Assembly (NCBI RefSeq): GCF_000420945.1
Contig: NZ_ATVX01000004.1
Location: 186,001 to 250,000 of the forward strand
Source of the DNA: Butyrivibrio sp. VCB2006
GTDB lineage: Bacteria > Bacillota > Clostridia > Lachnospirales > Lachnospiraceae
Direction: 5' to 3'
Length of the DNA: 64,000 bases
Shown piece by piece: positions 1 through 64,000 of this stretch; position 1 is the stretch's first letter; every line of letters begins with the position of its first letter. Both the position numbers and the translations under genes were made by a program. Below the pieces are notes generated by a model, which saw only the letters and a program-made list of their open reading frames with translations, did no database searches and was not told where the DNA came from.

Positions 1-593
1 GCATCTTCATAATGAGATACTGCGGACTCCTGAATAACATTGCCCTGGTCATCTTTTTTGTCATTTATAAGAGCATCAGCAGCATTCTCAAGCGCTACCG
101 TTTCCTGTGTTGAAACAATTTCTGTAGCACTTTCTACGCCGGTTTTCTCCTTGCCGTCAAGGATAAGACTAGCTGCATCTGTAACTGCCTTTTCTGCAAT
201 TGGTCCGGTATACTGCTGCTCAGCGGAGCTTTCCTGACCACCGTTCTGCTCTGAGCTCCCCTGCTCTGAGGTCTGGGTTGTTTCAGTATTTGTATTTTCT
301 TCTGGTGCAGAAGGAGCCTGCTCTTCAGAACCTGAATTGTTCTCTTCAGGCTGAGCCTGAACATCGTCCACAACGCACGCTCTCTCAGCAGTATCAGCTG
401 CATCCTGGGCTTCTGTAGTAACTTCTACATAAGTCTCTTCAGCAGTTTCCTGGCTTTGAGTTTCCTGTGGCGGATCTGCAGGAGCCGGATCCAATGCACC
501 AGGTTCTGCAGCATATGCAGATATCGGGGTCTGCAATGCCATCATAGCCGTAATGCCTATTGTGATTGCTGATAAAACTTTTCCGTTCTTCAT
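1..593 (-). CDS. secreted acidic low-complexity protein (3' end outside window)
   Basis: The reading frame is open from the ATG at 593 to the window edge, giving 197 residues without a stop, so the C-terminus is missing. The start follows a good ribosome site (AGAGAGGGAG). Residues 1-28 are a typical signal peptide: Lys near the N-terminus, a hydrophobic core, then AYAAE as the cleavage region. The mature part is rich in Glu, Gln, Ser, Thr, Ala and Pro, with repeated SSEQ and TQTSEQ-like stretches, as in extended surface or wall-spanning linkers. No catalytic domain is visible. It is probably exported and may carry a domain or anchor beyond the window. I do not recognise the family. The composition is unlike the neighbouring metabolic genes. 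Confidence 0.8.
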   Translation of the reverse strand, partial: MKNGKVLSAITIGITAMMALQTPISAYAAEPGALDPAPADPPQETQSQETAEETYVEVTTEAQDAADTAERACVVDDVQAQPEENNSGSEEQAPSAPEENTNTETTQTSEQGSSEQNGGQESSAEQQYTGPIAEKAVTDAASLILDGKEKTGVESATEIVSTQETVALENAADALINDKKDDQGNVIQESAVSHYED

Positions 594-879
594 CGTATCT
601 CCCTCTCTTTCAAATCTGATTATTCAAACCGATAAATCGGAAATTATTAATGACTCATTTTATTTATCGGACACTTCCCCTAATTTATTCTCTCTATATG
701 GAAATTATACTTAGCAAACAATCATAAACTTAATCATATTCCCTCCCAATTGTAGGCAATATGATTGATTTTTATAACATTTTTCTGAAAACTCTAAAAA
801 TTTTCTTTACATATAATTATACACCTGAATAACGTTTTTACACTCACTAGTGCACAAAAAAAGGTTACCTTCCACAGTC
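594..879 (-). promoter_or_regulatory. 5' region of the secreted-protein gene with several inverted repeats
   Basis: This is an AT-rich upstream region. A TATAAT -10 candidate on the minus strand lies at 831-826, and the 8-bp palindrome CACTAGTG (845-852) sits where the -35 box would be, so it could be an operator. The putative long 5' UTR contains two inverted repeats: CCGATAAA at 629-636 pairing with 663-670, and AATCATATT at 732-740 pairing with 758-766. I could not match these to a known riboswitch. The -35 element is poor, so the promoter call is tentative. Confidence 0.35.
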
Positions 880-999
880 TGCTATATGACCTCTTCCTTG
901 GAGTATATTCCTCAAAAGATGCATATCAAGGCACGCCTGCTCTAAAGGCCTTGATATGCATCTTTTAAGGAATAATAGTCACCCAAGAGGTCAATAGCA
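880..999. repeat. large hairpin H1, left terminal inverted repeat of the 880-1607 element
   Basis: The two arms, about 50 bases each, pair almost perfectly near the loop (the arm ends in AGATGCATATCAAGGC) and again at the base (TGACCTCTT), with a few mismatches between. The 15-base loop is ACGCCTGCTCTAAAG. Hairpin H2 at 1485-1607 has the same stem blocks, and its loop reads as the reverse complement of this one with two changes. H1 and H2 are therefore inverted copies of one sequence. No protein is encoded. Confidence 0.85.
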
Positions 1000-1027
1000 T
1001 ATATTGCTATCGCAAAAATCGATTCAG

Positions 1028-1457
1028 GTAATACCATTTCTGCCTCAAATATATATTTGGTATGACAGAAATAAGCTTCTGTCATACTATTTCTGTCTTA
1101 GATATATATTTGTTATTACTGAAATTATTCTCTGTAATACCATTCAGATTTTCTCTGCCTTCTTGGTATTACCGAAATCAATCTCAGTAATACTATTTCT
1201 GTATCAAATGCTCATTTGTTATTACTAAAATTGCTCTCTGTAATACCATTCAGGTCTTCCCTGCCTTCTTGGTATTATCAAAATCAATCTCAGTAATACT
1301 ATTTCTGTATCAGATATCCATTTGTTATTACTAAAAATATTCCCTGTAATACCATTCCTATCTCAGACATCTTTCTGTTATTACTGAAAACTTTCTCGAT
1401 AATACTATTTCTACCATAGACATCTATTTGTTATTACTGAAATAATTCACTGTAATG
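1028..1457. repeat. 53-bp tandem array of inverted repeats (GTAATA / TATTAC half-sites)
   Basis: Eight units of exactly 53 bp follow one another, starting at 1028, 1081, 1134, 1187, 1240, 1293, 1346 and 1399. A last half-site lies at 1452. Each unit opens with GTAATAC and carries TATTAC about 33 bases later. Each TATTAC forms a dyad with the next GTAATA across a 14-base gap, and the eight dyad centres are spaced by exactly 53 bp. Units alternate between two subtypes, so 1134 resembles 1240 and 1187 resembles 1293, giving a 106-bp higher-order repeat. At 1060-1087 both arms have changed together (GTATGACAGAA with TTCTGTCATAC), which keeps the symmetry. A 74-codon open frame crosses the array but looks like a by-product of the repeats. 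Confidence 0.9.
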
Positions 1458-1484
1458 CCAATCATGACCAATGCGGCAGCATTA

Positions 1485-1607
1485 TTTGCTTTTGACCTCT
1501 TGATTAACTTTTATTCCATATTAGATGAATGACAAGGCCTTTAGAGCTTGCGTGCCTTGACATGCATCTAATATGGAATAAACTTCTGAGAGAGGTCATA
1601 AAGCTAA
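1485..1607. repeat. large hairpin H2, right terminal inverted repeat of the 880-1607 element
   Basis: Long imperfect hairpin. Its arms share the blocks GACCTCT, TTATTCCATATTAGATG and CAAGGC, around the loop CTTTAGAGCTTGCGT. It is an inverted, diverged copy of H1 (880-999), so the array between them is bounded by palindromic terminal inverted repeats. I found no clear target-site duplication outside the two hairpins. Confidence 0.8.
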
Positions 1608-1613
1608 TCATAA

Positions 1614-1649
1614 AAAATGCCATATAGGTTCGCACCTATATGGCATTTT
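1614..1649 (-). terminator. intrinsic terminator downstream of carB
   Basis: Perfect 16-bp stem (AAAATGCCATATAGGT with its complement) around the tetraloop TCGC. It has T-runs on both sides, so it could work in both directions. It lies 52 bases past the carB stop. Confidence 0.85.
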
Positions 1650-1700
1650 AAATATAAAAGTAAACTCGCTCTGCAAACTATTAGTCCTAAGAAGATATCC

Positions 1701-4700
1701 TTATAGTCTTGCGATGTCCACAAGGGTAAGGGCCTCTTCTGTGCTGGCGCTCTCAAGGCTCGTTACGAGGGCTCTTGCGGTGTCGAGGGCGGTTATTACG
1801 TTTACGCCGGTTTCGATGGCAGTTCTGCGGATGATGAAACCGTCACGGGTCTTGTCTCGGCCCTGGGTAGGTGTGTCGATAACAAGATCAATCTTGTGGC
1901 CCAGGATAAGGTCGATGACTGTAGGTGATTCCTGGCTTAGGCGGTTAATCTTTCTTGCGGATACACCGTTTTCGTTGAGGGTATCTGCTGTGGATCTTGT
2001 GGCGTAGATGATGTAGCCAAGCTTCTTGTAGCGTCTTGCTATATCAATTACTTCACCCTTATCAGCATCCTTAACTGTGATGATCATCTGCTTGTACTTA
2101 GGAAGCTTAACTCCTGCACCAAGGAAGGCCTTGTACAGAGCTTCATCAAAACTCTTACTGATTCCAAGGCACTCACCTGTACTCTTCATCTCAGGTCCAA
2201 GGCTGATCTCAGCTCCTCTGATCTTCTCAAATGAGAATACCGGCATCTTGATTGCAACGTAACCTACTTCAGGCTGAAGTCCAGGTTTGTAACCAAGGTC
2301 TTTCAGTTTCTTGCCCATCATAACCTGAGCTGCCAGGTCTACGATAGGAATACCTGTAACCTTACTGATATAAGGAACAGTACGGGATGATCTTGGGTTT
2401 GCCTCGATGATGTAAACCTCATCTCCTACTGCTATGAACTGAACATTGATAAGTCCGATTACATGAAGGGCCTTAGCAAGTCTCTTTGTGTATTCTGCAA
2501 TTGTCTCTTTTACCTTGTCAGAAAGAGACTGGGCAGGATATACAGAAATCGAGTCGCCTGAGTGGATACCGGATCTCTCAATATGCTCCATGATACCGGG
2601 AATTACAATATCTTCTCCGTCACATACAGCATCAACCTCTGTCTCAACACCCTGAAGATACTTATCAACAAGGATAGGATGATCCTGAGCATATCTGTTG
2701 ATGATGTTCATGAACTCTTCTATCTCTTCGTCGGAAAGAGCTATCTGCATGCCCTGTCCACCAAGAACGTAAGACGGTCTTACAAGTACTGGGTATCCTA
2801 AGCGATTAGCAACCTCTTTGGCTTCCTCTGCAGTATAAACTGTAGCTCCCTGAGCACGTTTGATCTGTGTCTGTTCAAGGATCTCATCAAAGATTTCTCT
2901 ATCCTCTGCAGCATCAACATCCTTGGCATCTGTTCCGTAGATCTTGACACCCATCTTCATAAGATCCTGAGTAAGCTTAATCGCAGTCTGACCACCAAAC
3001 TGAACAACAGCTCCGTCGGGCTTTTCAAGGCGAACGATATTCTCAACATCCTCAGCTGTAAGTGGCTCAAAGTAGAGCTTATCTGCAATGTCGAAGTCGG
3101 TACTTACAGTTTCAGGGTTGTTATTTATTATGATTGTTTCGTAACCCTCATTCTTAAATGCCCAGGTTGCATGAACTGAGCAGTAGTCAAATTCGATACC
3201 CTGACCGATTCTGATAGGACCTGAACCGAGAACAAGAATCTTTTTCGCTGAGAAGTCCTGATGAGGTTCTGACGAATCTGGACTGAACGTGTCATGGCGA
3301 GCATCGCGAGCGCATGACTTTCCTTGCTTTTGATTCTTAAGTGCAGCTTCATCCTCTGAATCAGGACCGTTGTAAACTGAGTAGTAGTAAGGTGTTTCTG
3401 CTGCAAACTCAGCTGCGCAGGTATCAACAATCTTGAAGGTTGCATGTATGTTGTAGAAATCCCTCAGCTCTTTTAACACAGGAACAGGGAATCTTGTAAG
3501 CCTTGAGATAACTGTATCAGGGTACTCAAGGCGCTTTGCCTCAAGCATAGTATCAAAGCTGATTACCTTCTTGGCATCCTCAAGGTTTCCTGTCTTACCT
3601 GCGGTATTCTTCTCGCCGCAGCGAAGAAGCTTAAGTTCCATCTTGACCAAAGTGTGGAGCTTATCAATAAACCAGTGGTCGATCATGGTGATGTCATGGA
3701 TTTCGTCGTGGCTGATACCGCGGCGAAGAGCCTCAGCGATAACCCAGATTCTCTGGTCATCAACAACCTTAAGTCTCTCTACAAGCTCATCATCATCAAG
3801 GTCTGAGAAGTCATAGCTTGTAAGGCAATCAACGTGCTGCTCAAGGCTTCGGATGGCCTTCATCATAGCACCCTCAAAATTGGTGCAGATACTCATGACC
3901 TCACCGGTAGCTTTCATCTGGGTAGTGAGAGTTCTTTTGGCTGTAATGAACTTATCGAATGGAAGCCTTGGGAACTTAACTACGCAGTAATCAAGAGTTG
4001 GCTCAAAGCTTGCATAGGTCTTGCCGGTAATGGCGTTCTTGATCTCATCAAGAGTGTAGCCAAGGGCAATCTTGGCAGCAACCTTGGCGATAGGATAACC
4101 TGTAGCCTTACTTGCAAGAGCTGATGAACGGCTAACTCGTGGGTTAACCTCAATTACGCAGTACTCAAAGCTTGTAGGGTGAAGGGCAAACTGAACGTTA
4201 CAGCCACCTGTGATCTTAAGCTCGTCGATAATTGAAAGAGCTGCGCTTCTAAGCATCTGGTATTCCTTGTCAGAAAGAGTCTGAGAAGGAGCAACTACTA
4301 TTGAATCTCCTGTATGAACACCTACAGGATCGATGTTTTCCATGTTACAAACTGTAATGCAGTTGCCGAGGCTGTCTCTCATTACCTCGTACTCGATTTC
4401 CTTCCAACCTGCAATACAACGCTCTACAAGAACTTCGTTAGCTCTTGAAAGTCTAAGACCGTTTTCAAGGATTTCTTCGCACTGAGCCTGGTTATAGGCA
4501 ATACCGCCGCCTGAACCTCCAAGGGTATAGGCAGGTCTGAGTACTACCGGGTAACCAATCTTATTGGCAAAAGTAACACCATCAAGTACATTGTGAACAA
4601 CGAGGGATGCTGCAACAGGCTGTCCCAGTTTTTCCATCGTATCCTTGAATTCCTGTCTGTCCTCAGCTTTTCTGATGGTCTCAGCGGTTGTTCCGAGAAG

Positions 4701-5042
4701 CTTAACATTGTGAGTTTTTAAAAATCCTGATTCATCCAGCTCCATTCCAAGGTTAAGACCAGCCTGGCCTCCAAGGGTTGGAAGGATTGAATCCGGTTTT
4801 TCTTTTTCTATTATCTGCTCAAGAACCTTAACTGTCAGAGGCTCAATGTAAACTTCATCAGCTATGTTCTTGTCAGTCATGATGGTAGCAGGGTTAGAGT
4901 TTACAAGTACAACCTCTACGCCTTCTTCCTTAAGTGATCTGCAGGCCTGAGTTCCGGCATAATCGAACTCTGCCGCCTGTCCTATTACAATAGGTCCTGA
5001 ACCGATTACCAGAACCTTTTTAACGTCTTTATTCTTGGGCAT
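1701..5042 (-). CDS. carB: carbamoyl-phosphate synthase large subunit
   Basis: Makes carbamoyl phosphate from bicarbonate, ammonia supplied by CarA, and two ATP, feeding pyrimidine and arginine synthesis. The 1113 residues show the usual duplicated architecture. The N-terminal ATP-grasp half begins KKVLVIGSGPIVIGQAAEFD. The C-terminal half begins KKILVLGSGPIRIGQGIEFD near residue 607. A C-terminal MGS-like allosteric domain follows, with DLVIDTPTQG. The family is normally about 1060-1075 residues. The excess is a polar insertion of roughly 30 residues (about 568-596) in the linker between the halves, encoded by DNA containing a palindrome (3291-3318). The start is ATG three bases after the carA stop, so the two genes are translationally close. 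Confidence 0.97.
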   Translation of the reverse strand: MPKNKDVKKVLVIGSGPIVIGQAAEFDYAGTQACRSLKEEGVEVVLVNSNPATIMTDKNIADEVYIEPLTVKVLEQIIEKEKPDSILPTLGGQAGLNLGMELDESGFLKTHNVKLLGTTAETIRKAEDRQEFKDTMEKLGQPVAASLVVHNVLDGVTFANKIGYPVVLRPAYTLGGSGGGIAYNQAQCEEILENGLRLSRANEVLVERCIAGWKEIEYEVMRDSLGNCITVCNMENIDPVGVHTGDSIVVAPSQTLSDKEYQMLRSAALSIIDELKITGGCNVQFALHPTSFEYCVIEVNPRVSRSSALASKATGYPIAKVAAKIALGYTLDEIKNAITGKTYASFEPTLDYCVVKFPRLPFDKFITAKRTLTTQMKATGEVMSICTNFEGAMMKAIRSLEQHVDCLTSYDFSDLDDDELVERLKVVDDQRIWVIAEALRRGISHDEIHDITMIDHWFIDKLHTLVKMELKLLRCGEKNTAGKTGNLEDAKKVISFDTMLEAKRLEYPDTVISRLTRFPVPVLKELRDFYNIHATFKIVDTCAAEFAAETPYYYSVYNGPDSEDEAALKNQKQGKSCARDARHDTFSPDSSEPHQDFSAKKILVLGSGPIRIGQGIEFDYCSVHATWAFKNEGYETIIINNNPETVSTDFDIADKLYFEPLTAEDVENIVRLEKPDGAVVQFGGQTAIKLTQDLMKMGVKIYGTDAKDVDAAEDREIFDEILEQTQIKRAQGATVYTAEEAKEVANRLGYPVLVRPSYVLGGQGMQIALSDEEIEEFMNIINRYAQDHPILVDKYLQGVETEVDAVCDGEDIVIPGIMEHIERSGIHSGDSISVYPAQSLSDKVKETIAEYTKRLAKALHVIGLINVQFIAVGDEVYIIEANPRSSRTVPYISKVTGIPIVDLAAQVMMGKKLKDLGYKPGLQPEVGYVAIKMPVFSFEKIRGAEISLGPEMKSTGECLGISKSFDEALYKAFLGAGVKLPKYKQMIITVKDADKGEVIDIARRYKKLGYIIYATRSTADTLNENGVSARKINRLSQESPTVIDLILGHKIDLVIDTPTQGRDKTRDGFIIRRTAIETGVNVITALDTARALVTSLESASTEEALTLVDIARL
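3291..3318. repeat. palindrome inside the carB linker insertion
   Basis: GTCATG and CATGAC flank a GC-rich centre that contains a GCGAGC direct repeat. It sits in frame inside the extra linker of CarB, and its GC-rich sequence differs from the surrounding gene. The outer arms resemble those of the palindrome at 6386-6433 (GTCAT...ATGAC), but I cannot show that the two belong to one family. Confidence 0.5.
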
Positions 5043-5045
5043 TTC

Positions 5046-6251
5046 TTATTTCTCCTTGCGAATCATATCTACGAATCTATCAAACAAGTAGCTGCTGTCC
5101 TGTGGTCCCGGGCATGCTTCCGGGTGGAACTGAACTGTGAAAATGTTCTTGCCCACATACGCAAGGCCCTCGTTGGTTCCGTCATTTACATTTATGAAAG
5201 CAGGCTCAGCTATGCTTTTATCTAGTTTGTCCATGTCTACTACATAGCCATGGTTCTGGGATGAAATATATACTCTGCCATTCGTCAGGTCTTTTACCGG
5301 GTGATTTCCACCTCTGTGTCCGTACTTGAGCTTGTAGGTATCCGCTCCTGTAGCAAGGGCCATAAGCTGATGTCCAAGGCATATTGCAAAGATTGGCGTA
5401 TCTGAAGAATAGAGCTTTTTGATTTCCTCGATAACCCCCTTGCAGTCCTTGGGATCTCCGGGGCCGTTGGAAAGCATGATTCCGTCAGGCTTATCCCTTA
5501 AGATTTCCTCTGCGCTGGTATCAAAAGGATAGATTGTTACATCGCACCCTCTTGCAGCAAGGGAATCTGCTATGTTCTTCTTGGCACCAAGATCAAGAAG
5601 GGCAACCTTAAGGCCTGTTCCATTTAGCTCTTTTACGATTGCTGGTCTCTTTTCTCTCTTAGCTAAATCACCTCTAAGTGATGCCTCATAGTCCTCTTTG
5701 TTAAAGACTGCGCTTCCTGAGATAGGACCGTTTTCTGCCAGGTCACTTACGCCCTTTAAGAACTTCTTTTCCTTGCAGGAAACCTTGCTTACAACATCTC
5801 CTGTTGTGTAGGCATGGAGCTTATCTTTTACCTGGTCATAGGTTATGTTCTCATTGGTTGTAAGATACCCGTTCATGGTACCCTTGTCTCGAAGGAGTCT
5901 TACAAGAGCTCTTGTGTCTATTCCCTCAATTCCGGGAATCTCGTACTTGTCCATGAACTCCTGAACTGTCATGTCGCATCTGAAGTTTGAAGCCACATGA
6001 GACAGCTCTCTAACTATGATCGCATCAACCCAGGGTCTGTCTGATTCCATATCATCAAGGCATACCCCGTAATTGCCGATCAGCGGATATGTCATACAAA
6101 CTGCCTGTCCCGCATAGGATGGGTCTGTAAACACCTCCGTGTATCCTGCCATGGATGTGTTGAAGACGATCTCGCTCACCACATCCTTGTCAGCCCCTAT
6201 ATGCTTTCCCGTGAAGACCGTTCCGTCTTCCAGTATTAATCTTGCTTTCAT
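5046..6251 (-). CDS. carA: carbamoyl-phosphate synthase small subunit (glutamine amidotransferase)
   Basis: Hydrolyses glutamine and channels ammonia to CarB. The 401 residues comprise an N-terminal CPSase small-chain domain (MKARLILEDGTVFTGKHIGA) and a C-terminal class I amidotransferase. The nucleophile Cys is in AICLGHQLMAL, and the His/Glu pair is in VQFHPEACPGP. I chose the ATG at 6251 because GGAGG lies just upstream and the protein then starts like other CarA proteins. A longer frame to 6302 lacks such a site and adds unrelated residues. It is followed three bases later by carB. Confidence 0.96.
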   Translation of the reverse strand: MKARLILEDGTVFTGKHIGADKDVVSEIVFNTSMAGYTEVFTDPSYAGQAVCMTYPLIGNYGVCLDDMESDRPWVDAIIVRELSHVASNFRCDMTVQEFMDKYEIPGIEGIDTRALVRLLRDKGTMNGYLTTNENITYDQVKDKLHAYTTGDVVSKVSCKEKKFLKGVSDLAENGPISGSAVFNKEDYEASLRGDLAKREKRPAIVKELNGTGLKVALLDLGAKKNIADSLAARGCDVTIYPFDTSAEEILRDKPDGIMLSNGPGDPKDCKGVIEEIKKLYSSDTPIFAICLGHQLMALATGADTYKLKYGHRGGNHPVKDLTNGRVYISSQNHGYVVDMDKLDKSIAEPAFINVNDGTNEGLAYVGKNIFTVQFHPEACPGPQDSSYLFDRFVDMIRKEK

Positions 6252-6385
6252 AAACTCCTCCGTAAATATACTACTTATTGAGTGATATACGGATTGCTCC
6301 ACTTCGTTCTCGCAATCCTACATTCATTCGGAAATCGATATACTCATTTCATTCGTATATCTTTTTCCTCATGTATGTTCGGTCT

Positions 6386-6433
6386 GCAAGGTCATATGTG
6401 AATTTGTGCAAGCACATTCACACATGACTTTGC
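6386..6433. repeat. palindrome in the purL-carA intergenic region
   Basis: GTCATATGTGAAT (6391-6403) pairs with ATTCACACATGAC (6416-6428), and the pairing extends outward through GCAA/TTGC. There is no T-run behind it in the direction of transcription, so it does not look like a simple terminator. Closer to carA lie two smaller dyads: GATATAC/GTATATC, and GGATTGC/GCAATCC at about 6291-6318. The leader of carAB is thus rich in potential RNA structure, possibly regulatory or an interspersed repeat. Confidence 0.6.
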
Positions 6434-6442
6434 ATCCCTTTA

Positions 6443-9400
6443 TCACTCAAAGTACTCTACACCACTCTCAAAGATCTTAAGATCCTGCTCACCGTAGATG
6501 TTAATAGCTACGCCGTCGCCTCTACGCTCTGAGTGAGCCATCTTACCAAAGCATCTTCCATCAGGCGAAAGGATACCCTCAACTGCTCTGTAGGATCCGT
6601 TGATGTTCCACTCATCGTCCATGGTTACATTGCCCTCAAGGTCGCAGTACTGGGTAGCAATCTGACCATTTGCAAAGAGCTTGTCAAGGACGTCTGCAGG
6701 TGCAACAAATCTTCCCTCACCGTGAGAAGCAGGGTTTGTATATACTCCGCCAAGAGTAGCCTTAGACAGCCAAGGTGAGTTGTTGGAAACAACCTTGATT
6801 GTAGCCATCTTGGAGATATGTCTTCCGATTGTATTGAAGGTCAGTGTAGGTGAATCTGCAGTCTGGCCTGTGATCTTGCCGTTTGGCACAAGACCAAGCT
6901 TGATCATAGCCTGGAATCCGTTACAGATGCCAAGAGCAAGACCGTCTCTGTTGTGGAGAAGGTCATCTACTGCTGCCTTGATTTCTTCGTTCTGGAAAGC
7001 TGTTGCGAAGAACTTAGCACTTCCGTCTGGCTCATCACCTGCTGAGAATCCGCCTGGGAACATGATGATCTGAGCATTCTCAATGGCTTTCTTGAACTCT
7101 GCTACAGACTCTTCAATATCCTGTGCGTTTCTGTTTCTGAATATCTTGATGTTTACATCAGCACCTGCTCTCTGGAAAGCCTGAGCACTGTCATACTCAC
7201 AGTTTGTTCCAGGGAATACAGGGATGAATACTGTAGGCTTTGCAACCTTGTGCTTGCAAACATATACGCTCTCTGCCTTGTACAGATCTGACTGTACAGG
7301 TGTCTTTTCCTCGTTAACTGTTGAGTGGAATACCTTCTCGAGCTTGTTCTTCCAAGCATCAAGTGCTTCTTCCATGGCAAAAGATACACCGGATACTGTA
7401 AATGTCTTGTCATCAGTAACTTCACCGATTTCTCTTGCACCCTCTACCTTAAGTGCGTCGGCAAGCTTATCTACTGCAACCTCAGCAACGATATCAGCAA
7501 TGTCGTTTGTAAAGAGCTCTTTTGCCTCTACTGAATCTGCAATCTTAACGCCCATTCCGTTACCGAATGCCATCTTGCAAAGAGCTGCTGCAATACCGTA
7601 GCAATCCTCAGCGTAGGCAGATACGATTGCGCCCTTTCTCATGAGCTCTGTGATCTCGCCGTAGAGCTTCATTACCTTGTCATAATCAGGAAGGTCGTAT
7701 TTATCTTTGGCAATCTTGAACTGAACCAGCTTGTTTCCGGCCTTCTTAAGCTCAGGTGTTACTACATCAGAAAGCTTAGCAACATCTACGGCAAAAGAAA
7801 CCAGTGTAGGCGGAACGTTTATCTCATTGAAGGATCCTGACATTGAGTCCTTGCCACCGATTGAAGCGATGCCGAACTTCATCTGAGCATCGTATGCACC
7901 AAGAAGTGCTGTAAGTGGCTGGCTCCATCTTGTTGGATCCTCAGTCATTCTCTTGAAGTACTCCTGGAAAGTGAAGTGAAGCTTTCTGTAATCACCACCT
8001 GTTGCCACGATTCTTGCAACAGACTCGGTTACAGCATAGGCAGCGCCGTGGTATGGGCTCCAGCTTGAAAGATATGGATCAAAACCATAGCTCATCATAG
8101 TTACTGTATCTGTCTTGCCACCAAGAACAGGAAGCTTAGCAACCATAGCCTGTGTCTCCGTAAGCTGGTACTTACCACCATAAGGCATGAGAACTGATCC
8201 GGCTCCGATAGAGGAGTCGAACATTTCTACAAGGCCCTTCTGTGAGCATACATTAAGGTCTGAAAGTTCTGCACGTAAAGCTTCCTTAACATCGCCGCTT
8301 TCCAGAGCCTTCTCAACATCCTTGCTTGCAATCTTGTTAAAATAATTATCATCTGCTACAGGAGCTTCTACCTTAACTGTAGTCTCCTGATGAGCTCCGT
8401 TTGTATCAAGGAAAGATCTCTTTATGTCTACAATCTTGCTGCCTCTCCAGTTAAGGACAAGTCTTGGCTCCTCTGTAACAACAGCAACCTTAACTGCCTC
8501 AAGGTTTTCCTCTGCAGCATAGTCAAGGAACTTGTCAGCATCCTTAGGTGCTACAACAACTGCCATTCTCTCCTGTGACTCAGAGATAGCAAGCTCTGTA
8601 CCATCAAGACCAGCGTACTTTTTAGGAACAAGGTCAAGGTTAATATCAAGTCCCGGAGCAAGCTCACCGATAGCTACTGAAACTCCGCCTGCACCAAAGT
8701 CGTTACACTTCTTGATAAGCTCACTTACTTCAGGTCTTCTAAAGAGTCTCTGCAGCTTACGCTCTGTAGGAGCATTACCCTTCTGTACCTCTGCACCGCA
8801 GCTTGTAAGTGACTTGCTGTCATGAGCCTTGGAAGAACCTGTTGCTCCACCGCAGCCATCACGACCTGTTCTGCCGCCAAGTAGGATAATGATGTCTCCC
8901 GGATCAGCGCTTTCTCTGATTACATGCTCCTGTGGAGCAGCACCCATAACTGCACCAATCTCCATTCTCTTGGCAACGTAGCCTGGGTGATAAACTTCTT
9001 TTACATAGCCGGTAGCAAGACCAATCTGGTTACCGTATGATGAATAGCCGCTTGCAGCGCCACGTACAAGTTTTTTCTGAGAGAGCTTACCCTTCATGGT
9101 CTCTGCAACAGGAACTGTAGGATCTGCAGCGCCGGTTACACGCATAGCCTGGTATACATAGCCTCTTCCTGAAAGCGGATCTCTGATCGCACCGCCAAGA
9201 CATGTAGCAGCGCCACCGAAAGGCTCAATCTCAGTAGGATGGTTGTGAGTCTCGTTCTTGAAGAATACAAGCCAGTTCTCAGTAACAGGACCATTGCCGT
9301 AGTCAACTTCAACCGGAACAACTACTGTACAAGCGTTGTTCTCTTCAGACTCTTCCATGTCTGTGAGCTTTCCGTCTTTTTTAAGCTTCTTCATTCCCAT

Positions 9401-10249
9401 AAGAGCGATGTCCATGAGGGAAATGAATTTCTCTTTTTTCTTATCATCAGTTGTGTAAAGCGCATCTCTGCTTGCAAGGTAGTCTTCGAAGGAAGCCTTG
9501 ATTGGCTCAGCATAGAAGCCCTCTTCAAAAGAGATGTCTTTAAGCTCAGTTCCAAAAGTAGTATGACGGCAGTGATCTGACCAGTACGTATCAAGAACTC
9601 TGATCTCTGTCATTGAAGGATCACGCTTCTCGTCACCTGCAAAATACTGCTGAATCCATTTGAAATCGTTGAAGGTCATGGCAAGTCCAAGACTGTTGTA
9701 CAACTCTCTTAGCTTATCCTCTGCCATATCCTTGAAGCCATCAAAGATTTTGACATCTTCAGGATCATCATAGGTTTCAACAAGAGTCTGTGGCTTATCA
9801 TCTGAAGCTATACGTGAATCAACAGGGTTCATTGTATAGTCCTTGATCTTCTCAAGCTCTTCGTCTGAAATATTGCCGATAAGCATATAGGTAACTGCAG
9901 TCTTGATAACAGGCTCTTCGTCACCCTTTATAAAGCGAACGCACTGCTCGGCTGAATCTGCTCTCTGATCGAACTGTCCAGGAAGCGCCTCGATGCTAAA
10001 CACTCTTGCTCCCTCTGGAATTTCGATGTTTTCTCTATATAGAATGTCAACCGGTGGCTCAGAAAAAACAGTACCAACAGCCTTCTCAAATACTTCATCA
10101 GATACGTTTTCCACATCGTAGCGGATGAAAATTCTAACCTTTTCAACGGTCTTGATTCCAAGGTATCCTGAGATCTCATGTCTGAGTTCTCTTGCCTTTC
10201 CTGCGTAAGGTTCTTTCTTTTCTACGTAGATTCGTCTTACAGTGCTCAT
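6443..10249 (-). CDS. purL: phosphoribosylformylglycinamidine synthase, single-chain type
   Basis: Fourth step of purine synthesis: FGAR, glutamine and ATP give FGAM. The 1268 residues contain all parts in one chain. These are an N-terminal PurS-like region, the central linker (DTYWSDHCRHTTFGTEL), two AIR-synthase-like halves (KNETHNHPTEIEPFGGAAT and GGKDSMSG), and a C-terminal class I glutaminase. The glutaminase nucleophile Cys is near residue 1109 in LGICNGFQAM, with SHGEGRF near the end. This differs from the split PurL/PurQ/PurS of Bacillus. The start ATG follows GAGGAG. It runs in the same direction as carA-carB, but the 190-base gap with several palindromes suggests separate control. 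Confidence 0.96.
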   Translation of the reverse strand: MSTVRRIYVEKKEPYAGKARELRHEISGYLGIKTVEKVRIFIRYDVENVSDEVFEKAVGTVFSEPPVDILYRENIEIPEGARVFSIEALPGQFDQRADSAEQCVRFIKGDEEPVIKTAVTYMLIGNISDEELEKIKDYTMNPVDSRIASDDKPQTLVETYDDPEDVKIFDGFKDMAEDKLRELYNSLGLAMTFNDFKWIQQYFAGDEKRDPSMTEIRVLDTYWSDHCRHTTFGTELKDISFEEGFYAEPIKASFEDYLASRDALYTTDDKKKEKFISLMDIALMGMKKLKKDGKLTDMEESEENNACTVVVPVEVDYGNGPVTENWLVFFKNETHNHPTEIEPFGGAATCLGGAIRDPLSGRGYVYQAMRVTGAADPTVPVAETMKGKLSQKKLVRGAASGYSSYGNQIGLATGYVKEVYHPGYVAKRMEIGAVMGAAPQEHVIRESADPGDIIILLGGRTGRDGCGGATGSSKAHDSKSLTSCGAEVQKGNAPTERKLQRLFRRPEVSELIKKCNDFGAGGVSVAIGELAPGLDINLDLVPKKYAGLDGTELAISESQERMAVVVAPKDADKFLDYAAEENLEAVKVAVVTEEPRLVLNWRGSKIVDIKRSFLDTNGAHQETTVKVEAPVADDNYFNKIASKDVEKALESGDVKEALRAELSDLNVCSQKGLVEMFDSSIGAGSVLMPYGGKYQLTETQAMVAKLPVLGGKTDTVTMMSYGFDPYLSSWSPYHGAAYAVTESVARIVATGGDYRKLHFTFQEYFKRMTEDPTRWSQPLTALLGAYDAQMKFGIASIGGKDSMSGSFNEINVPPTLVSFAVDVAKLSDVVTPELKKAGNKLVQFKIAKDKYDLPDYDKVMKLYGEITELMRKGAIVSAYAEDCYGIAAALCKMAFGNGMGVKIADSVEAKELFTNDIADIVAEVAVDKLADALKVEGAREIGEVTDDKTFTVSGVSFAMEEALDAWKNKLEKVFHSTVNEEKTPVQSDLYKAESVYVCKHKVAKPTVFIPVFPGTNCEYDSAQAFQRAGADVNIKIFRNRNAQDIEESVAEFKKAIENAQIIMFPGGFSAGDEPDGSAKFFATAFQNEEIKAAVDDLLHNRDGLALGICNGFQAMIKLGLVPNGKITGQTADSPTLTFNTIGRHISKMATIKVVSNNSPWLSKATLGGVYTNPASHGEGRFVAPADVLDKLFANGQIATQYCDLEGNVTMDDEWNINGSYRAVEGILSPDGRCFGKMAHSERRGDGVAINIYGEQDLKIFESGVEYFE

Positions 10250-10281
10250 AACTTCTCCTCTTTCTTTTTTATATCTATGAA

Positions 10282-10293
10282 CTGACTAGTCAG
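10282..10293. promoter_or_regulatory. 12-bp perfect palindrome upstream of purL, candidate TetR-type operator
   Basis: CTGACTAGTCAG is a perfect 12-bp palindrome 33 bases before the purL start codon. It lies just downstream of a possible -10 (TATGAT, minus strand), so an occupied site would block transcription. The sequence class resembles operators of TetR-family repressors, and a TetR gene (10356-10943) lies immediately upstream. The pairing of this site with that protein is inference. Confidence 0.5.
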
Positions 10294-10329
10294 CATCATA
10301 CTTTTTTGACATTTTAGTATAATAAGAAA

Positions 10330-10354
10330 GTGCTTAATAACATTTATTAAGCAC
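10330..10354 (-). terminator. hairpin directly after the TetR-family gene
   Basis: GTGCTTAATA pairs with TATTAAGCAC, with a short loop, followed on the minus strand by TTTCTTATT. It begins one base after the stop codon of the TetR gene and separates that gene from purL. Confidence 0.65.
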
Positions 10355-10355
10355 C

Positions 10356-10943
10356 TTAGTCTTCGGGGACTAATCCCTCTAACACATACATTAATTCTCT
10401 ATCAATGGCTTCTTCTGTAATAGAACAAGTCTTACTCATGATCTTGAGTCCTTCCACCACGTACATTAAATTGCGGGCACAACCAAGAGGGTTCTCGCAA
10501 TAAAACTCATCATTCTCGATTCCATTTTCAATTAATTTCTGAATAATGGTAACCGCTGTATCAAATTGATTCTTAAGTGGATTATCTTTTGCAGAAACTT
10601 TATGAACGGAAAAATATTCATAAGTGGCTACAGTAAGATTGTTCTTTTTTCTGAGGATTTCTTTTTTCTGCTCCTTGAGGAAAAGAGCAAGCATATCACC
10701 TGCAGAAGCATCGCCGGAAAGGGCTGCTACAACTGCCTCTTCATCATCCTCATCATGTTCATCGGCAAGAACTGCCATGAAAATTTCTGCAGTACTGGAA
10801 AAATAGAGATAAAGACCCCCGCGGCTGATGTCACAGGCATCTACAATGTCCTTCATAGTTACATTCTTATAACCTTTTTCGGAAAAAACTGTTCTGGCCT
10901 TCTCCAGAATGTATTTCCTCTTCTGTGTGGACTTCTCTCCCAT
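10356..10943 (-). CDS. TetR/AcrR-family transcriptional regulator
   Basis: 195 residues. The N-terminal helix-turn-helix reads ARTVFSEKGYKNVTMKDIV then CDISRGGLYLYF, the classic TetR DNA-binding region (residues about 12-58). The rest is a helical ligand-binding/dimerisation domain of no recognisable specificity. It ends in a hairpin terminator, and a CTGACTAGTCAG palindrome lies between it and purL. No transporter gene is adjacent, so its target is unclear: it may control itself, purL or genes elsewhere. The hypothetical gene ending 35 bases upstream may be in the same transcript. Confidence 0.9.
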   Translation of the reverse strand: MGEKSTQKRKYILEKARTVFSEKGYKNVTMKDIVDACDISRGGLYLYFSSTAEIFMAVLADEHDEDDEEAVVAALSGDASAGDMLALFLKEQKKEILRKKNNLTVATYEYFSVHKVSAKDNPLKNQFDTAVTIIQKLIENGIENDEFYCENPLGCARNLMYVVEGLKIMSKTCSITEEAIDRELMYVLEGLVPED

Positions 10944-10978
10944 TACTTTTTTCTCCCAGTCAAAAAATTATGTGAAGC

Positions 10979-11464
10979 TCACGCTAGCGGCTTGTCAGAT
11001 TCGTGTCCCCAAACTCTGCAAAGCTCATCCATTTTAGCAACTACATTATAGAGAACACCGTTGCGGACTCCCTCAGCCCAAACAGTTCCTTTGGTCATAC
11101 CGGATAAAATATACTTGGATAAGATTCCGGCAAGATCCTCCATATCTTTAATCTCGGCGTCATGAATGAACAACAGCTCATCCTTGGCAGTATTCAAATG
11201 ATTTCTGGAATAAACATAAACATAGTTGCGATCAAGCAAATTTGTAGACTGTGCCGCCTTAACAAAGGCAAGCAGATTAGAATCATAAACCGGAAACGGC
11301 ATTGATTTGAGGTCGCTGTTACTGTAACTGGAAGCCACCTCTACTTTGGCGTTATCTTTAAGCCATCTCAAATATGGAACTAACTTGGAAACCTCGGGTC
11401 TGTATCTTGAAACGATATCCTCAACACTGTTCTCATTGACATTGTTGTCATTTTCAAAACTCAT
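10979..11464 (-). CDS. hypothetical cytoplasmic protein, possibly DUF6508-like
   Basis: 161 residues, soluble, with no signal peptide or membrane segment. The C-terminal half (AGILSKYILSGMTKGTVWAE then GVRNGVLYNVVAKM) has the spacing I associate with the DUF6508 family, in which a helical pair precedes a WxEGxxxGxL motif. I am not certain of the match. The start ATG follows AGGAG by about nine bases. It is co-directional with the TetR gene 35 bases downstream and divergent from the LysR gene. No function can be stated. Confidence 0.65.
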   Translation of the reverse strand: MSFENDNNVNENSVEDIVSRYRPEVSKLVPYLRWLKDNAKVEVASSYSNSDLKSMPFPVYDSNLLAFVKAAQSTNLLDRNYVYVYSRNHLNTAKDELLFIHDAEIKDMEDLAGILSKYILSGMTKGTVWAEGVRNGVLYNVVAKMDELCRVWGHESDKPLA

Positions 11465-11664
11465 TGAAAGCCGCTCCTATTCTGGCTTGTAGCCGTTTTC
11501 AAACTCGTGTGTCACTTATCTTTTTCAGTTCTTGATAAATAATAGCATGGACGCAGCCAATTGTACAGAATAAAATATATACATTTTTCTTGAAATTAGT
11601 ATATTCTTTAATTATGAAAGTTTGCCAGGCTTAGTATATTTTTTACCTGCCTTTTGGAGGAGCA
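11465..11664. promoter_or_regulatory. divergent promoter region with a direct repeat
   Basis: The 200-base gap separates a minus-strand gene from the plus-strand LysR gene. TTAGTATATT occurs twice, at 11596-11605 and 11631-11640, spaced by 35 bases and close to the LysR start. It could be a LysR-binding box or promoter parts. Nothing stronger is visible. Confidence 0.35.
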
Positions 11665-12552
11665 ATGGTCGAAAATCTGGAGTATTACAAGGTATTTTAT
11701 TATGTAGGAAAACTTGGGAGCATTACTTTGGCGGCAAAAGAGCTGTCTATCTCCCAGCCTGCTGTCACACAATCTATCCATCAGCTTGAACGCTCTTTGG
11801 AATGCACTCTTTTCCAAAGGACATCCCGTGGCATGAAGCTCACAAGTGAGGGAGATCTTCTATATAGATATGTAGAAAGAGGCTACGAACAGATTGATCT
11901 TGGCATTCAGCGCCTCAGGCAGATTCAGCACCTTGGCGCAGGAGAAGTCAGGATTGGTGCCAGTGACATGACTCTTAGATTTTTTCTTTTGCCATTCCTT
12001 GAGAAGTTCCATGAGCTGTATCCCGGCATCAAGGTTACCGTAACTAACGGCCCAACTCCTGAAACCCTGCAGTATCTGGATGATGACAAAATTGACTTCG
12101 GTGTTATATCCACTCCCTTTGCAGAAAAAGAGGGCTACAACTATTTTCCTGTTTCTAATATAGAAGATACCTTTGTAGCCGGCCGCCGCTTTATTCAGTA
12201 CAAGAACAAAACTCTGGATTTCAGCGATCTTAAAAAGATGCCGCTTATTCTTTTAGAGGCAAACTCCAGCACCAGAAACTATATCAATAACTTCCTTAGT
12301 TCCCATGACGTTGACATTCAGCCTGAGTTCGAGCTTTCAACCAGCGACATGATAGTCCAGTTCGCCCTAAGAAACCTAGGCGTAGGCTGCGTTGTTAAGG
12401 ACTTTGCAAAAGAGTACTTGGATAGCGGAATGTTGTTCGAACTTCGCTTTAACTCCCTGATTCCCAAGAGACAGATCTGCGTTATCACAGATGAGACCAG
12501 GCCTTTGTCAATTGCGGCATCACGGCTTTTGGAGTTAATACATACTATTTAA
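11665..12552 (+). CDS. LysR-family transcriptional regulator
   Basis: 295 residues. The winged helix-turn-helix spans residues 1-60 (LGSITLAAKELSISQPAVTQ). It is followed by the linker helix and a periplasmic-binding-protein-like effector domain beginning around AGEVRIGASDMTLRFFLLPF. The ATG follows a GGAGG site. No regulated operon is obvious: the gene to the left is divergent, and the gene to the right is convergent with overlapping stop codons (12549-12552). LysR proteins often control a divergent neighbour, which here would be the 161-residue hypothetical protein and TetR. Confidence 0.93.
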   Translation: MVENLEYYKVFYYVGKLGSITLAAKELSISQPAVTQSIHQLERSLECTLFQRTSRGMKLTSEGDLLYRYVERGYEQIDLGIQRLRQIQHLGAGEVRIGASDMTLRFFLLPFLEKFHELYPGIKVTVTNGPTPETLQYLDDDKIDFGVISTPFAEKEGYNYFPVSNIEDTFVAGRRFIQYKNKTLDFSDLKKMPLILLEANSSTRNYINNFLSSHDVDIQPEFELSTSDMIVQFALRNLGVGCVVKDFAKEYLDSGMLFELRFNSLIPKRQICVITDETRPLSIAASRLLELIHTI

Positions 12553-14135
12553 TTAGTAGGTTTAAAGATCTGTCCATTAACCACATACAGATTCTCTTCC
12601 ATTTCCTCGGTGCAAAACTGCACCAGGTCTGTCTTGTGATCTCCGCCGGATATCATGTAACAGTCTCCGGTAACAAGAGTAATCTTTTCCGTTTCAGGGT
12701 CATAGGAAAAGAGATCATCGCCATCCACGAAGTACAGGATATCTTCAAATTTGGAATACTCCAGATGATTGTGGACAGAAGCACCTGAATCTTCCATATT
12801 GCAAATAAACTTCGTTTCATCATTGTTACCATCGTAGCAATACAGCTTAAAATCCGTTGTCACGAAATAGAACATATTGTGCTTTTCATTGGTTCTCATG
12901 GTTCGTATATTATAGTCTGATAGAAATGACTTGTCATGGACAATCTTTGTTTCAAGCTCGCCATCTTTTCCTTCTACATAAGTCACTATGGCCTTATCAA
13001 TCTTGTAATTACCGTCAATAGCATAGGCAGTAAAGACGCCGTCTTCATATCCGCTAAAGAGATAGGTACCATATTGATCGAACAGGTAAACCCTTTCCTT
13101 GGTTTCTGTTATGCAGCGCATTCTGCCTTTATATTTGTACACAAAATCATCAAAACCTTCATTGGAAAGAATCATTATCTCCTGACCGCCAACCTTCCTG
13201 ACAGTATAGTCAAAAGGAATATAGGCATTCCATCCGTCCAGGAAATCTTTGTGGAAATACCCGGTTTCTCCGTTAAAATAGTAATCCTTGCTTCTCATGC
13301 TGCAGAATATGTCTTTTTGCTGCTTACTCATCACCACGAAGTTGTAGTCATACTGAGACATGGAATACCCAAATCCCCAGATATCATCCTTCTCAATATA
13401 GCAAATCTCTATTTTTCCGTTTCCATCGCCTCTATATCCGAAAATGTACTTTCCCTCATCACTGATAGACAGGGGCATAATATATTGATTCTTAGTTACC
13501 ACTTTGCTTTTTCCGGTTTCAAAGTTAACTGAATACAGACAATCTTCTTTATTAACATAATACAAAAGATAATTTCCCTCCGGTGATAATACAGCCTCAG
13601 ATGCGCCCTTCCATACCATGTTGGTTTCTTTGGTTTCAACATCATAGATATAGACTTCATTATCTGCCTCGGAAGGCTTCTTAATAATATAGAAGACTTT
13701 ATTTCCGGATAAAGACATTCCGGCTCTGCAGGCCTTTTCGGCTACAACCTCATATTCAAGATCAGAGTTAAAAAGATATACCTTATCCTTGCCGTCATAT
13801 ACAAGAGCCTTATCCTGGAAGTAATCAGACTGTATCTCATTGGTGTATCCTGTGTATGTCTGATCTCTACCGGCAATGTCTCTGACATCCACAATTTTGC
13901 CCTGATTATTTATAAGGTAGTTCTCGTGAATAACCATTGTCTTGTCACCGTATTCTTCTTCGTAAACAGGTTCGGCCTTCTCAGCTTTTTTGGCCTGAAT
14001 ATAGTCCTTTAAAAAATAGTCATTTAAATAACTAATCCCCAATGCAGCAAAGAAACACAGTATCAGAAACATTATGACTTTGCTGTAGGTTATCTTGGAG
14101 GCTATCTTTTTTAAAACTTCAATCACTTTACTCAT
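12549..14135 (-). CDS. membrane-anchored extracytoplasmic protein, probable beta-propeller
   Basis: 528 residues. After about 18 polar residues there is one transmembrane helix (KVIMFLILCFFAALGISYL), and the remainder should lie outside the membrane. The large domain contains repeated blocks of the type YLLYYVNKEDCLYSVNFETG, VYLFNSD, VYIYDVETKE and FSYDPETEK. This is the rhythm of TolB/WD40-like or DUF5050-like propellers that report stored values. No catalytic motif is seen. The family is common as a hypothetical protein in Lachnospiraceae, and its function is unknown. Its stop codon overlaps that of the convergent LysR gene. Confidence 0.75.
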   Translation of the reverse strand: MSKVIEVLKKIASKITYSKVIMFLILCFFAALGISYLNDYFLKDYIQAKKAEKAEPVYEEEYGDKTMVIHENYLINNQGKIVDVRDIAGRDQTYTGYTNEIQSDYFQDKALVYDGKDKVYLFNSDLEYEVVAEKACRAGMSLSGNKVFYIIKKPSEADNEVYIYDVETKETNMVWKGASEAVLSPEGNYLLYYVNKEDCLYSVNFETGKSKVVTKNQYIMPLSISDEGKYIFGYRGDGNGKIEICYIEKDDIWGFGYSMSQYDYNFVVMSKQQKDIFCSMRSKDYYFNGETGYFHKDFLDGWNAYIPFDYTVRKVGGQEIMILSNEGFDDFVYKYKGRMRCITETKERVYLFDQYGTYLFSGYEDGVFTAYAIDGNYKIDKAIVTYVEGKDGELETKIVHDKSFLSDYNIRTMRTNEKHNMFYFVTTDFKLYCYDGNNDETKFICNMEDSGASVHNHLEYSKFEDILYFVDGDDLFSYDPETEKITLVTGDCYMISGGDHKTDLVQFCTEEMEENLYVVNGQIFKPTN

Positions 14136-14299
14136 AATTCAAATATTCTTTCTTAGTTTTTCCCGCAAATTATTATAATAAAAAAATCCATTTATCACTA
14201 ATACAAACTTATAAATTGAAAAGTTGAAGTTCTTTGTGTATACTTTTACTCTGTATGTAGAAGTAGGGAAATATGCTTAGTTTAGATAGGAAGATTTAT

Positions 14300-15193
14300 A
14301 TGAATAATAATGAAAAAACACCTTTATACAAAAGAGTTCTGGCAATCGTTGGACTTGTGATCATCGCAGGACTTATAATCGCGTTTTTGGGAGTTGCCCT
14401 CTTTGGCGGTCCTGATTCCAAGGATATGTTCATGGGCCTTGCCGGAGCAATCGTTGCAGTTCCAATTATGCTGTGGCTCCTTCTCTGGGGTCTCGGCGCA
14501 ATTACAGGAAGACACAATATCGCATCTCTTGATGCAGGCTCTTCCAACAAGCAGCACGACAAATTTGGCAATGTAATTCCTGAAGGCAAGATCAATACTG
14601 TTGTATTTGATATCGGCAACGTACTTACTGATTTTGCCTGGAATGATTTTCTTAAAGCCAAGGGCTACGATGATGCCATGATAGAGAGAATGGCAAAGGC
14701 TTCTGTTGGAAGTGATGACTGGGTTGAATACGACAAGGGAAATCTTACCAACGATGAGATCGTAGAAAGATTTGTAGAAAACGATCCTGAAATTGGAGAA
14801 CAGCTCAAGGATGCCTTCGTAAATATCGACGGAATCATCCTCAAGAGAGAAAAGACAATCCCTTGGATCAAAGCCCTCAAGGCAGCAGGCTATAAAGTTT
14901 TGTACCTTTCAAACTTCTCAAGACAGGCTCTTGAAGGCTGCCCTGATGCCATGGCTTTCCTCGATGAAACAGATGGCGGAATTCTCAGCTATAGAGACCA
15001 CGTTGTTAAGCCACAGCCTGAAATCTATCACCTTCTGGAGCAGCGATACAACTTAACTCCAGAGCGCACCGTATTTATCGATGATACTCCGGTAAATATC
15101 GAGACCGCAGTTAAGCTTGGCTGGAAGGGAATCGTTTACAAAAATTATTCTCAGACAGAAAAAGAGCTCAAGGCTCTTGGAGTGAACTACTAA
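14300..15193 (+). CDS. HAD-superfamily hydrolase with N-terminal membrane segments
   Basis: About 297 residues. The N-terminus carries two hydrophobic segments (VLAIVGLVIIAGLIIAFLGV and VAVPIMLWLLLWGLGAI). A HAD class IA domain follows. It shows motif I (VVFDIGNVLTDF), motif II (YLSNFS), the motif III Lys (VVKPQPEIY) and motif IV (FIDDTPVNIE). This is the YihX/epoxide-hydrolase-N-like subgroup of sugar-phosphate phosphatases; the substrate is unknown. I prefer the ATG at 14300 (AGGAAG six bases before). An upstream in-frame ATG at 14273 also has a possible site. A membrane-tethered HAD of this group is unusual. It is followed by a strong terminator. Confidence 0.88.
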   Translation: MNNNEKTPLYKRVLAIVGLVIIAGLIIAFLGVALFGGPDSKDMFMGLAGAIVAVPIMLWLLLWGLGAITGRHNIASLDAGSSNKQHDKFGNVIPEGKINTVVFDIGNVLTDFAWNDFLKAKGYDDAMIERMAKASVGSDDWVEYDKGNLTNDEIVERFVENDPEIGEQLKDAFVNIDGIILKREKTIPWIKALKAAGYKVLYLSNFSRQALEGCPDAMAFLDETDGGILSYRDHVVKPQPEIYHLLEQRYNLTPERTVFIDDTPVNIETAVKLGWKGIVYKNYSQTEKELKALGVNY

Positions 15194-15229
15194 GATAAAT
15201 AATCCTGAAATGGATATATAAATATTGTA

Positions 15230-15300
15230 AAAGGATGCCTATGTTAAAAAATAAACTCCGTATCTTCGGATATATTCTTTAAACTTAGGCATCCTTTTTT
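15230..15300. terminator. bidirectional terminator between HAD and sigma-factor genes
   Basis: AAAGGATGCCTA pairs with TAGGCATCCTTT across a long loop and is followed by a T-run on the plus strand. The minus-strand T-run is weaker. It separates two convergent genes. Confidence 0.8.
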
Positions 15301-15325
15301 GTAGTTTTTCCTTAGTTGTCAGTTG

Positions 15326-15817
15326 TCACTCTCCAAGCAAATCCTTGAGTCTTCCAAGAGCCTCTCTGTGGCGAAGTTTGGTAATACCATAGGAAAGGTT
15401 CATCTGCTCTGCCACTTCCTGCAGTGTCAGCCCCCTATAGTATCTAAGAACAATGATATCCATCTGCTCCTGAGGCAGCGCCCTAAGCGCCTTGGCAAGC
15501 TCTTCCAGATTCTCATTATTAAGGACTTCATCCTCAATCAGACTCTTATCCTCAGCCAGATCCTCCGGAATCTCCGAATGAATATGATTCGTTCTGTAAA
15601 AATCAATAACCGTATTACTGGTCATTGCATAAATCCAGGTTGAAATACTGGCCTTCTTCTCATCGAAGGTATCAATTTTGCTATAAATCTTAACAAATAC
15701 ATCAGAACACAGATCCTCAGCATCCTCTATCTGATTAACATGATTCCTGATGTAAGCAAAAACCTTGTCGTGATACTTCTCGTAAATCTCCTCGTTAGTA
15801 AGTTTAGTTCCCATCAT
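15326..15817 (-). CDS. ECF-type RNA polymerase sigma factor
   Basis: 163 residues with region sigma-2 (AEDLCSDVFVKIYSKIDTFD then STWIYAMTSNTVIDFYR) and region sigma-4 (LPQEQMDIIVLRYYRGLTLQ then EVAEQMNLSYGITKLRHREA). It directs RNA polymerase to a stress or envelope regulon. The start has two adjacent ATGs (15817, 15814) after a GGGGGG-containing leader. No anti-sigma or zf-HC2 gene lies beside it: downstream is a terminator and a convergent gene, upstream a broken transposase. Control must therefore be exerted from elsewhere. Confidence 0.9.
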   Translation of the reverse strand: MMGTKLTNEEIYEKYHDKVFAYIRNHVNQIEDAEDLCSDVFVKIYSKIDTFDEKKASISTWIYAMTSNTVIDFYRTNHIHSEIPEDLAEDKSLIEDEVLNNENLEELAKALRALPQEQMDIIVLRYYRGLTLQEVAEQMNLSYGITKLRHREALGRLKDLLGE

Positions 15818-15912
15818 GTCCCCCCTAGGCTAGTCACAAACAACGTCATCGAAATTAATTATACAACAAATAATAGTACTTCTTCACACACAAATTTCTT
15901 AATCTTTTCTTA

Positions 15913-16311
15913 ATGTTATTCCAAAAGTATTTACAACCACTATCAAATAGTTTAGTGTATACAAGTCGGCATTCAGCCGATGCAGTGCCGCTAGCTGTCG
16001 ACTACTGTATTGAGAACGATATTCTCAAAGATTTCTTGGTGAAGGAAAGGAAGGCGGTTATTACGTATAGTCTATACGAATATGATCAAGCTGGACATAT
16101 GAAAGCGCTCAAAGAAGATTCTCTAAACGAAGGTGATTATAAACGACTCATAAGGACAATTTGCAAGAAAATTGTAAAGGGTAAATCTCTCGAAACTATT
16201 GCTGATGAAGTTGAGGAAGATATAGAAACTGTACGCCCAATATATGATGTAGCAATCAACTATGCTCCTAATTATGACGTGGATGAAATCTATAAAGAGC
16301 TTCGCAAATGA
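15913..16311 (+). pseudogene. C-terminal remnant of a PD-(D/E)XK-type (Rpn-like) transposase
   Basis: 132 codons. The stretch CIENDILKDFLVKERKAVI, then TYSLYEYDQAGHMKAL, then ICKKIVKGKSLETIADEVEE, matches the C-terminal part of the PD-(D/E)XK nuclease-family transposases that are abundant in Lachnospiraceae. Full-length members have about 300 residues with a nuclease core, which is absent here, so this is a truncated copy. The first 20 or so residues look like unrelated fused sequence. I judge it non-functional. It marks an old insertion at the edge of the polysaccharide locus. Confidence 0.75.
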
Positions 16312-16318
16312 AATTGCT

Positions 16319-16350
16319 AAGCGGCGGTCTGCTCAAGCAGGCCGCCGCTT
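16319..16350. terminator. GC-rich hairpin between the transposase remnant and wzx
   Basis: AAGCGGCGG and CCGCCGCTT form the outer stem with CTGCT/AGCAG inside. It has a moderately T-rich tail on the plus strand. It is the only plausible terminator for both the remnant and the 3' end of the polysaccharide operon. Confidence 0.7.
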
Positions 16351-16381
16351 ATATTTAATTACATATTTCTCCGTAATAAGC

Positions 16382-17860
16382 TCATGTTCTTTCCGCTATT
16401 ATTGTATTTTTTCTCTTAACACGCGCTAATGCACCAGTAATAATATTCAAATACATAGTCTTCTTAAAAGCAATCCAGTATACAACACATAAGACAAAAA
16501 ATAAAAGGCCACCAATCAACACTTCTAATAACAGTGAAAGAATACTATAAGTAACCATGCTATCCATGGACTTAATCACAGCATACATTACCATAGCGAT
16601 AAATAAATATGGAATTGCACTTCTAAGTGATCTAAGTACTGAATAACTCTTTCTAATTGCCACACACTCACATATCAAAACAATAAACTGAGTTGCCAAT
16701 GTAGCTATAGCCGCTCCTAAAGCACCGTAGATAGGAATCAATAGCCAGTTAAGCATAAAATTAACTAATACCCCAAATACTGTAGCTCCTATATATATCT
16801 TTTCTTTTCGTAGTGGAACAAGATACTGGTTATTAATAACATAAGTTAAACCATATGCCGGTAGTGTAAAACTCATAACCTGAATCAGAATACTACATGG
16901 AGAAAAATCCTTGCCCCAGAACACTACAGAAAATGCTGACGAAACACCGGCTGTTCCAAAGCCAAAAGCAATAGTGAGCAAAAGAATTACTTCGATAGAT
17001 TTGTCTAACAGTTCATTAAATGCTTTTGAATTTGAATCTCCCGCAAGGTTTGACATTCTTGGAACTAAAACAACGCTTAATGCCACAGCCAGATTTCGAG
17101 CAATAAGTGCCTTCTCAGCATTAGAATAATATCCAAGTTCAGACATTACACTCATATGTCCAAGCATAAGTTTGTCCATGGTAGTATACAGGAATGTTGC
17201 CATAATAGGAATGAATATCATGTACAAGCCTTTTGTATGCTTAAAGACATCTTTGATATTCACCTTTACAAGTTTTACCCTGTTTCTGGCAAGTGCAATG
17301 TATACAAGTGCACCTGCTAAAGGTTCACCCGCCATAATAAGTGTATATAGTGGTAAATCTTCTTTGGTTCGTACAAATGCAAAAATAAGTACTACACCGA
17401 TGATTCTTATTATCATTGTTTTTACTGCAATAATATTAAACTCTTCTAATCCCGTAAAAACATAGTTAATAAGAATAAGTGAGGCTCCTACCAAATAAAT
17501 AGTCTGTATCAGCATAAGCCCAATATATTTTGAGAACAAAAAAGAATACGCAAGATAAGCTATAATCACCATCCCAGCATGAAGAAACTGAAAGCAAAAC
17601 AACTCACTAAACTTTTTGTTTAGTAATTCTCTATTATCCCTGACTGTAGCAATTTCTCTGGTTCCATACTGAAACATTCCCAGCAATGCAAATGTCAAAA
17701 AATAATATGAGACAGTATATACATAAGAATAGATACCAAGCGTCTCAGCTCCCATTCTTCTAGCCAGAATAGGCGATGTAACCAGTGGAAGTAGCATATT
17801 GGTAATTTCTATACCTACCTGCCATACAAAATTCTTTTTAATACTCTTTTTTTGACTCAT
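16382..17860 (-). CDS. polysaccharide flippase (Wzx family)
   Basis: 492 residues with about 12-14 hydrophobic segments and the opening KNFVWQVGIEITNMLLPLVT typical of the MOP/PST oligosaccharide flippases. It would move undecaprenyl-linked repeat units across the membrane for polymerisation by the Wzy-like protein at 20117-21430. It is the last gene of the operon, 24 bases after the pyruvyltransferase gene. The gene is AT-rich like the rest of the polysaccharide block. Confidence 0.92.
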   Translation of the reverse strand: MSQKKSIKKNFVWQVGIEITNMLLPLVTSPILARRMGAETLGIYSYVYTVSYYFLTFALLGMFQYGTREIATVRDNRELLNKKFSELFCFQFLHAGMVIIAYLAYSFLFSKYIGLMLIQTIYLVGASLILINYVFTGLEEFNIIAVKTMIIRIIGVVLIFAFVRTKEDLPLYTLIMAGEPLAGALVYIALARNRVKLVKVNIKDVFKHTKGLYMIFIPIMATFLYTTMDKLMLGHMSVMSELGYYSNAEKALIARNLAVALSVVLVPRMSNLAGDSNSKAFNELLDKSIEVILLLTIAFGFGTAGVSSAFSVVFWGKDFSPCSILIQVMSFTLPAYGLTYVINNQYLVPLRKEKIYIGATVFGVLVNFMLNWLLIPIYGALGAAIATLATQFIVLICECVAIRKSYSVLRSLRSAIPYLFIAMVMYAVIKSMDSMVTYSILSLLLEVLIGGLLFFVLCVVYWIAFKKTMYLNIITGALARVKRKNTIIAERT

Positions 17861-17884
17861 AAAAAATCACTCAAACTTGCTAGT

Positions 17885-18979
17885 TTAACAATTCTTAATA
17901 GAATCCATCAGCCAGTCATGAGACTTACTTGCAAGTTCTTTTCTTTCTTTTTCAACTTTTTCGTAATCAATTGGCGCATACAGAATTTTCTTAATACATT
18001 CTATATTTTCCAAGTTGATATTCTTAAAATGATCCTCTAATGATAAATCACCAAGCAAATCCTGAATTCTTTTTTTAACATTTCCATCAGCATCATATTT
18101 ATCTGAAATAAACTGCTTATTAAATATAAGTGAAAAAACTGTGCCATGGAAAGAATCTGTTAAAACATATTCTGCGTTGCAAATCCACGAAAGATAATCT
18201 TCAGGGCTACTATGCAAAAAGAATTCAAAACTCTTTTTGTTATCAATTAAAACCAGCCCCTTTTCTTTCGCTATAGCCCTTGCGGCATCCATTATTCCAG
18301 GTTTGTCCGCCATCAAGAAACAGAACACATACTTTTTCTTAATTAGTCTTTTGCTTTTTATTTCGGAAAAGATGGATTTCTCGGCCAACAAAGTCGGATC
18401 ACAGCATACAGTTGTATCTAGATTAAAATTTTCACCCAGATAATCCTTTAATGACTTTTCTCTGACTGATATAGCATTAAACTTACTAATTATCGGAAGC
18501 ACTTTTGATATTTCTGTTCCAATGGTATCTCCTGCAGATGCTGCATACGCTATACGCGATGCTTTTTCAGGCACAAAATCAAGGTAATAAGATAAGTCTC
18601 CACCTGTTATCCCTAAGTTCCATACCTGATCACTGCCAGTAATAAATACATCATATTTATTGGCAATCAATTCTACATTGCTTCTTGGTATGTTCCTTTC
18701 ATCAGAAAGTTTTATCCTTGATTCATTAAAATCTGAAAAGGCGATAAATTTACGCTTACCGTGATATTTTTTAATAGCGGCTTTTACATACCCTTTTATA
18801 CTCTTATTAATTACTTCACCCTTTGACTTAAGCTCTCCGTCAATTTTCTCATTAACATAGTCTATAACCTCAACATCATACCCATCATTAGATAATGTCT
18901 TATATAATGCGTATGTCTGAAGCGCAGCACCATAGTTAACACTATTGTGAAAAGTAATAATACCTATTTTCTTTTGCAT
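17885..18979 (-). CDS. polysaccharide pyruvyl transferase family protein
   Basis: 364 residues. Recognised by the N-terminus IGIITFHNSVNYGAALQTYA, by FITGSDQVWN in the middle, and by TDSFHGTVFSLIFNKQF near the C-terminus. These motifs are shared by CsaB/WcaK-type enzymes that add ketal pyruvate from PEP to a sugar. The gene overlaps the upstream ferredoxin-type gene by 16 bases. This pair recurs in polysaccharide loci, so they probably act together on the repeat unit. Confidence 0.92.
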   Translation of the reverse strand: MQKKIGIITFHNSVNYGAALQTYALYKTLSNDGYDVEVIDYVNEKIDGELKSKGEVINKSIKGYVKAAIKKYHGKRKFIAFSDFNESRIKLSDERNIPRSNVELIANKYDVFITGSDQVWNLGITGGDLSYYLDFVPEKASRIAYAASAGDTIGTEISKVLPIISKFNAISVREKSLKDYLGENFNLDTTVCCDPTLLAEKSIFSEIKSKRLIKKKYVFCFLMADKPGIMDAARAIAKEKGLVLIDNKKSFEFFLHSSPEDYLSWICNAEYVLTDSFHGTVFSLIFNKQFISDKYDADGNVKKRIQDLLGDLSLEDHFKNINLENIECIKKILYAPIDYEKVEKERKELASKSHDWLMDSIKNC

Positions 18980-20097
18980 ATAGCATTAATCCCTTTTTTT
19001 AACACATATTTATAATTCAATAGAAGATTATTCTCTCCGTACTTTTTGAGAATAAACGAGAAGTCCTTACTAAAATAATCATTCCAAAATTCTGTTACAC
19101 TTCTATTGGCTTTTGAAGGCCCCTTCATATTGGGCTGAATGTAATCATTTATATCAACACTCTTAAAAACGACATTTTCTTTAAACTTCTCGAATAATTC
19201 CACACCCTTAGCAGAATTTATAAGCACTAGTGACACTCCTCTACTGTCAGCAAAACTCGGATCCTGCTTTTTTACTCCCCAGGCATCACCTATTGTTATA
19301 TCAGAGCACCTACCTAGTGAAGCATACTGACACTGAAAGCAAGAATCTCTAAGGCATAAATTTGACCAAAATATCTTATAAAAATGTCCAGTAGAATACT
19401 TATCAATACCATAAAAACTGCTGGTATTAGCCCCCCATCCGGAGTATAATTTGTCTCTCCAAATTACCTGATGTATTTTTCCAACTTTCTTTCGGGCTTC
19501 ATTCAATATTCCGCGGAATATCAGCACAGAAGGAACACCATGACAAACAATATCAACTGTATACAAATTGTCTGTACATACTTTTTTATTCTTAAGATAC
19601 TTTTTTAGAGCCCCAACCTGACAAGGCGTACCCGAAAAAAGAACTTTATGACTTTCCAGAGCTTTTTCTACCTCTCTGTATGTATAATTAACTCTGGCCT
19701 GCATGTATTTAGAGCCATGCATTGCCTCTCTCTCTTCTCTACTCTTGGCGCAACCATACACACCTTCAAAATTCTCATCTGCAACAACACCAAATACCAT
19801 TCCATCATCATCAAGAATCGCATTGGAAACTGCAGTAAACGCACCACCTGACTGGCTCATCAAATGCTGCACAGAATCTTTTATTTTTAATATATATGCA
19901 TTACTAACGTTTTCTTTTTCAATCTTGCTATTGCATACTTTCTGACATAAACCACAATCTACACATAGCGTTTCATCAACTACAGGATTTAAAAATCCTT
20001 TTTCATTCTCTGCCATAGAAATAGCTGATTTTGGACAAATCGACATGCATGCAGCACAACCGCAACATGTTGTTTCGCAAATAATAGAACCTTTCAT
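18964..20097 (-). CDS. coenzyme F420 hydrogenase/dehydrogenase beta-subunit-like iron-sulphur protein
   Basis: 377 residues. The N-terminal 2x[4Fe-4S] ferredoxin has CGCAACMSICP (about residues 12-22) and CVDCGLCQKVC (about 41-51). The F420_H2/FrhB-like domain follows, with FSGTPCQVGALKKYL, and a C-terminal region with further Cys residues (LRDSCFQCQYASLGR). The homologous oxidoreductases use F420 or flavin. In polysaccharide loci the substrate is unknown. The overlap with the pyruvyltransferase gene argues for a joint role in sugar modification. Confidence 0.9.
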   Translation of the reverse strand: MKGSIICETTCCGCAACMSICPKSAISMAENEKGFLNPVVDETLCVDCGLCQKVCNSKIEKENVSNAYILKIKDSVQHLMSQSGGAFTAVSNAILDDDGMVFGVVADENFEGVYGCAKSREEREAMHGSKYMQARVNYTYREVEKALESHKVLFSGTPCQVGALKKYLKNKKVCTDNLYTVDIVCHGVPSVLIFRGILNEARKKVGKIHQVIWRDKLYSGWGANTSSFYGIDKYSTGHFYKIFWSNLCLRDSCFQCQYASLGRCSDITIGDAWGVKKQDPSFADSRGVSLVLINSAKGVELFEKFKENVVFKSVDINDYIQPNMKGPSKANRSVTEFWNDYFSKDFSFILKKYGENNLLLNYKYVLKKGINAICKRK

Positions 20098-20116
20098 ATA
20101 ACCTCTACTTAAAACA

Positions 20117-21430
20117 TCATTGTAAACTTAATGAAGCGTTGCTTTGACTAAACGAATCAAACATCACTATTTTATTAGTCCTGTACTTGATCAATTCAAG
20201 GCCGTTATAGCAAGATACCAAATACAGCCAAAACCAATAGGAACATAAATCCAAATCAGGGCAAGCAATAACCAAGCAAGTTACAGAAGAAATTGCAGCA
20301 TATAATACGCCGTAATACCCCAAAGAATACTTCTTAGCCCGTATTCCTCTAAACACTACTCTCCAAACAGAAGCAATGTTAAAAGAAACAAATGAAATCA
20401 GTCCAAGTATTCCCAATTCTCCCATTATTGTGTAAATAATACTGCTTCCTCTAATGGCCTTATAACCAACGCCGAAAATAGGTGACGTATTATATGCATC
20501 AAGTGCCTCCAGATTCCATCTTGCACGTGTAACTCCGGAAGCAGATGAAGCCTTCGAAAAAATAACAACATCTAAGACATCATAAAACATAGTAAAGAAA
20601 ACAAATGCCAATACTGCAGCAAAGGAAACAATCAAAACTTTCCATTTAAGCTTAAGCTCTTTTGTACTGACAATAAAAATAAGCCCTGTAATTATAAATG
20701 CTCCATACGCCGTTGAGCTTAGCGAAGCAACAATTATTATAACAAGCATAATTAATAGAGCGATGTTTTCTTTAAGCCTGTTCCAAAAGCAAACCAAGTA
20801 ATAAAATGCCCCAACAGCAAATGCTGCCATATATGACGGTTCCATAAATGTAGAATATATTCTGCCATTATGATATGCATCATTATGGTTGAAATATACG
20901 TCAGTAGAGTTATCACTGTAAAAAATATACTTCAAGAGGATTTTGGCTGCTGGCACAAACCTTGTAATTGACCATTGAATCACTCCAACAGCAACAACGA
21001 AAATTATTATTGTTCTTACTAGCTTATATAAATTCTCTTTTCCAATACTTTTCGCTGTCCTTCTCATTAACAGAAAGGCAATCATATAAACGAAAAGCTG
21101 AAAAATAACTAATAATGTTTCACTAAGATTACTATTTTTATATCCGCTTACTATAATCAAAATAGCTAGAGCTACTAGTGATAAACTAGCTAGAAGAGAC
21201 TTATCTTTACGAATTCTTGTAAATTTAAACTTCGAAGAAATAAAAAACTTCGCTATAAAACAAATTGAAGTTAATACTTGTGGCCCTACTCCGGAGCTAC
21301 CATGAAGGTACAATACATTTGCACATTGAAATGTCATAAAAATCAATGTGGCAAAAAACATATACTTAATATCCGCCTTTTTGAAACAATACAGCATAAT
21401 TAATGCCCATATAACGCCAAATATTGTCAC
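20117..21430 (-). CDS. O-antigen ligase/polymerase-like membrane protein (Wzy)
   Basis: 437 residues with about ten hydrophobic helices. A larger extracytoplasmic loop near residues 175-200 contains YSTFMEPSYMAAFAVGAFYY, and NTSPIFGVGYKA lies further on. This layout fits Wzy-type polymerases, which have low sequence conservation, so the assignment also rests on its place in the operon between glycosyltransferase and flippase genes. It would polymerise repeat units at the outer face of the membrane. Confidence 0.8.
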   Translation of the reverse strand: MTIFGVIWALIMLYCFKKADIKYMFFATLIFMTFQCANVLYLHGSSGVGPQVLTSICFIAKFFISSKFKFTRIRKDKSLLASLSLVALAILIIVSGYKNSNLSETLLVIFQLFVYMIAFLLMRRTAKSIGKENLYKLVRTIIIFVVAVGVIQWSITRFVPAAKILLKYIFYSDNSTDVYFNHNDAYHNGRIYSTFMEPSYMAAFAVGAFYYLVCFWNRLKENIALLIMLVIIIVASLSSTAYGAFIITGLIFIVSTKELKLKWKVLIVSFAAVLAFVFFTMFYDVLDVVIFSKASSASGVTRARWNLEALDAYNTSPIFGVGYKAIRGSSIIYTIMGELGILGLISFVSFNIASVWRVVFRGIRAKKYSLGYYGVLYAAISSVTCLVIACPDLDLCSYWFWLYLVSCYNGLELIKYRTNKIVMFDSFSQSNASLSLQ

Positions 21431-21462
21431 AATACTTCCTCACTAAAACACAAAAAAACAAC

Positions 21463-22569
21463 TCACGCCAGGCTTGTTAGTTCCAGATAATCTCTCTCTA
21501 GCTTTTCTACACGATCAGCTATATCATAATTTTTAGCACTAGAATATGCCAGTTCAGACATCTTCTGTCTATCATCATCCGGGTATGGAACCACCTCTGA
21601 AGCCCAGGACTCAGCATCCTTATCAAATGAAATAAATTTAGTCTGATTATTTATATTAACCTCACTAGGAACCTGATCTGATGTAACACACCTAAGTCCA
21701 TTAATCTGAGCTTCTACGAAAACAATCCCAAGTCCTTCATATTTGCTAGGTAACACAAACATATCCATAGCATTATATAAAATTTCTACATAATCTGATT
21801 CACCATAATACAATATTCTATCCTTGTAAGGATGCTCCTGTATTAATTGCTGAATCTGTTCAAGTAATGGCCCCGCTCCCACAAGAAACAGGAATGCATC
21901 CGGATTCTTTTTTGCTACCTCTTTAAAAATATCCAATAAAAAAATGTGGTTTTTTTGATTATTAAATCTAGCCACATTACCAATTACGAACTTATCCTCT
22001 ATATTTAGCTCACGCCTTATAGATTTTCTCATTTCCTGATTGAATAAAAACTTGTTTATTTCAAATCCATTCGTAAGAACCTGGTAGGAACTATTTCCAA
22101 ACATCCATTTGCCTGCCAAATCGCTACAAGCATATCCTTTTGTGTACACCCTTTTAAAAATCGGCGATAAAATCTCATGTACCTTTACATGATCACATGT
22201 ACTATTGTGACAATGAGCAATTCTTACCTTGATTCCTGCTGCTTTTGCTAAAAGCAACTCTATTGTTATTGTTGCGCTATTACCATGAATATGAACTATA
22301 TCATATTTTCCTTTTTTAAGGATTTTCCACATAGCCATATAACATTTCAAGGACGAACTACCTTTGGCAGGTATTTCTTTGATTTCTATCCCGTTCTCAC
22401 GGCACAAATCTCTATAAGAATCTGCAATAGGAGTGCCTGCAATAATAGTTGTTTTAAAACGTTCTTTATCTAAATTACAGGTATAATTCATCAGTACAGT
22501 TCCGATACCACTTACTATTAAATCTTTGGTGATATGGACAACCTTTACTTTTTTTGTTTCATTTGACAT
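21463..22569 (-). CDS. glycosyltransferase family 4 (GT-B fold)
   Basis: 368 residues. The N-terminal acceptor half opens KVVHITKDLIVSGIGTVLMN. The C-terminal nucleotide-sugar half has FVIGNVARFNNQKNHIFLLD and the EX7E region in VLPSKYEGLGIVFVEAQING. It transfers a sugar from an NDP donor to the lipid-linked repeat unit in the cytoplasm. It resembles EpsF/CapM-like enzymes, and the sugar cannot be read from sequence. It is the only full-length glycosyltransferase in the operon. Confidence 0.93.
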   Translation of the reverse strand: MSNETKKVKVVHITKDLIVSGIGTVLMNYTCNLDKERFKTTIIAGTPIADSYRDLCRENGIEIKEIPAKGSSSLKCYMAMWKILKKGKYDIVHIHGNSATITIELLLAKAAGIKVRIAHCHNSTCDHVKVHEILSPIFKRVYTKGYACSDLAGKWMFGNSSYQVLTNGFEINKFLFNQEMRKSIRRELNIEDKFVIGNVARFNNQKNHIFLLDIFKEVAKKNPDAFLFLVGAGPLLEQIQQLIQEHPYKDRILYYGESDYVEILYNAMDMFVLPSKYEGLGIVFVEAQINGLRCVTSDQVPSEVNINNQTKFISFDKDAESWASEVVPYPDDDRQKMSELAYSSAKNYDIADRVEKLERDYLELTSLA

Positions 22570-22601
22570 ATTTCACTTATCCACTTTCTACGAAAGATGA
22601 T

Positions 22602-23093
22602 TCAGGCTATTATTTCCTGAACAATTCTCTCAAACTCTGAGCAAAAAGCATCATTATTGCTTTTAATTCCATTCTTTAATCCAGCAACAATTTCATCATA
22701 GTTAGCCAAGGTTTTATCCAATTCTTTGATATTCTCAACAAAAATAATATTTCCTTGTCTTTTTGCTACCTGTTTGCAAAAATCAAATTGGTGATCATTA
22801 ACGTGCTCGCCAAATGATTTTCTTCTAGGCACAACCACCGGAATTTTGCCAGTCTGAAGAGGCATAATAAAGCTTGAAGGTCCACCATGAGTTACGACTA
22901 TACGTGCTTTTGCAACATTTTCTTTCATTTCGCTATAGCTAAAAAGCTTTTTCCATGTAGCTTTCTTGGGTATATATGTACTAAAGCCAGTTTGGATCAC
23001 CACTTCCTCGCCATGGCTCTCTGCCCACTTATCCATATATTCTACAAGTCTGTTAAACTGCTGTTCATGTGTACCTACTGTTACAAATATCAT
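22602..23093 (-). CDS. Alg13/PssE-like glycosyltransferase subunit
   Basis: 163 residues corresponding to a GT28 C-terminal half: MIFVTVGTHEQQFNRLVEYM, VTHGGPSSFIMPLQTGKIPV and the HxNDHQ-like GEHVNDHQFDFCKQ. In bacteria this catalytic half works with a membrane-bound PssD/Alg14 partner, encoded directly upstream (23113-23574, 19 bases apart). Together they would form one sugar transferase adding the second residue of the repeat unit. Confidence 0.9.
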   Translation of the reverse strand: MIFVTVGTHEQQFNRLVEYMDKWAESHGEEVVIQTGFSTYIPKKATWKKLFSYSEMKENVAKARIVVTHGGPSSFIMPLQTGKIPVVVPRRKSFGEHVNDHQFDFCKQVAKRQGNIIFVENIKELDKTLANYDEIVAGLKNGIKSNNDAFCSEFERIVQEIIA

Positions 23094-23112
23094 CTGTTTG
23101 CCTCACAACTAA

Positions 23113-23574
23113 TTAAAATATGCTTCCCAAATTTATAGCCTTGGGATAAACCTGCTTCATTTCTTCCCACTCAACCAGGAATTTATCTGTTACCGGATAA
23201 CACAATCTTCCAGAGATTGTTGGTTTATCAATTCTATCGAAGACTTCTATGTAGATAGTCCTCGCTCCATACAGTTTACCAATCCAGAAAAATGGGATTG
23301 CAGGTGCTGCTCCGGAAGTGACAATTAATGTTGGTCGTTCTTTACGTAATATCTTTATTGCTCTAATAGTATTTATAACCAATGCCTTGATGCTTCTGTT
23401 TGAAGGGAAATATGCCGAATACATCTTTTCACCTTTTAAAAGACTTCTAGCATCTTCTTTGTCAAAAGTAACCCAGAAGCGATCCTTATCCTGCCAGTAC
23501 TGCTTTAGCATATAAAGATGTGCCAAATGACCACCTGACGAACCAACAAAACAAATTTTCAACTTTTTTTCCAT
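23113..23574 (-). CDS. Alg14/PssD-like glycosyltransferase anchor subunit
   Basis: About 153 residues. Signature SSGGHLAHLYMLKQYW near the N-terminus, then LIVTSGAAPAIPFFWIGKLY and TIYIEVFDRI, as in Alg14/PssD, which recruits the Alg13/PssE subunit encoded next. I start at the ATG at 23574, preceded by GGGAGGAG. A TTG further upstream adds seven unrelated residues. Confidence 0.9.
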   Translation of the reverse strand: MEKKLKICFVGSSGGHLAHLYMLKQYWQDKDRFWVTFDKEDARSLLKGEKMYSAYFPSNRSIKALVINTIRAIKILRKERPTLIVTSGAAPAIPFFWIGKLYGARTIYIEVFDRIDKPTISGRLCYPVTDKFLVEWEEMKQVYPKAINLGSIF

Positions 23575-23606
23575 CCTTGCACTCCTCCCACGCAAATCTT
23601 TACTAA

Positions 23607-24335
23607 TCAGTTTCTATATGAATCCTGAGATCCATACCTATTAGAATAGCCATATCCATAGCCATAGCCGTGTTTATAATATCCATATTTCTTTTTGGAG
23701 TTATCAACCTTATTCAGTACTACCCCAAGAATCCTTGATCCGGAAGCAAAAAGCTTATCCCTTGTTTTCTGAATAAGTCTATAATCAACACTTCCAGCTT
23801 CAACCACAAGAATAGAGCCATCCACAAATGAACCTATAATTGCCGCATCTCCAACCGATGCAAGTGGCGGAGAATCAATAATAATCACATCATATTCATC
23901 TCGAAGTTTTTTTAACATTTCTTCAAATTTTCCGGATGCGATTAACTCTGTAGGGCTACTGCTCAATGGGCCTGCAGGAATAATATCAAACTCTACATCA
24001 TCATCCTTGGCTACATTCCTGTAAATGATATCTTCAAGTCCACATTGTCCTGTCAAATAATGTGTAAGACCACTTCTTATAGAGCCCTTTGTAATCTTAA
24101 CTTTAAGAATCGACTTACGAAGGTCGCAATCGATATAAAGTGCTTTTTTTCCAAGATCAGCAAAGGCTCTTACTGTTTCAAGCGCGATAGTGCTCTTTCC
24201 TTCATTGGGTGTACTGCTTGTAAATAACAGTGACTTTATGTTTTCACCGCTAAACCTGATACTAGATCTTAAGTTCTTAATTTCCTCCGCCATAGCAAAA
24301 GGAAGTTCCATTTTTTCAAGCTTTATTTCTAACAT
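23607..24335 (-). CDS. CpsD/CapB-family bacterial tyrosine kinase
   Basis: 242 residues. P-loop ATPase of the BY-kinase type: Walker A in SSTPNEGKSTIALE, Walker A' in LYIDCDLRKS, Walker B in YDVIIIDSPPLASVGDAA. The C-terminus is an autophosphorylation cluster with many Tyr alternating with Gly (HGYGYGYGYSNRYG). It partners with the CpsC/Wzz protein at 27809-28567 and is dephosphorylated by the CpsB phosphatase whose gene overlaps it by 20 bases. It controls polysaccharide chain length and export. Confidence 0.95.
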   Translation of the reverse strand: MLEIKLEKMELPFAMAEEIKNLRSSIRFSGENIKSLLFTSSTPNEGKSTIALETVRAFADLGKKALYIDCDLRKSILKVKITKGSIRSGLTHYLTGQCGLEDIIYRNVAKDDDVEFDIIPAGPLSSSPTELIASGKFEEMLKKLRDEYDVIIIDSPPLASVGDAAIIGSFVDGSILVVEAGSVDYRLIQKTRDKLFASGSRILGVVLNKVDNSKKKYGYYKHGYGYGYGYSNRYGSQDSYRN

Positions 24336-25164
24336 TTAAAACTAACTCCTTACAATTGCCTACTTCTTCACCATAGATAAGCGAAATTGCTTTATTACGC
24401 ATAAGCTCATCTGCAGTACTTACTCCATATTTCTTTTTCAGAAACAAGTAGCATTTTTTCATTTTAGGAGGACGATTCTCCAAATCATGACAATCTGAAG
24501 AAATCAAATCCACCATCTTATGTCTAACAAGTCCTTGAGCGATCTCGCATTCCTTGGTTTTTGCTTTTGATAAAAGTGACTCGCAATTTACCTGAACCAA
24601 AGCTCCATGTTTTTTCATCCTGTAAACAATTGTAGGCCTGTCCTGCACGGCAGGATAGCGCTCAACATGCGCTACTATAGGTATAAGTCCTGCCTGCGAA
24701 GCTTTTTTGATAAATATTTCAAACTCACTATCCTGCATTTTATTAGATGAAAATTCCAATAAAATGCACTTATGTTTACCAAAAGGAACTATTTCTTCTT
24801 TTGGAACATATCTTTTATTTTCAAATACTATTTCTTCTTGTCCACTAGAATAGCCATCAAGCAGCGCTTCTAGTCTCTCATCACAATGATATTCGCGGCT
24901 AAGTAAAAGAACCATATCACTCATATCAGTTGTTGAAATCCACTTTTTCAAATCCTTATATTTCTTTGCCACCTTATTTATGGGTGTATCAAAGGCCCCG
25001 TTTCTATAATGAGCAGTTAAAACGATAACCCTTACGCCTTGGGAATACTCTTCTCTAATCAGGTTCTCTGCATCCTCATAGTCTTCAGCCCCATCATCAA
25101 CAAAAGGAATGATATGACAATGGATATCAGCCGTTTGAATGGCTGTGCTTTTCCAGTCAATCAT
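24316..25164 (-). CDS. CpsB/CapC-family tyrosine-protein phosphatase (PHP domain)
   Basis: 282 residues. Metal-dependent PHP phosphatase: DIHCHIIPFVDDGAED at the N-terminus, then VLTAHYRNG, IVAHVERYPAVQ and LISSDCHDLENRPP supply the His/Asp ligands. It reverses CpsD autophosphorylation. The start ATG at 25164 overlaps the stop of the preceding surface-protein gene in the arrangement ATGATTGA, consistent with translational coupling. Longer frames add unrelated residues. Confidence 0.94.
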   Translation of the reverse strand: MIDWKSTAIQTADIHCHIIPFVDDGAEDYEDAENLIREEYSQGVRVIVLTAHYRNGAFDTPINKVAKKYKDLKKWISTTDMSDMVLLLSREYHCDERLEALLDGYSSGQEEIVFENKRYVPKEEIVPFGKHKCILLEFSSNKMQDSEFEIFIKKASQAGLIPIVAHVERYPAVQDRPTIVYRMKKHGALVQVNCESLLSKAKTKECEIAQGLVRHKMVDLISSDCHDLENRPPKMKKCYLFLKKKYGVSTADELMRNKAISLIYGEEVGNCKELVLNVRNKA

Positions 25165-25894
25165 GGAAAAACTTTTTTTGAAGAGCAGCTGCAGCAATTG
25201 CAACTAGTGCTGCTCCAGCAATAACTAAAAGCCAAATACTATCACCAGTTCTTGGAGATGTCTTTCTCTCAGTTCCAAGAACAGCTCCATTTAAAGTATT
25301 TGTCTTTGCAACAATGGCTACTGGTGAAAAGCTTGTAAACTTGGCAACTATCTTTCCATCTGTAACTGTTGATTCTACAACTTCCCATAATCCATTATGA
25401 AAATGAAGTACATATACTTCAGATTTAGAATTCAATCCTGCGAAACTAAATGCTACATACAATGGCTTTTCTTCAGATACATCTGTTCCGGTAGCCACAT
25501 TTAAGTCCATACTCTGAATAACAGAAACCTCTTCCGCTTTAAGGGCTGTAGCAGTCTTAGTTGTATTTCCTGATGAAACCTTTGAACTAGTCTCATTATT
25601 TGTAGCAGACGCCAAAACGTTGTTGATAATCTGTACTACAGTCTCAGTCTTGCTAAGAGTATTAACTATCGCCTTATCCTTAATCTTACTGGTAGTAATT
25701 CCCTCTCCAGACACAGCATTTCTAGTTGCACCAAGGACCTGTGCCCCAGCTGTCTCAGCTTCTTCTGCAGATCGTCCAACACCTGCAATTTCAATTGTTG
25801 TTGTAACACTTTGCGCAAATGCTTCTACAGTAAATAATGCATTTGCCATAATTACTACTGCTGCCGCAGCACTTGCTAATACTTTCTTTTTCAT
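25157..25894 (-). CDS. exported surface protein with SPRTG sorting signal, likely sortase B substrate
   Basis: 245 residues. A signal peptide covers about residues 1-27 (VLASAAAAVVIMANALF). A Thr/Ser/Ala/Val-rich mature region follows. The C-terminus is a sorting signal: SPRTG at 213-217, a hydrophobic helix (WLLVIAGAALVAIAAAAL) and the basic tail QKKFF. Class B sortases of clostridia such as Clostridioides difficile recognise (S/P)PxTG motifs, and a class B sortase is encoded two genes upstream (26982-27812). This protein is therefore the probable client. The extracellular part matches no family I know. Its presence between regulatory capsule genes suggests a role in holding or modifying the polysaccharide at the wall. 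Confidence 0.85.
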   Translation of the reverse strand: MKKKVLASAAAAVVIMANALFTVEAFAQSVTTTIEIAGVGRSAEEAETAGAQVLGATRNAVSGEGITTSKIKDKAIVNTLSKTETVVQIINNVLASATNNETSSKVSSGNTTKTATALKAEEVSVIQSMDLNVATGTDVSEEKPLYVAFSFAGLNSKSEVYVLHFHNGLWEVVESTVTDGKIVAKFTSFSPVAIVAKTNTLNGAVLGTERKTSPRTGDSIWLLVIAGAALVAIAAAALQKKFFHD

Positions 25895-25960
25895 ATCCCT
25901 CTCCTTGTTGTAAGATACATATTGTTATATAGGATAAATCCGAACCCACTAAACAATTCC

Positions 25961-26989
25961 TTATTCTTTCAAATAGAATAGCTTTAGCACCGTTTCTGTG
26001 AGTTTTTTATCATCAACATAGAATTCGTCGTGAATCCCATCTGTCACATTTTCTCCAGGTAAAGTAATTACTTCTCCTGAATACTCATAATTTGTAAGTC
26101 GGCTGACGCTATCTGCATCAACATCTTCATACAGATAATCTCCTGCGGCATTTTCCATAATTTCTACTATGGAATCTCCCTGTCCCTTTATTGTCTGGAA
26201 CAATGCAAGCATGAATTGCGTCTGTCTCGTCATTCTGGAAATGTTACTTCCTCTAACCTCAATATCACGGTTATGTACAAACGCCTTAGCTGCAACTCCA
26301 TCTAAATGAATAACCGCTCCTTCTGTATAGGAAGGATCAAGATCAGTTTCATCCGTCTGCAGCTGAAGTGTCACGCCTCCAATAGAATCTACTATCGGTT
26401 CAATTCCGTCCATAGTCAGCGAAATAACACCATCTATTCGAGTTCGTCCCAACAGATCGGACACTTTTTCCTTGGTAAGGTTGCAGGCTTTCGCTGGAGT
26501 ATCGCCATAAGAATACTGCATAGTTAACTGCTCGCTTCCTCTTGCAAGAAACTTTCCATCATTGTCGTAAATGTCTACATCAACCATGGTGTCTCTATTG
26601 ATTTCAAGAGGTGTAACCGTATTGTTGTCATTATCTAATAAAAAAAGGATTATGGTATCACTTCTACCACCCTCTGTAATTCCAACGCCGTCTCTCTCCT
26701 GTTTGCTACTATCTATTCCAAGAAAAAGTATTGTGTCTACATGTGTATTCACTTCATATCTGAAGCCTTCATAAAAAACACTTCCATCAAAGCTATCTTT
26801 AGCAAATTCTCGACTTACACCTGCCACAGAGGCTTCTACGCCAGAGCTTTCTGCAGCTCTTTTTACACCATTAGCTTTTTTATTGTTAGCTATTGTCTCA
26901 CCTGCCATCAATGCAATAAGCAGAGACGCTACTAGCAAAACAACATATTTAACCGCATGTTTATTACTTCCCATATTTATTTCAAACAT
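25961..26989 (-). CDS. LytR-CpsA-Psr family protein
   Basis: About 342 residues. One N-terminal transmembrane helix (YVVLLVASLLIALMAGETI) is followed by an LCP catalytic domain: ILFLGIDSSKQ, the polyprenyl-phosphate-binding region GGRSDTIILFLLDNDNNTVT with LEINRDTMV, and VHNRDIEVRGSNISRMTRQ. LCP enzymes transfer polysaccharide from undecaprenyl carrier to peptidoglycan, fitting capsule attachment. The start is uncertain. The ATG at 26989 overlaps the sortase stop as ATGTTTGA, mirroring the cpsB junction. ATGs at 26998 and 26974 are alternatives, and none has a strong ribosome site. Confidence 0.9.
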   Translation of the reverse strand: MFEINMGSNKHAVKYVVLLVASLLIALMAGETIANNKKANGVKRAAESSGVEASVAGVSREFAKDSFDGSVFYEGFRYEVNTHVDTILFLGIDSSKQERDGVGITEGGRSDTIILFLLDNDNNTVTPLEINRDTMVDVDIYDNDGKFLARGSEQLTMQYSYGDTPAKACNLTKEKVSDLLGRTRIDGVISLTMDGIEPIVDSIGGVTLQLQTDETDLDPSYTEGAVIHLDGVAAKAFVHNRDIEVRGSNISRMTRQTQFMLALFQTIKGQGDSIVEIMENAAGDYLYEDVDADSVSRLTNYEYSGEVITLPGENVTDGIHDEFYVDDKKLTETVLKLFYLKE

Positions 26990-27812
26990 CCACCCCATCG
27001 ATTTGTTTTAAAACCGCTACGACAAGGAATCTATTACTGCGAAGCTTCTTGTCACAAGTACTTAATACAATAATCTTGTTAGCATCCGTAACCTTTTCAT
27101 CGTTTAAGATAATGCTTCGCTTTTTTACAATATCCGTTTCTAGTGACTTAACAAAAGCTGTTCTGTCTGCCTTCTTGGTGTCATCGAAATAATATGGTAT
27201 ATATGCATCACTGTACATGACCGCAGCAAAAATCTTATAAGTCATTACATGATCAACAGTAGTTACTGTTATTTCCCTATGGTCTTTTAAAAACTTGCTA
27301 TCCTCAAATTTATGAAGCCCTGCAAACATGGAACCATCATTCATATTGTGGCCATATACAACAGTGATGTTATCTTGAAAAGAATTCGAATCACATATTT
27401 CTATATATGGACACCCATGAGAAGATTTCAGTCCCTCCGGGCCATGGCTCAGATAATAAAGGTCATCTGTTGGGTGCTGTGCTATGGGATAATCAATTAA
27501 AGTTCCCGGAACTGTAATCCAGGCAGCAATATCAGGATTAGCCTTCTGCAAACCTTCTACATCAAGAGAAGTTTTGTAAGCACTGGCATTATCTTTGGTA
27601 ACAGTTCCCGATGAAACCTTTGTCGTAACCGTTGAATCATTCTCAGCAATATACTCCTTAGCATTTTTTTCAGTGCTATAAGCAATGCTGGCAAGTTCTT
27701 CCATCTCTTTTTTACTGTTTCTGGAATCAGTAACTGCATAACTACCAATTCCAACACCAACAACTAAAACAAGTGTAGTTAAGAAAAATATATATTTTTT
27801 TCTGCTGCTCAT
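26982..27812 (-). CDS. srtB: class B sortase
   Basis: 276 residues. N-terminal membrane anchor (IFFLTTLVLVVGVGIGSYAV), then the sortase fold: WITVPGTLIDYPIAQ, the catalytic His in TVVYGHNMNDGSMFAGL, the catalytic Cys in VLSTCDKKLRSNRF and the Arg in RSNRF. The long insertion before the Cys strand fits class B rather than class A. Its start overlaps the stop of the Wzz-like gene by four bases. The likely substrate is the SPRTG protein at 25157-25894. Confidence 0.93.
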   Translation of the reverse strand: MSSRKKYIFFLTTLVLVVGVGIGSYAVTDSRNSKKEMEELASIAYSTEKNAKEYIAENDSTVTTKVSSGTVTKDNASAYKTSLDVEGLQKANPDIAAWITVPGTLIDYPIAQHPTDDLYYLSHGPEGLKSSHGCPYIEICDSNSFQDNITVVYGHNMNDGSMFAGLHKFEDSKFLKDHREITVTTVDHVMTYKIFAAVMYSDAYIPYYFDDTKKADRTAFVKSLETDIVKKRSIILNDEKVTDANKIIVLSTCDKKLRSNRFLVVAVLKQIDGVDV

Positions 27813-28567
27813 GTTTTTCTCTTCTTTTCTTTTTTCTTTTTAGAGGATTTTGATTCATGACCTTCTGAAATACTCTTTTCGTATGGAACTGCAGCAAGTG
27901 TTCCAAGTCCAAGGTATTTTCTAACATCATCCTCATTGTTCACTGACATATCACTAAAATAAAATACAAGAATTACAGCAATAGCAAAAATACAACCACA
28001 AGCTCCACCTAAAACGGTATTCTTTACTTTGCTTGGGCTTACAGGATTAGGCGATGTAACTGCTTCTTCTACAGAAGAAGGCTTATCAGTGTTAGTTACC
28101 TCTGCAACTCGTGCAGCAAGATTCTCTGCCATACTATTTGCTATATCACATGCGAGTTGTGGATCCTGATTTTTAACAGTAATCTTAAGGATTCTTGAAT
28201 CTGTTGGATTCTCCACTGTAATGGTTTTAAGAAGTGATTCATAATCAGTATCCAACTTAAGATCAGAAATAACTTTTTCTAAAACAGGTCTACTTTTTCC
28301 CAAAATTTCAAAATCCACAGTCAGCTGTTTGCCTAGCTGAAGATCTATTGCAGATGTAAGGGTAGTAGTTTTAGAAAAAATATAAATCATAGAAGAAGAT
28401 TGATATAAAGGCTTAATTAAAAATATCGTGCATAATAATGCAACAGCTGCCCCTGCCAATCCACAGGCAAGTATCACCCATATTTTTCTCCAAAGTACAA
28501 AGAACAATTCAATAAGGTCTATATCTTCTTCCTCTTCGAATACGCTAACAACGCTATTTTCAGACAT
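27809..28567 (-). CDS. Wzz/CpsC-family polysaccharide co-polymerase
   Basis: 252 residues. An acidic cytoplasmic N-terminus, transmembrane helix 1 (KIWVILACGLAGAAVALLCT) after DLIELFFVLWR, an extracytoplasmic helical domain, transmembrane helix 2 (GGACGCIFAIAVILVFYF) and a Lys-rich tail (SSKKKKEKKRKT). This is the activator partner of the CpsD kinase. It is the first gene of the polysaccharide operon, with GGAG before the ATG and a promoter about 60 bases upstream. Confidence 0.93.
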   Translation of the reverse strand: MSENSVVSVFEEEEDIDLIELFFVLWRKIWVILACGLAGAAVALLCTIFLIKPLYQSSSMIYIFSKTTTLTSAIDLQLGKQLTVDFEILGKSRPVLEKVISDLKLDTDYESLLKTITVENPTDSRILKITVKNQDPQLACDIANSMAENLAARVAEVTNTDKPSSVEEAVTSPNPVSPSKVKNTVLGGACGCIFAIAVILVFYFSDMSVNNEDDVRKYLGLGTLAAVPYEKSISEGHESKSSKKKKEKKRKT

Positions 28568-28601
28568 ACTTTTTTCTCCAATTCAAAATTTCAACATCCT
28601 A

Positions 28602-28629
28602 ATGATAATATGAAAATTAATATTTTCAA
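28602..28629 (-). promoter_or_regulatory. candidate promoter of the polysaccharide operon
   Basis: TTGAAA (28629-28624) and TATCAT (28607-28602) are separated by 16 bases on the minus strand, 35 bases before the Wzz-like start codon. The rest of 28630-28850 is very AT-rich with no further feature that I can support. Confidence 0.5.
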
Positions 28630-28850
28630 GTGATAATTTATAGTTTTTTTATAATTTGTTTATTCTTATTTTCTTTTTTCTGTATATATATTCATCACTT
28701 TTTTGTAAATATTGATATTATTTCGTATTTGTAGTCCCATTATCACAGCATTGTTTATGTTTTTTAGCCAATTATATTTATACAATTTCACCACAGTAAA
28801 ATCTTAAATTTTCCCATAATTAAGCCTAAAAGCTAACACTTTACAGTAAC

Positions 28851-28893
28851 AAAAAAGAGTCATCTAACAGTTTTTCGAACTATTAGATGACTC
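28851..28893 (-). terminator. terminator of the peptide-export operon
   Basis: Perfect 11-bp stem GAGTCATCTAA/TTAGATGACTC followed on the minus strand by six T. It lies 75 bases after the stop of the last transporter gene and before the polysaccharide operon promoter. Confidence 0.85.
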
Positions 28894-28967
28894 AATATTG
28901 TATTTTTTTACAAATATAGTTGTGAAAACCATATTATAGTCTGACAATTAGCGTTAAAGTTTTTAAA

Positions 28968-31145
28968 TTATAGCTGTTGTCTCTTAACAAGCTCTGCAAA
29001 ATGTCCATTTCTGGAGATCAAATCCTCATATTTGCCCTCTTCTACTATCCTTCCGTCATCAATAACAAGAATCCTGTCGCAGTTCTTAATAGTAGAAAGT
29101 CTGTGGGCTATAACAATCCTGGTACATTTAAGCTTATCCAGTGACTCCGATACCTTCTTTTGAGTGATGTTATCAAGAGCACTTGTAGCCTCGTCCAGCA
29201 TGAGAATCTTGGGCTTTGGAGCGACAGCTCTTGCAATCATAATGCGCTGCTTCTGTCCTCCGGAAATACCGCCCTGACCTTCCGATACATAAGTATTCAT
29301 ACCCATAGGCATATCTCTGATATCGTCGGCTATACCTGCAATTTCAGCGGCCTCCCAGGCATCATCCACAGTCAGAAGCGGATTTGTTATTACTATATTT
29401 GAATACAGGTCACCCTGGAAAAGAGCTCCGTTCTGAGTGACGGTTCCAATCTTCCTACGTAGGCTCGTCATATCAATCTTGGAGGTATCTCTTCCATCGT
29501 AATAGATTGCACCTTTGTTTGGCTTTTCAAAACCAAGAAGGAGTCTAAGGAGCGTACTCTTTCCGCAGCCGGTCTTACCTACAATTGCTACATATTCGCC
29601 AGCCTTGATTCTAGTGGATATTCCCTTCAATATCTCAGGGCCGTTATCATCATACTTAAACCATATATTGGAAAGTTCAATGTTTCCGGTTACCTTATTA
29701 ACAACAACCTTTCCTTCGCTGGACTCAGGAATCTCGTTAAGAATCGGCTCTGCCAGTTTGAGGATTGGCTTTATATTGGCAGTCTGAAGAGCCACAGATG
29801 AAATAGCAGCAAAGGCACCGCTTAGAAGTCCGAAGGCTGTGCTAAATGCCATGTACTCTGATTCGGTGACACCGGTATTTACAGCGACAATATAAACTAC
29901 CATAGTTCCGATAAGGCTTATGGCCATATTTATAGTCTTGTTAAGCTTTATTATAGTAGGCGGACTGTAGAGTAGATTTGCGCTCTTATTATAGGAATTT
30001 GCCCATTTTGCAAAAGCTCTTTTCTCAGCTCCTGCAAGCTTAATCTTCTGAATGCCATTAATGAAGGCATAGGTCACGCCATCTTCTTTGGCTGAATGCT
30101 GCAATATTTTCTGAGTAAGACCTGCCTGAATAAAAATAGTAATAATAGAAAATACAAGTGAAAACAAACTTATCACCAGCGCCGGCACAACTAGCCCCGG
30201 AGCAAACGTCCTGATTTCCAGAAGGTATATAAGTGAAAATACCAGTGTTATCGGAGATGTAACAAGGTTACTTATTATAAGGTCGCATAGCTCCGTGACA
30301 GAGTTTATCCTTGAAGACAATTCTCCGGAGGAATACTGCCTAAAGAATACGGCCGGAAGATTAAGAACCCTGTTCATTACCGCCGACTCTACGCTTATTC
30401 CTGTTTTTATCTCTATTCGTTCCATGTACAAATCAGCGCAGGCCGTTATCAGCAAAAGAGAAAACTCAAGAGCCACCATAAATACAGCAGTTCCAATCAG
30501 CATCGTAAAGCTCTTTGTCTCAACCACAAATCCCGAAACGAATTCCACCAAAGCCGTAGTGATAAGGCCTATAAAGGTAACAAAAAGCATAAGAAGCGCA
30601 TAGCCTATCACGTCTGATAAATCAATACAGCTATGCATATATACTATAAGATCATGAATCCCCAGTTTCTTATTAGGGAGGGGCTTATAAAAGCAGACCA
30701 CCTCAGATGTTATATCCTTAATATTCTGCCTGTTTATCTTTACCTTTTTTCCCAGCTTATAATCATAGTAGTAATAGCCCTTATAACAGCTTGGCAAAAG
30801 AGCTACTACTGAGCCATCGGACTTTAACCTTGCAATCATGGGTCCATAGGCCTCTTTTATCCATTCATGATCAAGGGTTGCTTCCCGGTACATAATGCCG
30901 TAAGGACGCAAAATGGCTGCGATATCCAGATTCTCAGAAAGTTCGTTAAAAGAATCTGCATTTGGTTTAAAGCCGAAGTATTTAATTATCTCTTCGATGG
31001 CAGCTTTGGTAACTATACGACTGTCATTTATTTCCTTGGCAGCTTTCACACCAATAACAGAAGAAGCCATGCCAAAGATAGCATCTTCGAAAACATCCTG
31101 ATCAGTCTTTATTCTCTGCCTAATCTGTTCATCAAACCAGCCCAC
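28968..31145 (-). CDS. NHLM-type peptide-export ABC transporter (ATP-binding/permease, no protease)
   Basis: 725 residues. The first 160 or so form a soluble domain without C39 catalytic residues. Six transmembrane helices follow (about residues 165-430), then an ABC nucleotide-binding domain with Walker A GKTGCGKST, signature ISGGQKQR and Walker B ILMLDEATSALD. This is the second half-transporter of an NHLM (nitrile-hydratase-leader microcin) style pair; the partner at 31159-33345 carries the protease. They probably form a heterodimer exporting the double-glycine peptides of the same operon. Fourteen bases separate the two genes. Confidence 0.92.
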   Translation of the reverse strand: MGWFDEQIRQRIKTDQDVFEDAIFGMASSVIGVKAAKEINDSRIVTKAAIEEIIKYFGFKPNADSFNELSENLDIAAILRPYGIMYREATLDHEWIKEAYGPMIARLKSDGSVVALLPSCYKGYYYYDYKLGKKVKINRQNIKDITSEVVCFYKPLPNKKLGIHDLIVYMHSCIDLSDVIGYALLMLFVTFIGLITTALVEFVSGFVVETKSFTMLIGTAVFMVALEFSLLLITACADLYMERIEIKTGISVESAVMNRVLNLPAVFFRQYSSGELSSRINSVTELCDLIISNLVTSPITLVFSLIYLLEIRTFAPGLVVPALVISLFSLVFSIITIFIQAGLTQKILQHSAKEDGVTYAFINGIQKIKLAGAEKRAFAKWANSYNKSANLLYSPPTIIKLNKTINMAISLIGTMVVYIVAVNTGVTESEYMAFSTAFGLLSGAFAAISSVALQTANIKPILKLAEPILNEIPESSEGKVVVNKVTGNIELSNIWFKYDDNGPEILKGISTRIKAGEYVAIVGKTGCGKSTLLRLLLGFEKPNKGAIYYDGRDTSKIDMTSLRRKIGTVTQNGALFQGDLYSNIVITNPLLTVDDAWEAAEIAGIADDIRDMPMGMNTYVSEGQGGISGGQKQRIMIARAVAPKPKILMLDEATSALDNITQKKVSESLDKLKCTRIVIAHRLSTIKNCDRILVIDDGRIVEEGKYEDLISRNGHFAELVKRQQL

Positions 31146-31158
31146 TTACAAACCTCTT

Positions 31159-33345
31159 TTACTCATTAGTAACAAGTTCTTTATAGTAACTACCCTTTTC
31201 CATCAACTCTTCATGCGTCCCCTGCTCTACAATAACGCCATTATCAAGAACTATAATATTGTCACAGTCCCTTATTGTTGAAAGCCTGTGAGCAATAACA
31301 ATGCAGGTGATACCTCTTTTCTTGATTGCTTCAATAACTTTCATCTCCGTTACTGCATCCAAAGCACTGGTTGCCTCATCCAATATGATGATAGATGGAT
31401 CCTGGGCCAGTACTCTTGCTATTTCAAGACGCTGTTTCTGTCCACCGGAGAAATTTCCTCCGTTTTCTGCAACATGGGCTTTATAGCCTTCGCTTCTTTC
31501 AATAATCTCATCGTGTATTCCGGCATCTCTTGCTGCCAAAATAACCTCAAAATCCTCAATGCTGTTGTCCCAAAGCTTGATGTTCTGGTCAATGGTATCC
31601 TCGAAAAGAGTGATATCCTGGTCTACTACCGCAACTGATCCGGTGAAAACATTTCTGTCTATTTCCTTCAATGTCTTATCCCCGAACAAAATCTCGCCGC
31701 TCCAGGGCTTATAAAGACCTGAAAGGAGCTTGGCAAAGGTACTCTTACCGCAGCCTGATGCACCTACTATGGCAACCTTGCTGCCCTCTTTTATATCCAG
31801 ATTGAAGTTCTCAATTACTGGCTTAGCCAGTCTGCTATAGCCAAAGGTCACGTCCTTAATATGGATATCTCCCCTTAGCTTTTCATATTCTTCATTCTCA
31901 CCTATTCTGGCCACATCAAAGATTTCATCGTCAGGATACTGCATTACGTCCTCATACCTTTCCATCTTGGAACGCATTTCCTCGATGGCCTGGCCGGCAC
32001 CGATAATTCCCATGGCCGGTGCTGTGAAATAATTCAGGTACATCTGGAAGCTAAGGACCATACCAAGTGTAAACTGTCCCTTCATAACAAGGCCAACGCC
32101 TATGATGAGCACCAGGTATCCTGCTATGGTGTTAATAAAATTCGGAATACTTCCAAGCCAGATATTTATATGAGAATACTCTATCTTTTCTTTATTAACT
32201 GCTGCCTGATAGCCTGCCCACTTCTTAAAAAATCCCGCTTCTGCTCCGCTACTTTTGATGGTTTCAATCATCATAACTCCGGAGAGTGTTGTGGATTCAA
32301 GCTTTGCAGCATCACGAAGACTCAGCCTTGTGATATTAAGTCTCTTTTGCGAAATAATTTTTCCAAGGAAGCTGTTGATAAGTATTGTGGCAATACCAAT
32401 CAAAGTCAGGACCGGGCTGTACCTTATCATGAACACAAGGTAAAAGACCATCATGACCACATTAAGAAGAAGCGGAGCTACCGTATCTACCAGGGTCTTA
32501 GAAATCTGAGAGTTTTTTCTCTGCAGAATATCTCCCGATAACCTCTGGCTAAAAAAGTTCATGGGAAGATGAAGTACCTTCCATATATAGGTACTGTTAG
32601 TCAGAATTGAAAGCTTACCGTCGATTTTAAGAGAATAGATTTCAGATATGGCACTACTTATGATATTCAGCGCTGTGACAAATGCCAGCAGCACAATGAA
32701 CGGCATTAGAAGTTCCCTATTTTCGCCAGTCAGTAACCTGTCCATAAAGAACCTGCTAAATGCCGGATTTAGCGTATTAAAAAGATATGCTACAAAAGTT
32801 GAGAATAATACAAAGACAATTGCTAAAGATGCGCCTTTAAGTCTTAAGCGCACATAATCGATTGTCCGAAGCTTCTTGCCGCTTGGTTCAAAGTTCTCAC
32901 CCGGTTCGAAGCACAGGACAATTCCTGTAAAACCTTCATCAAACTCCTTCATAGACATCTTAACGGTGCCTCTTGCAGGATCGTTGATGTAGGCATATCC
33001 ATTCTTGAATCCGTTTAATACAACAAAATGGTTAAACTCCCAATGTATTATGCACGGAAAAGAGCCGCTTTTAACCAGGTTTTCCGGTTCAAAGCGGTAT
33101 CCACTGGCCGTAAGCCCGTAGGCTCTGGCGGCTTGTAATATGTTTTTGGCATTGGAGCCATCTCTGGATACCCCGCAGTCATATCTAACCTTTTCAAGGG
33201 GTATCCACTTTCCGTAATAGGCAAGGATCATGTCCAGACATGCAGCTCCGCACTCCAGAGCTTCCATCTGCATCACAACAGGGACCTTAACCATTTTCCC
33301 CACGGAAGGCTTCTTTAATGTAGCTTTGGCGTTCATGTACGCCAC
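31159..33345 (-). CDS. C39 peptidase-containing ABC transporter (NHLM-type)
   Basis: 728 residues. The N-terminal C39 protease domain is intact: catalytic Cys in MEALECGAACLDMIL, His in HWEFNHFVVLNG, Asp in INDPARGTV. Six transmembrane helices and a complete ABC domain follow (GASGCGKST, FSGGQKQRLE, IIILDEATSALD). It cleaves leader peptides behind Gly-Gly and exports the core. The two GG-leader peptides at 36259-36719 are in the same cluster and are the obvious substrates. Confidence 0.95.
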   Translation of the reverse strand: MAYMNAKATLKKPSVGKMVKVPVVMQMEALECGAACLDMILAYYGKWIPLEKVRYDCGVSRDGSNAKNILQAARAYGLTASGYRFEPENLVKSGSFPCIIHWEFNHFVVLNGFKNGYAYINDPARGTVKMSMKEFDEGFTGIVLCFEPGENFEPSGKKLRTIDYVRLRLKGASLAIVFVLFSTFVAYLFNTLNPAFSRFFMDRLLTGENRELLMPFIVLLAFVTALNIISSAISEIYSLKIDGKLSILTNSTYIWKVLHLPMNFFSQRLSGDILQRKNSQISKTLVDTVAPLLLNVVMMVFYLVFMIRYSPVLTLIGIATILINSFLGKIISQKRLNITRLSLRDAAKLESTTLSGVMMIETIKSSGAEAGFFKKWAGYQAAVNKEKIEYSHINIWLGSIPNFINTIAGYLVLIIGVGLVMKGQFTLGMVLSFQMYLNYFTAPAMGIIGAGQAIEEMRSKMERYEDVMQYPDDEIFDVARIGENEEYEKLRGDIHIKDVTFGYSRLAKPVIENFNLDIKEGSKVAIVGASGCGKSTFAKLLSGLYKPWSGEILFGDKTLKEIDRNVFTGSVAVVDQDITLFEDTIDQNIKLWDNSIEDFEVILAARDAGIHDEIIERSEGYKAHVAENGGNFSGGQKQRLEIARVLAQDPSIIILDEATSALDAVTEMKVIEAIKKRGITCIVIAHRLSTIRDCDNIIVLDNGVIVEQGTHEELMEKGSYYKELVTNE

Positions 33346-33355
33346 CTCAGTTTCT

Positions 33356-33772
33356 TTAGTTAAAGAGCATACTTATTATTTTGGTCTGCCTAAAGCTTGC
33401 CTTAGCTTCATATTCTCCGTCCGGAAAATCAGTATGAGAAATGGTAATGGTCTCCCCTTTATCATTCTTGCCCACACTGTCTATCGGCAGACTCACACCA
33501 CCAACAATCACATCCATATCATCTCTGACATAGGAGGCAGTCTTATCATCCCGGTAAGTAACGGTCAAAACGCCATTCTTAACCATTCCATCACCATAGG
33601 CATAGCTGTCAATGGTCATGAAATAGCTCCAGATATAGAGCCCCAGAATGCATACCATGGTTCCCATAAGGATAACCCACATGGACGGTGTAGTCACTCG
33701 AAGATATTCACTGAGATTCTCCGGTGAAGATAACTTCTGCACGCTCTTTTCTCTAAATAATTTGTTGTTCAT
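33356..33772 (-). CDS. short HlyD/NHLM secretion-protein homologue
   Basis: 138 residues. The N-terminus FREKSVQKLSSPENLSEYLR then VTTPSMWVILMG matches the start of NHLM-type HlyD secretion proteins, and is followed by one transmembrane helix (about 31-52). The remaining 85 or so residues look beta-rich. Normal family members are about twice as long and contain a helical hairpin and lipoyl-like domain, which are missing here. The frame is clean, with good spacing on both sides, so it is a genuinely short version. In a single-membrane organism it would link transporter and wall. Confidence 0.8.
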   Translation of the reverse strand: MNNKLFREKSVQKLSSPENLSEYLRVTTPSMWVILMGTMVCILGLYIWSYFMTIDSYAYGDGMVKNGVLTVTYRDDKTASYVRDDMDVIVGGVSLPIDSVGKNDKGETITISHTDFPDGEYEAKASFRQTKIISMLFN

Positions 33773-33778
33773 AGACTT

Positions 33779-34402
33779 TTATCTTCCGGCCAGATCTGCC
33801 TTGATGGTAAGTTCTACCTGATCCATCTTGACCCCGACAACAACATCCTTTGCAACACTTGCCACAATGGACTTCTCAAGTTCATCCCATGCATGTCCGG
33901 CTGCAATATCATCTACTCTTGCCTCGTCCAGAGCATCTCTGTACTGATCAAGACTCCAAACAAACATTGAATCTGATGGATTTCCACCAAGCGCAGCATA
34001 GTCAACATAGCCACCGCCATAAACCTGCTGCAGCTTCATAATGTTCTCATAGTTCAAAATTCCGTTTTCAATAATCTCACCGATCTTGCCCATGAAGCCC
34101 TTTGCCAGAGCATTTTCTCCGGATTTTGAAACAGAAAGAAGTTCTTTCTTCTTGTCCACATCCATCTCTGTCTTGGCCACAAGCTTGATCTCGCATGAAT
34201 TGCCCTCTTTTTCCATCCACAAAAGAGCATGATAATCTCCTGTCATTGCTCCGAGCATTCCAAGAGTCTCTTCCATAAGAAGTCTCATGTGAAGAGTATC
34301 CTTAGGTCCCAGCTCAAAATCATCCAGGTAATTATCAATCTTTCCAAGCGCATCATAAAGCTTGAAATTCTTGTTAGTAATCAGCATCTTTTCAGATTCC
34401 AT
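33779..34402 (-). CDS. HATPase-like regulatory protein, degenerate anti-sigma-type
   Basis: 207 residues. The segment DTLHMRLLMEETLGMLGAMT has the spacing of the N-box helix of RsbW/SpoIIAB kinases but lacks the conserved Asn. No clear G1 or G2 glycine boxes follow. The C-terminus ends AKDVVVGVKMDQVELTI. I read it as a GHKL-related protein that may bind the STAS protein without kinase activity; this is inference from motif shape and position. It lies directly downstream of the STAS gene and seven bases before the HlyD-like gene. The start ATG follows GGGGAG. Confidence 0.55.
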   Translation of the reverse strand: MESEKMLITNKNFKLYDALGKIDNYLDDFELGPKDTLHMRLLMEETLGMLGAMTGDYHALLWMEKEGNSCEIKLVAKTEMDVDKKKELLSVSKSGENALAKGFMGKIGEIIENGILNYENIMKLQQVYGGGYVDYAALGGNPSDSMFVWSLDQYRDALDEARVDDIAAGHAWDELEKSIVASVAKDVVVGVKMDQVELTIKADLAGR

Positions 34403-34443
34403 AATAAATCTCCCCGCATATTTTATTTAATTGTACCGACACA

Positions 34444-34743
34444 TTACTCGATAGTAAGAATGTCAGAAAAACCGGTAACCTCAAAGATTTCCTTAACTTC
34501 TTCTGTTGCGTTTCTTACAACCATGGTGCCCTGCTTGTTCATTGTCTTCTGTGCAGACAAAAGAACACGAAGTCCTGCAGATGAAATGTACTCGAGCTTA
34601 GCAAGATCAAATACAAGATTTTCAACGCCGCCAAGGCTAGCTGTGAGCTGAGTCTCAAGATCCGGAGCTGTCATTGTATCAAGTCTTCCTTCAAGGCTGA
34701 TATTAAGATCTTTTTCTGCTAATGTTTTTGTAATGTTTAACAT
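34444..34743 (-). CDS. STAS-domain anti-sigma-factor antagonist (SpoIIAA/RsbV-like)
   Basis: 99 residues, a single STAS domain. The phosphorylatable Ser lies in LEYISSAGLRVLLSA, and GRLDTMTAPDLETQL is typical of the N-terminal strand-helix. It would be phosphorylated by the RsbW-like kinase (35730-36134) and dephosphorylated by the SpoIIE-type phosphatase (36866-38977). I start at the ATG at 34743 after CAGGAGGG. A possible own promoter (TTTTAA, 18 bases, TATAAT; 34807-34778) lies in the 98-base gap upstream. Confidence 0.93.
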   Translation of the reverse strand: MLNITKTLAEKDLNISLEGRLDTMTAPDLETQLTASLGGVENLVFDLAKLEYISSAGLRVLLSAQKTMNKQGTMVVRNATEEVKEIFEVTGFSDILTIE

Positions 34744-34777
34744 GTGTTTTCCCTCCTGTAGCACTGTTAATAATTAT

Positions 34778-34807
34778 ATTATATAACATATTTTAGATGA
34801 CTTAAAA
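34778..34807 (-). promoter_or_regulatory. possible internal promoter before the STAS gene
   Basis: TTTTAA and TATAAT with an 18-base spacer on the minus strand, in the widest gap of the gene cluster. It could allow the STAS and transporter genes to be transcribed separately from the peptide genes. Confidence 0.35.
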
Positions 34808-34841
34808 CCGTAAGCCCCTAAAATACTATATAATTCGCAAT

Positions 34842-35210
34842 TTATTCATTCTCCATTCCGTATTCTTCCGGATATGGCTCAATTCCAAAGGCGTATCGTA
34901 CCTGTTTTTCTATCTCTTCATCACTTAGAACAGCGGAAAAGGCATCGATATCCTCCATCGCACCCACATCTGCGAACTTCTCGTCATCAATACAACTGAT
35001 AACTATATATGGGATGGTGCCCTCATCAAACTCCATGAGTCCTGTACGATAGTAATTTCCCTCATATAAAAATGCTCTTCTCTGGTCGAACTTTGCACGA
35101 TTCTTGGCATTTATGTCAAGTGGTTTGGCACCGTATTTTTCAAATATAGACTCCACATATAAAAGCCTTTGCTCCAAATATTCAGGTGTCAGTTCATTTG
35201 TATTTTCCAT
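34842..35210 (-). CDS. hypothetical protein of the peptide-export locus
   Basis: 122 residues, soluble and acidic, with no signal peptide. It contains RRAFLYEGNYYRTGLMEFDE, then GTIPYIVISCIDDEKF, and DEEIEKQVRYAFG. I do not recognise a family. The start is the ATG at 35210 with AAGGAG upstream; a TTG one codon earlier is less likely. It is tightly spaced behind the HAD-like gene and inside the cluster, so it probably belongs to the system, for example as an immunity or maturation factor, but nothing in the sequence shows this. Confidence 0.7.
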   Translation of the reverse strand: MENTNELTPEYLEQRLLYVESIFEKYGAKPLDINAKNRAKFDQRRAFLYEGNYYRTGLMEFDEGTIPYIVISCIDDEKFADVGAMEDIDAFSAVLSDEEIEKQVRYAFGIEPYPEEYGMENE

Positions 35211-35232
35211 CAAAAGAGCTCCTTAATAACTG

Positions 35233-35709
35233 TCACTTTGATTCTTCCAGTTTCCTGATTCGCTCTGCTTCTTCCAAAATCTTGTCAGTCCAGTGTTCGT
35301 CAGGCTCGCAGATTCTCAAAACCTTAAATCCATAAGTCTTGCCATTTGCTATGATGGCATCCTCATCATCTATATGTAGCGATATGTGATAATGGCTTGG
35401 CATCTTCTGCGGAAGTGTGATAGCCCTATCCTTCTGCACCTCGGCCTTATGTCTGTAGCCATTTACTATGTCATCAAAATGAATTCCATATCTTCTAAAC
35501 AATGACCTGATGTACACATCCGTGCGAAAAGAGGAAGTGTATACCCATACTTCAAAGCCTCGCCTTTGAAGCTCATTTATCAAATATACAGTTCCTTTTC
35601 TGAGTCTTTCCGGAAACATTCTGTTTAGAGGAAATCTCAGCTCCGGTTCCGTCTCCATATAGTCAGGGCTGACAAACAGAACCTCGTCCAGGTCAAAGGA
35701 CACTCTCAT
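35233..35709 (-). CDS. small HAD-superfamily hydrolase
   Basis: 158 residues. Motif I is MRVSFDLDEVLFVSP (nucleophile Asp with the second Asp two residues later). Motif II is VWVYTSSF, and the acidic motif is SLHIDDEDAIIAN. It is smaller than most HAD phosphatases and has only a tiny cap. Substrate unknown. It lies between the RsbW kinase and the hypothetical gene, 20 bases from each. It might act on a phosphopeptide or nucleotide in this pathway, but that is a guess. Confidence 0.8.
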   Translation of the reverse strand: MRVSFDLDEVLFVSPDYMETEPELRFPLNRMFPERLRKGTVYLINELQRRGFEVWVYTSSFRTDVYIRSLFRRYGIHFDDIVNGYRHKAEVQKDRAITLPQKMPSHYHISLHIDDEDAIIANGKTYGFKVLRICEPDEHWTDKILEEAERIRKLEESK

Positions 35710-35729
35710 TTCGTAAACCTCGATAATGA

Positions 35730-36134
35730 TCAGATCTTTTTGATCAATGTCAGGATATTTTTTCCATCCTCGTATTTGTACTGCACATCATCCATGCTCT
35801 TTTTGACCATAAAAATTCCAAGTCCGCCAATTCCGCGTTCCTCCGCAGATAAGGTAATATCTGGATCGTCCTTGGCAAGCGGATCATAGGGAACGCCACT
35901 ATCTATGAAGGTTATGGAAACCGTGCCCTCTTCCACCTTATCAAAGATAATCTCTGCGTTTCCTGTCTTGTCACCATAAGCATAGCTTGCAATATTAATA
36001 TAAATCTCCTCCACCGCAACGTTTATCTGCATCATGGCTTTCATAGGGCAACCAATTTTCTCAAGGTTTTCCTCGATAAACGCATTTACCTGCAGCAAGT
36101 TTTCTTTTGTCGCTTCCAAAAACAGTTTTTCCAT
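35730..36134 (-). CDS. RsbW/SpoIIAB-like serine kinase (HATPase_c_2)
   Basis: 134 residues, the usual length for anti-sigma kinases. The N-box is VAVEEIYINIASYAYG with the Glu and Asn in place, the G1 box FIDSGVPYDP, and the G2 region ERGIGGLGIFMVKKSMDDVQ. It should bind and phosphorylate the STAS protein encoded nearby. No sigma factor is encoded in the cluster. The output may therefore be a sigma factor elsewhere or a non-transcriptional target. The start ATG at 36134 follows AAGGG. Confidence 0.93.
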   Translation of the reverse strand: MEKLFLEATKENLLQVNAFIEENLEKIGCPMKAMMQINVAVEEIYINIASYAYGDKTGNAEIIFDKVEEGTVSITFIDSGVPYDPLAKDDPDITLSAEERGIGGLGIFMVKKSMDDVQYKYEDGKNILTLIKKI

Positions 36135-36258
36135 TGTTTTTCCCTTATCAGCATGCGAAGATGACACTTGCAGATATTTTCGCCTGCAAGTGTCAGACTT
36201 TAGCTTTCATCTCTACTACTTAACTTATCCCTTTTCAATTATGCCCCCAAGATTTATG

Positions 36259-36465
36259 TCATATTTGCGATACGTTACCGCACTCTTTGCACTTTCCTCG
36301 TGATCCGGAATACACTATAAATGTTGTATTCTTATTGCAAAACGGGCAGTGTGCTGTTGTTGTACGTTCAGCGTCATTTGCGTTTTCTTTTCCCCGTCTT
36401 GTAGCTCCAACGCCACCGGTTACATTTTCAAGATCTTTATCATTCATAATATTCATCTCTTCCAT
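36259..36465 (-). CDS. double-glycine leader peptide with zinc-ribbon core
   Basis: 68 residues. The leader MEEMNIMNDKDLENVTGG ends in Gly-Gly at 17-18 and has the LExVxGG pattern cleaved by C39 proteases. The 50-residue core starts with a basic, polar stretch and then holds two CxxC pairs (HCPFCNKN and KCKECGN) 16 residues apart. This is the layout of a small zinc ribbon; the Cys could instead form disulfides after export. The start ATG at 36465 has GAGGTG upstream. It is 29 bases downstream of the second leader-peptide gene, and the transporter pair is in the same cluster. Confidence 0.85.
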   Translation of the reverse strand: MEEMNIMNDKDLENVTGGVGATRRGKENANDAERTTTAHCPFCNKNTTFIVYSGSRGKCKECGNVSQI

Positions 36466-36494
36466 AGGCAACACCTCTAATAAAAAGGTCTCTA

Positions 36495-36719
36495 TTACTT
36501 GTACTTTGCAAGGAACTTAACTGCAGAAGGCTTGTATTCAGCAGCTTCCCAGTCATCGAATATTTCAGCTCTCATATTTCCTGTATAGCCTTTTTTCTCC
36601 ATTCCAAGGCCATCCCAGGCTGCCTCAAACTCTTCCTTTTTAGTAGTAAAGATGGCTTTTTCATCCGAATGAGCTTTGGTCCCACCAACTACCATCTCGA
36701 GATCTCTTTCATCCATCAT
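36495..36719 (-). CDS. double-glycine leader peptide with charged core
   Basis: 74 residues. The very short leader MMDERDLEMVVGG ends in Gly-Gly at 12-13 and matches the leader of the neighbouring peptide (DLExVxGG). The 61-residue core is rich in Lys, Glu and aromatic residues (FEAAWDGLGMEKKGYTGNM), lacks Cys and ends in FLAKYK. AGGAGGT lies ahead of two tandem ATGs at 36719 and 36716. It is the first gene after the promoter at 36802-36826. Its role may be bacteriocin, signal or surface peptide; sequence alone does not decide. Confidence 0.82.
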   Translation of the reverse strand: MMDERDLEMVVGGTKAHSDEKAIFTTKKEEFEAAWDGLGMEKKGYTGNMRAEIFDDWEAAEYKPSAVKFLAKYK

Positions 36720-36801
36720 GATCTTCGTACCTCCTGTCTTGAAATTCTTTATATGTATTTATACGAAGCTGATTCTCCTATGGCAAAAATATTACACAAC
36801 A

Positions 36802-36826
36802 ATTATACGTTATATTTGTCAGTCAA
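36802..36826 (-). promoter_or_regulatory. candidate promoter of the peptide genes
   Basis: On the minus strand TATAAT (36807-36802) lies 13 bases after TTGACT (36826-36821), about 80 bases before the first peptide start. The spacer is shorter than the normal 17 for the housekeeping sigma factor, so either another -35 is used or a different sigma factor or an activator is involved. Confidence 0.4.
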
Positions 36827-36865
36827 TTTCTTAAATTATTCTAATTTTTTATCTAAATTAGAGCC

Positions 36866-38977
36866 TTACTTATACTCAAAGCACAGCATTGTAAGGTCAT
36901 CAAACTGCTCAGCATCTCCCACAAAGGCATTTACATCTTCCCGAACGCTGCTAAGTATCTGCTCCGGAGAAGCACTGCTGACCTTGTTAAGAGCCGCTAT
37001 CATGCGTTCAGTTCCATACATCTTAACCTGGGCATTGGTAGCTTCCGGAACTCCATCCGTGTACAGAAACAGTTTGTCGCCGTGGCCAAGAGTAATCTCA
37101 TACTCCTTGTACTTAATGCCTTCCATTCCGCCAATTACAAAGCCGTGTTTGTCCTTGTATAGTTCAAACTCTCCACCGGCACGCATAATCGCAGGGTACT
37201 CATGTCCTGCGTTGGCACAGGATAACTTACCAGTAGAAATCTCCAAAATTCCAAACCATACCGTCACAAACATTTCCGTCTGATTATCGTAAGTAAGAGC
37301 CTCATTGGTCTTATTTAAAGTTTCAGCAGCGGATTTACCCAGCATCGCGCAGCTCTGAAGAATGATCTTGGATGCCATCATGAAAAGAGCTGCCGGAATT
37401 CCCTTACCGGAAACATCTGCCATAACCAGTCCCAGATGATCTTCATCTATAAGGAAGAAATCATAGAAATCGCCGCCTACTTCTCTGGCAGGATCCATAA
37501 TTGCATATAAATCAAACTCATTCCTATCCGGGAAAGGAGGAAAATTGTGTGGAAGCATACTTGCCTGAATCTGCGTTGCAAGATTAAGTTCGGCTCCGAT
37601 TCTCTCTTTTTCCGCTGTAGCAGTCTGAATATCACTTATGTACTGCTTCATTCTGTCAGTCATCATGCCAAAACTGGTTGCCAGCTCCTGAACTTCATCT
37701 CCGGTGCTCTCATTCCACTGAAAGTCCAGTTGATCTCCTTCAAGCTTATGAACCTTCTCCGTTAAAAGAGCTATTGGCTTAACAATCTGTTTGCTTAGTA
37801 TATTTGAAGTAATAACCGCAATGATTGCCAGGACAATGATTGTTGCCAGTAGCATTATCATTGCGTATGCCATCAATTTCTGTATCTGCGCACTTTCAGA
37901 GTTTCTGCTATCCTGTAAAGCTGACATAAGGCTATCGGAGGGTTCCAGTACAGTTTTTTCGGGAATAATAGAGATAAGAGACCAGCCAACTTTTTCTATC
38001 GGAGAATATGCAAGATAGCAGCTTTCCCCGTCTATAGTTATAAGCTCTAACCCGCTTTCTCCCTCTGTTGCCTTTTGGGCTAGAGATACCAGGTCTTTAT
38101 CAGCGGAATCATTAAGATCCGTCTGGTTCTTAAGCTGTCCTTCATCCATGGAGGAAAAAATGATCTTGCCGTATCTGTCTATGATACAGGAACTACCTTC
38201 ATCACTGATCCTGGCATTCATCATCATATCCTCAACGCCTTCAAGATATATGCCGGCTCCCGCTATGGCCACCAGCTCTTTTCCCTTATAAACCGGGGCT
38301 CCACACATAATAGCCAGTTTGCCTGTGTCGTAGTCCTGTTGAATATCGGTAAAAGTTGGCTCTCTGGAAGCCTTGGTGTCTATATACCAGGGTCTTGTCC
38401 GAGGATCCAGATAAACGTAGTTTCCGTCTTTATCCCACCTCTCCGGTATGACATTTCCTGCTAAAAGAACTATGCCGGTCTCCGTTCCTATATAAGAAGC
38501 TCCAAGTTCAGAATACTGACTGTACATGGAAACCAGCACCCATTGGAGATTCCCTATCATTGATAGTTCAGCCTGTATATCCTCATCCTCAGGATCAACG
38601 CCCTCAGCATAAACAAACTGTCCCATCATTGTTCCAATATCCGATTTATCCGGTATAACCACAGTGGCTTTTCCATATTTATCCGGGTTTGTGTAAATAT
38701 CTGTAGCTGACTGAGCTACCATAGATATAGTGCCTTGGAAATCTCCAAACATTTCATCCAGCACATAGGCACATCCAAGAGTTGTAGTCTGAAGGCGTTC
38801 AGTTATCTGATCCCGCATTGCCTTATCAGAGTACTCTTCCACCTGACTGCCTGTCTTTTCAGAATTGTTTATGGTGATATCTCTGATGCCAAGTAGCAGC
38901 CTTAGAGTTACCACTCCAAATAGAATCAAAAGAATTGAAGAAATGGCCAGCATTATCTTCATTATTTTTTTCTTCAT
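36866..38977 (-). CDS. SpoIIE-type PP2C phosphatase with Cache sensor and HAMP domain
   Basis: 703 residues. Transmembrane helix 1 spans about residues 7-29. A large extracytoplasmic dCache-like sensor follows (with WDKDGNYVYLDPRTRPWYID and GAPVYKGKELVAIAGAGIYL). Helix 2 is at about 367-392, then HAMP (NILSKQIVKPIALLTEKVHK). The C-terminal PP2C/SpoIIE phosphatase has its metal Asp residues in REVGGDFYDFF, MADVSGKGIPAALFM, YTDGVPEATNA and FDDLTML. It would dephosphorylate the STAS protein in response to an external ligand. It has its own promoter upstream, and its gene ends before the peptide promoter. Confidence 0.95.
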   Translation of the reverse strand: MKKKIMKIMLAISSILLILFGVVTLRLLLGIRDITINNSEKTGSQVEEYSDKAMRDQITERLQTTTLGCAYVLDEMFGDFQGTISMVAQSATDIYTNPDKYGKATVVIPDKSDIGTMMGQFVYAEGVDPEDEDIQAELSMIGNLQWVLVSMYSQYSELGASYIGTETGIVLLAGNVIPERWDKDGNYVYLDPRTRPWYIDTKASREPTFTDIQQDYDTGKLAIMCGAPVYKGKELVAIAGAGIYLEGVEDMMMNARISDEGSSCIIDRYGKIIFSSMDEGQLKNQTDLNDSADKDLVSLAQKATEGESGLELITIDGESCYLAYSPIEKVGWSLISIIPEKTVLEPSDSLMSALQDSRNSESAQIQKLMAYAMIMLLATIIVLAIIAVITSNILSKQIVKPIALLTEKVHKLEGDQLDFQWNESTGDEVQELATSFGMMTDRMKQYISDIQTATAEKERIGAELNLATQIQASMLPHNFPPFPDRNEFDLYAIMDPAREVGGDFYDFFLIDEDHLGLVMADVSGKGIPAALFMMASKIILQSCAMLGKSAAETLNKTNEALTYDNQTEMFVTVWFGILEISTGKLSCANAGHEYPAIMRAGGEFELYKDKHGFVIGGMEGIKYKEYEITLGHGDKLFLYTDGVPEATNAQVKMYGTERMIAALNKVSSASPEQILSSVREDVNAFVGDAEQFDDLTMLCFEYK

Positions 38978-39026
38978 TAAATAGTCCCCTCATACCATTT
39001 AAGCAGAAACACATATGTTATCTATA

Positions 39027-39055
39027 ATTTTATCGAATAATATGCACTTTTACAA
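39027..39055 (-). promoter_or_regulatory. promoter of the SpoIIE-type phosphatase gene
   Basis: TTGTAA (39055-39050), 17-base spacer, TAAAAT (39032-39027) on the minus strand. GAGGGGAC follows as the ribosome site before the ATG at 38977. Confidence 0.6.
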
Positions 39056-39056
39056 T

Positions 39057-39104
39057 GAAAAAAGCCCCTCACGCAGGGCTAATGCCTACGCAAAGGACTT
39101 TTTA
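39057..39104 (-). terminator. terminator of the chemoreceptor gene
   Basis: AAAAAGTCCT and AGGGGCTTTTT pair (one G-T) around a further stem, with a T-run after it on the minus strand, 16 bases after the chemoreceptor stop. Confidence 0.75.
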
Positions 39105-39120
39105 TACGTTATTAGCGAAA

Positions 39121-40836
39121 TTATTCGCTGATTGTGAACTGTCCAATCAGGTTATTCAGGGACTCTGACTGTTCTGATAGTTCCTGAGATACAGCGCTTG
39201 ATTCTTCAGCTGTTGCGGAGTTGTTCTGAACAACATTGGATATCATCTCGATACCCTTATCAATCTCATCCATGCTCTCTGACTGCTGTGCTGCAAGATC
39301 ACCTGTCTGAATGATCATCTCTGTGATTTCTTCTACGCTATGCTGCATTTCATCGAGAGCTTCTGTAGTCTCTGCCACAACAGAGTTACCATTATTGATC
39401 TCATCCATAGTGTCTGCAATGAGCTGATGAGTATTTTTGGCTGCCTCGCTACTCTGATCTGCAAGCTTACCAATCTGATCAGCAACAACCGCAAAGCCTT
39501 TTCCTGTTTCGCCTGCTCTTGCAGCCTCAATAGAAGCATTAAGAGCAAGTAGGGATGTCTGCTTGGCAATAGCTTCGATGGAGTTTGTAACCTGCTCAAT
39601 CTCTGCGGAAGCTTCTGTGATTCTTGTCATAGCATCAGTAACAAGATGCATCTTTCTTGCACTGGTCTCTGCGTTGTCGCGTACAGATACGGCCATCTGT
39701 TTACTCTTTTCAGCAACCTCAGCAAGCTGCTTGGTCTGCTCTGTAACTGAGTTTACGGAAGCTGTAAGTTCCTGAACTGCTGCTGCCTGATCTGTGGAGC
39801 CTTCAGCCAGGTCATTAGCTCCCTGAGACATATTGATGGCACCCTGTGATACCTGCTGTGAAGAATTTCTTACCTCAGCCAATGTGCTTGAAAGATTATC
39901 TGAAATATCTGAAAGAGCACTCTTTATTGCCGCATAATCTCCAATATACAGCTTGTCGTTCTTGGTTCCTGTGGAGAAATCACCGCCGGACATACGCTTA
40001 AGGGTCTCATCAATATCTTTTACGATGTTTTCTATAACATCTGTAGAATAAGTAATATCATCAGCAAGTTTTCCAAGCTCATCCTCTGAATCAGTATGAA
40101 CTTTAACTTCAATCTTACCCTTTGCCATATCACCAGCAGCCTTGGAAATTTCCTGAATAGGTCCAAGGATACTGTTTACAAGCGCTTCTCTTGCCTTGAC
40201 CATATAAAGAATAGCGTTGATAACGATCAACATGGAGATAACTGTCATTAAGAGTACAGTAATAATAGCAAATGTATAAGCTTTCTTCGCCTGAGCCTTG
40301 GCTTCAATACCAATCTCCTTGAAGTCCTTAACTACTACCTTGATGGCTTCGTTTATCTTATTTACATAAACAGGATAGAGTTCGGCATTGGTAGCCCCGG
40401 CCATTGCCAGCTCTTTTAACTCCTCATCTGCATCATCTATATCCTCGATATGCTGATATACAGTTGTCAGGTCACCCTTATAAACCTTACTGAGGGTTCC
40501 GAGACCATCATTAAGTTCCTGGAGTTTTTCCTCTACTCCTGCGAACTGCTCGTTTCTGTCATCTGCATCAGTAGCAGCCAGAGCCCACAAATAGTACTTG
40601 GCAAGAGCCTGAATTGTGATTCTGACCTCACCCTGCTGAGTATTCTGCTCATAATAAACGTTATAAATATTGTACAGATTGAAAAGAGCCAGAATATCAA
40701 TCAGGACAATCGCAGCAAAAATCATAATAAGATTAGTCCTGAAATTACCAAATACTTTTTTGAACTTGTCAGCTACCGGTAGTTTTCTAAATGACTCCTT
40801 GCTAAAAGAGTCTTTTTTCTTTGCTGCGTCTGCCAT
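39121..40836 (-). CDS. methyl-accepting chemotaxis protein
   Basis: 571 residues. Transmembrane helix 1 (LIMIFAAIVLIDILALFNLY), a four-helix-bundle-like extracytoplasmic sensor of about 150 residues, and transmembrane helix 2 (FAIITVLLMTVISMLIVINA). A HAMP domain follows, then the coiled-coil signalling domain with the conserved hairpin IAKQTSLLALNASIEAARAG then ETGKGFAVVADQIGKLADQS. It signals to CheA/CheW encoded elsewhere. I start at the ATG at 40836, six bases after TAAGGAGG. The upstream in-frame ATGs have no such site. Confidence 0.95.
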   Translation of the reverse strand: MADAAKKKDSFSKESFRKLPVADKFKKVFGNFRTNLIMIFAAIVLIDILALFNLYNIYNVYYEQNTQQGEVRITIQALAKYYLWALAATDADDRNEQFAGVEEKLQELNDGLGTLSKVYKGDLTTVYQHIEDIDDADEELKELAMAGATNAELYPVYVNKINEAIKVVVKDFKEIGIEAKAQAKKAYTFAIITVLLMTVISMLIVINAILYMVKAREALVNSILGPIQEISKAAGDMAKGKIEVKVHTDSEDELGKLADDITYSTDVIENIVKDIDETLKRMSGGDFSTGTKNDKLYIGDYAAIKSALSDISDNLSSTLAEVRNSSQQVSQGAINMSQGANDLAEGSTDQAAAVQELTASVNSVTEQTKQLAEVAEKSKQMAVSVRDNAETSARKMHLVTDAMTRITEASAEIEQVTNSIEAIAKQTSLLALNASIEAARAGETGKGFAVVADQIGKLADQSSEAAKNTHQLIADTMDEINNGNSVVAETTEALDEMQHSVEEITEMIIQTGDLAAQQSESMDEIDKGIEMISNVVQNNSATAEESSAVSQELSEQSESLNNLIGQFTISE

Positions 40837-41065
40837 ATTATCCTCCTTAGACATAAAATTATCAGCCACAGGATTAAGTTTCCCTATAGCAATCTTTTAT
40901 GAAATCTAGCGTCATCGCAAATGTTATATCGACTACTTATACATTATATTTTATGCAATTTTTCAACAAAATGTCATAAATATGTATAAATTTATATAAA
41001 ATTTCGAGAAATAAGCCGCACTTATGCCAAATATAAAAAATATTGATTTTACTTATGGATAATTA

Positions 41066-41091
41066 ATTGATATCATGTTTAAGGTATCAAT
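41066..41091. promoter_or_regulatory. inverted repeat upstream of purA
   Basis: ATTGATA (41066-41072) and TATCAAT (41085-41091) form a dyad 26 bases before the purA start. It may overlap the promoter (possible -35 TTGATT just upstream) and serve as an operator. No confident -10 was assigned. Confidence 0.3.
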
Positions 41092-41116
41092 ATTAGATTC
41101 AGAGAGGGAATGAAAA

Positions 41117-42412
41117 ATGGTAAAAGCAGTAGTAGGTGCTAACTGGGGAGATGAAGGAAAGGGTAAGATCACAGATACTCTGTCCGATCAGGCAGACGTT
41201 GTTATCCGCTTTCAGGGTGGTGCCAATGCAGGCCACACAATAGTTAATGATTATGGCAAATTTGCACTCCACACAATGCCATCTGGTGTATTCCATCAGA
41301 ACATTATGAATATCATTGGTAACGGAGTAGCATTCGATATTACTAAGTTCATGAACGAGCTTAACGAGATCACATCTAAGGGAGTTCCTGCTCCACAGAT
41401 CATGATCTCTGACAGAGTACAGGTTATGATGCCTTATCACGTACTCTTCGATACACTTGAGGAAGCAAGACTTGCTGGTAAGAGCTTTGGTTCTACCAAG
41501 TCAGGTATCGCTCCTTTCTATTCAGACAAATACTCCAAGATTGGCTGGCAGATCAACGAGTTCTTTCAGGATGATGCAGCTATCAAGGAGAAGATTGCAC
41601 GTGTTGCAGAAATCAAGGACGTTCTCCTTGTAAACTTATATCACTCAGATCCTATCGATCAGGACGCTCTTTTCAACCAGATCGTTGAATGGAGAGAGCA
41701 GGTTAAGCCTTACATCGGCAATGTAGCTCTTTATCTTGATCAGGCTATCAAGGAAGGCAAGACAATTCTCCTTGAGGGTCAGCTTGGAACCATGAAGGAT
41801 CCTGACCACGGAATCTATCCTATGGTTACATCTTCTTCACCCCTGGCAGCTTATGGTGCAATCGGTGCAGGAATTCCTCCTTATGAGATCAAGCAGGTTG
41901 TTACAGTATCCAAGGCTTATTCTTCTGCTGTTGGAGCTGGTGCATTTGTATCTGAGCTGTTTGGAGATGAAGCTGAGGAGCTTCGTAGACGCGGTGGCGA
42001 TGGTGGTGAGTATGGCGCAACCACAGGTAGACCAAGACGTGTTGGCTGGTATGACTGCGTAGCCAGTAAGTACGGCTGCAGACTTCAGGGCACAACAGAT
42101 GTAGCTTTCACAGTACTTGACGTCCTGGGCTACCTTGATGAGATTCCTGTATGTGTTGGTTATGACATCGACGGTGAAGTTACAACAGAGTTCCCTGTAA
42201 CACACCTTCTTGACAAGGCTAAGCCGGTTTACAAGACTCTTCCGGGATGGAAGTGCGAGATCCGCGGCATCAAGAAGTACGAAGATCTTCCTGAGAAGTG
42301 CCGTAACTATATCGAGTTCATCGAGGAACAGATTGGGTACCCTATCACAATGGTAAGTAACGGTCCTGCCCGTAGCGATATCATCTACAGAGAGAGCAAG
42401 CTTTCTAAGTAA
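41117..42412 (+). CDS. purA: adenylosuccinate synthetase
   Basis: 431 residues, normal for the family. It condenses IMP with aspartate using GTP, the first step from IMP to AMP. The N-terminal P-loop and catalytic residues lie in VVGANWGDEGKGKITDTLSD, followed by FQGGANAGHTIV, GIAPFYSDK and, near the C-terminus, TTGRPRRVGWYD. The ATG follows GAGAGGGA. It stands alone, unlinked to purB here, and ends before a long hairpin with a T-run. Confidence 0.98.
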   Translation: MVKAVVGANWGDEGKGKITDTLSDQADVVIRFQGGANAGHTIVNDYGKFALHTMPSGVFHQNIMNIIGNGVAFDITKFMNELNEITSKGVPAPQIMISDRVQVMMPYHVLFDTLEEARLAGKSFGSTKSGIAPFYSDKYSKIGWQINEFFQDDAAIKEKIARVAEIKDVLLVNLYHSDPIDQDALFNQIVEWREQVKPYIGNVALYLDQAIKEGKTILLEGQLGTMKDPDHGIYPMVTSSSPLAAYGAIGAGIPPYEIKQVVTVSKAYSSAVGAGAFVSELFGDEAEELRRRGGDGGEYGATTGRPRRVGWYDCVASKYGCRLQGTTDVAFTVLDVLGYLDEIPVCVGYDIDGEVTTEFPVTHLLDKAKPVYKTLPGWKCEIRGIKKYEDLPEKCRNYIEFIEEQIGYPITMVSNGPARSDIIYRESKLSK

Positions 42413-42419
42413 CTTAGAT

Positions 42420-42592
42420 AATATGCGCATGAAAATGCTTGTTTTCGTCTACGTCGTAATTTACTAAAAAATCAAAAACTAAGGATGGTCTCCTTTCAGC
42501 GTTGTTCAAAACAGTCGACCATCCTTAGTTTTTTCTTTTTGTAAATTATCTCCTCGTCCGAGAACTGCGCATTTTCACACACGCATTATTCC
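42420..42592 (+). terminator. purA terminator within a long imperfect hairpin
   Basis: The core stem CTAAGGATGGTC (42479-42490) with GACCATCCTTAG (42517-42528), followed by TTTTTTCTTTTT, is a good terminator. The pairing extends far outward with mismatches: TAATTTAC with GTAAATTA, TGAAAATGC with GCATTTTCA, and further to the ends. Each arm is about 70 bases. It stands at the left border of the 52-bp array, as H1 does for the other array, but the sequences differ. Confidence 0.75.
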
Positions 42593-42631
42593 GAGAAAAT
42601 TCGATTTGGCACGCATGGCGAGTGGAACATT

Positions 42632-42928
42632 TTATGTTGGTTTTCGATTTTTGCCTCGCCAGCATAATAATTTGTAAGTTCATTTATGTTAATTGGAGCC
42701 TTCTCTTCTGCTAACATAAGACTTTGTTAGACTATTTATGTTAGATACATCTTTTTATCCAGCTAGCATAAATACTTAATAAGCATTTTATGCTAGCTGA
42801 GAGACTTCCTTGTTTTTAACATAATTTCAACGCAATTTCTTTATGTTAGCTACGATTTTTTCTCATATGAGCATAATCTCAGCTCAATTTCATTATGTTA
42901 CCAGAACTATATTCTTATACCAACATAA
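42632..42928. repeat. 52-bp-period array of inverted repeats (AACATAA / TTATGTT half-sites)
   Basis: TTATGTT-type half-sites begin at 42632, 42684, 42736, 42788, 42841 and 42893. AACATAA/AGCATAA-type half-sites begin at 42661, 42713, 42765, 42818, 42870 and 42922. Both series have a 52-53 bp period. Five complete dyads have arms of 6-12 bp around a gap of about 14-16 bases. At 42762-42797 the arms read AGCTAGCATAAA and TTTATGCTAGCT, a perfect 12-bp pair in which both arms have changed together. Sequences between the sites are poorly conserved. No coding potential is seen. Confidence 0.88.
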
Positions 42929-43062
42929 TTTTCGGTACTGCTCTACCTATACTGTAGTTTTCTCAATTTAGGTAGTGTGTTTTAAGCATCCTACTATACC
43001 TCCATCCAAAACCTTTTGATATAGGCAGATTCATAGCTGCAAATTCTGCTGTTCCTGGGACA
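42929..43062. other. non-coding tail between array and membrane-protein gene
   Basis: Contains CTACCTA near 42942 and TAGGTAG near 42968 as a weak dyad. No second copy of the long hairpin at 42420 and no clear terminator were found here. Nothing else can be supported. Confidence 0.4.
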
Positions 43063-43932
43063 TTATCCTTCTTTCTTACCGTTCACAATTTCCACCAGTT
43101 CCTGATGTCTTTCCTTTGCTCTTGAGATAATAGGAAGCTTAGCATCAGCACCAAGAGTCACAACCTTATCATAGTAGATAAGCGCACCGGCAAGGTCGCC
43201 CTTTTTATCCATGATCTTGGCAATTCCATTGCTATATGTGATCTGTGCGCGCTTTGTTTTATCTTTTTCCATGTATTTCTGATAAACAGTCACAGGCTTG
43301 TCATAATTCTCATCGAGAATATTCTGCATGCATTCCAACAGTTCCAGATACATATTGGCATTTTTCTGCTGAAAACCAGCCATTTTTCCAACACCATATA
43401 TATCTTTAAACTCCTGATGGTAGGCCTTAAATTCATCGAACTTCTCCAGCCTGTATGCGATAACCGCCTTAAAATAGACAAGCGTAAGTCTCCTATATGC
43501 ACTATCTTTATGGGTAGTTATTTTCGTAATATAATCCGTGGCCTCATCATACTTTTCCAAATCTATCAAAGCCGGGATGTAAAAAATATAGTGAGACTTT
43601 CTGATATTTCTGAACGTGAAGTTCTTCTCAAGTATTTCAATCACATCTATGAATTTCTGTGGATCACACTGAGAAACAATTATGTTCTGAAGACTATATG
43701 CCACCAAGCTTATCCTGATAATAAGCACAAAAGTACAAATCAGAAGTATAGTCACCAGGGTCCCTGTAAAGTGCTCTACCAGCCAGGAATATGGATTGGA
43801 AAAGACTATCGCAAGCCCCGCAGCTATGAATGCAAACATAACAAGAGCGTAAATGATAACGCAACTAAAATATTTCTTTTTAAAAACTTTCGCAAATTCC
43901 TCAGGTGATAAAGCTTCATACTTCTTATACAC
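43063..43932 (-). CDS. membrane protein with C-terminal TPR-like helical domain
   Basis: 289 residues. Two transmembrane helices (FSCVIIYALVMFAFIAAGLA and GTLVTILLICTFVLIIRISL) are followed by about 200 residues of helical repeats of TPR type (IYYDKVVTLGADAKLPIISR, and AYRLEKFDEFKAYHQEF). I chose the GTG at 43932, seven bases after GGAGGAG. An ATG at 43977 lacks a ribosome site and lies inside a 9-bp dyad. Function unknown; such proteins often scaffold others. Confidence 0.75.
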   Translation of the reverse strand: MYKKYEALSPEEFAKVFKKKYFSCVIIYALVMFAFIAAGLAIVFSNPYSWLVEHFTGTLVTILLICTFVLIIRISLVAYSLQNIIVSQCDPQKFIDVIEILEKNFTFRNIRKSHYIFYIPALIDLEKYDEATDYITKITTHKDSAYRRLTLVYFKAVIAYRLEKFDEFKAYHQEFKDIYGVGKMAGFQQKNANMYLELLECMQNILDENYDKPVTVYQKYMEKDKTKRAQITYSNGIAKIMDKKGDLAGALIYYDKVVTLGADAKLPIISRAKERHQELVEIVNGKKEG

Positions 43933-43966
43933 GTTCTTTCTCCTCCAACAGACTATCGCTTCACAA

Positions 43967-44003
43967 ATAGTTAGCATGCCTTATCGCAGGCGCCGCTAAC
44001 TAT
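43967..44003. promoter_or_regulatory. 9-bp inverted repeat upstream of the TPR membrane protein
   Basis: ATAGTTAGC (43967-43975) pairs perfectly with GCTAACTAT (43995-44003). It sits 35 bases before the chosen GTG start, in the region where a promoter or operator is expected. Confidence 0.4.
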
Positions 44004-44146
44004 TATACATCAGAAGCCCATAAAATGATGCAGTTTTACGTTAAACCTAATTGCACAGTCATGGCATGAATATTATAATAATACATGAAATAATTTAAAT
44101 TATTATAAACATTCTTATCTTACTTCAACCGAAAAGAGGTCACGCT

Positions 44147-45064
44147 ATGCTTCATATCAAAAGCCTGGACGAAGGTCTGGAGCTCTTCAAAGCTTTAGGA
44201 TCAGACATAAGAATCGAAATCATCAATATTCTCCTTAATGAAAGCGGTATGAATATGAACGAGCTTGCCAAAAAGCTCAAGATTACTAACGGTGCTCTCA
44301 CAAGTCATATCCGTAAGCTTGAGGAATGCGGCATAGTTACTGTTTCCGCTGAAGGTGCAGGACATGGCAATCAGAAGTTCTGCTCTGTTAATCTGGATAA
44401 GATCCTGATCGACATTCAGGATGCTCCGGTCAATACAAATGTATTCAGTACAGAGATCAAAGTTGGTCACTTTAGTGACTATGAGGTTTATCCAACCTGC
44501 GGACTTGCCTCCAACAAAAAACTGATCGGCGAAGTTGATGACACAAGGTATTTTGCTCATCAGGATCGTTTTGATGCTGATATTCTCTGGTTCACCAAGG
44601 GATTTGTGGAATATGGAATTCCAAACTTCATTCCTGCCGGCCAGACCATTGATGAAATCTGCATTTCAGCTGAGCTTAGCAGCGAAGCTCCCGGCACCAA
44701 CAACGTGTGGCCTTCTGATATTTATTTTTCTCTTAACGGAACCCCACTTGGAACCTGGACATCTCCCGGTGATTTCGGTGATGTTAAGGGTATATTTACT
44801 CCTGATTGGTGGTTTCCTAATTGGAACCAATATGGTATGCTCAAGATGCTGGTAATCGGCCACAAAGGCACCTTTATCGATGGCATCATGATCTCCAAGG
44901 TCACTATAGACGACCTGAAGCTCACCTCCAAGAGCAGCCTTAAACTGAGACTGGAAGTTCCTGATAATGCCAAACATGTAGGTGGTCTTACTATTTTCGG
45001 AAAAGGATTTGGCAATTACAATCAGGACATCAATGTTAAGATTGCCTATAGCCCACAAGAATAA
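44147..45064 (+). CDS. ArsR-family winged-helix regulator with large C-terminal domain
   Basis: 305 residues. The N-terminal winged helix (GSDIRIEIINILLNESGMNM, then NELAKKLKITNGALTSHIRK) is of ArsR/MarR type. The C-terminal 200 residues (GHFSDYEVYPTCGLASNKKL, LWFTKGFVEYGIPNFIPAGQ, DIYFSLNGTPLGTWTSPGDF) form a beta-rich domain without metal-binding Cys motifs, perhaps ligand-binding. It ends three bases before the GTPase-nuclease fusion gene, so the two are almost certainly co-transcribed. An autoregulated pair is plausible. The inducer is unknown. Confidence 0.88.
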   Translation: MLHIKSLDEGLELFKALGSDIRIEIINILLNESGMNMNELAKKLKITNGALTSHIRKLEECGIVTVSAEGAGHGNQKFCSVNLDKILIDIQDAPVNTNVFSTEIKVGHFSDYEVYPTCGLASNKKLIGEVDDTRYFAHQDRFDADILWFTKGFVEYGIPNFIPAGQTIDEICISAELSSEAPGTNNVWPSDIYFSLNGTPLGTWTSPGDFGDVKGIFTPDWWFPNWNQYGMLKMLVIGHKGTFIDGIMISKVTIDDLKLTSKSSLKLRLEVPDNAKHVGGLTIFGKGFGNYNQDINVKIAYSPQE

Positions 45065-45067
45065 TCA

Positions 45068-47851
45068 ATGAATAAAGCTATTACAATAGGAATTCTGGCA
45101 CATGTAGATGCCGGTAAAACAACTCTTTCGGAGGCACTTTTATACACCTCCGGAACTATAAGGAAACTTGGCCGCGTGGACCACAAGGACGCGTTCCTTG
45201 ACAGCTACGAGCTGGAAAGATCCCGCGGCATTACTATATTCTCCAAACAGGCAGTTTTTCAGCATGGTGATATTTCTTTTACCTTGCTGGATACTCCCGG
45301 TCACGCGGACTTCTCTCCTGAGATGGAGAGGACTCTTCAGGTTCTGGACATGGCAGTTCTCATCATCAGTGCTGCTGACGGTGTTACCAGCCAAGCAAGA
45401 CTTCTTTGGAAGCTCCTTGATCACTACAAGGTTCCCACAATCATATTCGTTAATAAGATGGATCAGCCTGGGGCAGACAAATCCGGGGTTCTTCCTCAGT
45501 TAAAAGAGATTCTGAGTCAGCACTGCGTTGATTTATTCGGAGATGCTGATGCTACAGAAATCAATTTAGATAATCATGAGCTTCAGGAAGAACTTGCAGT
45601 ATGCGACGACGACCTTCTTGCCAAGTTCCTGGAGGGCCATGTCATTACTGATATTGAAGTAAAAGAGCTGGTTAACAACCGCAAATGCTATCCTGTTATC
45701 TTCGGCTCCGCTCTTAAGCTTAATGGGGTAAAAGAGCTGCTGGAGACCCTTGAAAGCTTCTCTGACACCAAGAAATATCTTGGCCACGATGCACAGTATA
45801 ATTCATCAGCAAAACCTCAGGCTAATACCAGTGATAATGTAGGTTTCTCAGCCCGCGTATACAAGATAAGCCGTGATTCTCAAGGAAATCGCCTTACTCA
45901 CATGAAGATTTTAAGTGGATCTCTCAAAGTAAGAGATGTAATCCGCGATGAAAAGATAGACCAGATTCGCCTTTACAATGGTGAAAAATTCGAGGCTCTC
46001 CCTGAAGCTACAGCAGGAATGATTGTTGCTGTATCAGGATTATCAAACACAAGGGCCGGTGAAGGCCTGGGCACTTTGGAGGGCGGAACTTCTACAGAAG
46101 TAATCCAGCCTATCCTCTCCTGCGCCCTAATCCTTCCTGATGAAGTTGACTCTATTTCTTTTTACAAGAAGATCAAGGTACTTGAGGAAGAAGAACCAAT
46201 GCTCCTGGTCTCTCTCCACGAGGCAACAGGCGAGATCATGGTTCAGGTCATGGGAGATGTGCAAAAAGAAATCCTCCATCACCTAATTCTTACCCGCTTT
46301 GGAATCGAAGTTAAATTTGGCCCCGGCCAGATTGTATATAAGGAAACTATCGCAGCTCCTGTGGAAGGTGTAGGCCACTTCGAGCCTTTAAGGCACTACG
46401 CAGAGGTTCACCTTCTATTAGAGCCAACTGAGCCCGGAAGCGGTATTTCTTTTGACAATAAGTGCTCTACCGATGAGCTTAATCTCAACTGGCAAAGGCT
46501 GATACTTACTCACCTTCAGGAGAAAAAACATGTTGGCGTACTGACAGGCTCCGAGATCACAGATTTGAGAATCACCCTACTAACAGGTCGTGCCCATGAA
46601 AAGCACACAGAAGGCGGTGACTTCAGACAGGCAACCTACAGAGCTGTTCGCCAGGGCCTTATGGAAGCTCAGTCTGTTCTCCTTGAGCCAATGTTTGATT
46701 TCAGAATTGAAGTACCTCAGGAAAATGTAGGTCGCGTTCTTACAGATATCCAGAAAATGAACGGAACTGTAGGTCTTCCCGATATTGAGAATGGCAAATC
46801 CGTTATCACCGGCACAGTTCCTGCCGCTTGTCTATATGACTATGCCCAGGAGCTTAAAAGCTATACCCATGGCGAAGGTGTTTTATCCACTACCCTCAGC
46901 GGCTATGCTCCCTGCCACAACACTCAGGAAGTCCTTGACGAAAAGGGCTACTATCCTGAACTTGATACAGCCAATCCCGCAGCCTCAGTATTCTGTTCCC
47001 ATGGTGCCGGTACAATTGTTCCATGGGATGAGGTCAAATCCCACATGCACCTCGAAAGTGCCTGGGATTCTGAAAGAGGCATAACAACAGGCACTGACCT
47101 TACCGACAACATCGATATGGAAGCTCTTAAAAAATTGCAAGCCAGGTCCACCAGGAAGGTCACAGATAACAGAACCTTTGAGGAAATTGACAGAGACCTG
47201 CGCTACGCTGAGAACGAGTTAAAAGACATTTTCGAAAGAACCTACGGCACAATCAAACCAAGATATGTGGAAACCGAAGAAGACAGAAAGCGCTATGCTC
47301 GCCAGGACGCAGAAAGAGCCCGTCAGGAAGCAATCGCTCAGGGACTAATTGATCCTGATGAAGGCCCAGAGGTCACTCTTTCAGCCAAAAAACAAAACAG
47401 TAAAAAAGAGCAGCGGATCGCTGAACGTCAAAAAGAATACCTTCTGGTAGATGGCTACAACATAATCTACGCTTCAGATGAATTAAAAGCCCTTGCTACA
47501 ACCGACCTTAAAGCCGCAAGAGATAAACTCATAGATATTCTTGTTAATTTCCAGGGATATCGCCGGGAAGAAGTAATTCTCGTATTCGACGCCTACAGAG
47601 TAAGGGGCGGAACTGAACACATGGAAGATCACGCAAGTCTGACCGTCATCTACACCAAGGAAGCCGAAACTGCCGATCAGTACATAGAAAAGGCTGCCCA
47701 CGAAATCGGCAAAAAATACCGCGTTTGTGTAGCCACCTCTGATGCCATTGAGCAGGTTATCGTCATGAGTAGCGGTGCCATAAGACTATCAGCCAGAGAA
47801 TTCTGGGAAGAAGTTAAACATACCGAGAGACAAATCAGAGAACATTTTTAA
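45068..47851 (+). CDS. TetM/EF-G-like ribosomal GTPase fused to a YacP/Rae1-type NYN nuclease domain
   Basis: 927 residues. Residues 1 to about 650 are a ribosome-protection-type translational GTPase: G1 AHVDAGKTT, G2 RGIT, G3 DTPGHADF, G4 NKMDQ, G5 GSALK, then domains II-V. Tet(M) itself has about 640 residues. A charged helical linker follows (about 690-785). The C-terminus is a NYN domain close to Bacillus YacP (Rae1): YLLVDGYNIIYA, VILVFDAYRVRGG, TKEAETADQYIEKAA and VATSDAIEQV, with the acidic residues kept. Rae1 is a ribosome-associated endoribonuclease. I infer a factor that enters the A-site and cuts mRNA, or rescues stalled ribosomes. A simple tetracycline resistance role is less likely. 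Confidence 0.9.
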   Translation: MNKAITIGILAHVDAGKTTLSEALLYTSGTIRKLGRVDHKDAFLDSYELERSRGITIFSKQAVFQHGDISFTLLDTPGHADFSPEMERTLQVLDMAVLIISAADGVTSQARLLWKLLDHYKVPTIIFVNKMDQPGADKSGVLPQLKEILSQHCVDLFGDADATEINLDNHELQEELAVCDDDLLAKFLEGHVITDIEVKELVNNRKCYPVIFGSALKLNGVKELLETLESFSDTKKYLGHDAQYNSSAKPQANTSDNVGFSARVYKISRDSQGNRLTHMKILSGSLKVRDVIRDEKIDQIRLYNGEKFEALPEATAGMIVAVSGLSNTRAGEGLGTLEGGTSTEVIQPILSCALILPDEVDSISFYKKIKVLEEEEPMLLVSLHEATGEIMVQVMGDVQKEILHHLILTRFGIEVKFGPGQIVYKETIAAPVEGVGHFEPLRHYAEVHLLLEPTEPGSGISFDNKCSTDELNLNWQRLILTHLQEKKHVGVLTGSEITDLRITLLTGRAHEKHTEGGDFRQATYRAVRQGLMEAQSVLLEPMFDFRIEVPQENVGRVLTDIQKMNGTVGLPDIENGKSVITGTVPAACLYDYAQELKSYTHGEGVLSTTLSGYAPCHNTQEVLDEKGYYPELDTANPAASVFCSHGAGTIVPWDEVKSHMHLESAWDSERGITTGTDLTDNIDMEALKKLQARSTRKVTDNRTFEEIDRDLRYAENELKDIFERTYGTIKPRYVETEEDRKRYARQDAERARQEAIAQGLIDPDEGPEVTLSAKKQNSKKEQRIAERQKEYLLVDGYNIIYASDELKALATTDLKAARDKLIDILVNFQGYRREEVILVFDAYRVRGGTEHMEDHASLTVIYTKEAETADQYIEKAAHEIGKKYRVCVATSDAIEQVIVMSSGAIRLSAREFWEEVKHTERQIREHF

Positions 47852-47893
47852 TTAGTATCTACAATAATTAACAAAACCTTCTTTTAATGAAAA

Positions 47894-47923
47894 AGCCACC
47901 AGCCAAAGCATCGGCCGGTGGCT
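47894..47923 (+). terminator. terminator after the GTPase-nuclease gene
   Basis: AGCCACC and GGTGGCT form the outer stem, with AGCC/GGCC adding further pairs inside. The T-tract behind it is interrupted. It lies 42 bases after the stop codon and also faces the convergent secreted-protein gene. Confidence 0.65.
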
Positions 47924-47991
47924 ATAATTTCGCTCTTATTTACATAGTTACTCATCCGATCAGTTAATTGTTTTCCACTCTTCTTAATGCT

Positions 47992-48552
47992 TTATTTCCA
48001 TCCCAGGCATTCTTTGTAAGTTTCCTGTGTACCTGCTGAAATATCTGCAGAATCAATAATAATGATATGATCATCAGAAGCTTTAAGCTTAATACCAAAA
48101 AGTCTGTCGTTAACTTTAACAAATTCAGGTGCATTGTAATATGTTCCATGCATTGAAACAACAGACATATTCTCCGGCAGACTATATCCTTCCTTTACAT
48201 CAAAGGATACAAACGCCTCTGTAACACCGGCAGGGAGTCTTACGTCAAAGGCACATACAACGTTTCCGCCATGATTAGCAGCAAGCTTCATAGCAGTCTT
48301 GGAGTAAGTAGGGAAAATATGGAAAATATTGGCAGTCATACCAGTCTTAACATCACGGGTTACATAAACATCACCTTTACCTGTGGAAATAGGAATAAAT
48401 GTATCATGCTCAAGCCACATTCCACCGAGAACAGCATTATTTCTAATCTCACCCTGAACAATTCTGTCCGGAGCTGTAGGCGCTGCACAAACAGATACTG
48501 TCATAGCACAAAACATTATTGTTGCTAAAGCAAGTGATAAAAATTTCTTCAT
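47992..48552 (-). CDS. small secreted protein of unknown function
   Basis: 186 residues. A clear signal peptide (MKKFLSLALATIMFCAMTVS, cleavage near VCAAPTA) is followed by about 160 residues with a beta-rich pattern (GDVYVTRDVKTGMTANIF, EAFVSFDVKEGYSLPENM, DHIIIIDSADIS). It could be a small extracellular adhesin or carbohydrate-binding-like domain, but I do not recognise it. The start at 48552 follows GGAGGAACTCT. A longer frame to 48618 adds unrelated residues before the signal peptide. Confidence 0.8.
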   Translation of the reverse strand: MKKFLSLALATIMFCAMTVSVCAAPTAPDRIVQGEIRNNAVLGGMWLEHDTFIPISTGKGDVYVTRDVKTGMTANIFHIFPTYSKTAMKLAANHGGNVVCAFDVRLPAGVTEAFVSFDVKEGYSLPENMSVVSMHGTYYNAPEFVKVNDRLFGIKLKASDDHIIIIDSADISAGTQETYKECLGWK

Positions 48553-48687
48553 TAGAGTTCCTCCTTGAATACAAATATAATCTTTCTCGGATGTAACTAC
48601 GTCACTGTCTAACATCATATAACCAAATAATTAAATAGGAGTTTAGACAGACTAAACTTTTTGTGAATAAATTCTTATGTGATAAAT

Positions 48688-48716
48688 TTGACGATTGGGT
48701 ACCTGTAGACTATGAT
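48688..48716 (+). promoter_or_regulatory. promoter of the DUF2752 gene
   Basis: TTGACG (48688-48693), 17-base spacer, TATGAT (48711-48716), about 30 bases before the start codon of the DUF2752 protein. Confidence 0.65.
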
Positions 48717-48748
48717 AAGTACCATGAAATGAAAGGAAACCCAAAAAT

Positions 48749-49216
48749 ATGGGCGTAGAATTAATAAATTTTTCAAAGAATGTAATTTCTGACATCCGCA
48801 AAAACAAGGCGTTTTTGCTTATCATAATTTCAGTGTGGGTAATCTTGAACTTGTTATACCATCATTCATGTCCCGTGGTTTTGTTATGTGGTTTTCCATG
48901 CCCGGGATGTGGCCTCACAAGGGCTTTTTTCTCATTTTTTACCCTTCATCCTGTTCGTGCATTTATGTATAATCCCACTTATCCTCTGTGGTTATCGGTT
49001 ATTATTGCAGCTATTTGGCTTAGATATGTCAAGGGACAAGCACTTAAAAAGCTTTATTTTCCACTTCTTTTTACGGCTATTATGACATTGATTGTTTATA
49101 TTTACAGAATGATATTTATGTTCCCTAGTCTCGAGCCAATGGTCTATGTTCACGAGAACCTGTTTTCATATTTAAACTCCTCCTACGACGCTTTTGTAAC
49201 AACTTTATTTCGTTAA
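48749..49216 (+). CDS. DUF2752 membrane protein
   Basis: 155 residues with three or four hydrophobic segments. The family signature is GFPCPGCGLTRAFFSFF, with the CPxCGxTR motif followed by a conserved HP. Function of the family is unknown. It often neighbours TM2/CD225-like small membrane proteins, and here the next gene (49305-49628) is of that kind. AAAGGAAA lies before the ATG. Confidence 0.88.
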   Translation: MGVELINFSKNVISDIRKNKAFLLIIISVWVILNLLYHHSCPVVLLCGFPCPGCGLTRAFFSFFTLHPVRAFMYNPTYPLWLSVIIAAIWLRYVKGQALKKLYFPLLFTAIMTLIVYIYRMIFMFPSLEPMVYVHENLFSYLNSSYDAFVTTLFR

Positions 49217-49304
49217 AACGTTTACGCAGTGAACTTTTCCCCGTATAATAGAAGAAGTGAGTTTTGGCTCACTACATTTTCATTTTCTTAGAGGAGGGAA
49301 AATA

Positions 49305-49628
49305 ATGGATTCAAACAACATGAACCAGAATCAGCAGCCCGTTAACACTCCGCCTGTTGGTCAGCAGAATGTCTATGTACAGCCTGCTGCACCTGAGACG
49401 GAAACACCTAATTCTGTTGGGGATTGGGTACTCACCATCTTTTTGACATGCATTCCATGCGTAGGACTTATTCTTCTCTTTGTATGGGCATTTGGAAGCA
49501 ACACCAATAAGTCAAAAGCAAACTGGGCTAAAGCTCAGCTCATCTGGGCTGCCATCGGCGTTGTAGCTCTGATCATTTTCTACGTTGCAATTGGCGCAGC
49601 TCTTTTAGCTGAATATGGCGGATTATAA
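49305..49628 (+). CDS. small CD225/dispanin-like membrane protein
   Basis: 107 residues. A disordered N-terminus rich in Asn, Gln and Pro is followed by two hydrophobic segments (VLTIFLTCIPCVGLILLFVW and AQLIWAAIGVVALIIFYVAI) joined by AFGSNTNKSKANWAK, the loop seen in CD225-like and related small proteins. The ATG at 49305 follows GAGGAGGGAA. It is co-directional with the DUF2752 gene 88 bases upstream. Function unknown. Confidence 0.8.
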   Translation: MDSNNMNQNQQPVNTPPVGQQNVYVQPAAPETETPNSVGDWVLTIFLTCIPCVGLILLFVWAFGSNTNKSKANWAKAQLIWAAIGVVALIIFYVAIGAALLAEYGGL

Positions 49629-49662
49629 TTCCATATAGCTTATCTGCAATGAATAGTACAAA

Positions 49663-49698
49663 AAAGCCTGGGATTGTGTTTTCACAATCTCAGGCTTT
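49663..49698 (+). terminator. strong terminator after the CD225-like gene
   Basis: AAAGCCTG and CAGGCTTT outer stem, with GATTGTG/CACAATC inside and a T4 loop. A T-rich tail is present on both strands, so it can also end the convergent DUF1858 transcript. Confidence 0.85.
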
Positions 49699-49730
49699 AT
49701 TTCTGTCTATTAAACTGTTCTCAAATCTAA

Positions 49731-50021
49731 TTAAGCATTGTGCTCAAGAAGATAGTCATTAAGTGCATCAACAATTTCCTCACCGTCAATGCCATGTACT
49801 GCACATGCCTCAGCAAGTGACTCCATCTGAGAAGCAGGACAGTGAATACATCCCATTCCACACTCCATAAGGAACTGTGCGGCAAGTGGATGCTTAACAA
49901 TAATATCTCCTACAAGCATATCTGTTGTAACGAGAGCTCCCTCGTTCTTATTCTCTTCACCCATGTTTATTTCCTCACTTTCCGTATCATTTCCAAAGAA
50001 TAAATCTCTCAATTTGCCCAT
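49731..50021 (-). CDS. DUF1858 protein (redox-disulfide-type domain)
   Basis: 96 residues. An acidic N-terminal tail is followed by a DUF1858 domain: TTDMLVGDIIVKHPLAAQFL then MECGMGCIHCPASQMESLAE, with the conserved Cys pair, and HGIDGEEIVDALNDYLLEH. Members are found near hybrid-cluster proteins and may handle redox or metal chemistry. I start at the ATG at 50021, four bases after the stop of the alpha-galactosidase gene, with GAGGAAG upstream. The coupling to a glycoside hydrolase is probably incidental. Confidence 0.85.
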   Translation of the reverse strand: MGKLRDLFFGNDTESEEINMGEENKNEGALVTTDMLVGDIIVKHPLAAQFLMECGMGCIHCPASQMESLAEACAVHGIDGEEIVDALNDYLLEHNA

Positions 50022-50025
50022 GATA

Positions 50026-52461
50026 TCACGCTTCCTCAAAAGTGTAAAGTCTGGAATCTCCGGTTCTCATGATACGTGTATCCTGATTATATCCGGTACC
50101 TGCAAAATTCGCATTAAGAGCAAGGCCATGGCTGTTAAGAGAAGCTCCTGTTGCAACCTCTTTCTGCTCCTCGCCGTTCATATGGACAACCTTATCCATA
50201 ATATTGTGAATGATGCCATCCTGCTTGATATGTACTGGTGCAATTGAATTAACAAGGCTTCCGAAATCCTTGAGATTAAGAGGAACAACGCGGTTAACAA
50301 CGTTATAGATCTTATCCTCGCAAAGTCCCATGCACTTAATCTTGCGGTAGTCATTATTAGGACGTGACCCCTTTTCTACTGCAAAAGCTACAGCCTTCTT
50401 TTTGTCCTTGCTAACGATCATGTATCCATAGTCCGGGAGTCTATAGTAGTCACCAAACTGGAATACCTCTCTCCACTTCTTGTAGAACTCTACCTGTCCT
50501 GTAACAACCTTCTTGTCCGCATCAGCCATTTCGCAGAGATTAAGCTCGTACCCAAAGCATCCCGGACAAGCTATCTCAAATCTTGTCTCAAGCGGAACGC
50601 TGTTCAGTGTCTGGTGGTTAGGAGTTGCTGAAACATGTGCTCCTACTGTGCTTGCAGGATATCCATAGCTGTAACCTCTCTGAATATCAAGTCTGCAGAA
50701 AGCATCTGTGTCATCACTTCCCCAAATCTGTGGGAAGTATGAAAGTATACCAAGATCAAATCTGTTACCGCCGGCAGAGCAGCCTTCAAACAGAATTTCA
50801 GGAAAACTCTCTGTAAGCTCCTTCATAATGCGGTACAGACCAATATAGTATCTGTGCTGGAACTCGCCCTGTCTGTCAGCAGGAAGAGCTGTTGAAAATC
50901 TGTCTGAGAAGATTCTGTTCATATCCCACTTAACATAAGCAACGTTACCTGCGGAAAAGACCTTCTTCATAGCATCAATAACATGGTCCTGAACCTCAGT
51001 CCTTGAAAGGTCAAGATTCATCTGGTTACGTCCCTTTGAATGAGGCTTACCGGGAACAGCTACAGCCCAGTCAGGATGTGCTCTGTAAAGATCACTGTCC
51101 TCATTGACCATCTCAGGCTCTACCCAGAGACCAAACATCATGCCAAGATCATTAATCTTGTCAGCCAGCTCCTTGATTCCGCCCGGAAGCTTTTTCTTAT
51201 TCTCATACCAGTCGCCCAGTGATGTTGTATCATCATTACGTTTTCCAAACCAGCCATCATCCATGACAAAGAGTTCGATTCCGCACTTCTTAGCCTCTTT
51301 TGCCAAAGATACCAGGGAGTTCTGGGTAATATTAAAGTAGGATGCCTCCCAGCTGTTGATAAGGATTGGTCTTTCCTTATCTCTCCAGGATCCTCTTACT
51401 ATATGCTGTCTTACAAAGTCCTGCATACGTATGCTCATGCCGTTGTAGCCTTCTGAAGAAAAGGCCATAACAGCTTCCGGAACCTCAAACTTTTCCCCGG
51501 GAGTAAGGAGCCAGTTAAAGCCTACAGGCTGAATACCACTAACAAAGCGGCTCATATTCTTGCCGTTTGAAGAAAGAGCCTCGTAGTGGTTTCCACTATA
51601 TACAAGGTTAAATCCAATACATTCACCGTAATTCTCATCAGTCTCAGGAGCACTTACTATAACAAGTGGATTAGATCTTGAACCTGACTCACCGGCTGCA
51701 AGTTCTTCGCATACCACTTTGCCGCCAGTGCAAAGAGACTCATGTATTCCCATCTCATCAGCCCATCTTCCATGGAAAGAAGTCATCTTAAGGGCAGGAG
51801 TATCAAAATCTATCTGAGTACTAAGGAGTCTTTCTATTCTGACGTCCTTGTCGCTGTCATTATGAAGTACGCATCTTCTGGTAATGACATCATTGTCAGG
51901 AAATACAGTATAGATAAGATCAAGGCTTGTGCCATATCCGGCATCTTTTAAAGTAATAAGGAGCTGCTGAACTTTATCCTTTTTAGCTCCATCACTATTC
52001 TCTGAAACTGTAGCATCATCATAAGATGACGGAAGTGTCTTAATCTCTTTGATGCCATCGGTTACCTTCATGCTGTAATAAATGAAATCAACTGTTGAGT
52101 TTCCATCAGCATATGTAAGCTCAACCAGGGGTTCTCTGATATCACCCTTACCAAAAGAAGACATCTCAAGGCACAGCATTTCAAGGAATGTATCCTTGTG
52201 ATCATCGGAATAAACATTCATATTTCCACCGCCGTGGTAATGCTTGGGTCCAATGGCATGAGCTATGCTATTAAGGCCTTCCTTGCCGTTTTTGAATGCC
52301 CGCTCGAGATCACCCTCTGCTACTGCCTTTTTATAACTCTCTTCAGAAATTATTGAGCTTCCATAATGGATATGCTCAAGATGTCCTGAAGCTGTTCTTC
52401 TAAACAAATAAGATGTGTGCGCGGTCTGTAGTAAAAATAAATCGCCATCTGCGTAAATCAA
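50026..52461 (-). CDS. alpha-galactosidase, glycoside hydrolase family 36
   Basis: 811 residues, slightly longer than typical GH36 (about 730). N-terminal beta-sandwich (ADGDLFLLQTAHTSYLFRRT), then the (beta/alpha)8 barrel: ELFVMDDGWFGKRNDDTTSL, FGLWVEPEMVNEDSDLYRAH, the nucleophile Asp in YVKWDMNRIF and the acid/base Asp in WGSDDTDAFCRLD. There is no signal peptide, so it acts in the cytoplasm on raffinose-type oligosaccharides, melibiose or galactosides. A TetR gene lies just upstream (49 bases), but no transporter is linked here. Confidence 0.96.
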   Translation of the reverse strand: MIYADGDLFLLQTAHTSYLFRRTASGHLEHIHYGSSIISEESYKKAVAEGDLERAFKNGKEGLNSIAHAIGPKHYHGGGNMNVYSDDHKDTFLEMLCLEMSSFGKGDIREPLVELTYADGNSTVDFIYYSMKVTDGIKEIKTLPSSYDDATVSENSDGAKKDKVQQLLITLKDAGYGTSLDLIYTVFPDNDVITRRCVLHNDSDKDVRIERLLSTQIDFDTPALKMTSFHGRWADEMGIHESLCTGGKVVCEELAAGESGSRSNPLVIVSAPETDENYGECIGFNLVYSGNHYEALSSNGKNMSRFVSGIQPVGFNWLLTPGEKFEVPEAVMAFSSEGYNGMSIRMQDFVRQHIVRGSWRDKERPILINSWEASYFNITQNSLVSLAKEAKKCGIELFVMDDGWFGKRNDDTTSLGDWYENKKKLPGGIKELADKINDLGMMFGLWVEPEMVNEDSDLYRAHPDWAVAVPGKPHSKGRNQMNLDLSRTEVQDHVIDAMKKVFSAGNVAYVKWDMNRIFSDRFSTALPADRQGEFQHRYYIGLYRIMKELTESFPEILFEGCSAGGNRFDLGILSYFPQIWGSDDTDAFCRLDIQRGYSYGYPASTVGAHVSATPNHQTLNSVPLETRFEIACPGCFGYELNLCEMADADKKVVTGQVEFYKKWREVFQFGDYYRLPDYGYMIVSKDKKKAVAFAVEKGSRPNNDYRKIKCMGLCEDKIYNVVNRVVPLNLKDFGSLVNSIAPVHIKQDGIIHNIMDKVVHMNGEEQKEVATGASLNSHGLALNANFAGTGYNQDTRIMRTGDSRLYTFEEA

Positions 52462-52509
52462 TGTGGTATCCTCCGTATAAAAAAAACCTAATACTTAAGC
52501 CGGATTACA

Positions 52510-53070
52510 TCAGGCTTTGATTCCATTAATGATGACATCGATCATCATGTTAAGTGAATCCTCATAGCTATACTGTGTACGAGAAAGTTCCTCTGAACTA
52601 AGGAATTTTTCAATAGCTCCTTCAACCATGAGCTTGATCAGCTGAATAGGAACTCTCTTTATAAGCCCCTGATCCATAGCCTTATTAAGAAGCTTTTCTG
52701 TTTCGCCCCAGTCGCTTTCAACCCTCTCGGCTACCTTCATGTAAACCTTAGGGTATTTCTCTTTTAACTGATAAACACGTCTGAAATCAATGTTCTTGTA
52801 ATTATCAGGAAGGCATACTATAAGCTTGGAAATCTTGTCTACGAGATCCAAAGAATCATCGGCTACAATCTCTGCCTCCTTCTTCTTGATAGCAGAAAAA
52901 CCGTAGTCTACTGTTGCAAAAAACAGCTCGTCTTTATCATCAAATTCCTTGTAGATGGTTTTCTTACTGATATGAAGCTCTCTGGAAATATCATCCATTG
53001 TGAACTTCATGCCCTTCTCATTAAACTGGTCAATGACCGCGTCCATGATCTGTCTTCTAATTTCTTCCAA
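52510..53070 (-). CDS. TetR-family transcriptional regulator
   Basis: 186 residues. The helix-turn-helix is at residues about 5-50 (DQFNEKGMKFTMDDISRELH then ISKKTIYKEFDDKDELFFAT). The C-terminal helical domain has no identifiable ligand pocket. It lies between pepD and the GH36 gene, all on the minus strand with short gaps (24 and 48 bases), so the three may form one transcript. It may regulate the operon, but sugar operons of this family are usually under AraC or LacI control. Confidence 0.92.
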   Translation of the reverse strand: MEEIRRQIMDAVIDQFNEKGMKFTMDDISRELHISKKTIYKEFDDKDELFFATVDYGFSAIKKKEAEIVADDSLDLVDKISKLIVCLPDNYKNIDFRRVYQLKEKYPKVYMKVAERVESDWGETEKLLNKAMDQGLIKRVPIQLIKLMVEGAIEKFLSSEELSRTQYSYEDSLNMMIDVIINGIKA

Positions 53071-53094
53071 CTTGTAACCCTCCTTAAAGCCCCA

Positions 53095-54543
53095 TTAGAA
53101 TTCTTTTAATACGTTCTTTAAATACTCCCACAAATTAGCTGTAGACTTTACAGATAACTTTTCCCCCGTGGAGTGAATATCCTTCATATCAGGTCCGATT
53201 GATATACAATCAAGTCCCTGGATCTTCTCACTTAAAATGCCGCACTCAAGTCCTGCGTGAATAGCCTCCAGAACAGGCTTTTGGCCATACATTTCCTCGT
53301 ATACCTTAACCATATGGTCACGAAGCTCGGAATGAGCTCTGTACTTCCACCCCGGATACTCTCCGCTTACAGAAACCTCTGCTCCAAAAAGCTCGCAGAT
53401 AGTAAGAAGCTTATTTATCAGAACCTTCTTGGAGGACTCTACGCTGCTTCGAACAGACTGTTCAAGAGTAACCACATTTCCCTCTGTCTTGATGATTCCA
53501 AGGTTAAGTGATGTTTCTACAAGACCTGCTACCATTGCGTTCATAGCCTGTACTCCATCAGGCATCACAGTGATCATCTTGGAAAGCTTAGCTGTATCCT
53601 CAGCAGAAAATGCGCTTAAAGTTTCTACTTTATCTTCTTTGTTAAAAGAAATCTCAAGACCGTCATCTTTTCCTTCAAGCTCGCCCTTAAGCTCCTCAAA
53701 CACTCTATTAACAACAGCTTCTGCCTTGACTTCATTTCCGTTTTCAACCACAAACTTCATATTTGCTGTTGATGGAATTGCATTATCGGCAACTCCGCCT
53801 TCTATGTTAATAAGGTTTACAGGCATCTCTTTTGCCAAGTCAGCAAGGATTCTACCCTCGATATGGTTAGCATTTCCTCTGCCGCACTTTATCATCTCGC
53901 CGGAATGGCCGCCAAGAAGTCCTGAAACAGATACGCTGCAAGCAGTACCCTTTACCTGAGTCTGCTCCATTGCAAGTCTTGAGTATATTCTTGCCCCGCC
54001 TGCGCAGCTGGTTATAAACTGTCCCTCTTTTTCATTATCGATATTGATCATCTTTCTACCCTTAAGGCCTGAAAGATCTATAGCTGCAGCACCAAACATT
54101 CCTGTCTCTTCGTTAGTTGTGATAACAACCTCGAGAGGTGGATGTGGAATCTCTTTTGAATCAAGAAGAGCAAGACAGAAAGCTACTGCAATACCATCAT
54201 CGCCCCCAAGACTTGTGCCCTCAGCCCATACATACTCGCCATCGGTTGTAACAAGAAGGCCCTCTGTCTTCATGTCAATATCGCAGGAGTCTTCCTTAAC
54301 TGCAACCATATCCATGTGACCCTGTAAGATAACAGGCTCTTTATCCTCATAGCCTGCAGTTCCCGGAGCCTTGATTATTACATTGAGCTCCTGATCCTGA
54401 GAAACCTCATATCCTCTTTCCTTGGCAAAAGAAACAAGATAGTCGCTGATCTGCTGGAGATTACCTGAACCATGTGGGATATTGCACAGTTCCTCAAAGA
54501 AATGAAATACTTCCTTGGGCTGTAAGTTATCAAATGCTGCCAT
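53095..54543 (-). CDS. pepD: aminoacyl-histidine dipeptidase (Xaa-His/beta-Ala-His dipeptidase, M20)
   Basis: 482 residues, standard for PepD. The zinc ligands and general base lie in ILQGHMDMVAVKE, GTSLGGDDGIAVAFCLALLD and ITTNEETGMFGAAAID, with further conserved parts in GLLGGHSGEMI and, near the C-terminus, HAGLECG and IGPDMKDIHSTGE. It hydrolyses dipeptides in the cytoplasm. The start ATG has GGTGAT upstream. Two tandem hairpins separate it from the ribosomal operon. Confidence 0.95.
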   Translation of the reverse strand: MAAFDNLQPKEVFHFFEELCNIPHGSGNLQQISDYLVSFAKERGYEVSQDQELNVIIKAPGTAGYEDKEPVILQGHMDMVAVKEDSCDIDMKTEGLLVTTDGEYVWAEGTSLGGDDGIAVAFCLALLDSKEIPHPPLEVVITTNEETGMFGAAAIDLSGLKGRKMINIDNEKEGQFITSCAGGARIYSRLAMEQTQVKGTACSVSVSGLLGGHSGEMIKCGRGNANHIEGRILADLAKEMPVNLINIEGGVADNAIPSTANMKFVVENGNEVKAEAVVNRVFEELKGELEGKDDGLEISFNKEDKVETLSAFSAEDTAKLSKMITVMPDGVQAMNAMVAGLVETSLNLGIIKTEGNVVTLEQSVRSSVESSKKVLINKLLTICELFGAEVSVSGEYPGWKYRAHSELRDHMVKVYEEMYGQKPVLEAIHAGLECGILSEKIQGLDCISIGPDMKDIHSTGEKLSVKSTANLWEYLKNVLKEF

Positions 54544-54586
54544 TTATTATCACCTCGTTGATATAAAATCTAATATTCAAATACAA

Positions 54587-54625
54587 AAAATGTAGGTGTA
54601 TCAATACTCGATACCCCTACATTTT
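54587..54625 (-). terminator. second hairpin downstream of rplT
   Basis: AAAATGTAGG pairs with CCTACATTTT, with GTATC/GATAC in the centre, and T6 follows on the minus strand. It lies between the rplT terminator and pepD. Confidence 0.75.
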
Positions 54626-54650
54626 ATCCTATAAAAACTATTAATACAAT

Positions 54651-54687
54651 AAAAGTTTCCAGAATAAATATCATTCCGGAAACTTTT
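54651..54687 (-). terminator. terminator of infC-rpmI-rplT
   Basis: AAAAGTTTCC pairs with GGAAACTTTT, with GAA/TTC inside, followed by T-rich sequence. It lies 22 bases after the rplT stop. Confidence 0.85.
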
Positions 54688-54709
54688 TATTTTCTAATTA
54701 AAGATTCGA

Positions 54710-55066
54710 TTAAGCGATCTTCTCTTTTGCAAGCTCTGCAAGTGTCTTGAATCCGTCTGGATCGTTAACTGCAAGCTCAGCGAGCATCTTTCTGTTGATG
54801 TCTACGCCTGCAAGCTTAAGACCATGCATCATGTTGCTGTATGAAAGACCATTGATTCTAGCTGCAGCGTTGATACGTGTGATCCAAAGAGATCTCATGT
54901 CTCTCTTCTTCTGCTTACGACCAGCGAAAGCTGATGTAAGTGCTCTCATAACTGACTGCTTAGCTACTCTATACTGCTTAGATCTTGCTCCTCTGTAGCC
55001 CTTTGCAAGCTTTAATACTCTATTGTGCTTCTTCTTGGCATTTAATGCGCCTTTAACTCTTGCCAT
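54710..55066 (-). CDS. rplT: 50S ribosomal protein L20
   Basis: 118 residues, standard length. It begins [20 protein letters not shown] and contains the conserved [20 protein letters not shown] and [20 protein letters not shown]. It binds 23S rRNA in early 50S assembly and, in Firmicutes, represses its own operon through the leader RNA. AGGAGG precedes the ATG. Confidence 0.98.
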
Positions 55067-55135
55067 TGTAAAATCCTCCTAAATAATCTAATACTACTGG
55101 TACTACCTAAAACCAAACGCGAACTAATGTTGAAA

Positions 55136-55336
55136 TTAAGCGTAAGGAAGAATGCTCTTCATTGCCTTTACATTAGTAGCGTCAACGAGTCCAGCATGTC
55201 TAAGATTTCTCTTTCTCTTTGTGGACTTCTTTGTTAAGATGTGGCGCTTGTACGCTTTGTTTCTCATGAGCTTGCCTGTGCCTGTAACCTTGAATCTCTT
55301 GGCAGCAGCTCTCTTTGTCTTCATCTTTAACTGCAT
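55136..55336 (-). CDS. rpmI: 50S ribosomal protein L35
   Basis: 66 residues, standard. It contains [20 protein letters not shown] then [20 protein letters not shown]. Middle gene of the infC-rpmI-rplT operon, with a 69-base gap to rplT and a 119-base gap to infC. Confidence 0.98.
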
Positions 55337-55455
55337 AACTAAAATCCTCCTGTGAATCTCTTAATAATATATCTATATGATACTATCAAGCACATTTGTA
55401 CTTGAATCTGATGATCCGTATCATATATCTTTCAACCAAATAAATTGGTGAAAAA

Positions 55456-55965
55456 TCAGTTCTTCTTCTCGGTAAGGAACATTGTCATACTACGTCCCTC
55501 AACCTTAGGCTGCTTCTCAATAACAGCAACATCTGTAAGTGCCTCAGCAAAGTCTGTAAGGATGTGAACACTTGCTCCCATATGAGCCATCTCACGGCCG
55601 CGGAAACGAAGTGTAACCTTAACTCTGTTACCTTTCTCAAGGAACTTCTTGGCTGCATTAACTTTAGTATTCAGATCGTTAGTATCAATGTTAGGTGAAA
55701 GTCTGATTTCCTTGATCTCAACGGTCTTCTGCTTCTTCTTAGCTTCCTTCTCTTTGCGAAGCTGCTCATACTTGAACTTACCGTAGTCAACAACTCTGCA
55801 AACAGGTGGCTTAGCTGTAGGAGCAATCATAACAAGATCAACGCCCTCTTCGTCAGCGATGTTTCTGGCATCCTGAATAGGCATTACTCCGAGCTGCTCT
55901 CCGTCGATACCGATAACTCTTACCTCTTTAGCTCTGATCTGATCGTTAATAAATAATTCGCTAAT
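55456..55965 (-). CDS. infC: translation initiation factor IF-3
   Basis: 169 residues. It binds the 30S subunit and checks start codons. The N-terminal domain begins ISELFINDQIRAKEVRVIGI. The C-terminal domain has VTLRFRGREMAHMGASVHIL. The start is a rare ATT at 55965, eight bases after GGAGGT; this is the classic infC start used for autoregulation by IF-3. An ATG at 56034 would add 23 unrelated residues across the attenuator hairpin and is rejected. Confidence 0.96.
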   Translation of the reverse strand: MSELFINDQIRAKEVRVIGIDGEQLGVMPIQDARNIADEEGVDLVMIAPTAKPPVCRVVDYGKFKYEQLRKEKEAKKKQKTVEIKEIRLSPNIDTNDLNTKVNAAKKFLEKGNRVKVTLRFRGREMAHMGASVHILTDFAEALTDVAVIEKQPKVEGRSMTMFLTEKKN

Positions 55966-55989
55966 GGCCTTATACCTCCAAACAATATG

Positions 55990-56135
55990 AAAAAAGTGGA
56001 TACATTCGCAAATGCATCCACCTAATAATCGCAATCAAACCCGGTTCTAAATCCGGTATTTAAAAGATATTAACGCCTGCTAGCTAGGCCGCAGGGTGAG
56101 AGTGGATACTCTGCTTTGTTTTCAAATACTGTGAT
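55990..56135 (-). ncRNA. infC-rpmI-rplT leader with attenuator (L20-leader type)
   Basis: Between the promoter and infC lies a leader of about 145 bases that ends in an intrinsic terminator: GTGGATACATTCG with CGAATG..ATCCAC (55996-56021) followed by T6 on the minus strand (55995-55990). Upstream are shorter possible helices, including ACTCTCACCC and GCCTAGCTAGCAGGC-like segments. In Firmicutes L20 binds such a leader and favours the terminator. The identification rests on operon position and the attenuator; I did not verify the consensus structure. Confidence 0.7.
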
Positions 56136-56165
56136 ACTATAGCACAAATACAACTACTATGTCAA
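56136..56165 (-). promoter_or_regulatory. promoter of infC-rpmI-rplT
   Basis: TTGACA (56165-56160), 18-base spacer, TATAGT (56141-56136) on the minus strand. Near-consensus, as expected for a ribosomal operon. Confidence 0.8.
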
Positions 56166-56270
56166 CATTTTTTTCATAATAACGTTTTTTGCCTCTTGAT
56201 TATACACTATGGAAATATAAAAAGAAAAGTAGTATCATAGCAAAGTTATTATTTATTTAGGAGGAGTATT

Positions 56271-56780
56271 ATGGCTAAAGTTATTTCATGGGAATTTAAC
56301 ACAGCAGACGGAACTCCTGTAGAGATCAATCTCCGCAGAAACACTTGGGTATCCGTCAACGGAGGCGAGGAAGTAAACGCCAGAACAATTAAGAATAAGG
56401 CAGAAAGTAACATTTTTGAAAACGTACTTGATATTGCATTACCTAATAATGAAATTGCAAAACTGTTCGTTTCAACAACCAAGAAGCACATGGTTTACAA
56501 CGGAAGAGATGTTAACACAGGAGAGGAATATGCAGCAGCACCTATTCCAGGATGGGCTTGGATATTTGTAGTCCTCTACGCATTCAACTTTCTTGCAGTC
56601 CTTGGTGGCGCTCTTGGCGGTATGGTAAACCTTTTTGCAGCAGCGCTTTCTATTCAGATTGCTACAAGATGCAAAAAGTCTACAGGAGTAAAGGTTCTTT
56701 TATCAGCTCTTTTATTTGTTGCTGTAGCTGCTATTTCCCTTGTAATCGCTACAATTATCCTGGGCGTTCGCGGCCAATAA
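56271..56780 (+). CDS. small membrane protein of unknown function
   Basis: 169 residues. A soluble N-terminal 90 residues (WEFNTADGTPVEINLRRNTW, FENVLDIALPNNEIAKLFVS) are followed by two or three hydrophobic segments (WAWIFVVLYAFNFLAVLGGA, ALLFVAVAAISLVIATIILG). The ATG follows GGAGGAG. It is divergent from the infC operon and is followed by its own terminator, so it is monocistronic. I do not recognise a family. Confidence 0.8.
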   Translation: MAKVISWEFNTADGTPVEINLRRNTWVSVNGGEEVNARTIKNKAESNIFENVLDIALPNNEIAKLFVSTTKKHMVYNGRDVNTGEEYAAAPIPGWAWIFVVLYAFNFLAVLGGALGGMVNLFAAALSIQIATRCKKSTGVKVLLSALLFVAVAAISLVIATIILGVRGQ

Positions 56781-56802
56781 TCATCTTAAGTTATTAACTG
56801 CA

Positions 56803-56840
56803 AAAAGCTATCAGCAGGATTCAACCTGTTGATAGCTTTT
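56803..56840 (+). terminator. terminator after the small membrane protein
   Basis: AAAAGCTATCA and TGATAGCTTTT pair, with CAGG/CCTG inside. T-rich tails are present on both strands, so it may also end the convergent cobalamin operon. Confidence 0.85.
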
Positions 56841-56883
56841 CTTGTATTATTTATTCTTTTTATCCGTCAGCTCATTCTATCTT

Positions 56884-58278
56884 TCATGACTGTCTATGTA
56901 ATTTCATTTTCTCTGTAAATGCCTTTATAAACTCCGGATTGGATCTGTAGTAAAAATGAGGAAATCCCCATACGCCGTTATTGCAAGTCACTATGCAGTC
57001 CCACTTTTTGTCTTTTCCTGGTTTACCTGCTATATAAGAATTGCCATTGAAGGTGCTGTCATAGTAGTGAAACTCATGGCCCTTCATGCCCACAAGAGAT
57101 TTATATAGCAGTGCCTCATTATTCAGGTCTTTTGCCGACTCAATCTGCATGTAGCCAAATCTCACAAGATGCCCTGTATAGCGGCACTCTCCGTCTATTA
57201 CGCCGGCCATATCATAGGTCTTGCCCTCGGTATCTGTTATTGAATTATGAAGATACATAAAACCGCCGCATTCCGCAAGGCTGGGAATGTCTTTATTTAT
57301 TGCCTCTTTTATGGAAGCAAGCATAGACTTATTGCTGCTTAGCTGTTCCAGATAGTTTTCCGGATAGCCGCCTCCTAAGAGGATTCCGTCAATATTATCA
57401 GGCAGCTTCTCATCATGGATTGGGGAAAAGAACTGCAGCTTCACTCCATTTTCTCTTAAAATGTCAAAGTTATCAGCATAGTAGAAGCAGAAAGCCTCGT
57501 CATAGGCTACGGCCAGAGTAAGATCATCAACTCCGCCAGCAACAGCCGATGATTTGTTATTGACTATTGGCTGGTCCGCTTTTCCATCCTCCATAATAGA
57601 AATGATTCCATCCACATCCGCATTTTCTTCCAATATAGATGCAGCATCAGAAATCATCCTCTGTAAATCCGATATTTCATCCGGCATCATAAGCCCTAAG
57701 TGCCTGCTGCCAATGCTGATGCCTGCGTTTTTTGGAAAACAGCCAAGTAGCTTAACATCCTCTCGCATAGCCGAAAGTTCTTTTTCCAAAGAAGGTTTTA
57801 GTGATTCATAAAAGCCGGCGCTGATCTTGTTAAGTATAACTCCCTTTATCAGATGCTCAGTATCATCAAGAAGCATTCCCTTTATTATAGAAATAATGGT
57901 CCTGCCGGTGCCAGATGCATTCACAATAAGTACTATCGGGGCATTTAGAGTCTCCGCGATTTCATAGCCGGAGCCATCTATTCCATCAGTGCTTCTGCCA
58001 TCGTAAAGTCCCATAACGCCTTCAATTACTGCGTATCTGTTTCCAAGCTTCGCTGCGGTATTCCACACGCCCTCTTTTCCTGCAAAAAAGGTATCAAGGT
58101 TCCTGGAATCCACTCCCAGCACCCTTTTGTGAAACAAGGGATCAATATAATCAGGACCGCATTTAAAGGACACAGTATCAAGTCCCCTGTCCTTAAGGGC
58201 CTGCAAAAGTGCGCATGTAATTGTAGTCTTTCCGCTGTCGCTTCCCGGTGCAGCTATTAAGACGCTCCTTAAACTCAT
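56884..58278 (-). CDS. cbiA: cobyrinate a,c-diamide synthase
   Basis: 464 residues. It amidates the a and c carboxylates of cob(II)yrinate with glutamine and ATP. N-terminal dethiobiotin-synthetase-like ATPase: VLIAAPGSDSGKTTITCALL, FKCGPDYIDPLFHKRVLG, YAVIEGVMGLYDGRS. C-terminal GATase with Cys in SLAECGGFMYLH. Last gene of the cobalamin block in the window, 60 bases after the cbiJET fusion. Confidence 0.95.
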   Translation of the reverse strand: MSLRSVLIAAPGSDSGKTTITCALLQALKDRGLDTVSFKCGPDYIDPLFHKRVLGVDSRNLDTFFAGKEGVWNTAAKLGNRYAVIEGVMGLYDGRSTDGIDGSGYEIAETLNAPIVLIVNASGTGRTIISIIKGMLLDDTEHLIKGVILNKISAGFYESLKPSLEKELSAMREDVKLLGCFPKNAGISIGSRHLGLMMPDEISDLQRMISDAASILEENADVDGIISIMEDGKADQPIVNNKSSAVAGGVDDLTLAVAYDEAFCFYYADNFDILRENGVKLQFFSPIHDEKLPDNIDGILLGGGYPENYLEQLSSNKSMLASIKEAINKDIPSLAECGGFMYLHNSITDTEGKTYDMAGVIDGECRYTGHLVRFGYMQIESAKDLNNEALLYKSLVGMKGHEFHYYDSTFNGNSYIAGKPGKDKKWDCIVTCNNGVWGFPHFYYRSNPEFIKAFTEKMKLHRQS

Positions 58279-58338
58279 TTTTTCTTCCTTACATTTGTAT
58301 ATAAGATATTCTGCTAATTTATGCTGTTACTGGGCATT

Positions 58339-60450
58339 TTATATCGTAAAAGAGAAAATCCAAATAGGGTTCTGCCCCTGAAGCATGTGATGGGAACCAA
58401 TCTCTTTCACGTCACTAACCGTGATCACAATAGTTTCTTCATCAGAATGCTTATACTTTTCTATAATTTTCCTGGTTTCATCTATTGTCTCAAGGCTCAC
58501 AGCGTTAATTACAAATCTAATTCCCACGCCCTTAGAATGGAGCGTGTCGATTATCTCAGCCATTTTGCCACTGCTTCCTCCTATGAAAACGCAGTCAGGC
58601 TTTGGCATGTCGGCTATAGTTTTTTCTGCATTCCCCTCCACAACGGTTACATTGAAGGTTCCAAGCTTTTCTATGTTCCGCCTTATAAGCTCTGCTGCCT
58701 CTTTCTTTTTCTCAAAGGTATAAACCTGAAGACTTGGATGAAGAGACGCTGCCTCTATGGCCACTGATCCGGTTCCGCCGCCGATATCATAGAAAACATC
58801 GCCTTCATGAAGGCCAAGCCTTATAATGCTCTCATGCCTGATGCATTCCTTGGTCATAGGCACCTTGTCTCTGATAAAATCAGAATCTTTTCTGACGTTT
58901 ATAATTGGTCGTTTTAAAGGATTGGTATTCTTAACCAGCGCAGTTACTACACCTTCATCGTCAAAAGACAAAGCTTCTTCCACGGAAAGCTCTCTAACAG
59001 TCTCATTATCATAGGACAGATTGGAGCCTGCATAGATTCTGCATGTGATGCCATCAGCTTTAAGTCTATTACCAATCTCTCTTACATCCTTAGCACCGGA
59101 TAAAAGAGTAAACACCTTGCTGTTATACCTTATCTTATCTACAAGAGTCGCTATATCTTTTTCAGTATTCTTGCCGTGAATGCTGAAAAGAACCGCATCA
59201 TCGTAGCTCTCACCAAGTCTTGCTGCCAGATAAGAATAGGATGATATTCCAGGGATCACCTGCACATCTATATCTTTTCGCCATTCCTTCAGTGAATCAA
59301 GCATCTTCCTGGCACCGCTGTAAAAGCCGGTATCTCCGGAAAAGAGAATTGTTACCTTTTTATAGTTTTCTTTTTCCAACACAGGAATAATGTCCGCTGC
59401 ACGATACATTGAAAATTTGTTATGACATGTAATATCCCTGATAAGGCGCTCTGCTCCAAATACTACATCGCTATCTTCTATCGCGGTCTCGGCGTCAACT
59501 GTCATAGAGGTTGCAGCTCCCATGCCAATGCCTACAAGGTAAATCTTCAAGGAATTACCGGAAACCTCAGATGCTTCAATCTTTTTGTCATATTCCGCAT
59601 TCCCAACACTTTCTTTTCCTGTCAACGCAGAATAAGCCTCTTCAAGACTCATTCCTATCTCCTGCGTAGGCCTCTTTATCACATGAATTGAAGCACCACA
59701 ATTTGCCGCAGCCTCTACTTTCTCCTGAAATCCACCGGAAGTGCCGCTTTCCTTCGTAATAAGGTGTTTAATATCATACTGTCTGATAAGGGCCTCATTG
59801 AGTTCTCTACTAAAGGGCCCATGCATGGCGATTATATGATCAGGTTCAATGCTCTGCTCTTCGCAAAGCTTAAGGCTCTCAGCAGATGGAAGGACTCTCA
59901 CATAGGTTCTCTTCTTGGTATTCTCTGAAACATTCTCGCAGTATTTAGCCAGTTCCTTACTGCCTGTAGTAAGCATGATGTTTCCACAAGACTCATCTAT
60001 CTTTTTGGCGCATTCTGAGATGTCTGAATATATGTTGGCAGTTTTAGGAAGTTCTTTTGCCATGTCTCTTATTACTCTGATGTATCGAATCCCCAGAGTA
60101 TCTGCGGCCTCCTTAATATTGGCAGTTACTTCAGTTGCATAGGGATGGGTTGCATCAACAACTGTCATCTCCTCAACATTATCAGTAGTAAAGGATACAT
60201 TTGTTCCAGTTAAATCTATTCCCTGTGACAAATTCTTCTCATTATTAAAATCTTTACTCGCAGCAAGAAAAGCCCTTATTTCCGAGGCATCCATGCGGCC
60301 CACATGCACTTTGGCATATGAATTCTCCTCCATCATCTCCGCGCCATACTCCGTGGCAACGCAGACTGTGTGTGGAATTTTATCCGCTGACAGATGCTCT
60401 GACAGGATTCTTCCTTCAGTTGTCCCTGAAAAAATCACAACTCTTTTCAT
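58339..60450 (-). CDS. fused precorrin-6A reductase (CbiJ) - CbiE - CbiT methyltransferase/decarboxylase
   Basis: 703 residues with three enzymes in one chain. Residues 1 to about 290 are CbiJ/CobK: VVIFSGTTEGRILSEHLSAD, VVDATHPYATEVTANIKEAA, HGPFSRELNEALIRQYDIKH. Residues about 300-505 are CbiE: YLVGIGMGAATSMTVDAETA, FSGDTGFYSGARKMLDSLKE. Residues about 515-703 are CbiT: MTKECIRHESIIRLGLHEGD, FYDIGGGTGSVAIEAASLHP. CbiE and CbiT are often fused, as in CobL; adding CbiJ at the N-terminus is less common. The three catalyse consecutive steps: reduction of precorrin-6A, C5/C15 methylation and C12 decarboxylation. The start overlaps the cbiH stop by four bases. Confidence 0.92.
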   Translation of the reverse strand: MKRVVIFSGTTEGRILSEHLSADKIPHTVCVATEYGAEMMEENSYAKVHVGRMDASEIRAFLAASKDFNNEKNLSQGIDLTGTNVSFTTDNVEEMTVVDATHPYATEVTANIKEAADTLGIRYIRVIRDMAKELPKTANIYSDISECAKKIDESCGNIMLTTGSKELAKYCENVSENTKKRTYVRVLPSAESLKLCEEQSIEPDHIIAMHGPFSRELNEALIRQYDIKHLITKESGTSGGFQEKVEAAANCGASIHVIKRPTQEIGMSLEEAYSALTGKESVGNAEYDKKIEASEVSGNSLKIYLVGIGMGAATSMTVDAETAIEDSDVVFGAERLIRDITCHNKFSMYRAADIIPVLEKENYKKVTILFSGDTGFYSGARKMLDSLKEWRKDIDVQVIPGISSYSYLAARLGESYDDAVLFSIHGKNTEKDIATLVDKIRYNSKVFTLLSGAKDVREIGNRLKADGITCRIYAGSNLSYDNETVRELSVEEALSFDDEGVVTALVKNTNPLKRPIINVRKDSDFIRDKVPMTKECIRHESIIRLGLHEGDVFYDIGGGTGSVAIEAASLHPSLQVYTFEKKKEAAELIRRNIEKLGTFNVTVVEGNAEKTIADMPKPDCVFIGGSSGKMAEIIDTLHSKGVGIRFVINAVSLETIDETRKIIEKYKHSDEETIVITVSDVKEIGSHHMLQGQNPIWIFSFTI

Positions 60451-61175
60451 AGCTGATATCCTCTGGGGGTAATTAACTTCCCATCTGCTATTCTGGTTCT
60501 TGAATTACCGATAAATACTGTGGTAAACATGTCTACATTTTCATTTAAAAGTTCTCCGAGAGTGCAAACCTTGCTGTCACAGCCATCTCTTCCGATATTT
60601 CTCACATATCCGCAGGCTGTGGTTTCCGGAAGCTTCTTAAGGAGAATTTCGCAGGCTCTCTTTAGATAGTCAGCTCTTTTGTGGCTTGAGGGGTTATAGA
60701 TTGCCATGCAAAAATCCCCTTCTGCCGCGCAAAGTAGCCTCTTTTCTATAAGCTCCCAGGGCGTCAGCAGATCGCTCAAACTGATAACACAAAAATCGTG
60801 GCTAAGAGGCGCACCAAGAACTGCCGCGCCGCTAAGAGCCGCAGTAACTCCGGGGATAACCTCTATATCTTTGAAGTCTTCTCTTTCTGCAATCTCAAGA
60901 ACAGGAGAGGCCATTCCGTAAACCCCTGCATCTCCGCTGCATATAAGGGCAACTGTCTTTCCTTCTTTAGCAAACTCCACACATTTTTCGCAGCGTTCTA
61001 TTTCGCCGCGCATGCCGTTTTCATAGAACTCCTTGTCCTTGTAGTTTTCTTTTACCAGCTCTATATAGGCCTTGTAGCCTACGATTATATCGCTGTTATC
61101 CAGCGCCTCCTTGGCCCTAAGCGTCATCATTTTATTATCACCGGGGCCGATGCCCACAACGTAGATTTTTCCCAT
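60447..61175 (-). CDS. cbiH: cobalt-precorrin-3 C17-methyltransferase
   Basis: 242 residues. SAM-dependent tetrapyrrole methylase: GKIYVVGIGPGDNKMMTLRA at the N-terminus, VALICSGDAGVYGMASPVLE, VIPGVTAALSGAAVLGAPLS, and FCMAIYNPSSHKRADYL typical of CbiH/CobJ. It performs the ring contraction step. I start at the ATG at 61175 after GGAGA; the longer frame to 61223 adds unrelated residues. Confidence 0.95.
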   Translation of the reverse strand: MGKIYVVGIGPGDNKMMTLRAKEALDNSDIIVGYKAYIELVKENYKDKEFYENGMRGEIERCEKCVEFAKEGKTVALICSGDAGVYGMASPVLEIAEREDFKDIEVIPGVTAALSGAAVLGAPLSHDFCVISLSDLLTPWELIEKRLLCAAEGDFCMAIYNPSSHKRADYLKRACEILLKKLPETTACGYVRNIGRDGCDSKVCTLGELLNENVDMFTTVFIGNSRTRIADGKLITPRGYQL

Positions 61176-61318
61176 TTTTTCTCCGATTATTATCCTCTTA
61201 GTATTATTCAAATAATTCCCCATAATACCAAAAGCTTATTTCCAGACAGCTTGTTATTACATGGATTATATTACTCGTATTATTATCACTCATTTCTTAA
61301 TCATATAATTCTATTTGG

Positions 61319-62413
61319 TTATTTTTTCTTTGCAATGGCAATTGTCATACCATCTTTGGCAAGCTTATAAGCCGCAAGCTCAGCGCCGAATCCTGCCCCA
61401 GCCACCGCAGCTCTTTCGCAGATGTTATCAACGCCGGTTACGCCCTTTACAAACTCGGATTTGGTAAAAGAACCTTCAACCTTATTAAGAATATCCTTGT
61501 CAAAAGCCAACACCGGGATCCTGTACTTATCTCGAAGATTCCTGACCGCTGCCTCATCTTCCTTAATATCTATGGTACAGATGGCATAGACATCACTTAC
61601 ATCTATTCCATTACAAGCCAAGGTCTCCAGGAAGAATTGTTCAACCTCCTGTGGATCCTTGTCCTTTTTCATCCCAAGTCCCACAGTGTATTTCTTTGGT
61701 TTTAGTAAAAGAGAATACTCTGCGTCGGTTTCATCGGCAACAATCACATCCACCATTTCTTTGGGCGGGAAATTCTTGATGGAAAGGGTTATCTTTTTGC
61801 CCTCAATAGCCTTAGCCGAAACCTTTTTGATGCCTTCTCTATTTGCTATAGTCAGTCTGTTCTCTACCGCATAGGAATCCGCAGAAAAAGTATCGTTAAC
61901 ATCAGTAGACGTTGTGATAACAGGAATTGCTCCAAGGAGCTCAGCGATAATAGCTGCAAGTTTATTGGATCCACCGGCGTGACCGGACAAGATAGGAATA
62001 ACAAACTGCCCATTATCATCTATGACTATTACAGGACAGTCACTTAACTTATCCTTGGGTAGTCCCGTGATTGCTCTTACTGCGATTCCAACCGCTCCAA
62101 CAAATATAAGGACATTCCCCGGAGTGAACATTTCTTTTGCCCATTCCCCAAGAGATTGGTCTACCTGTATAAAGCGGCCTCTATCATAACTACTCTTTTC
62201 ATCCTGAGTATTATTCCTACACTGGTCATCGTCAACGCAATCTTTTCCACTGATCAAACCATCTTCCTTGTCAGACATACACATATCATCATGATCATCA
62301 TTTCTCAGCACATAAGCCTTTACAGGATCAATCCCTTTTCTAGCGCTTTCCTTATTCAATTTTCTAATTACGGTTTCCCCCTGCCGGGTAAAACATATAG
62401 CAATCTTGTTCAT
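61319..62413 (-). CDS. cbiG: cobalt-precorrin-5A hydrolase
   Basis: 364 residues from the ATG at 62413 (MNKIAICFTRQGETVIRKLN). Core CbiG motifs: LIFVGAVGIAVRAITGL, PVIVIDDNGQFVIPILSGHA, GGSNKLAAIIAELLGAIPVI, TTSTDVNDTFSADSYA, and the C-terminal YTVGLGMKKDKDP. It opens the delta-lactone and releases acetaldehyde. The N-terminal part carries an unusual acidic, Cys-containing insertion (NDDHDDMCMSDKEDG through CVDDDQCRNNTQDE) of about 35 residues. An upstream ATG at 62455 lacks a ribosome site. A 143-base gap separates it from cbiH. Confidence 0.92.
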   Translation of the reverse strand: MNKIAICFTRQGETVIRKLNKESARKGIDPVKAYVLRNDDHDDMCMSDKEDGLISGKDCVDDDQCRNNTQDEKSSYDRGRFIQVDQSLGEWAKEMFTPGNVLIFVGAVGIAVRAITGLPKDKLSDCPVIVIDDNGQFVIPILSGHAGGSNKLAAIIAELLGAIPVITTSTDVNDTFSADSYAVENRLTIANREGIKKVSAKAIEGKKITLSIKNFPPKEMVDVIVADETDAEYSLLLKPKKYTVGLGMKKDKDPQEVEQFFLETLACNGIDVSDVYAICTIDIKEDEAAVRNLRDKYRIPVLAFDKDILNKVEGSFTKSEFVKGVTGVDNICERAAVAGAGFGAELAAYKLAKDGMTIAIAKKK

Positions 62414-62476
62414 ATACTCTAAATCCTGCTCACAGTTAATGCATTTGTTAGTCATGCATAATTACATTCATCATGA

Positions 62477-63241
62477 TCAGTCAGTACTCTTAGCCTTTCT
62501 GTATTCGGTAGAAAAAGATGGATCATACAATTTGGACTTATCGTAATTAGTGCAGTTGATAGCATCTCCAACAAGCACAATTGCTGTCTTAGTGATATTT
62601 TCCTTTTTGGCACATTCGGCCATGGTTCCCACTGTGCAGATAATCTTTTTCTCCTCAGGCCAGGTTGCCTTGTAGACAAGGGCTACCGAAGTGTCCTCTT
62701 TGTAGCCGCCTGCAATCAGCTTTTCAGAAAGCTTATCCAGCATCCCTGCACTTAAGTAAATTGCCATGGAAGCCCCATGCGAAGCAAGGCTCTCCATTTT
62801 TTCTTTTTCCGGAACAAGAGTCTTACCCTCAAGTCTTGTGATAATCAAAGTCTGAGAAACATTTGGCAAGGTATACTCAAGATTAAGGCTCGATGCAGCT
62901 CCAAAACATGCACTTACGCCGGGACAGGAAGCATACTCTATTCCCGCTTCATCAAGAGCGTCCATCTGTTCCCGGACAGCCCCGTAAATGCTGGGTTCTC
63001 CGGTATGGAGTCTTACAACTTCCTTGCCATCTGCAGTAGCTTTTTTCATGACATCAAGGACTTCTTCCAGGGTCATGGTAGCGCTATTATGAATTCCCGC
63101 GCCTTCCTTGGCATAGTCAAGAAGCTGCGGATTAACAAGACTTCCCGCGTATATGATGACGTCTGCATTTTTTATAAGTTCCATGCCCCTTACCGTGATA
63201 AGATCAACAGCTCCGGGACCTGCTCCCACGAAATTTACCAT
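62477..63241 (-). CDS. cbiF: cobalt-precorrin-4 C11-methyltransferase
   Basis: 254 residues. Tetrapyrrole methylase of the CbiF/CobM type: VNFVGAGPGAVDLITVRGME, ADVIIYAGSLVNPQLLDYA, VVRLHTGEPSIYGAVREQMD, YASCPGVSACFGAASSLNLE and LPNVSQTLIITRLEGKT. It methylates C11. Its start lies three bases after the cbiD stop. Confidence 0.96.
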   Translation of the reverse strand: MVNFVGAGPGAVDLITVRGMELIKNADVIIYAGSLVNPQLLDYAKEGAGIHNSATMTLEEVLDVMKKATADGKEVVRLHTGEPSIYGAVREQMDALDEAGIEYASCPGVSACFGAASSLNLEYTLPNVSQTLIITRLEGKTLVPEKEKMESLASHGASMAIYLSAGMLDKLSEKLIAGGYKEDTSVALVYKATWPEEKKIICTVGTMAECAKKENITKTAIVLVGDAINCTNYDKSKLYDPSFSTEYRKAKSTD

Positions 63242-63244
63242 TTT

Positions 63245-64000
63245 TTATCCTTTCGCTTCCCTCAGGAAGTCCTCCGCATGCTCTGTCTTACCAAGTAGCC
63301 CATACTGATTGGAATACACAATACACTCCACTTCCAGCCTGTCGGCAGCTCTTTTACACAAAAAGAAATCTATCCTGTCCATAATGTAGTCAAAGCACTG
63401 CTTATCTAAGCCTTCTCTAAGGTATATTTCCATAGCTTCCTCGGTGGAAACACAGTCCAAAATCTCGCGAGCTGCATCTGCGGATGCTCCGGATCTGATA
63501 GCTGCTGTTGCCATGAGTTCCATTCTGCAGTCCGCCTCTCTGGAATGTGTGTTCATGATTCCGCCTGAAACCTTAATTAGCTTCCCTACATGGCCGCATA
63601 GTAGCAGCTTTTTAAAGCCAAGTTCTGCTGCCATGTCTATGGTATCTCCGATAAAATTGGAGCACTTTACAGCCTTATCAAGATCGTAATCAAAAGCTTC
63701 CTTCATAAATTCCATTCCGTAATTTCCGGGTGAAACAACAGCAACTGTGGCGCCCATGGCCTTCATCTGGCGAAGTTCTACCATGATGGTGTCAAGAAGA
63801 GCCTTGGTGGACATGGGTTCCACTATTCCTGTTGTTCCTATGATTGATATTCCGCCCTCTATTCCAAGCCTTGGATTAAAGGTCTTGGCCGCAAGCTCCT
63901 CACCTTCAGGAACAGAGATTATTACATCAAGGCCTCTCTCATAATCAAAAAGATCCATAACCTGCATGATTTCATTCTCAATCATCTGTCTTGGAACTGA
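63245..64000 (-). CDS. cbiD: cobalt-precorrin-5B C1-methyltransferase (5' end outside window)
   Basis: C-terminal 251 residues; the frame is open to the window edge, and the family has about 360-380 residues, so roughly a third is missing. Motifs are LDVIISVPEGEELAAKTFNP, RLGIEGGISIIGTTGIVEPM, LCGHVGKLIKVSGGIMNTHS and ADCRMELMATAAIRSGA. CbiD methylates C1 in the anaerobic pathway and is the first gene of the visible cobalamin operon. Any cobalamin riboswitch would lie beyond the window. Confidence 0.95.
   Translation of the reverse strand, partial: SVPRQMIENEIMQVMDLFDYERGLDVIISVPEGEELAAKTFNPRLGIEGGISIIGTTGIVEPMSTKALLDTIMVELRQMKAMGATVAVVSPGNYGMEFMKEAFDYDLDKAVKCSNFIGDTIDMAAELGFKKLLLCGHVGKLIKVSGGIMNTHSREADCRMELMATAAIRSGASADAAREILDCVSTEEAMEIYLREGLDKQCFDYIMDRIDFFLCKRAADRLEVECIVYSNQYGLLGKTEHAEDFLREAKG

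Follow-up and report, generated by a model that had tools for sequence, protein, structure and literature searches.

Helically phased dyad arrays and a linked family of predicted nucleases in Butyrivibrio and related bacteria

The window and its dyad arrays

The window, as the whole 64,000-nucleotide stretch of the Butyrivibrio sp. VCB2006 genome analysed here is called, carries near its start an array of short dyads of the class GTAATAMCA/TGKTATTAC (1028-1460). The array lies about 240 bp past the 3' end of carB, the minus-strand gene for the carbamoyl-phosphate synthase large chain (1701-5042), and its other neighbour is a minus-strand ORF running off the end of the window. A terminator-like hairpin with a perfect 16-bp stem (1614-1649) stands just after carB. 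Clostridiales-1 RNA (RF01699; 6281-6447, 104.6 bits), the sole match in the window to Rfam at the gathering threshold, lies between ORFs 5046-6302 and 6443-10249, which by eye we take to be carA-like and FGAM-synthase-like, respectively. The ORFs across the array are short (74, 47 and 42 aa). In what follows this Butyrivibrio genome is G000, and G-numbers denote the 79 genus genomes that were compared.

Within the array, GTAATAMCA and TGKTATTAC half-sites alternate at exactly 30 and 23 bp, the sum of 53 bp being five helical turns, and form eight outer dyads (F-N21-R) with an exact 53-bp step. Tandem repeat analysis with TRF (1028-1464) returned a period of 53 with 8.2 copies and one of 106 with 3.8 copies. 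A sequence-only reading of the locus had described eight TATTAC-N14-GTAATA dyads at a 53-bp step, and this description is confirmed: four are exact (1114, 1167, 1220 and 1326), three have a change in one arm (1273, 1379 and 1432), and in the dyad at 1061-1086 both arms are altered, to TATGAC/GTCATA. The distances of 20 and 33 bp given there likewise hold as start distances of 6-mers (30 and 23 bp when 9-mers are counted) along the entire array, which is free of indels. Units of the array are 67% alike at period 53, with only the half-sites conserved, and a CRISPR array, with its near-identical repeats and unique spacers, was rejected on these grounds. Conserved half-sites and diverged interiors are found in the 53-bp arrays generally, the units of which share a common ancestry seen as a 106-bp super-period.

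Two further groups of half-sites are present in the window. A second phased array, of the class TTATGTT/AACATAA (42632-42928), has spacings of 29 and 23 bp (once 30) and a period of 52-53, and its half-site is that of an array 5' of a nuclease paralogue elsewhere in G000 (C2:294562-295209). At the gap between two minus-strand ORFs, three half-sites of the first class (61199-61260; an R half-site followed by an F-N21-R dyad, with spacings of 23 and 30 bp) make up a short remnant or minimal site. No known member of the array-linked nuclease family described below is encoded in the 64-kb window, and the linkage is invisible from it.

The first array is bracketed by a left hairpin (881-999) and a right one (1481-1608), the left being an inverted copy of the right (78% over 134 bp). 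Inverted long hairpins bracket two of the tested array loci with at least three dyads, namely this array and one locus in G031 (L221, approximately 7226-7420 and 7690-7900), and a copy of the left G031 hairpin was found elsewhere in G001 (L379, approximately 10393-10502). These hairpins are perhaps a separate palindromic element.

Distribution and spacing of dyads in the genus

Similarity and pattern searches, with the stretches read, placed first-class arrays of at least three dyads at eight loci in G000 (C1:2.85 kb, C1:248 kb, C4:15, 17, 187 and 268 kb, C5:23 kb and C29:16 kb), and isolated dyads at C4:247 kb, C5:32 kb and C7:164 kb. The interiors of the arrays vary, and the half-sites and distances barely do. 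Dyads of the class were sought in the genus genomes in two ways. A profile of sequence alone (an 85-bp unit from 43 units, 12 of them also entered on the opposite strand) had matches in 9 of the 79 genomes at E <= 1e-3 (G000, 66; G031, 46; G001, 10; G060 and G009, 5 each; G014, 4; G065 and G050, 3 each; G011, 2). A free-gap pattern (TAATAMCA N10-32 TGKTATTA), applied to all 79 genomes alongside a control pattern, gave 33 matches in G060 (control 0), 21 in G000 (1), 13 in G050 (2), 12 in G065 (0), 9 in G009 (1), 4 in G068 (1), 4 in G029 (0), 2 in G031 (1), none in G001 (0), and 0-2 elsewhere; among the matches listed for the enriched genomes, the gap was 19-22 with few exceptions. The class is clearly enriched in seven of the 79 genomes, G000 included, with the pattern identifying G060, G000, G050, G065 and G009 and the profile identifying G000, G031 and G001. 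Dyads of G060, G065, G050 and G009 are grouped and are not tandem copies, and the last three genomes share a stereotyped element, about 160 bp long, of three dyads.

The close strain G001 has no array at two of the array loci found in G031. At L089 the G001 junction retains one half-site, and the difference therefore reads as loss of the array. At L221, flanks that are 95% and 92% identical enclose 532 bp in G031 versus 47 bp in G001, where no half-site was seen by inspection, and the difference, compared without an outgroup, is either gain or loss.

Several other candidates and observations arose in these searches. A family-wide element built on the first half-site was rejected, as perfect GTAATACCA/TGGTATTAC pairs occurred in just 3 of 397 family genomes, one of which has a 7-bp gap and looks accidental. 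Profile matches in G014 and G011 (C45:98268 and C91:47403; L116 and L103) included a lone dyad, its GTAATACTA/TGGTATTAC arms at 27-bp spacing, which by eye is directly upstream of a gene starting MAKAGRPKKDD; it is perhaps the operator of a small DNA-binding protein and, being unlike the rest, was set aside as a member of the array class. In G041, a 57-bp tandem repeat with internal dyads (L093 8847-9050, contig C1) has 3.6 copies that are 91% alike, and the surrounding 20-kb stretch holds no full-length member of the nuclease family. In 17 of 20 contexts with codirectional neighbours, the A-rich strand of the array was also the coding one for these genes, with the skew near zero in several.

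Centre-to-centre steps in the non-tandem genomes G060, G065, G050 and G009 were mostly 42-44, 52, 63-65.5, 73.5-75.5 and 83-85 bp. The 58 steps had a best period of 10.55-10.6 bp (R 0.867), and the 20 distinct step values of the same four genomes gave R 0.83, a level reached at 10.3-10.7 bp by none of 5000 uniform draws. Elements of G060 differed by one whole turn (52 versus 63 bp, 75 versus 85 bp). Furthermore, the dominant steps of 39 gene groups, with one step taken per group of near-identical genes, gave R 0.78 at 10.3-10.7 bp, a value that none of 5000 random draws reached, with a broad best period of 10.2-10.5. These steps were distributed as 52-54 bp (13 groups), 61 (1), 63-64 (6), 71-75 (12), 81-84 (4) and 104-106 (3); two groups, with dominant steps of 61 and 71 bp that each derive from two steps, were off the whole-turn pattern. 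A set of 27 words gave R 0.80 under a crude distinctness rule, by which rows on the pattern (75, 64 and 53, for example) and off it (61 and 71) were dropped, whereas one locus contributed two words. Steps cluster at whole helical turns across genomes and half-site classes, which is duplex-DNA logic. Random spacing at homologous loci, which according to the sequence-only reading would have made the phasing accidental, was looked for, and the outcome did not refute the phasing. The cooperative DNA scaffold that the same reading had offered as one alternative is supported: in different genomes and half-site classes alike the spacing is quantised in helical repeats, and the difference between related elements is a whole number of turns.

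The array-linked nuclease family

A gene for a protein of about 255 aa with a predicted PD-(D/E)XK nuclease domain recurs beside the arrays. A tblastn search of 71 loci (1.19 Mb), mostly chosen for their arrays, recovered seven full-length homologues, one each in G000, G001, G009, G031, G050, G060 and G065, and one further match to the nuclease part only (L071). In these array-biased loci, an array was located 16-137 bp 3' of the gene in seven of seven cases. Because the choice of loci biases this count, all 79 genomes were searched for the family, and it was found at E <= 1e-25 in 67 of them, with up to nine members per genome. One clade stands apart, with seven members at 428-448 bits and the next at 332, and the genomes that encode it are the same seven that are enriched in dyads (Fisher 3.4e-10; 1.2e-8 with G068 and G029 scored as dyad-positive without the gene, and 4.1e-8 with G014 added too). 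First-class dyads without the clade comprise four TAATAMCA dyads each in G068 and G029 and a two-dyad group in G014 (C55, step 53.5); dyads in genomes without the matching gene may represent remnants, exceptions or sites that other paralogues target. The clade member of G000 (C4:15541-16326) is encoded on the same contig as the window array, about 171 kb from it, with a first-class array 46 bp on its 3' side and another about 1.2 kb off on the 5' side, beyond a PAP2-family gene (arrays at L065 15080-15492 and 17476-17936).

The representative protein matched no family in Pfam or NCBIfam, stray weak matches being confined to 1-2 of 47 members, and no transposase family was matched in Pfam by the 47 members at E <= 0.01. 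A structure model (pLDDT 93.3, pTM 0.74) assigns residues 131-253 to a PD-(D/E)XK domain, with VIA Z scores, middling for that measure, to Bax1 (8.2), 3hrl (8.0) and Vsr (7.1), and Foldseek alone gave no match at E <= 0.001; the core fold is that of PD-(D/E)XK enzymes in the model. The C-terminal half resembles PDC-S68 in padloc (E 6e-27 to 1e-30), and PHROG endonuclease and Holliday-junction-resolvase profiles matched weakly in 9 and 8 of the 47 members, respectively; these nuclease profiles agree with the modelled fold. The N-terminal domain, comprised of a helix, three strands and a long helix, has no clear structural relative, and a DNA-reading domain was accordingly not identified. Its best structural matches were prefoldin-like helix hairpins at middling Z, the top one a mitoribosomal protein (Z 8.4), a likeness taken as a common arrangement. 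The presumed active-site residues E151, E168, D181, E196 and H197 (L226 numbering) are invariant over 47 paralogues. In two close pairs dN/dS was about 0.14 (0.083/0.598 and 0.037/0.259), showing purifying selection on the nuclease gene in these pairs; the gene is therefore kept. A single query against 50,697 phage records and 72,556 plasmid records found none that covers 80% of the protein.

Paralogue-specific half-sites were stated as a prediction before testing. In the 3' flank of a G014 paralogue, TGATGC sites are spaced at 30 and 22 bp, and the TGATGCMA half-site, first read from this flank, was then searched as TGATGCMA N10-32 TKGCATCA. The pattern had 12 matches in G014 (control 0), one of them with an odd gap (C57), and 0-2 in the other 78 genomes; TGATGCMA arrays of G014 were read at C41, C59 and C43. 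A TTATGTT/AACATAA array lies on the 5' side of the G000 paralogue at C2:294562-295209, and such an array is also 5' of a paralogue in G010. The TTATGTT free-gap pattern gave 14 matches in G000 (13 with the same gap) and 7 in G010, with controls at 1, and 0-3 matches elsewhere; G054 has two good TTATGTT dyads (step 52) and no nuclease at E <= 1e-25. Three half-site classes are thus matched to paralogues. Hand labels of the half-site class were given to 23 of 50 rows, and the distribution of the class on the protein tree needed 8 changes, the minimum possible, and none of 200 shuffles was as low. The first class needs two changes, the TGATGC row falling inside it.

Relatives beyond the genus were obtained by scanning GTDB contigs with the 47-row alignment, and the best 80 of at least 574 were kept; their records are named as Lachnospiraceae, Ruminococcaceae, Oscillospiraceae, Mageeibacillus, Treponema and others, and some are Butyrivibrio loci again. 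Clear arrays were found beside several of them, with half-sites ATAGGAT (31/22), CTATGCC (34/29, on both sides), GGGACTA (27-28/26), GAATACA (31/21), GCACCCA (34/41) and ACTTCGG (48/26). Flanks were then scored by a strict rule that requires 6 or more occurrences of a 7-mer and its complement within 700 bp and 3 or more equal steps. The rule supersedes a 450-bp flank test on 50 loci that was too weak for short arrays, and short elements like the G065 ones still escape it. Strict arrays were present in 40 of 243 nuclease flanks versus 2 of 728 control flanks (p 3.5e-23), the controls being Butyrivibrio stretches only, which limits the comparison for the GTDB set. Both positive control flanks are the 57-bp repeat of G041 (L093), and base-shuffled nuclease flanks had none (0 of 1215). 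By locus, 36 of 130 passed (16 of 50 from the genus search and 20 of 80 from GTDB), and some of the 94 without a strict array have shorter arrays by eye. The 130 loci include near-copies and form 104 groups at 80% DNA identity; with near-copies removed, the number passing was 33 of 196 by flank and 29 of 104 by gene group (p 2.5e-21). The side of the array varies (25 of 122 5' flanks and 15 of 121 3' flanks).

Interpretation and comparison with known systems

The best explanation, with a probability of about 0.72, is that the arrays are cognate binding lattices for members of the nuclease family, with paralogue-specific half-sites and a shared spacing. The first array would be a lattice of sites for the clade member encoded at C4:15541-16326. 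Two copies of the protein would bind one dyad, whose 9-bp half-sites lie three turns (about 30 bp) from each other, and further dimers would bind neighbouring dyads whole turns away, placing all of them on one face of the DNA; each paralogue would read its own half-site, under a spacing rule common to all. A nuclease acting at the arrays may create, spread or lengthen them through break and repair. Gene and arrays behave as a RAYT-REP pair does, with a gene-adjacent repeat, dispersed intergenic copies and a species-specific repertoire. Binding to the half-sites, oligomerisation and array dispersal through cutting and repair are all inferred, and dispersal by the nuclease is tentative, at somewhat short of even odds.

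The main rival, which appears unlikely, is an architectural or regulatory scaffold in which protein-bound arrays organise the chromosome or regulate or insulate their neighbours, with cutting irrelevant or lost and gene adjacency reflecting autoregulation. A helical lattice would fit a nucleoprotein filament or loop, and both the coding-strand bias of the A-rich strand (17 of 20 codirectional contexts) and the frequent 5' position of gene-adjacent arrays are consistent with such a role. However, a pure scaffold would not need the presumed active-site residues that are invariant over the 47 paralogues, two array loci of G031 are without an array in G001, and half-sites differ among paralogues, unlike those of a conserved regulon. 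A role in defence or self-marking, with foreign DNA as the target of the nuclease and chromosomal arrays serving to titrate, store or restrain the enzyme, is improbable. PDC-S68, a candidate phage-defence protein, does have a C-terminal part that the nuclease domain resembles (E down to 1e-30), but the similarity is limited to that domain, and the one query of phage and plasmid records found none covering 80% of the protein.

Slightly less probable again is a transcript of tandem hairpins that is processed or bound as RNA. The half-sites are mutually complementary, arrays often lie between codirectional genes with the A-rich strand coding, and dyads of G065, G050 and G009 have matching arms at position 8 (p 0.001), with anti-matching at position 1 and interiors that are slightly complementary (z 2.0, p 0.03). 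In the 86 outer dyads of G000, G031 and G001, however, arms covaried at 0 of 9 positions, and in the 65 inner dyads a matching-arm excess was seen at 1 of 9 (position 3, p 0.02, uncorrected); interiors compared with shuffled pairs had no complementarity in the 53-bp arrays of these genomes (z -1.1) or in G060 (z -1.5). Because arms do not generally covary, RNA hairpins are unlikely; whole-turn DNA spacing over many classes would also be left unexplained, and no Rfam family matched the array at the gathering threshold. The tandem-hairpin transcript suggested in the sequence-only reading is rejected on these results, save for the weak signal in G065, G050 and G009. The joint change of both arms noted there at 1060-1087 is true of that dyad and is not general, and selection on the symmetry stands in the sense of two conserved half-site copies and falls in the sense of compensatory change. 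Neutral tandem duplication, with the spacing inherited from a founder unit, is scarcely credible. The 53-bp units do share ancestry, as the 106-bp super-period attests, yet the non-tandem dyads of G060, G065, G050 and G009 are still whole turns apart (20 distinct values, R 0.83, 0 of 5000 draws), unrelated half-site classes obey the same spacing rule, and half-sites are conserved while interiors diverge. Duplication alone is ruled out by the non-tandem genomes.

Nuclease-linked phased dyad arrays look like an undescribed two-part genetic system of gut and rumen bacteria, and among the titles and abstract openings listed by full-text searches of open-access literature there was no account of such phased arrays or of a nuclease-array link. 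In its broadest form, for which the odds are about even, the system would be widespread in Clostridia and relatives, small predicted nucleases building and spreading arrays on which dimers stack along one face at 4, 5, 6, 7 or 8 turns. Specificity would evolve freely while geometry stays fixed, so that the pairs would amount to a natural code linking each DNA-reading protein to its repeat. The arrays would be duplex-DNA counterparts of REP elements. The whole-turn lattice makes a strong and simple prediction on binding mode, and the many paralogue/half-site pairs provide material for decoding DNA recognition by these proteins. Because several matched pairs can occur in a single genome, the protein-repeat link is testable at once. 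A function is also suggested for a common protein family that has no Pfam or NCBIfam name.

Iteron-Rep and other helically phased multi-dimer operators also have repeated short sites on one helix face and cooperative binding, but they sit at one origin or promoter, whereas the arrays described here are scattered across several loci and have paralogue-specific half-sites beside a nuclease gene. Vsr, Bax1 and related PD-(D/E)XK nucleases have the fold modelled for residues 131-253 (Z 7.1 and 8.2 for Vsr and Bax1), although scores are middling and there is no common sequence family; we know of no link of Vsr, Bax1 or their relatives with repeat arrays. PDC-S68 has a similar C-terminal nuclease domain (E 6e-27 to 1e-30), but its model spans about 1220 positions, compared with about 255 aa in the array-linked proteins, and the N-terminal part is different.

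The closest likeness is to the RAYT (TnpA-REP) enzymes and their REP, REPIN and BIME repeats. To our knowledge, the RAYT enzyme is the one well-described maker of such dispersed intergenic repeats, and the nuclease family, if the reading is true, would be a second, unrelated one in common rumen and gut bacteria. In RAYT-REP systems (PMC2817692, PMC3116915, PMC8266576), as in the present arrays, a chromosomal nuclease gene stands beside cognate repeats with dispersed intergenic copies, the repeat class tracks the protein, repeat abundance tracks gene presence, orientation alternates, and strains vary. A break-and-repair type of copying, of other chemistry, has been proposed for RAYT and REP (PMC2817692). 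The differences lie in the enzyme, which for RAYT is of the HUH tyrosine kind, and in the repeats, REPs being single strands folded into hairpins, whereas the array-linked proteins have a PD-(D/E)XK model fold and the arrays have arms mostly without covariation and duplex spacing in whole turns. The system works like RAYT-REP yet is not a member, because the enzyme kind and the hairpin feature both differ: the 47 members gave no transposase family and a modelled PD-(D/E)XK fold at 131-253 in place of an HUH/Y1 tyrosine transposase (IS200/IS605), and a hairpin palindrome with compensatory changes was looked for and left a weak positive signal only in G065, G050 and G009. Gene presence goes with cognate repeats, the exceptions being G054, G068, G029 and G014, and cognate repeats flank the gene in seven of seven members of the TAATAMCA clade and, with the strict rule applied, in 29 of the 104 gene groups. 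In G000, arrays lie on both sides of the nuclease gene, as REPs flank RAYT genes.
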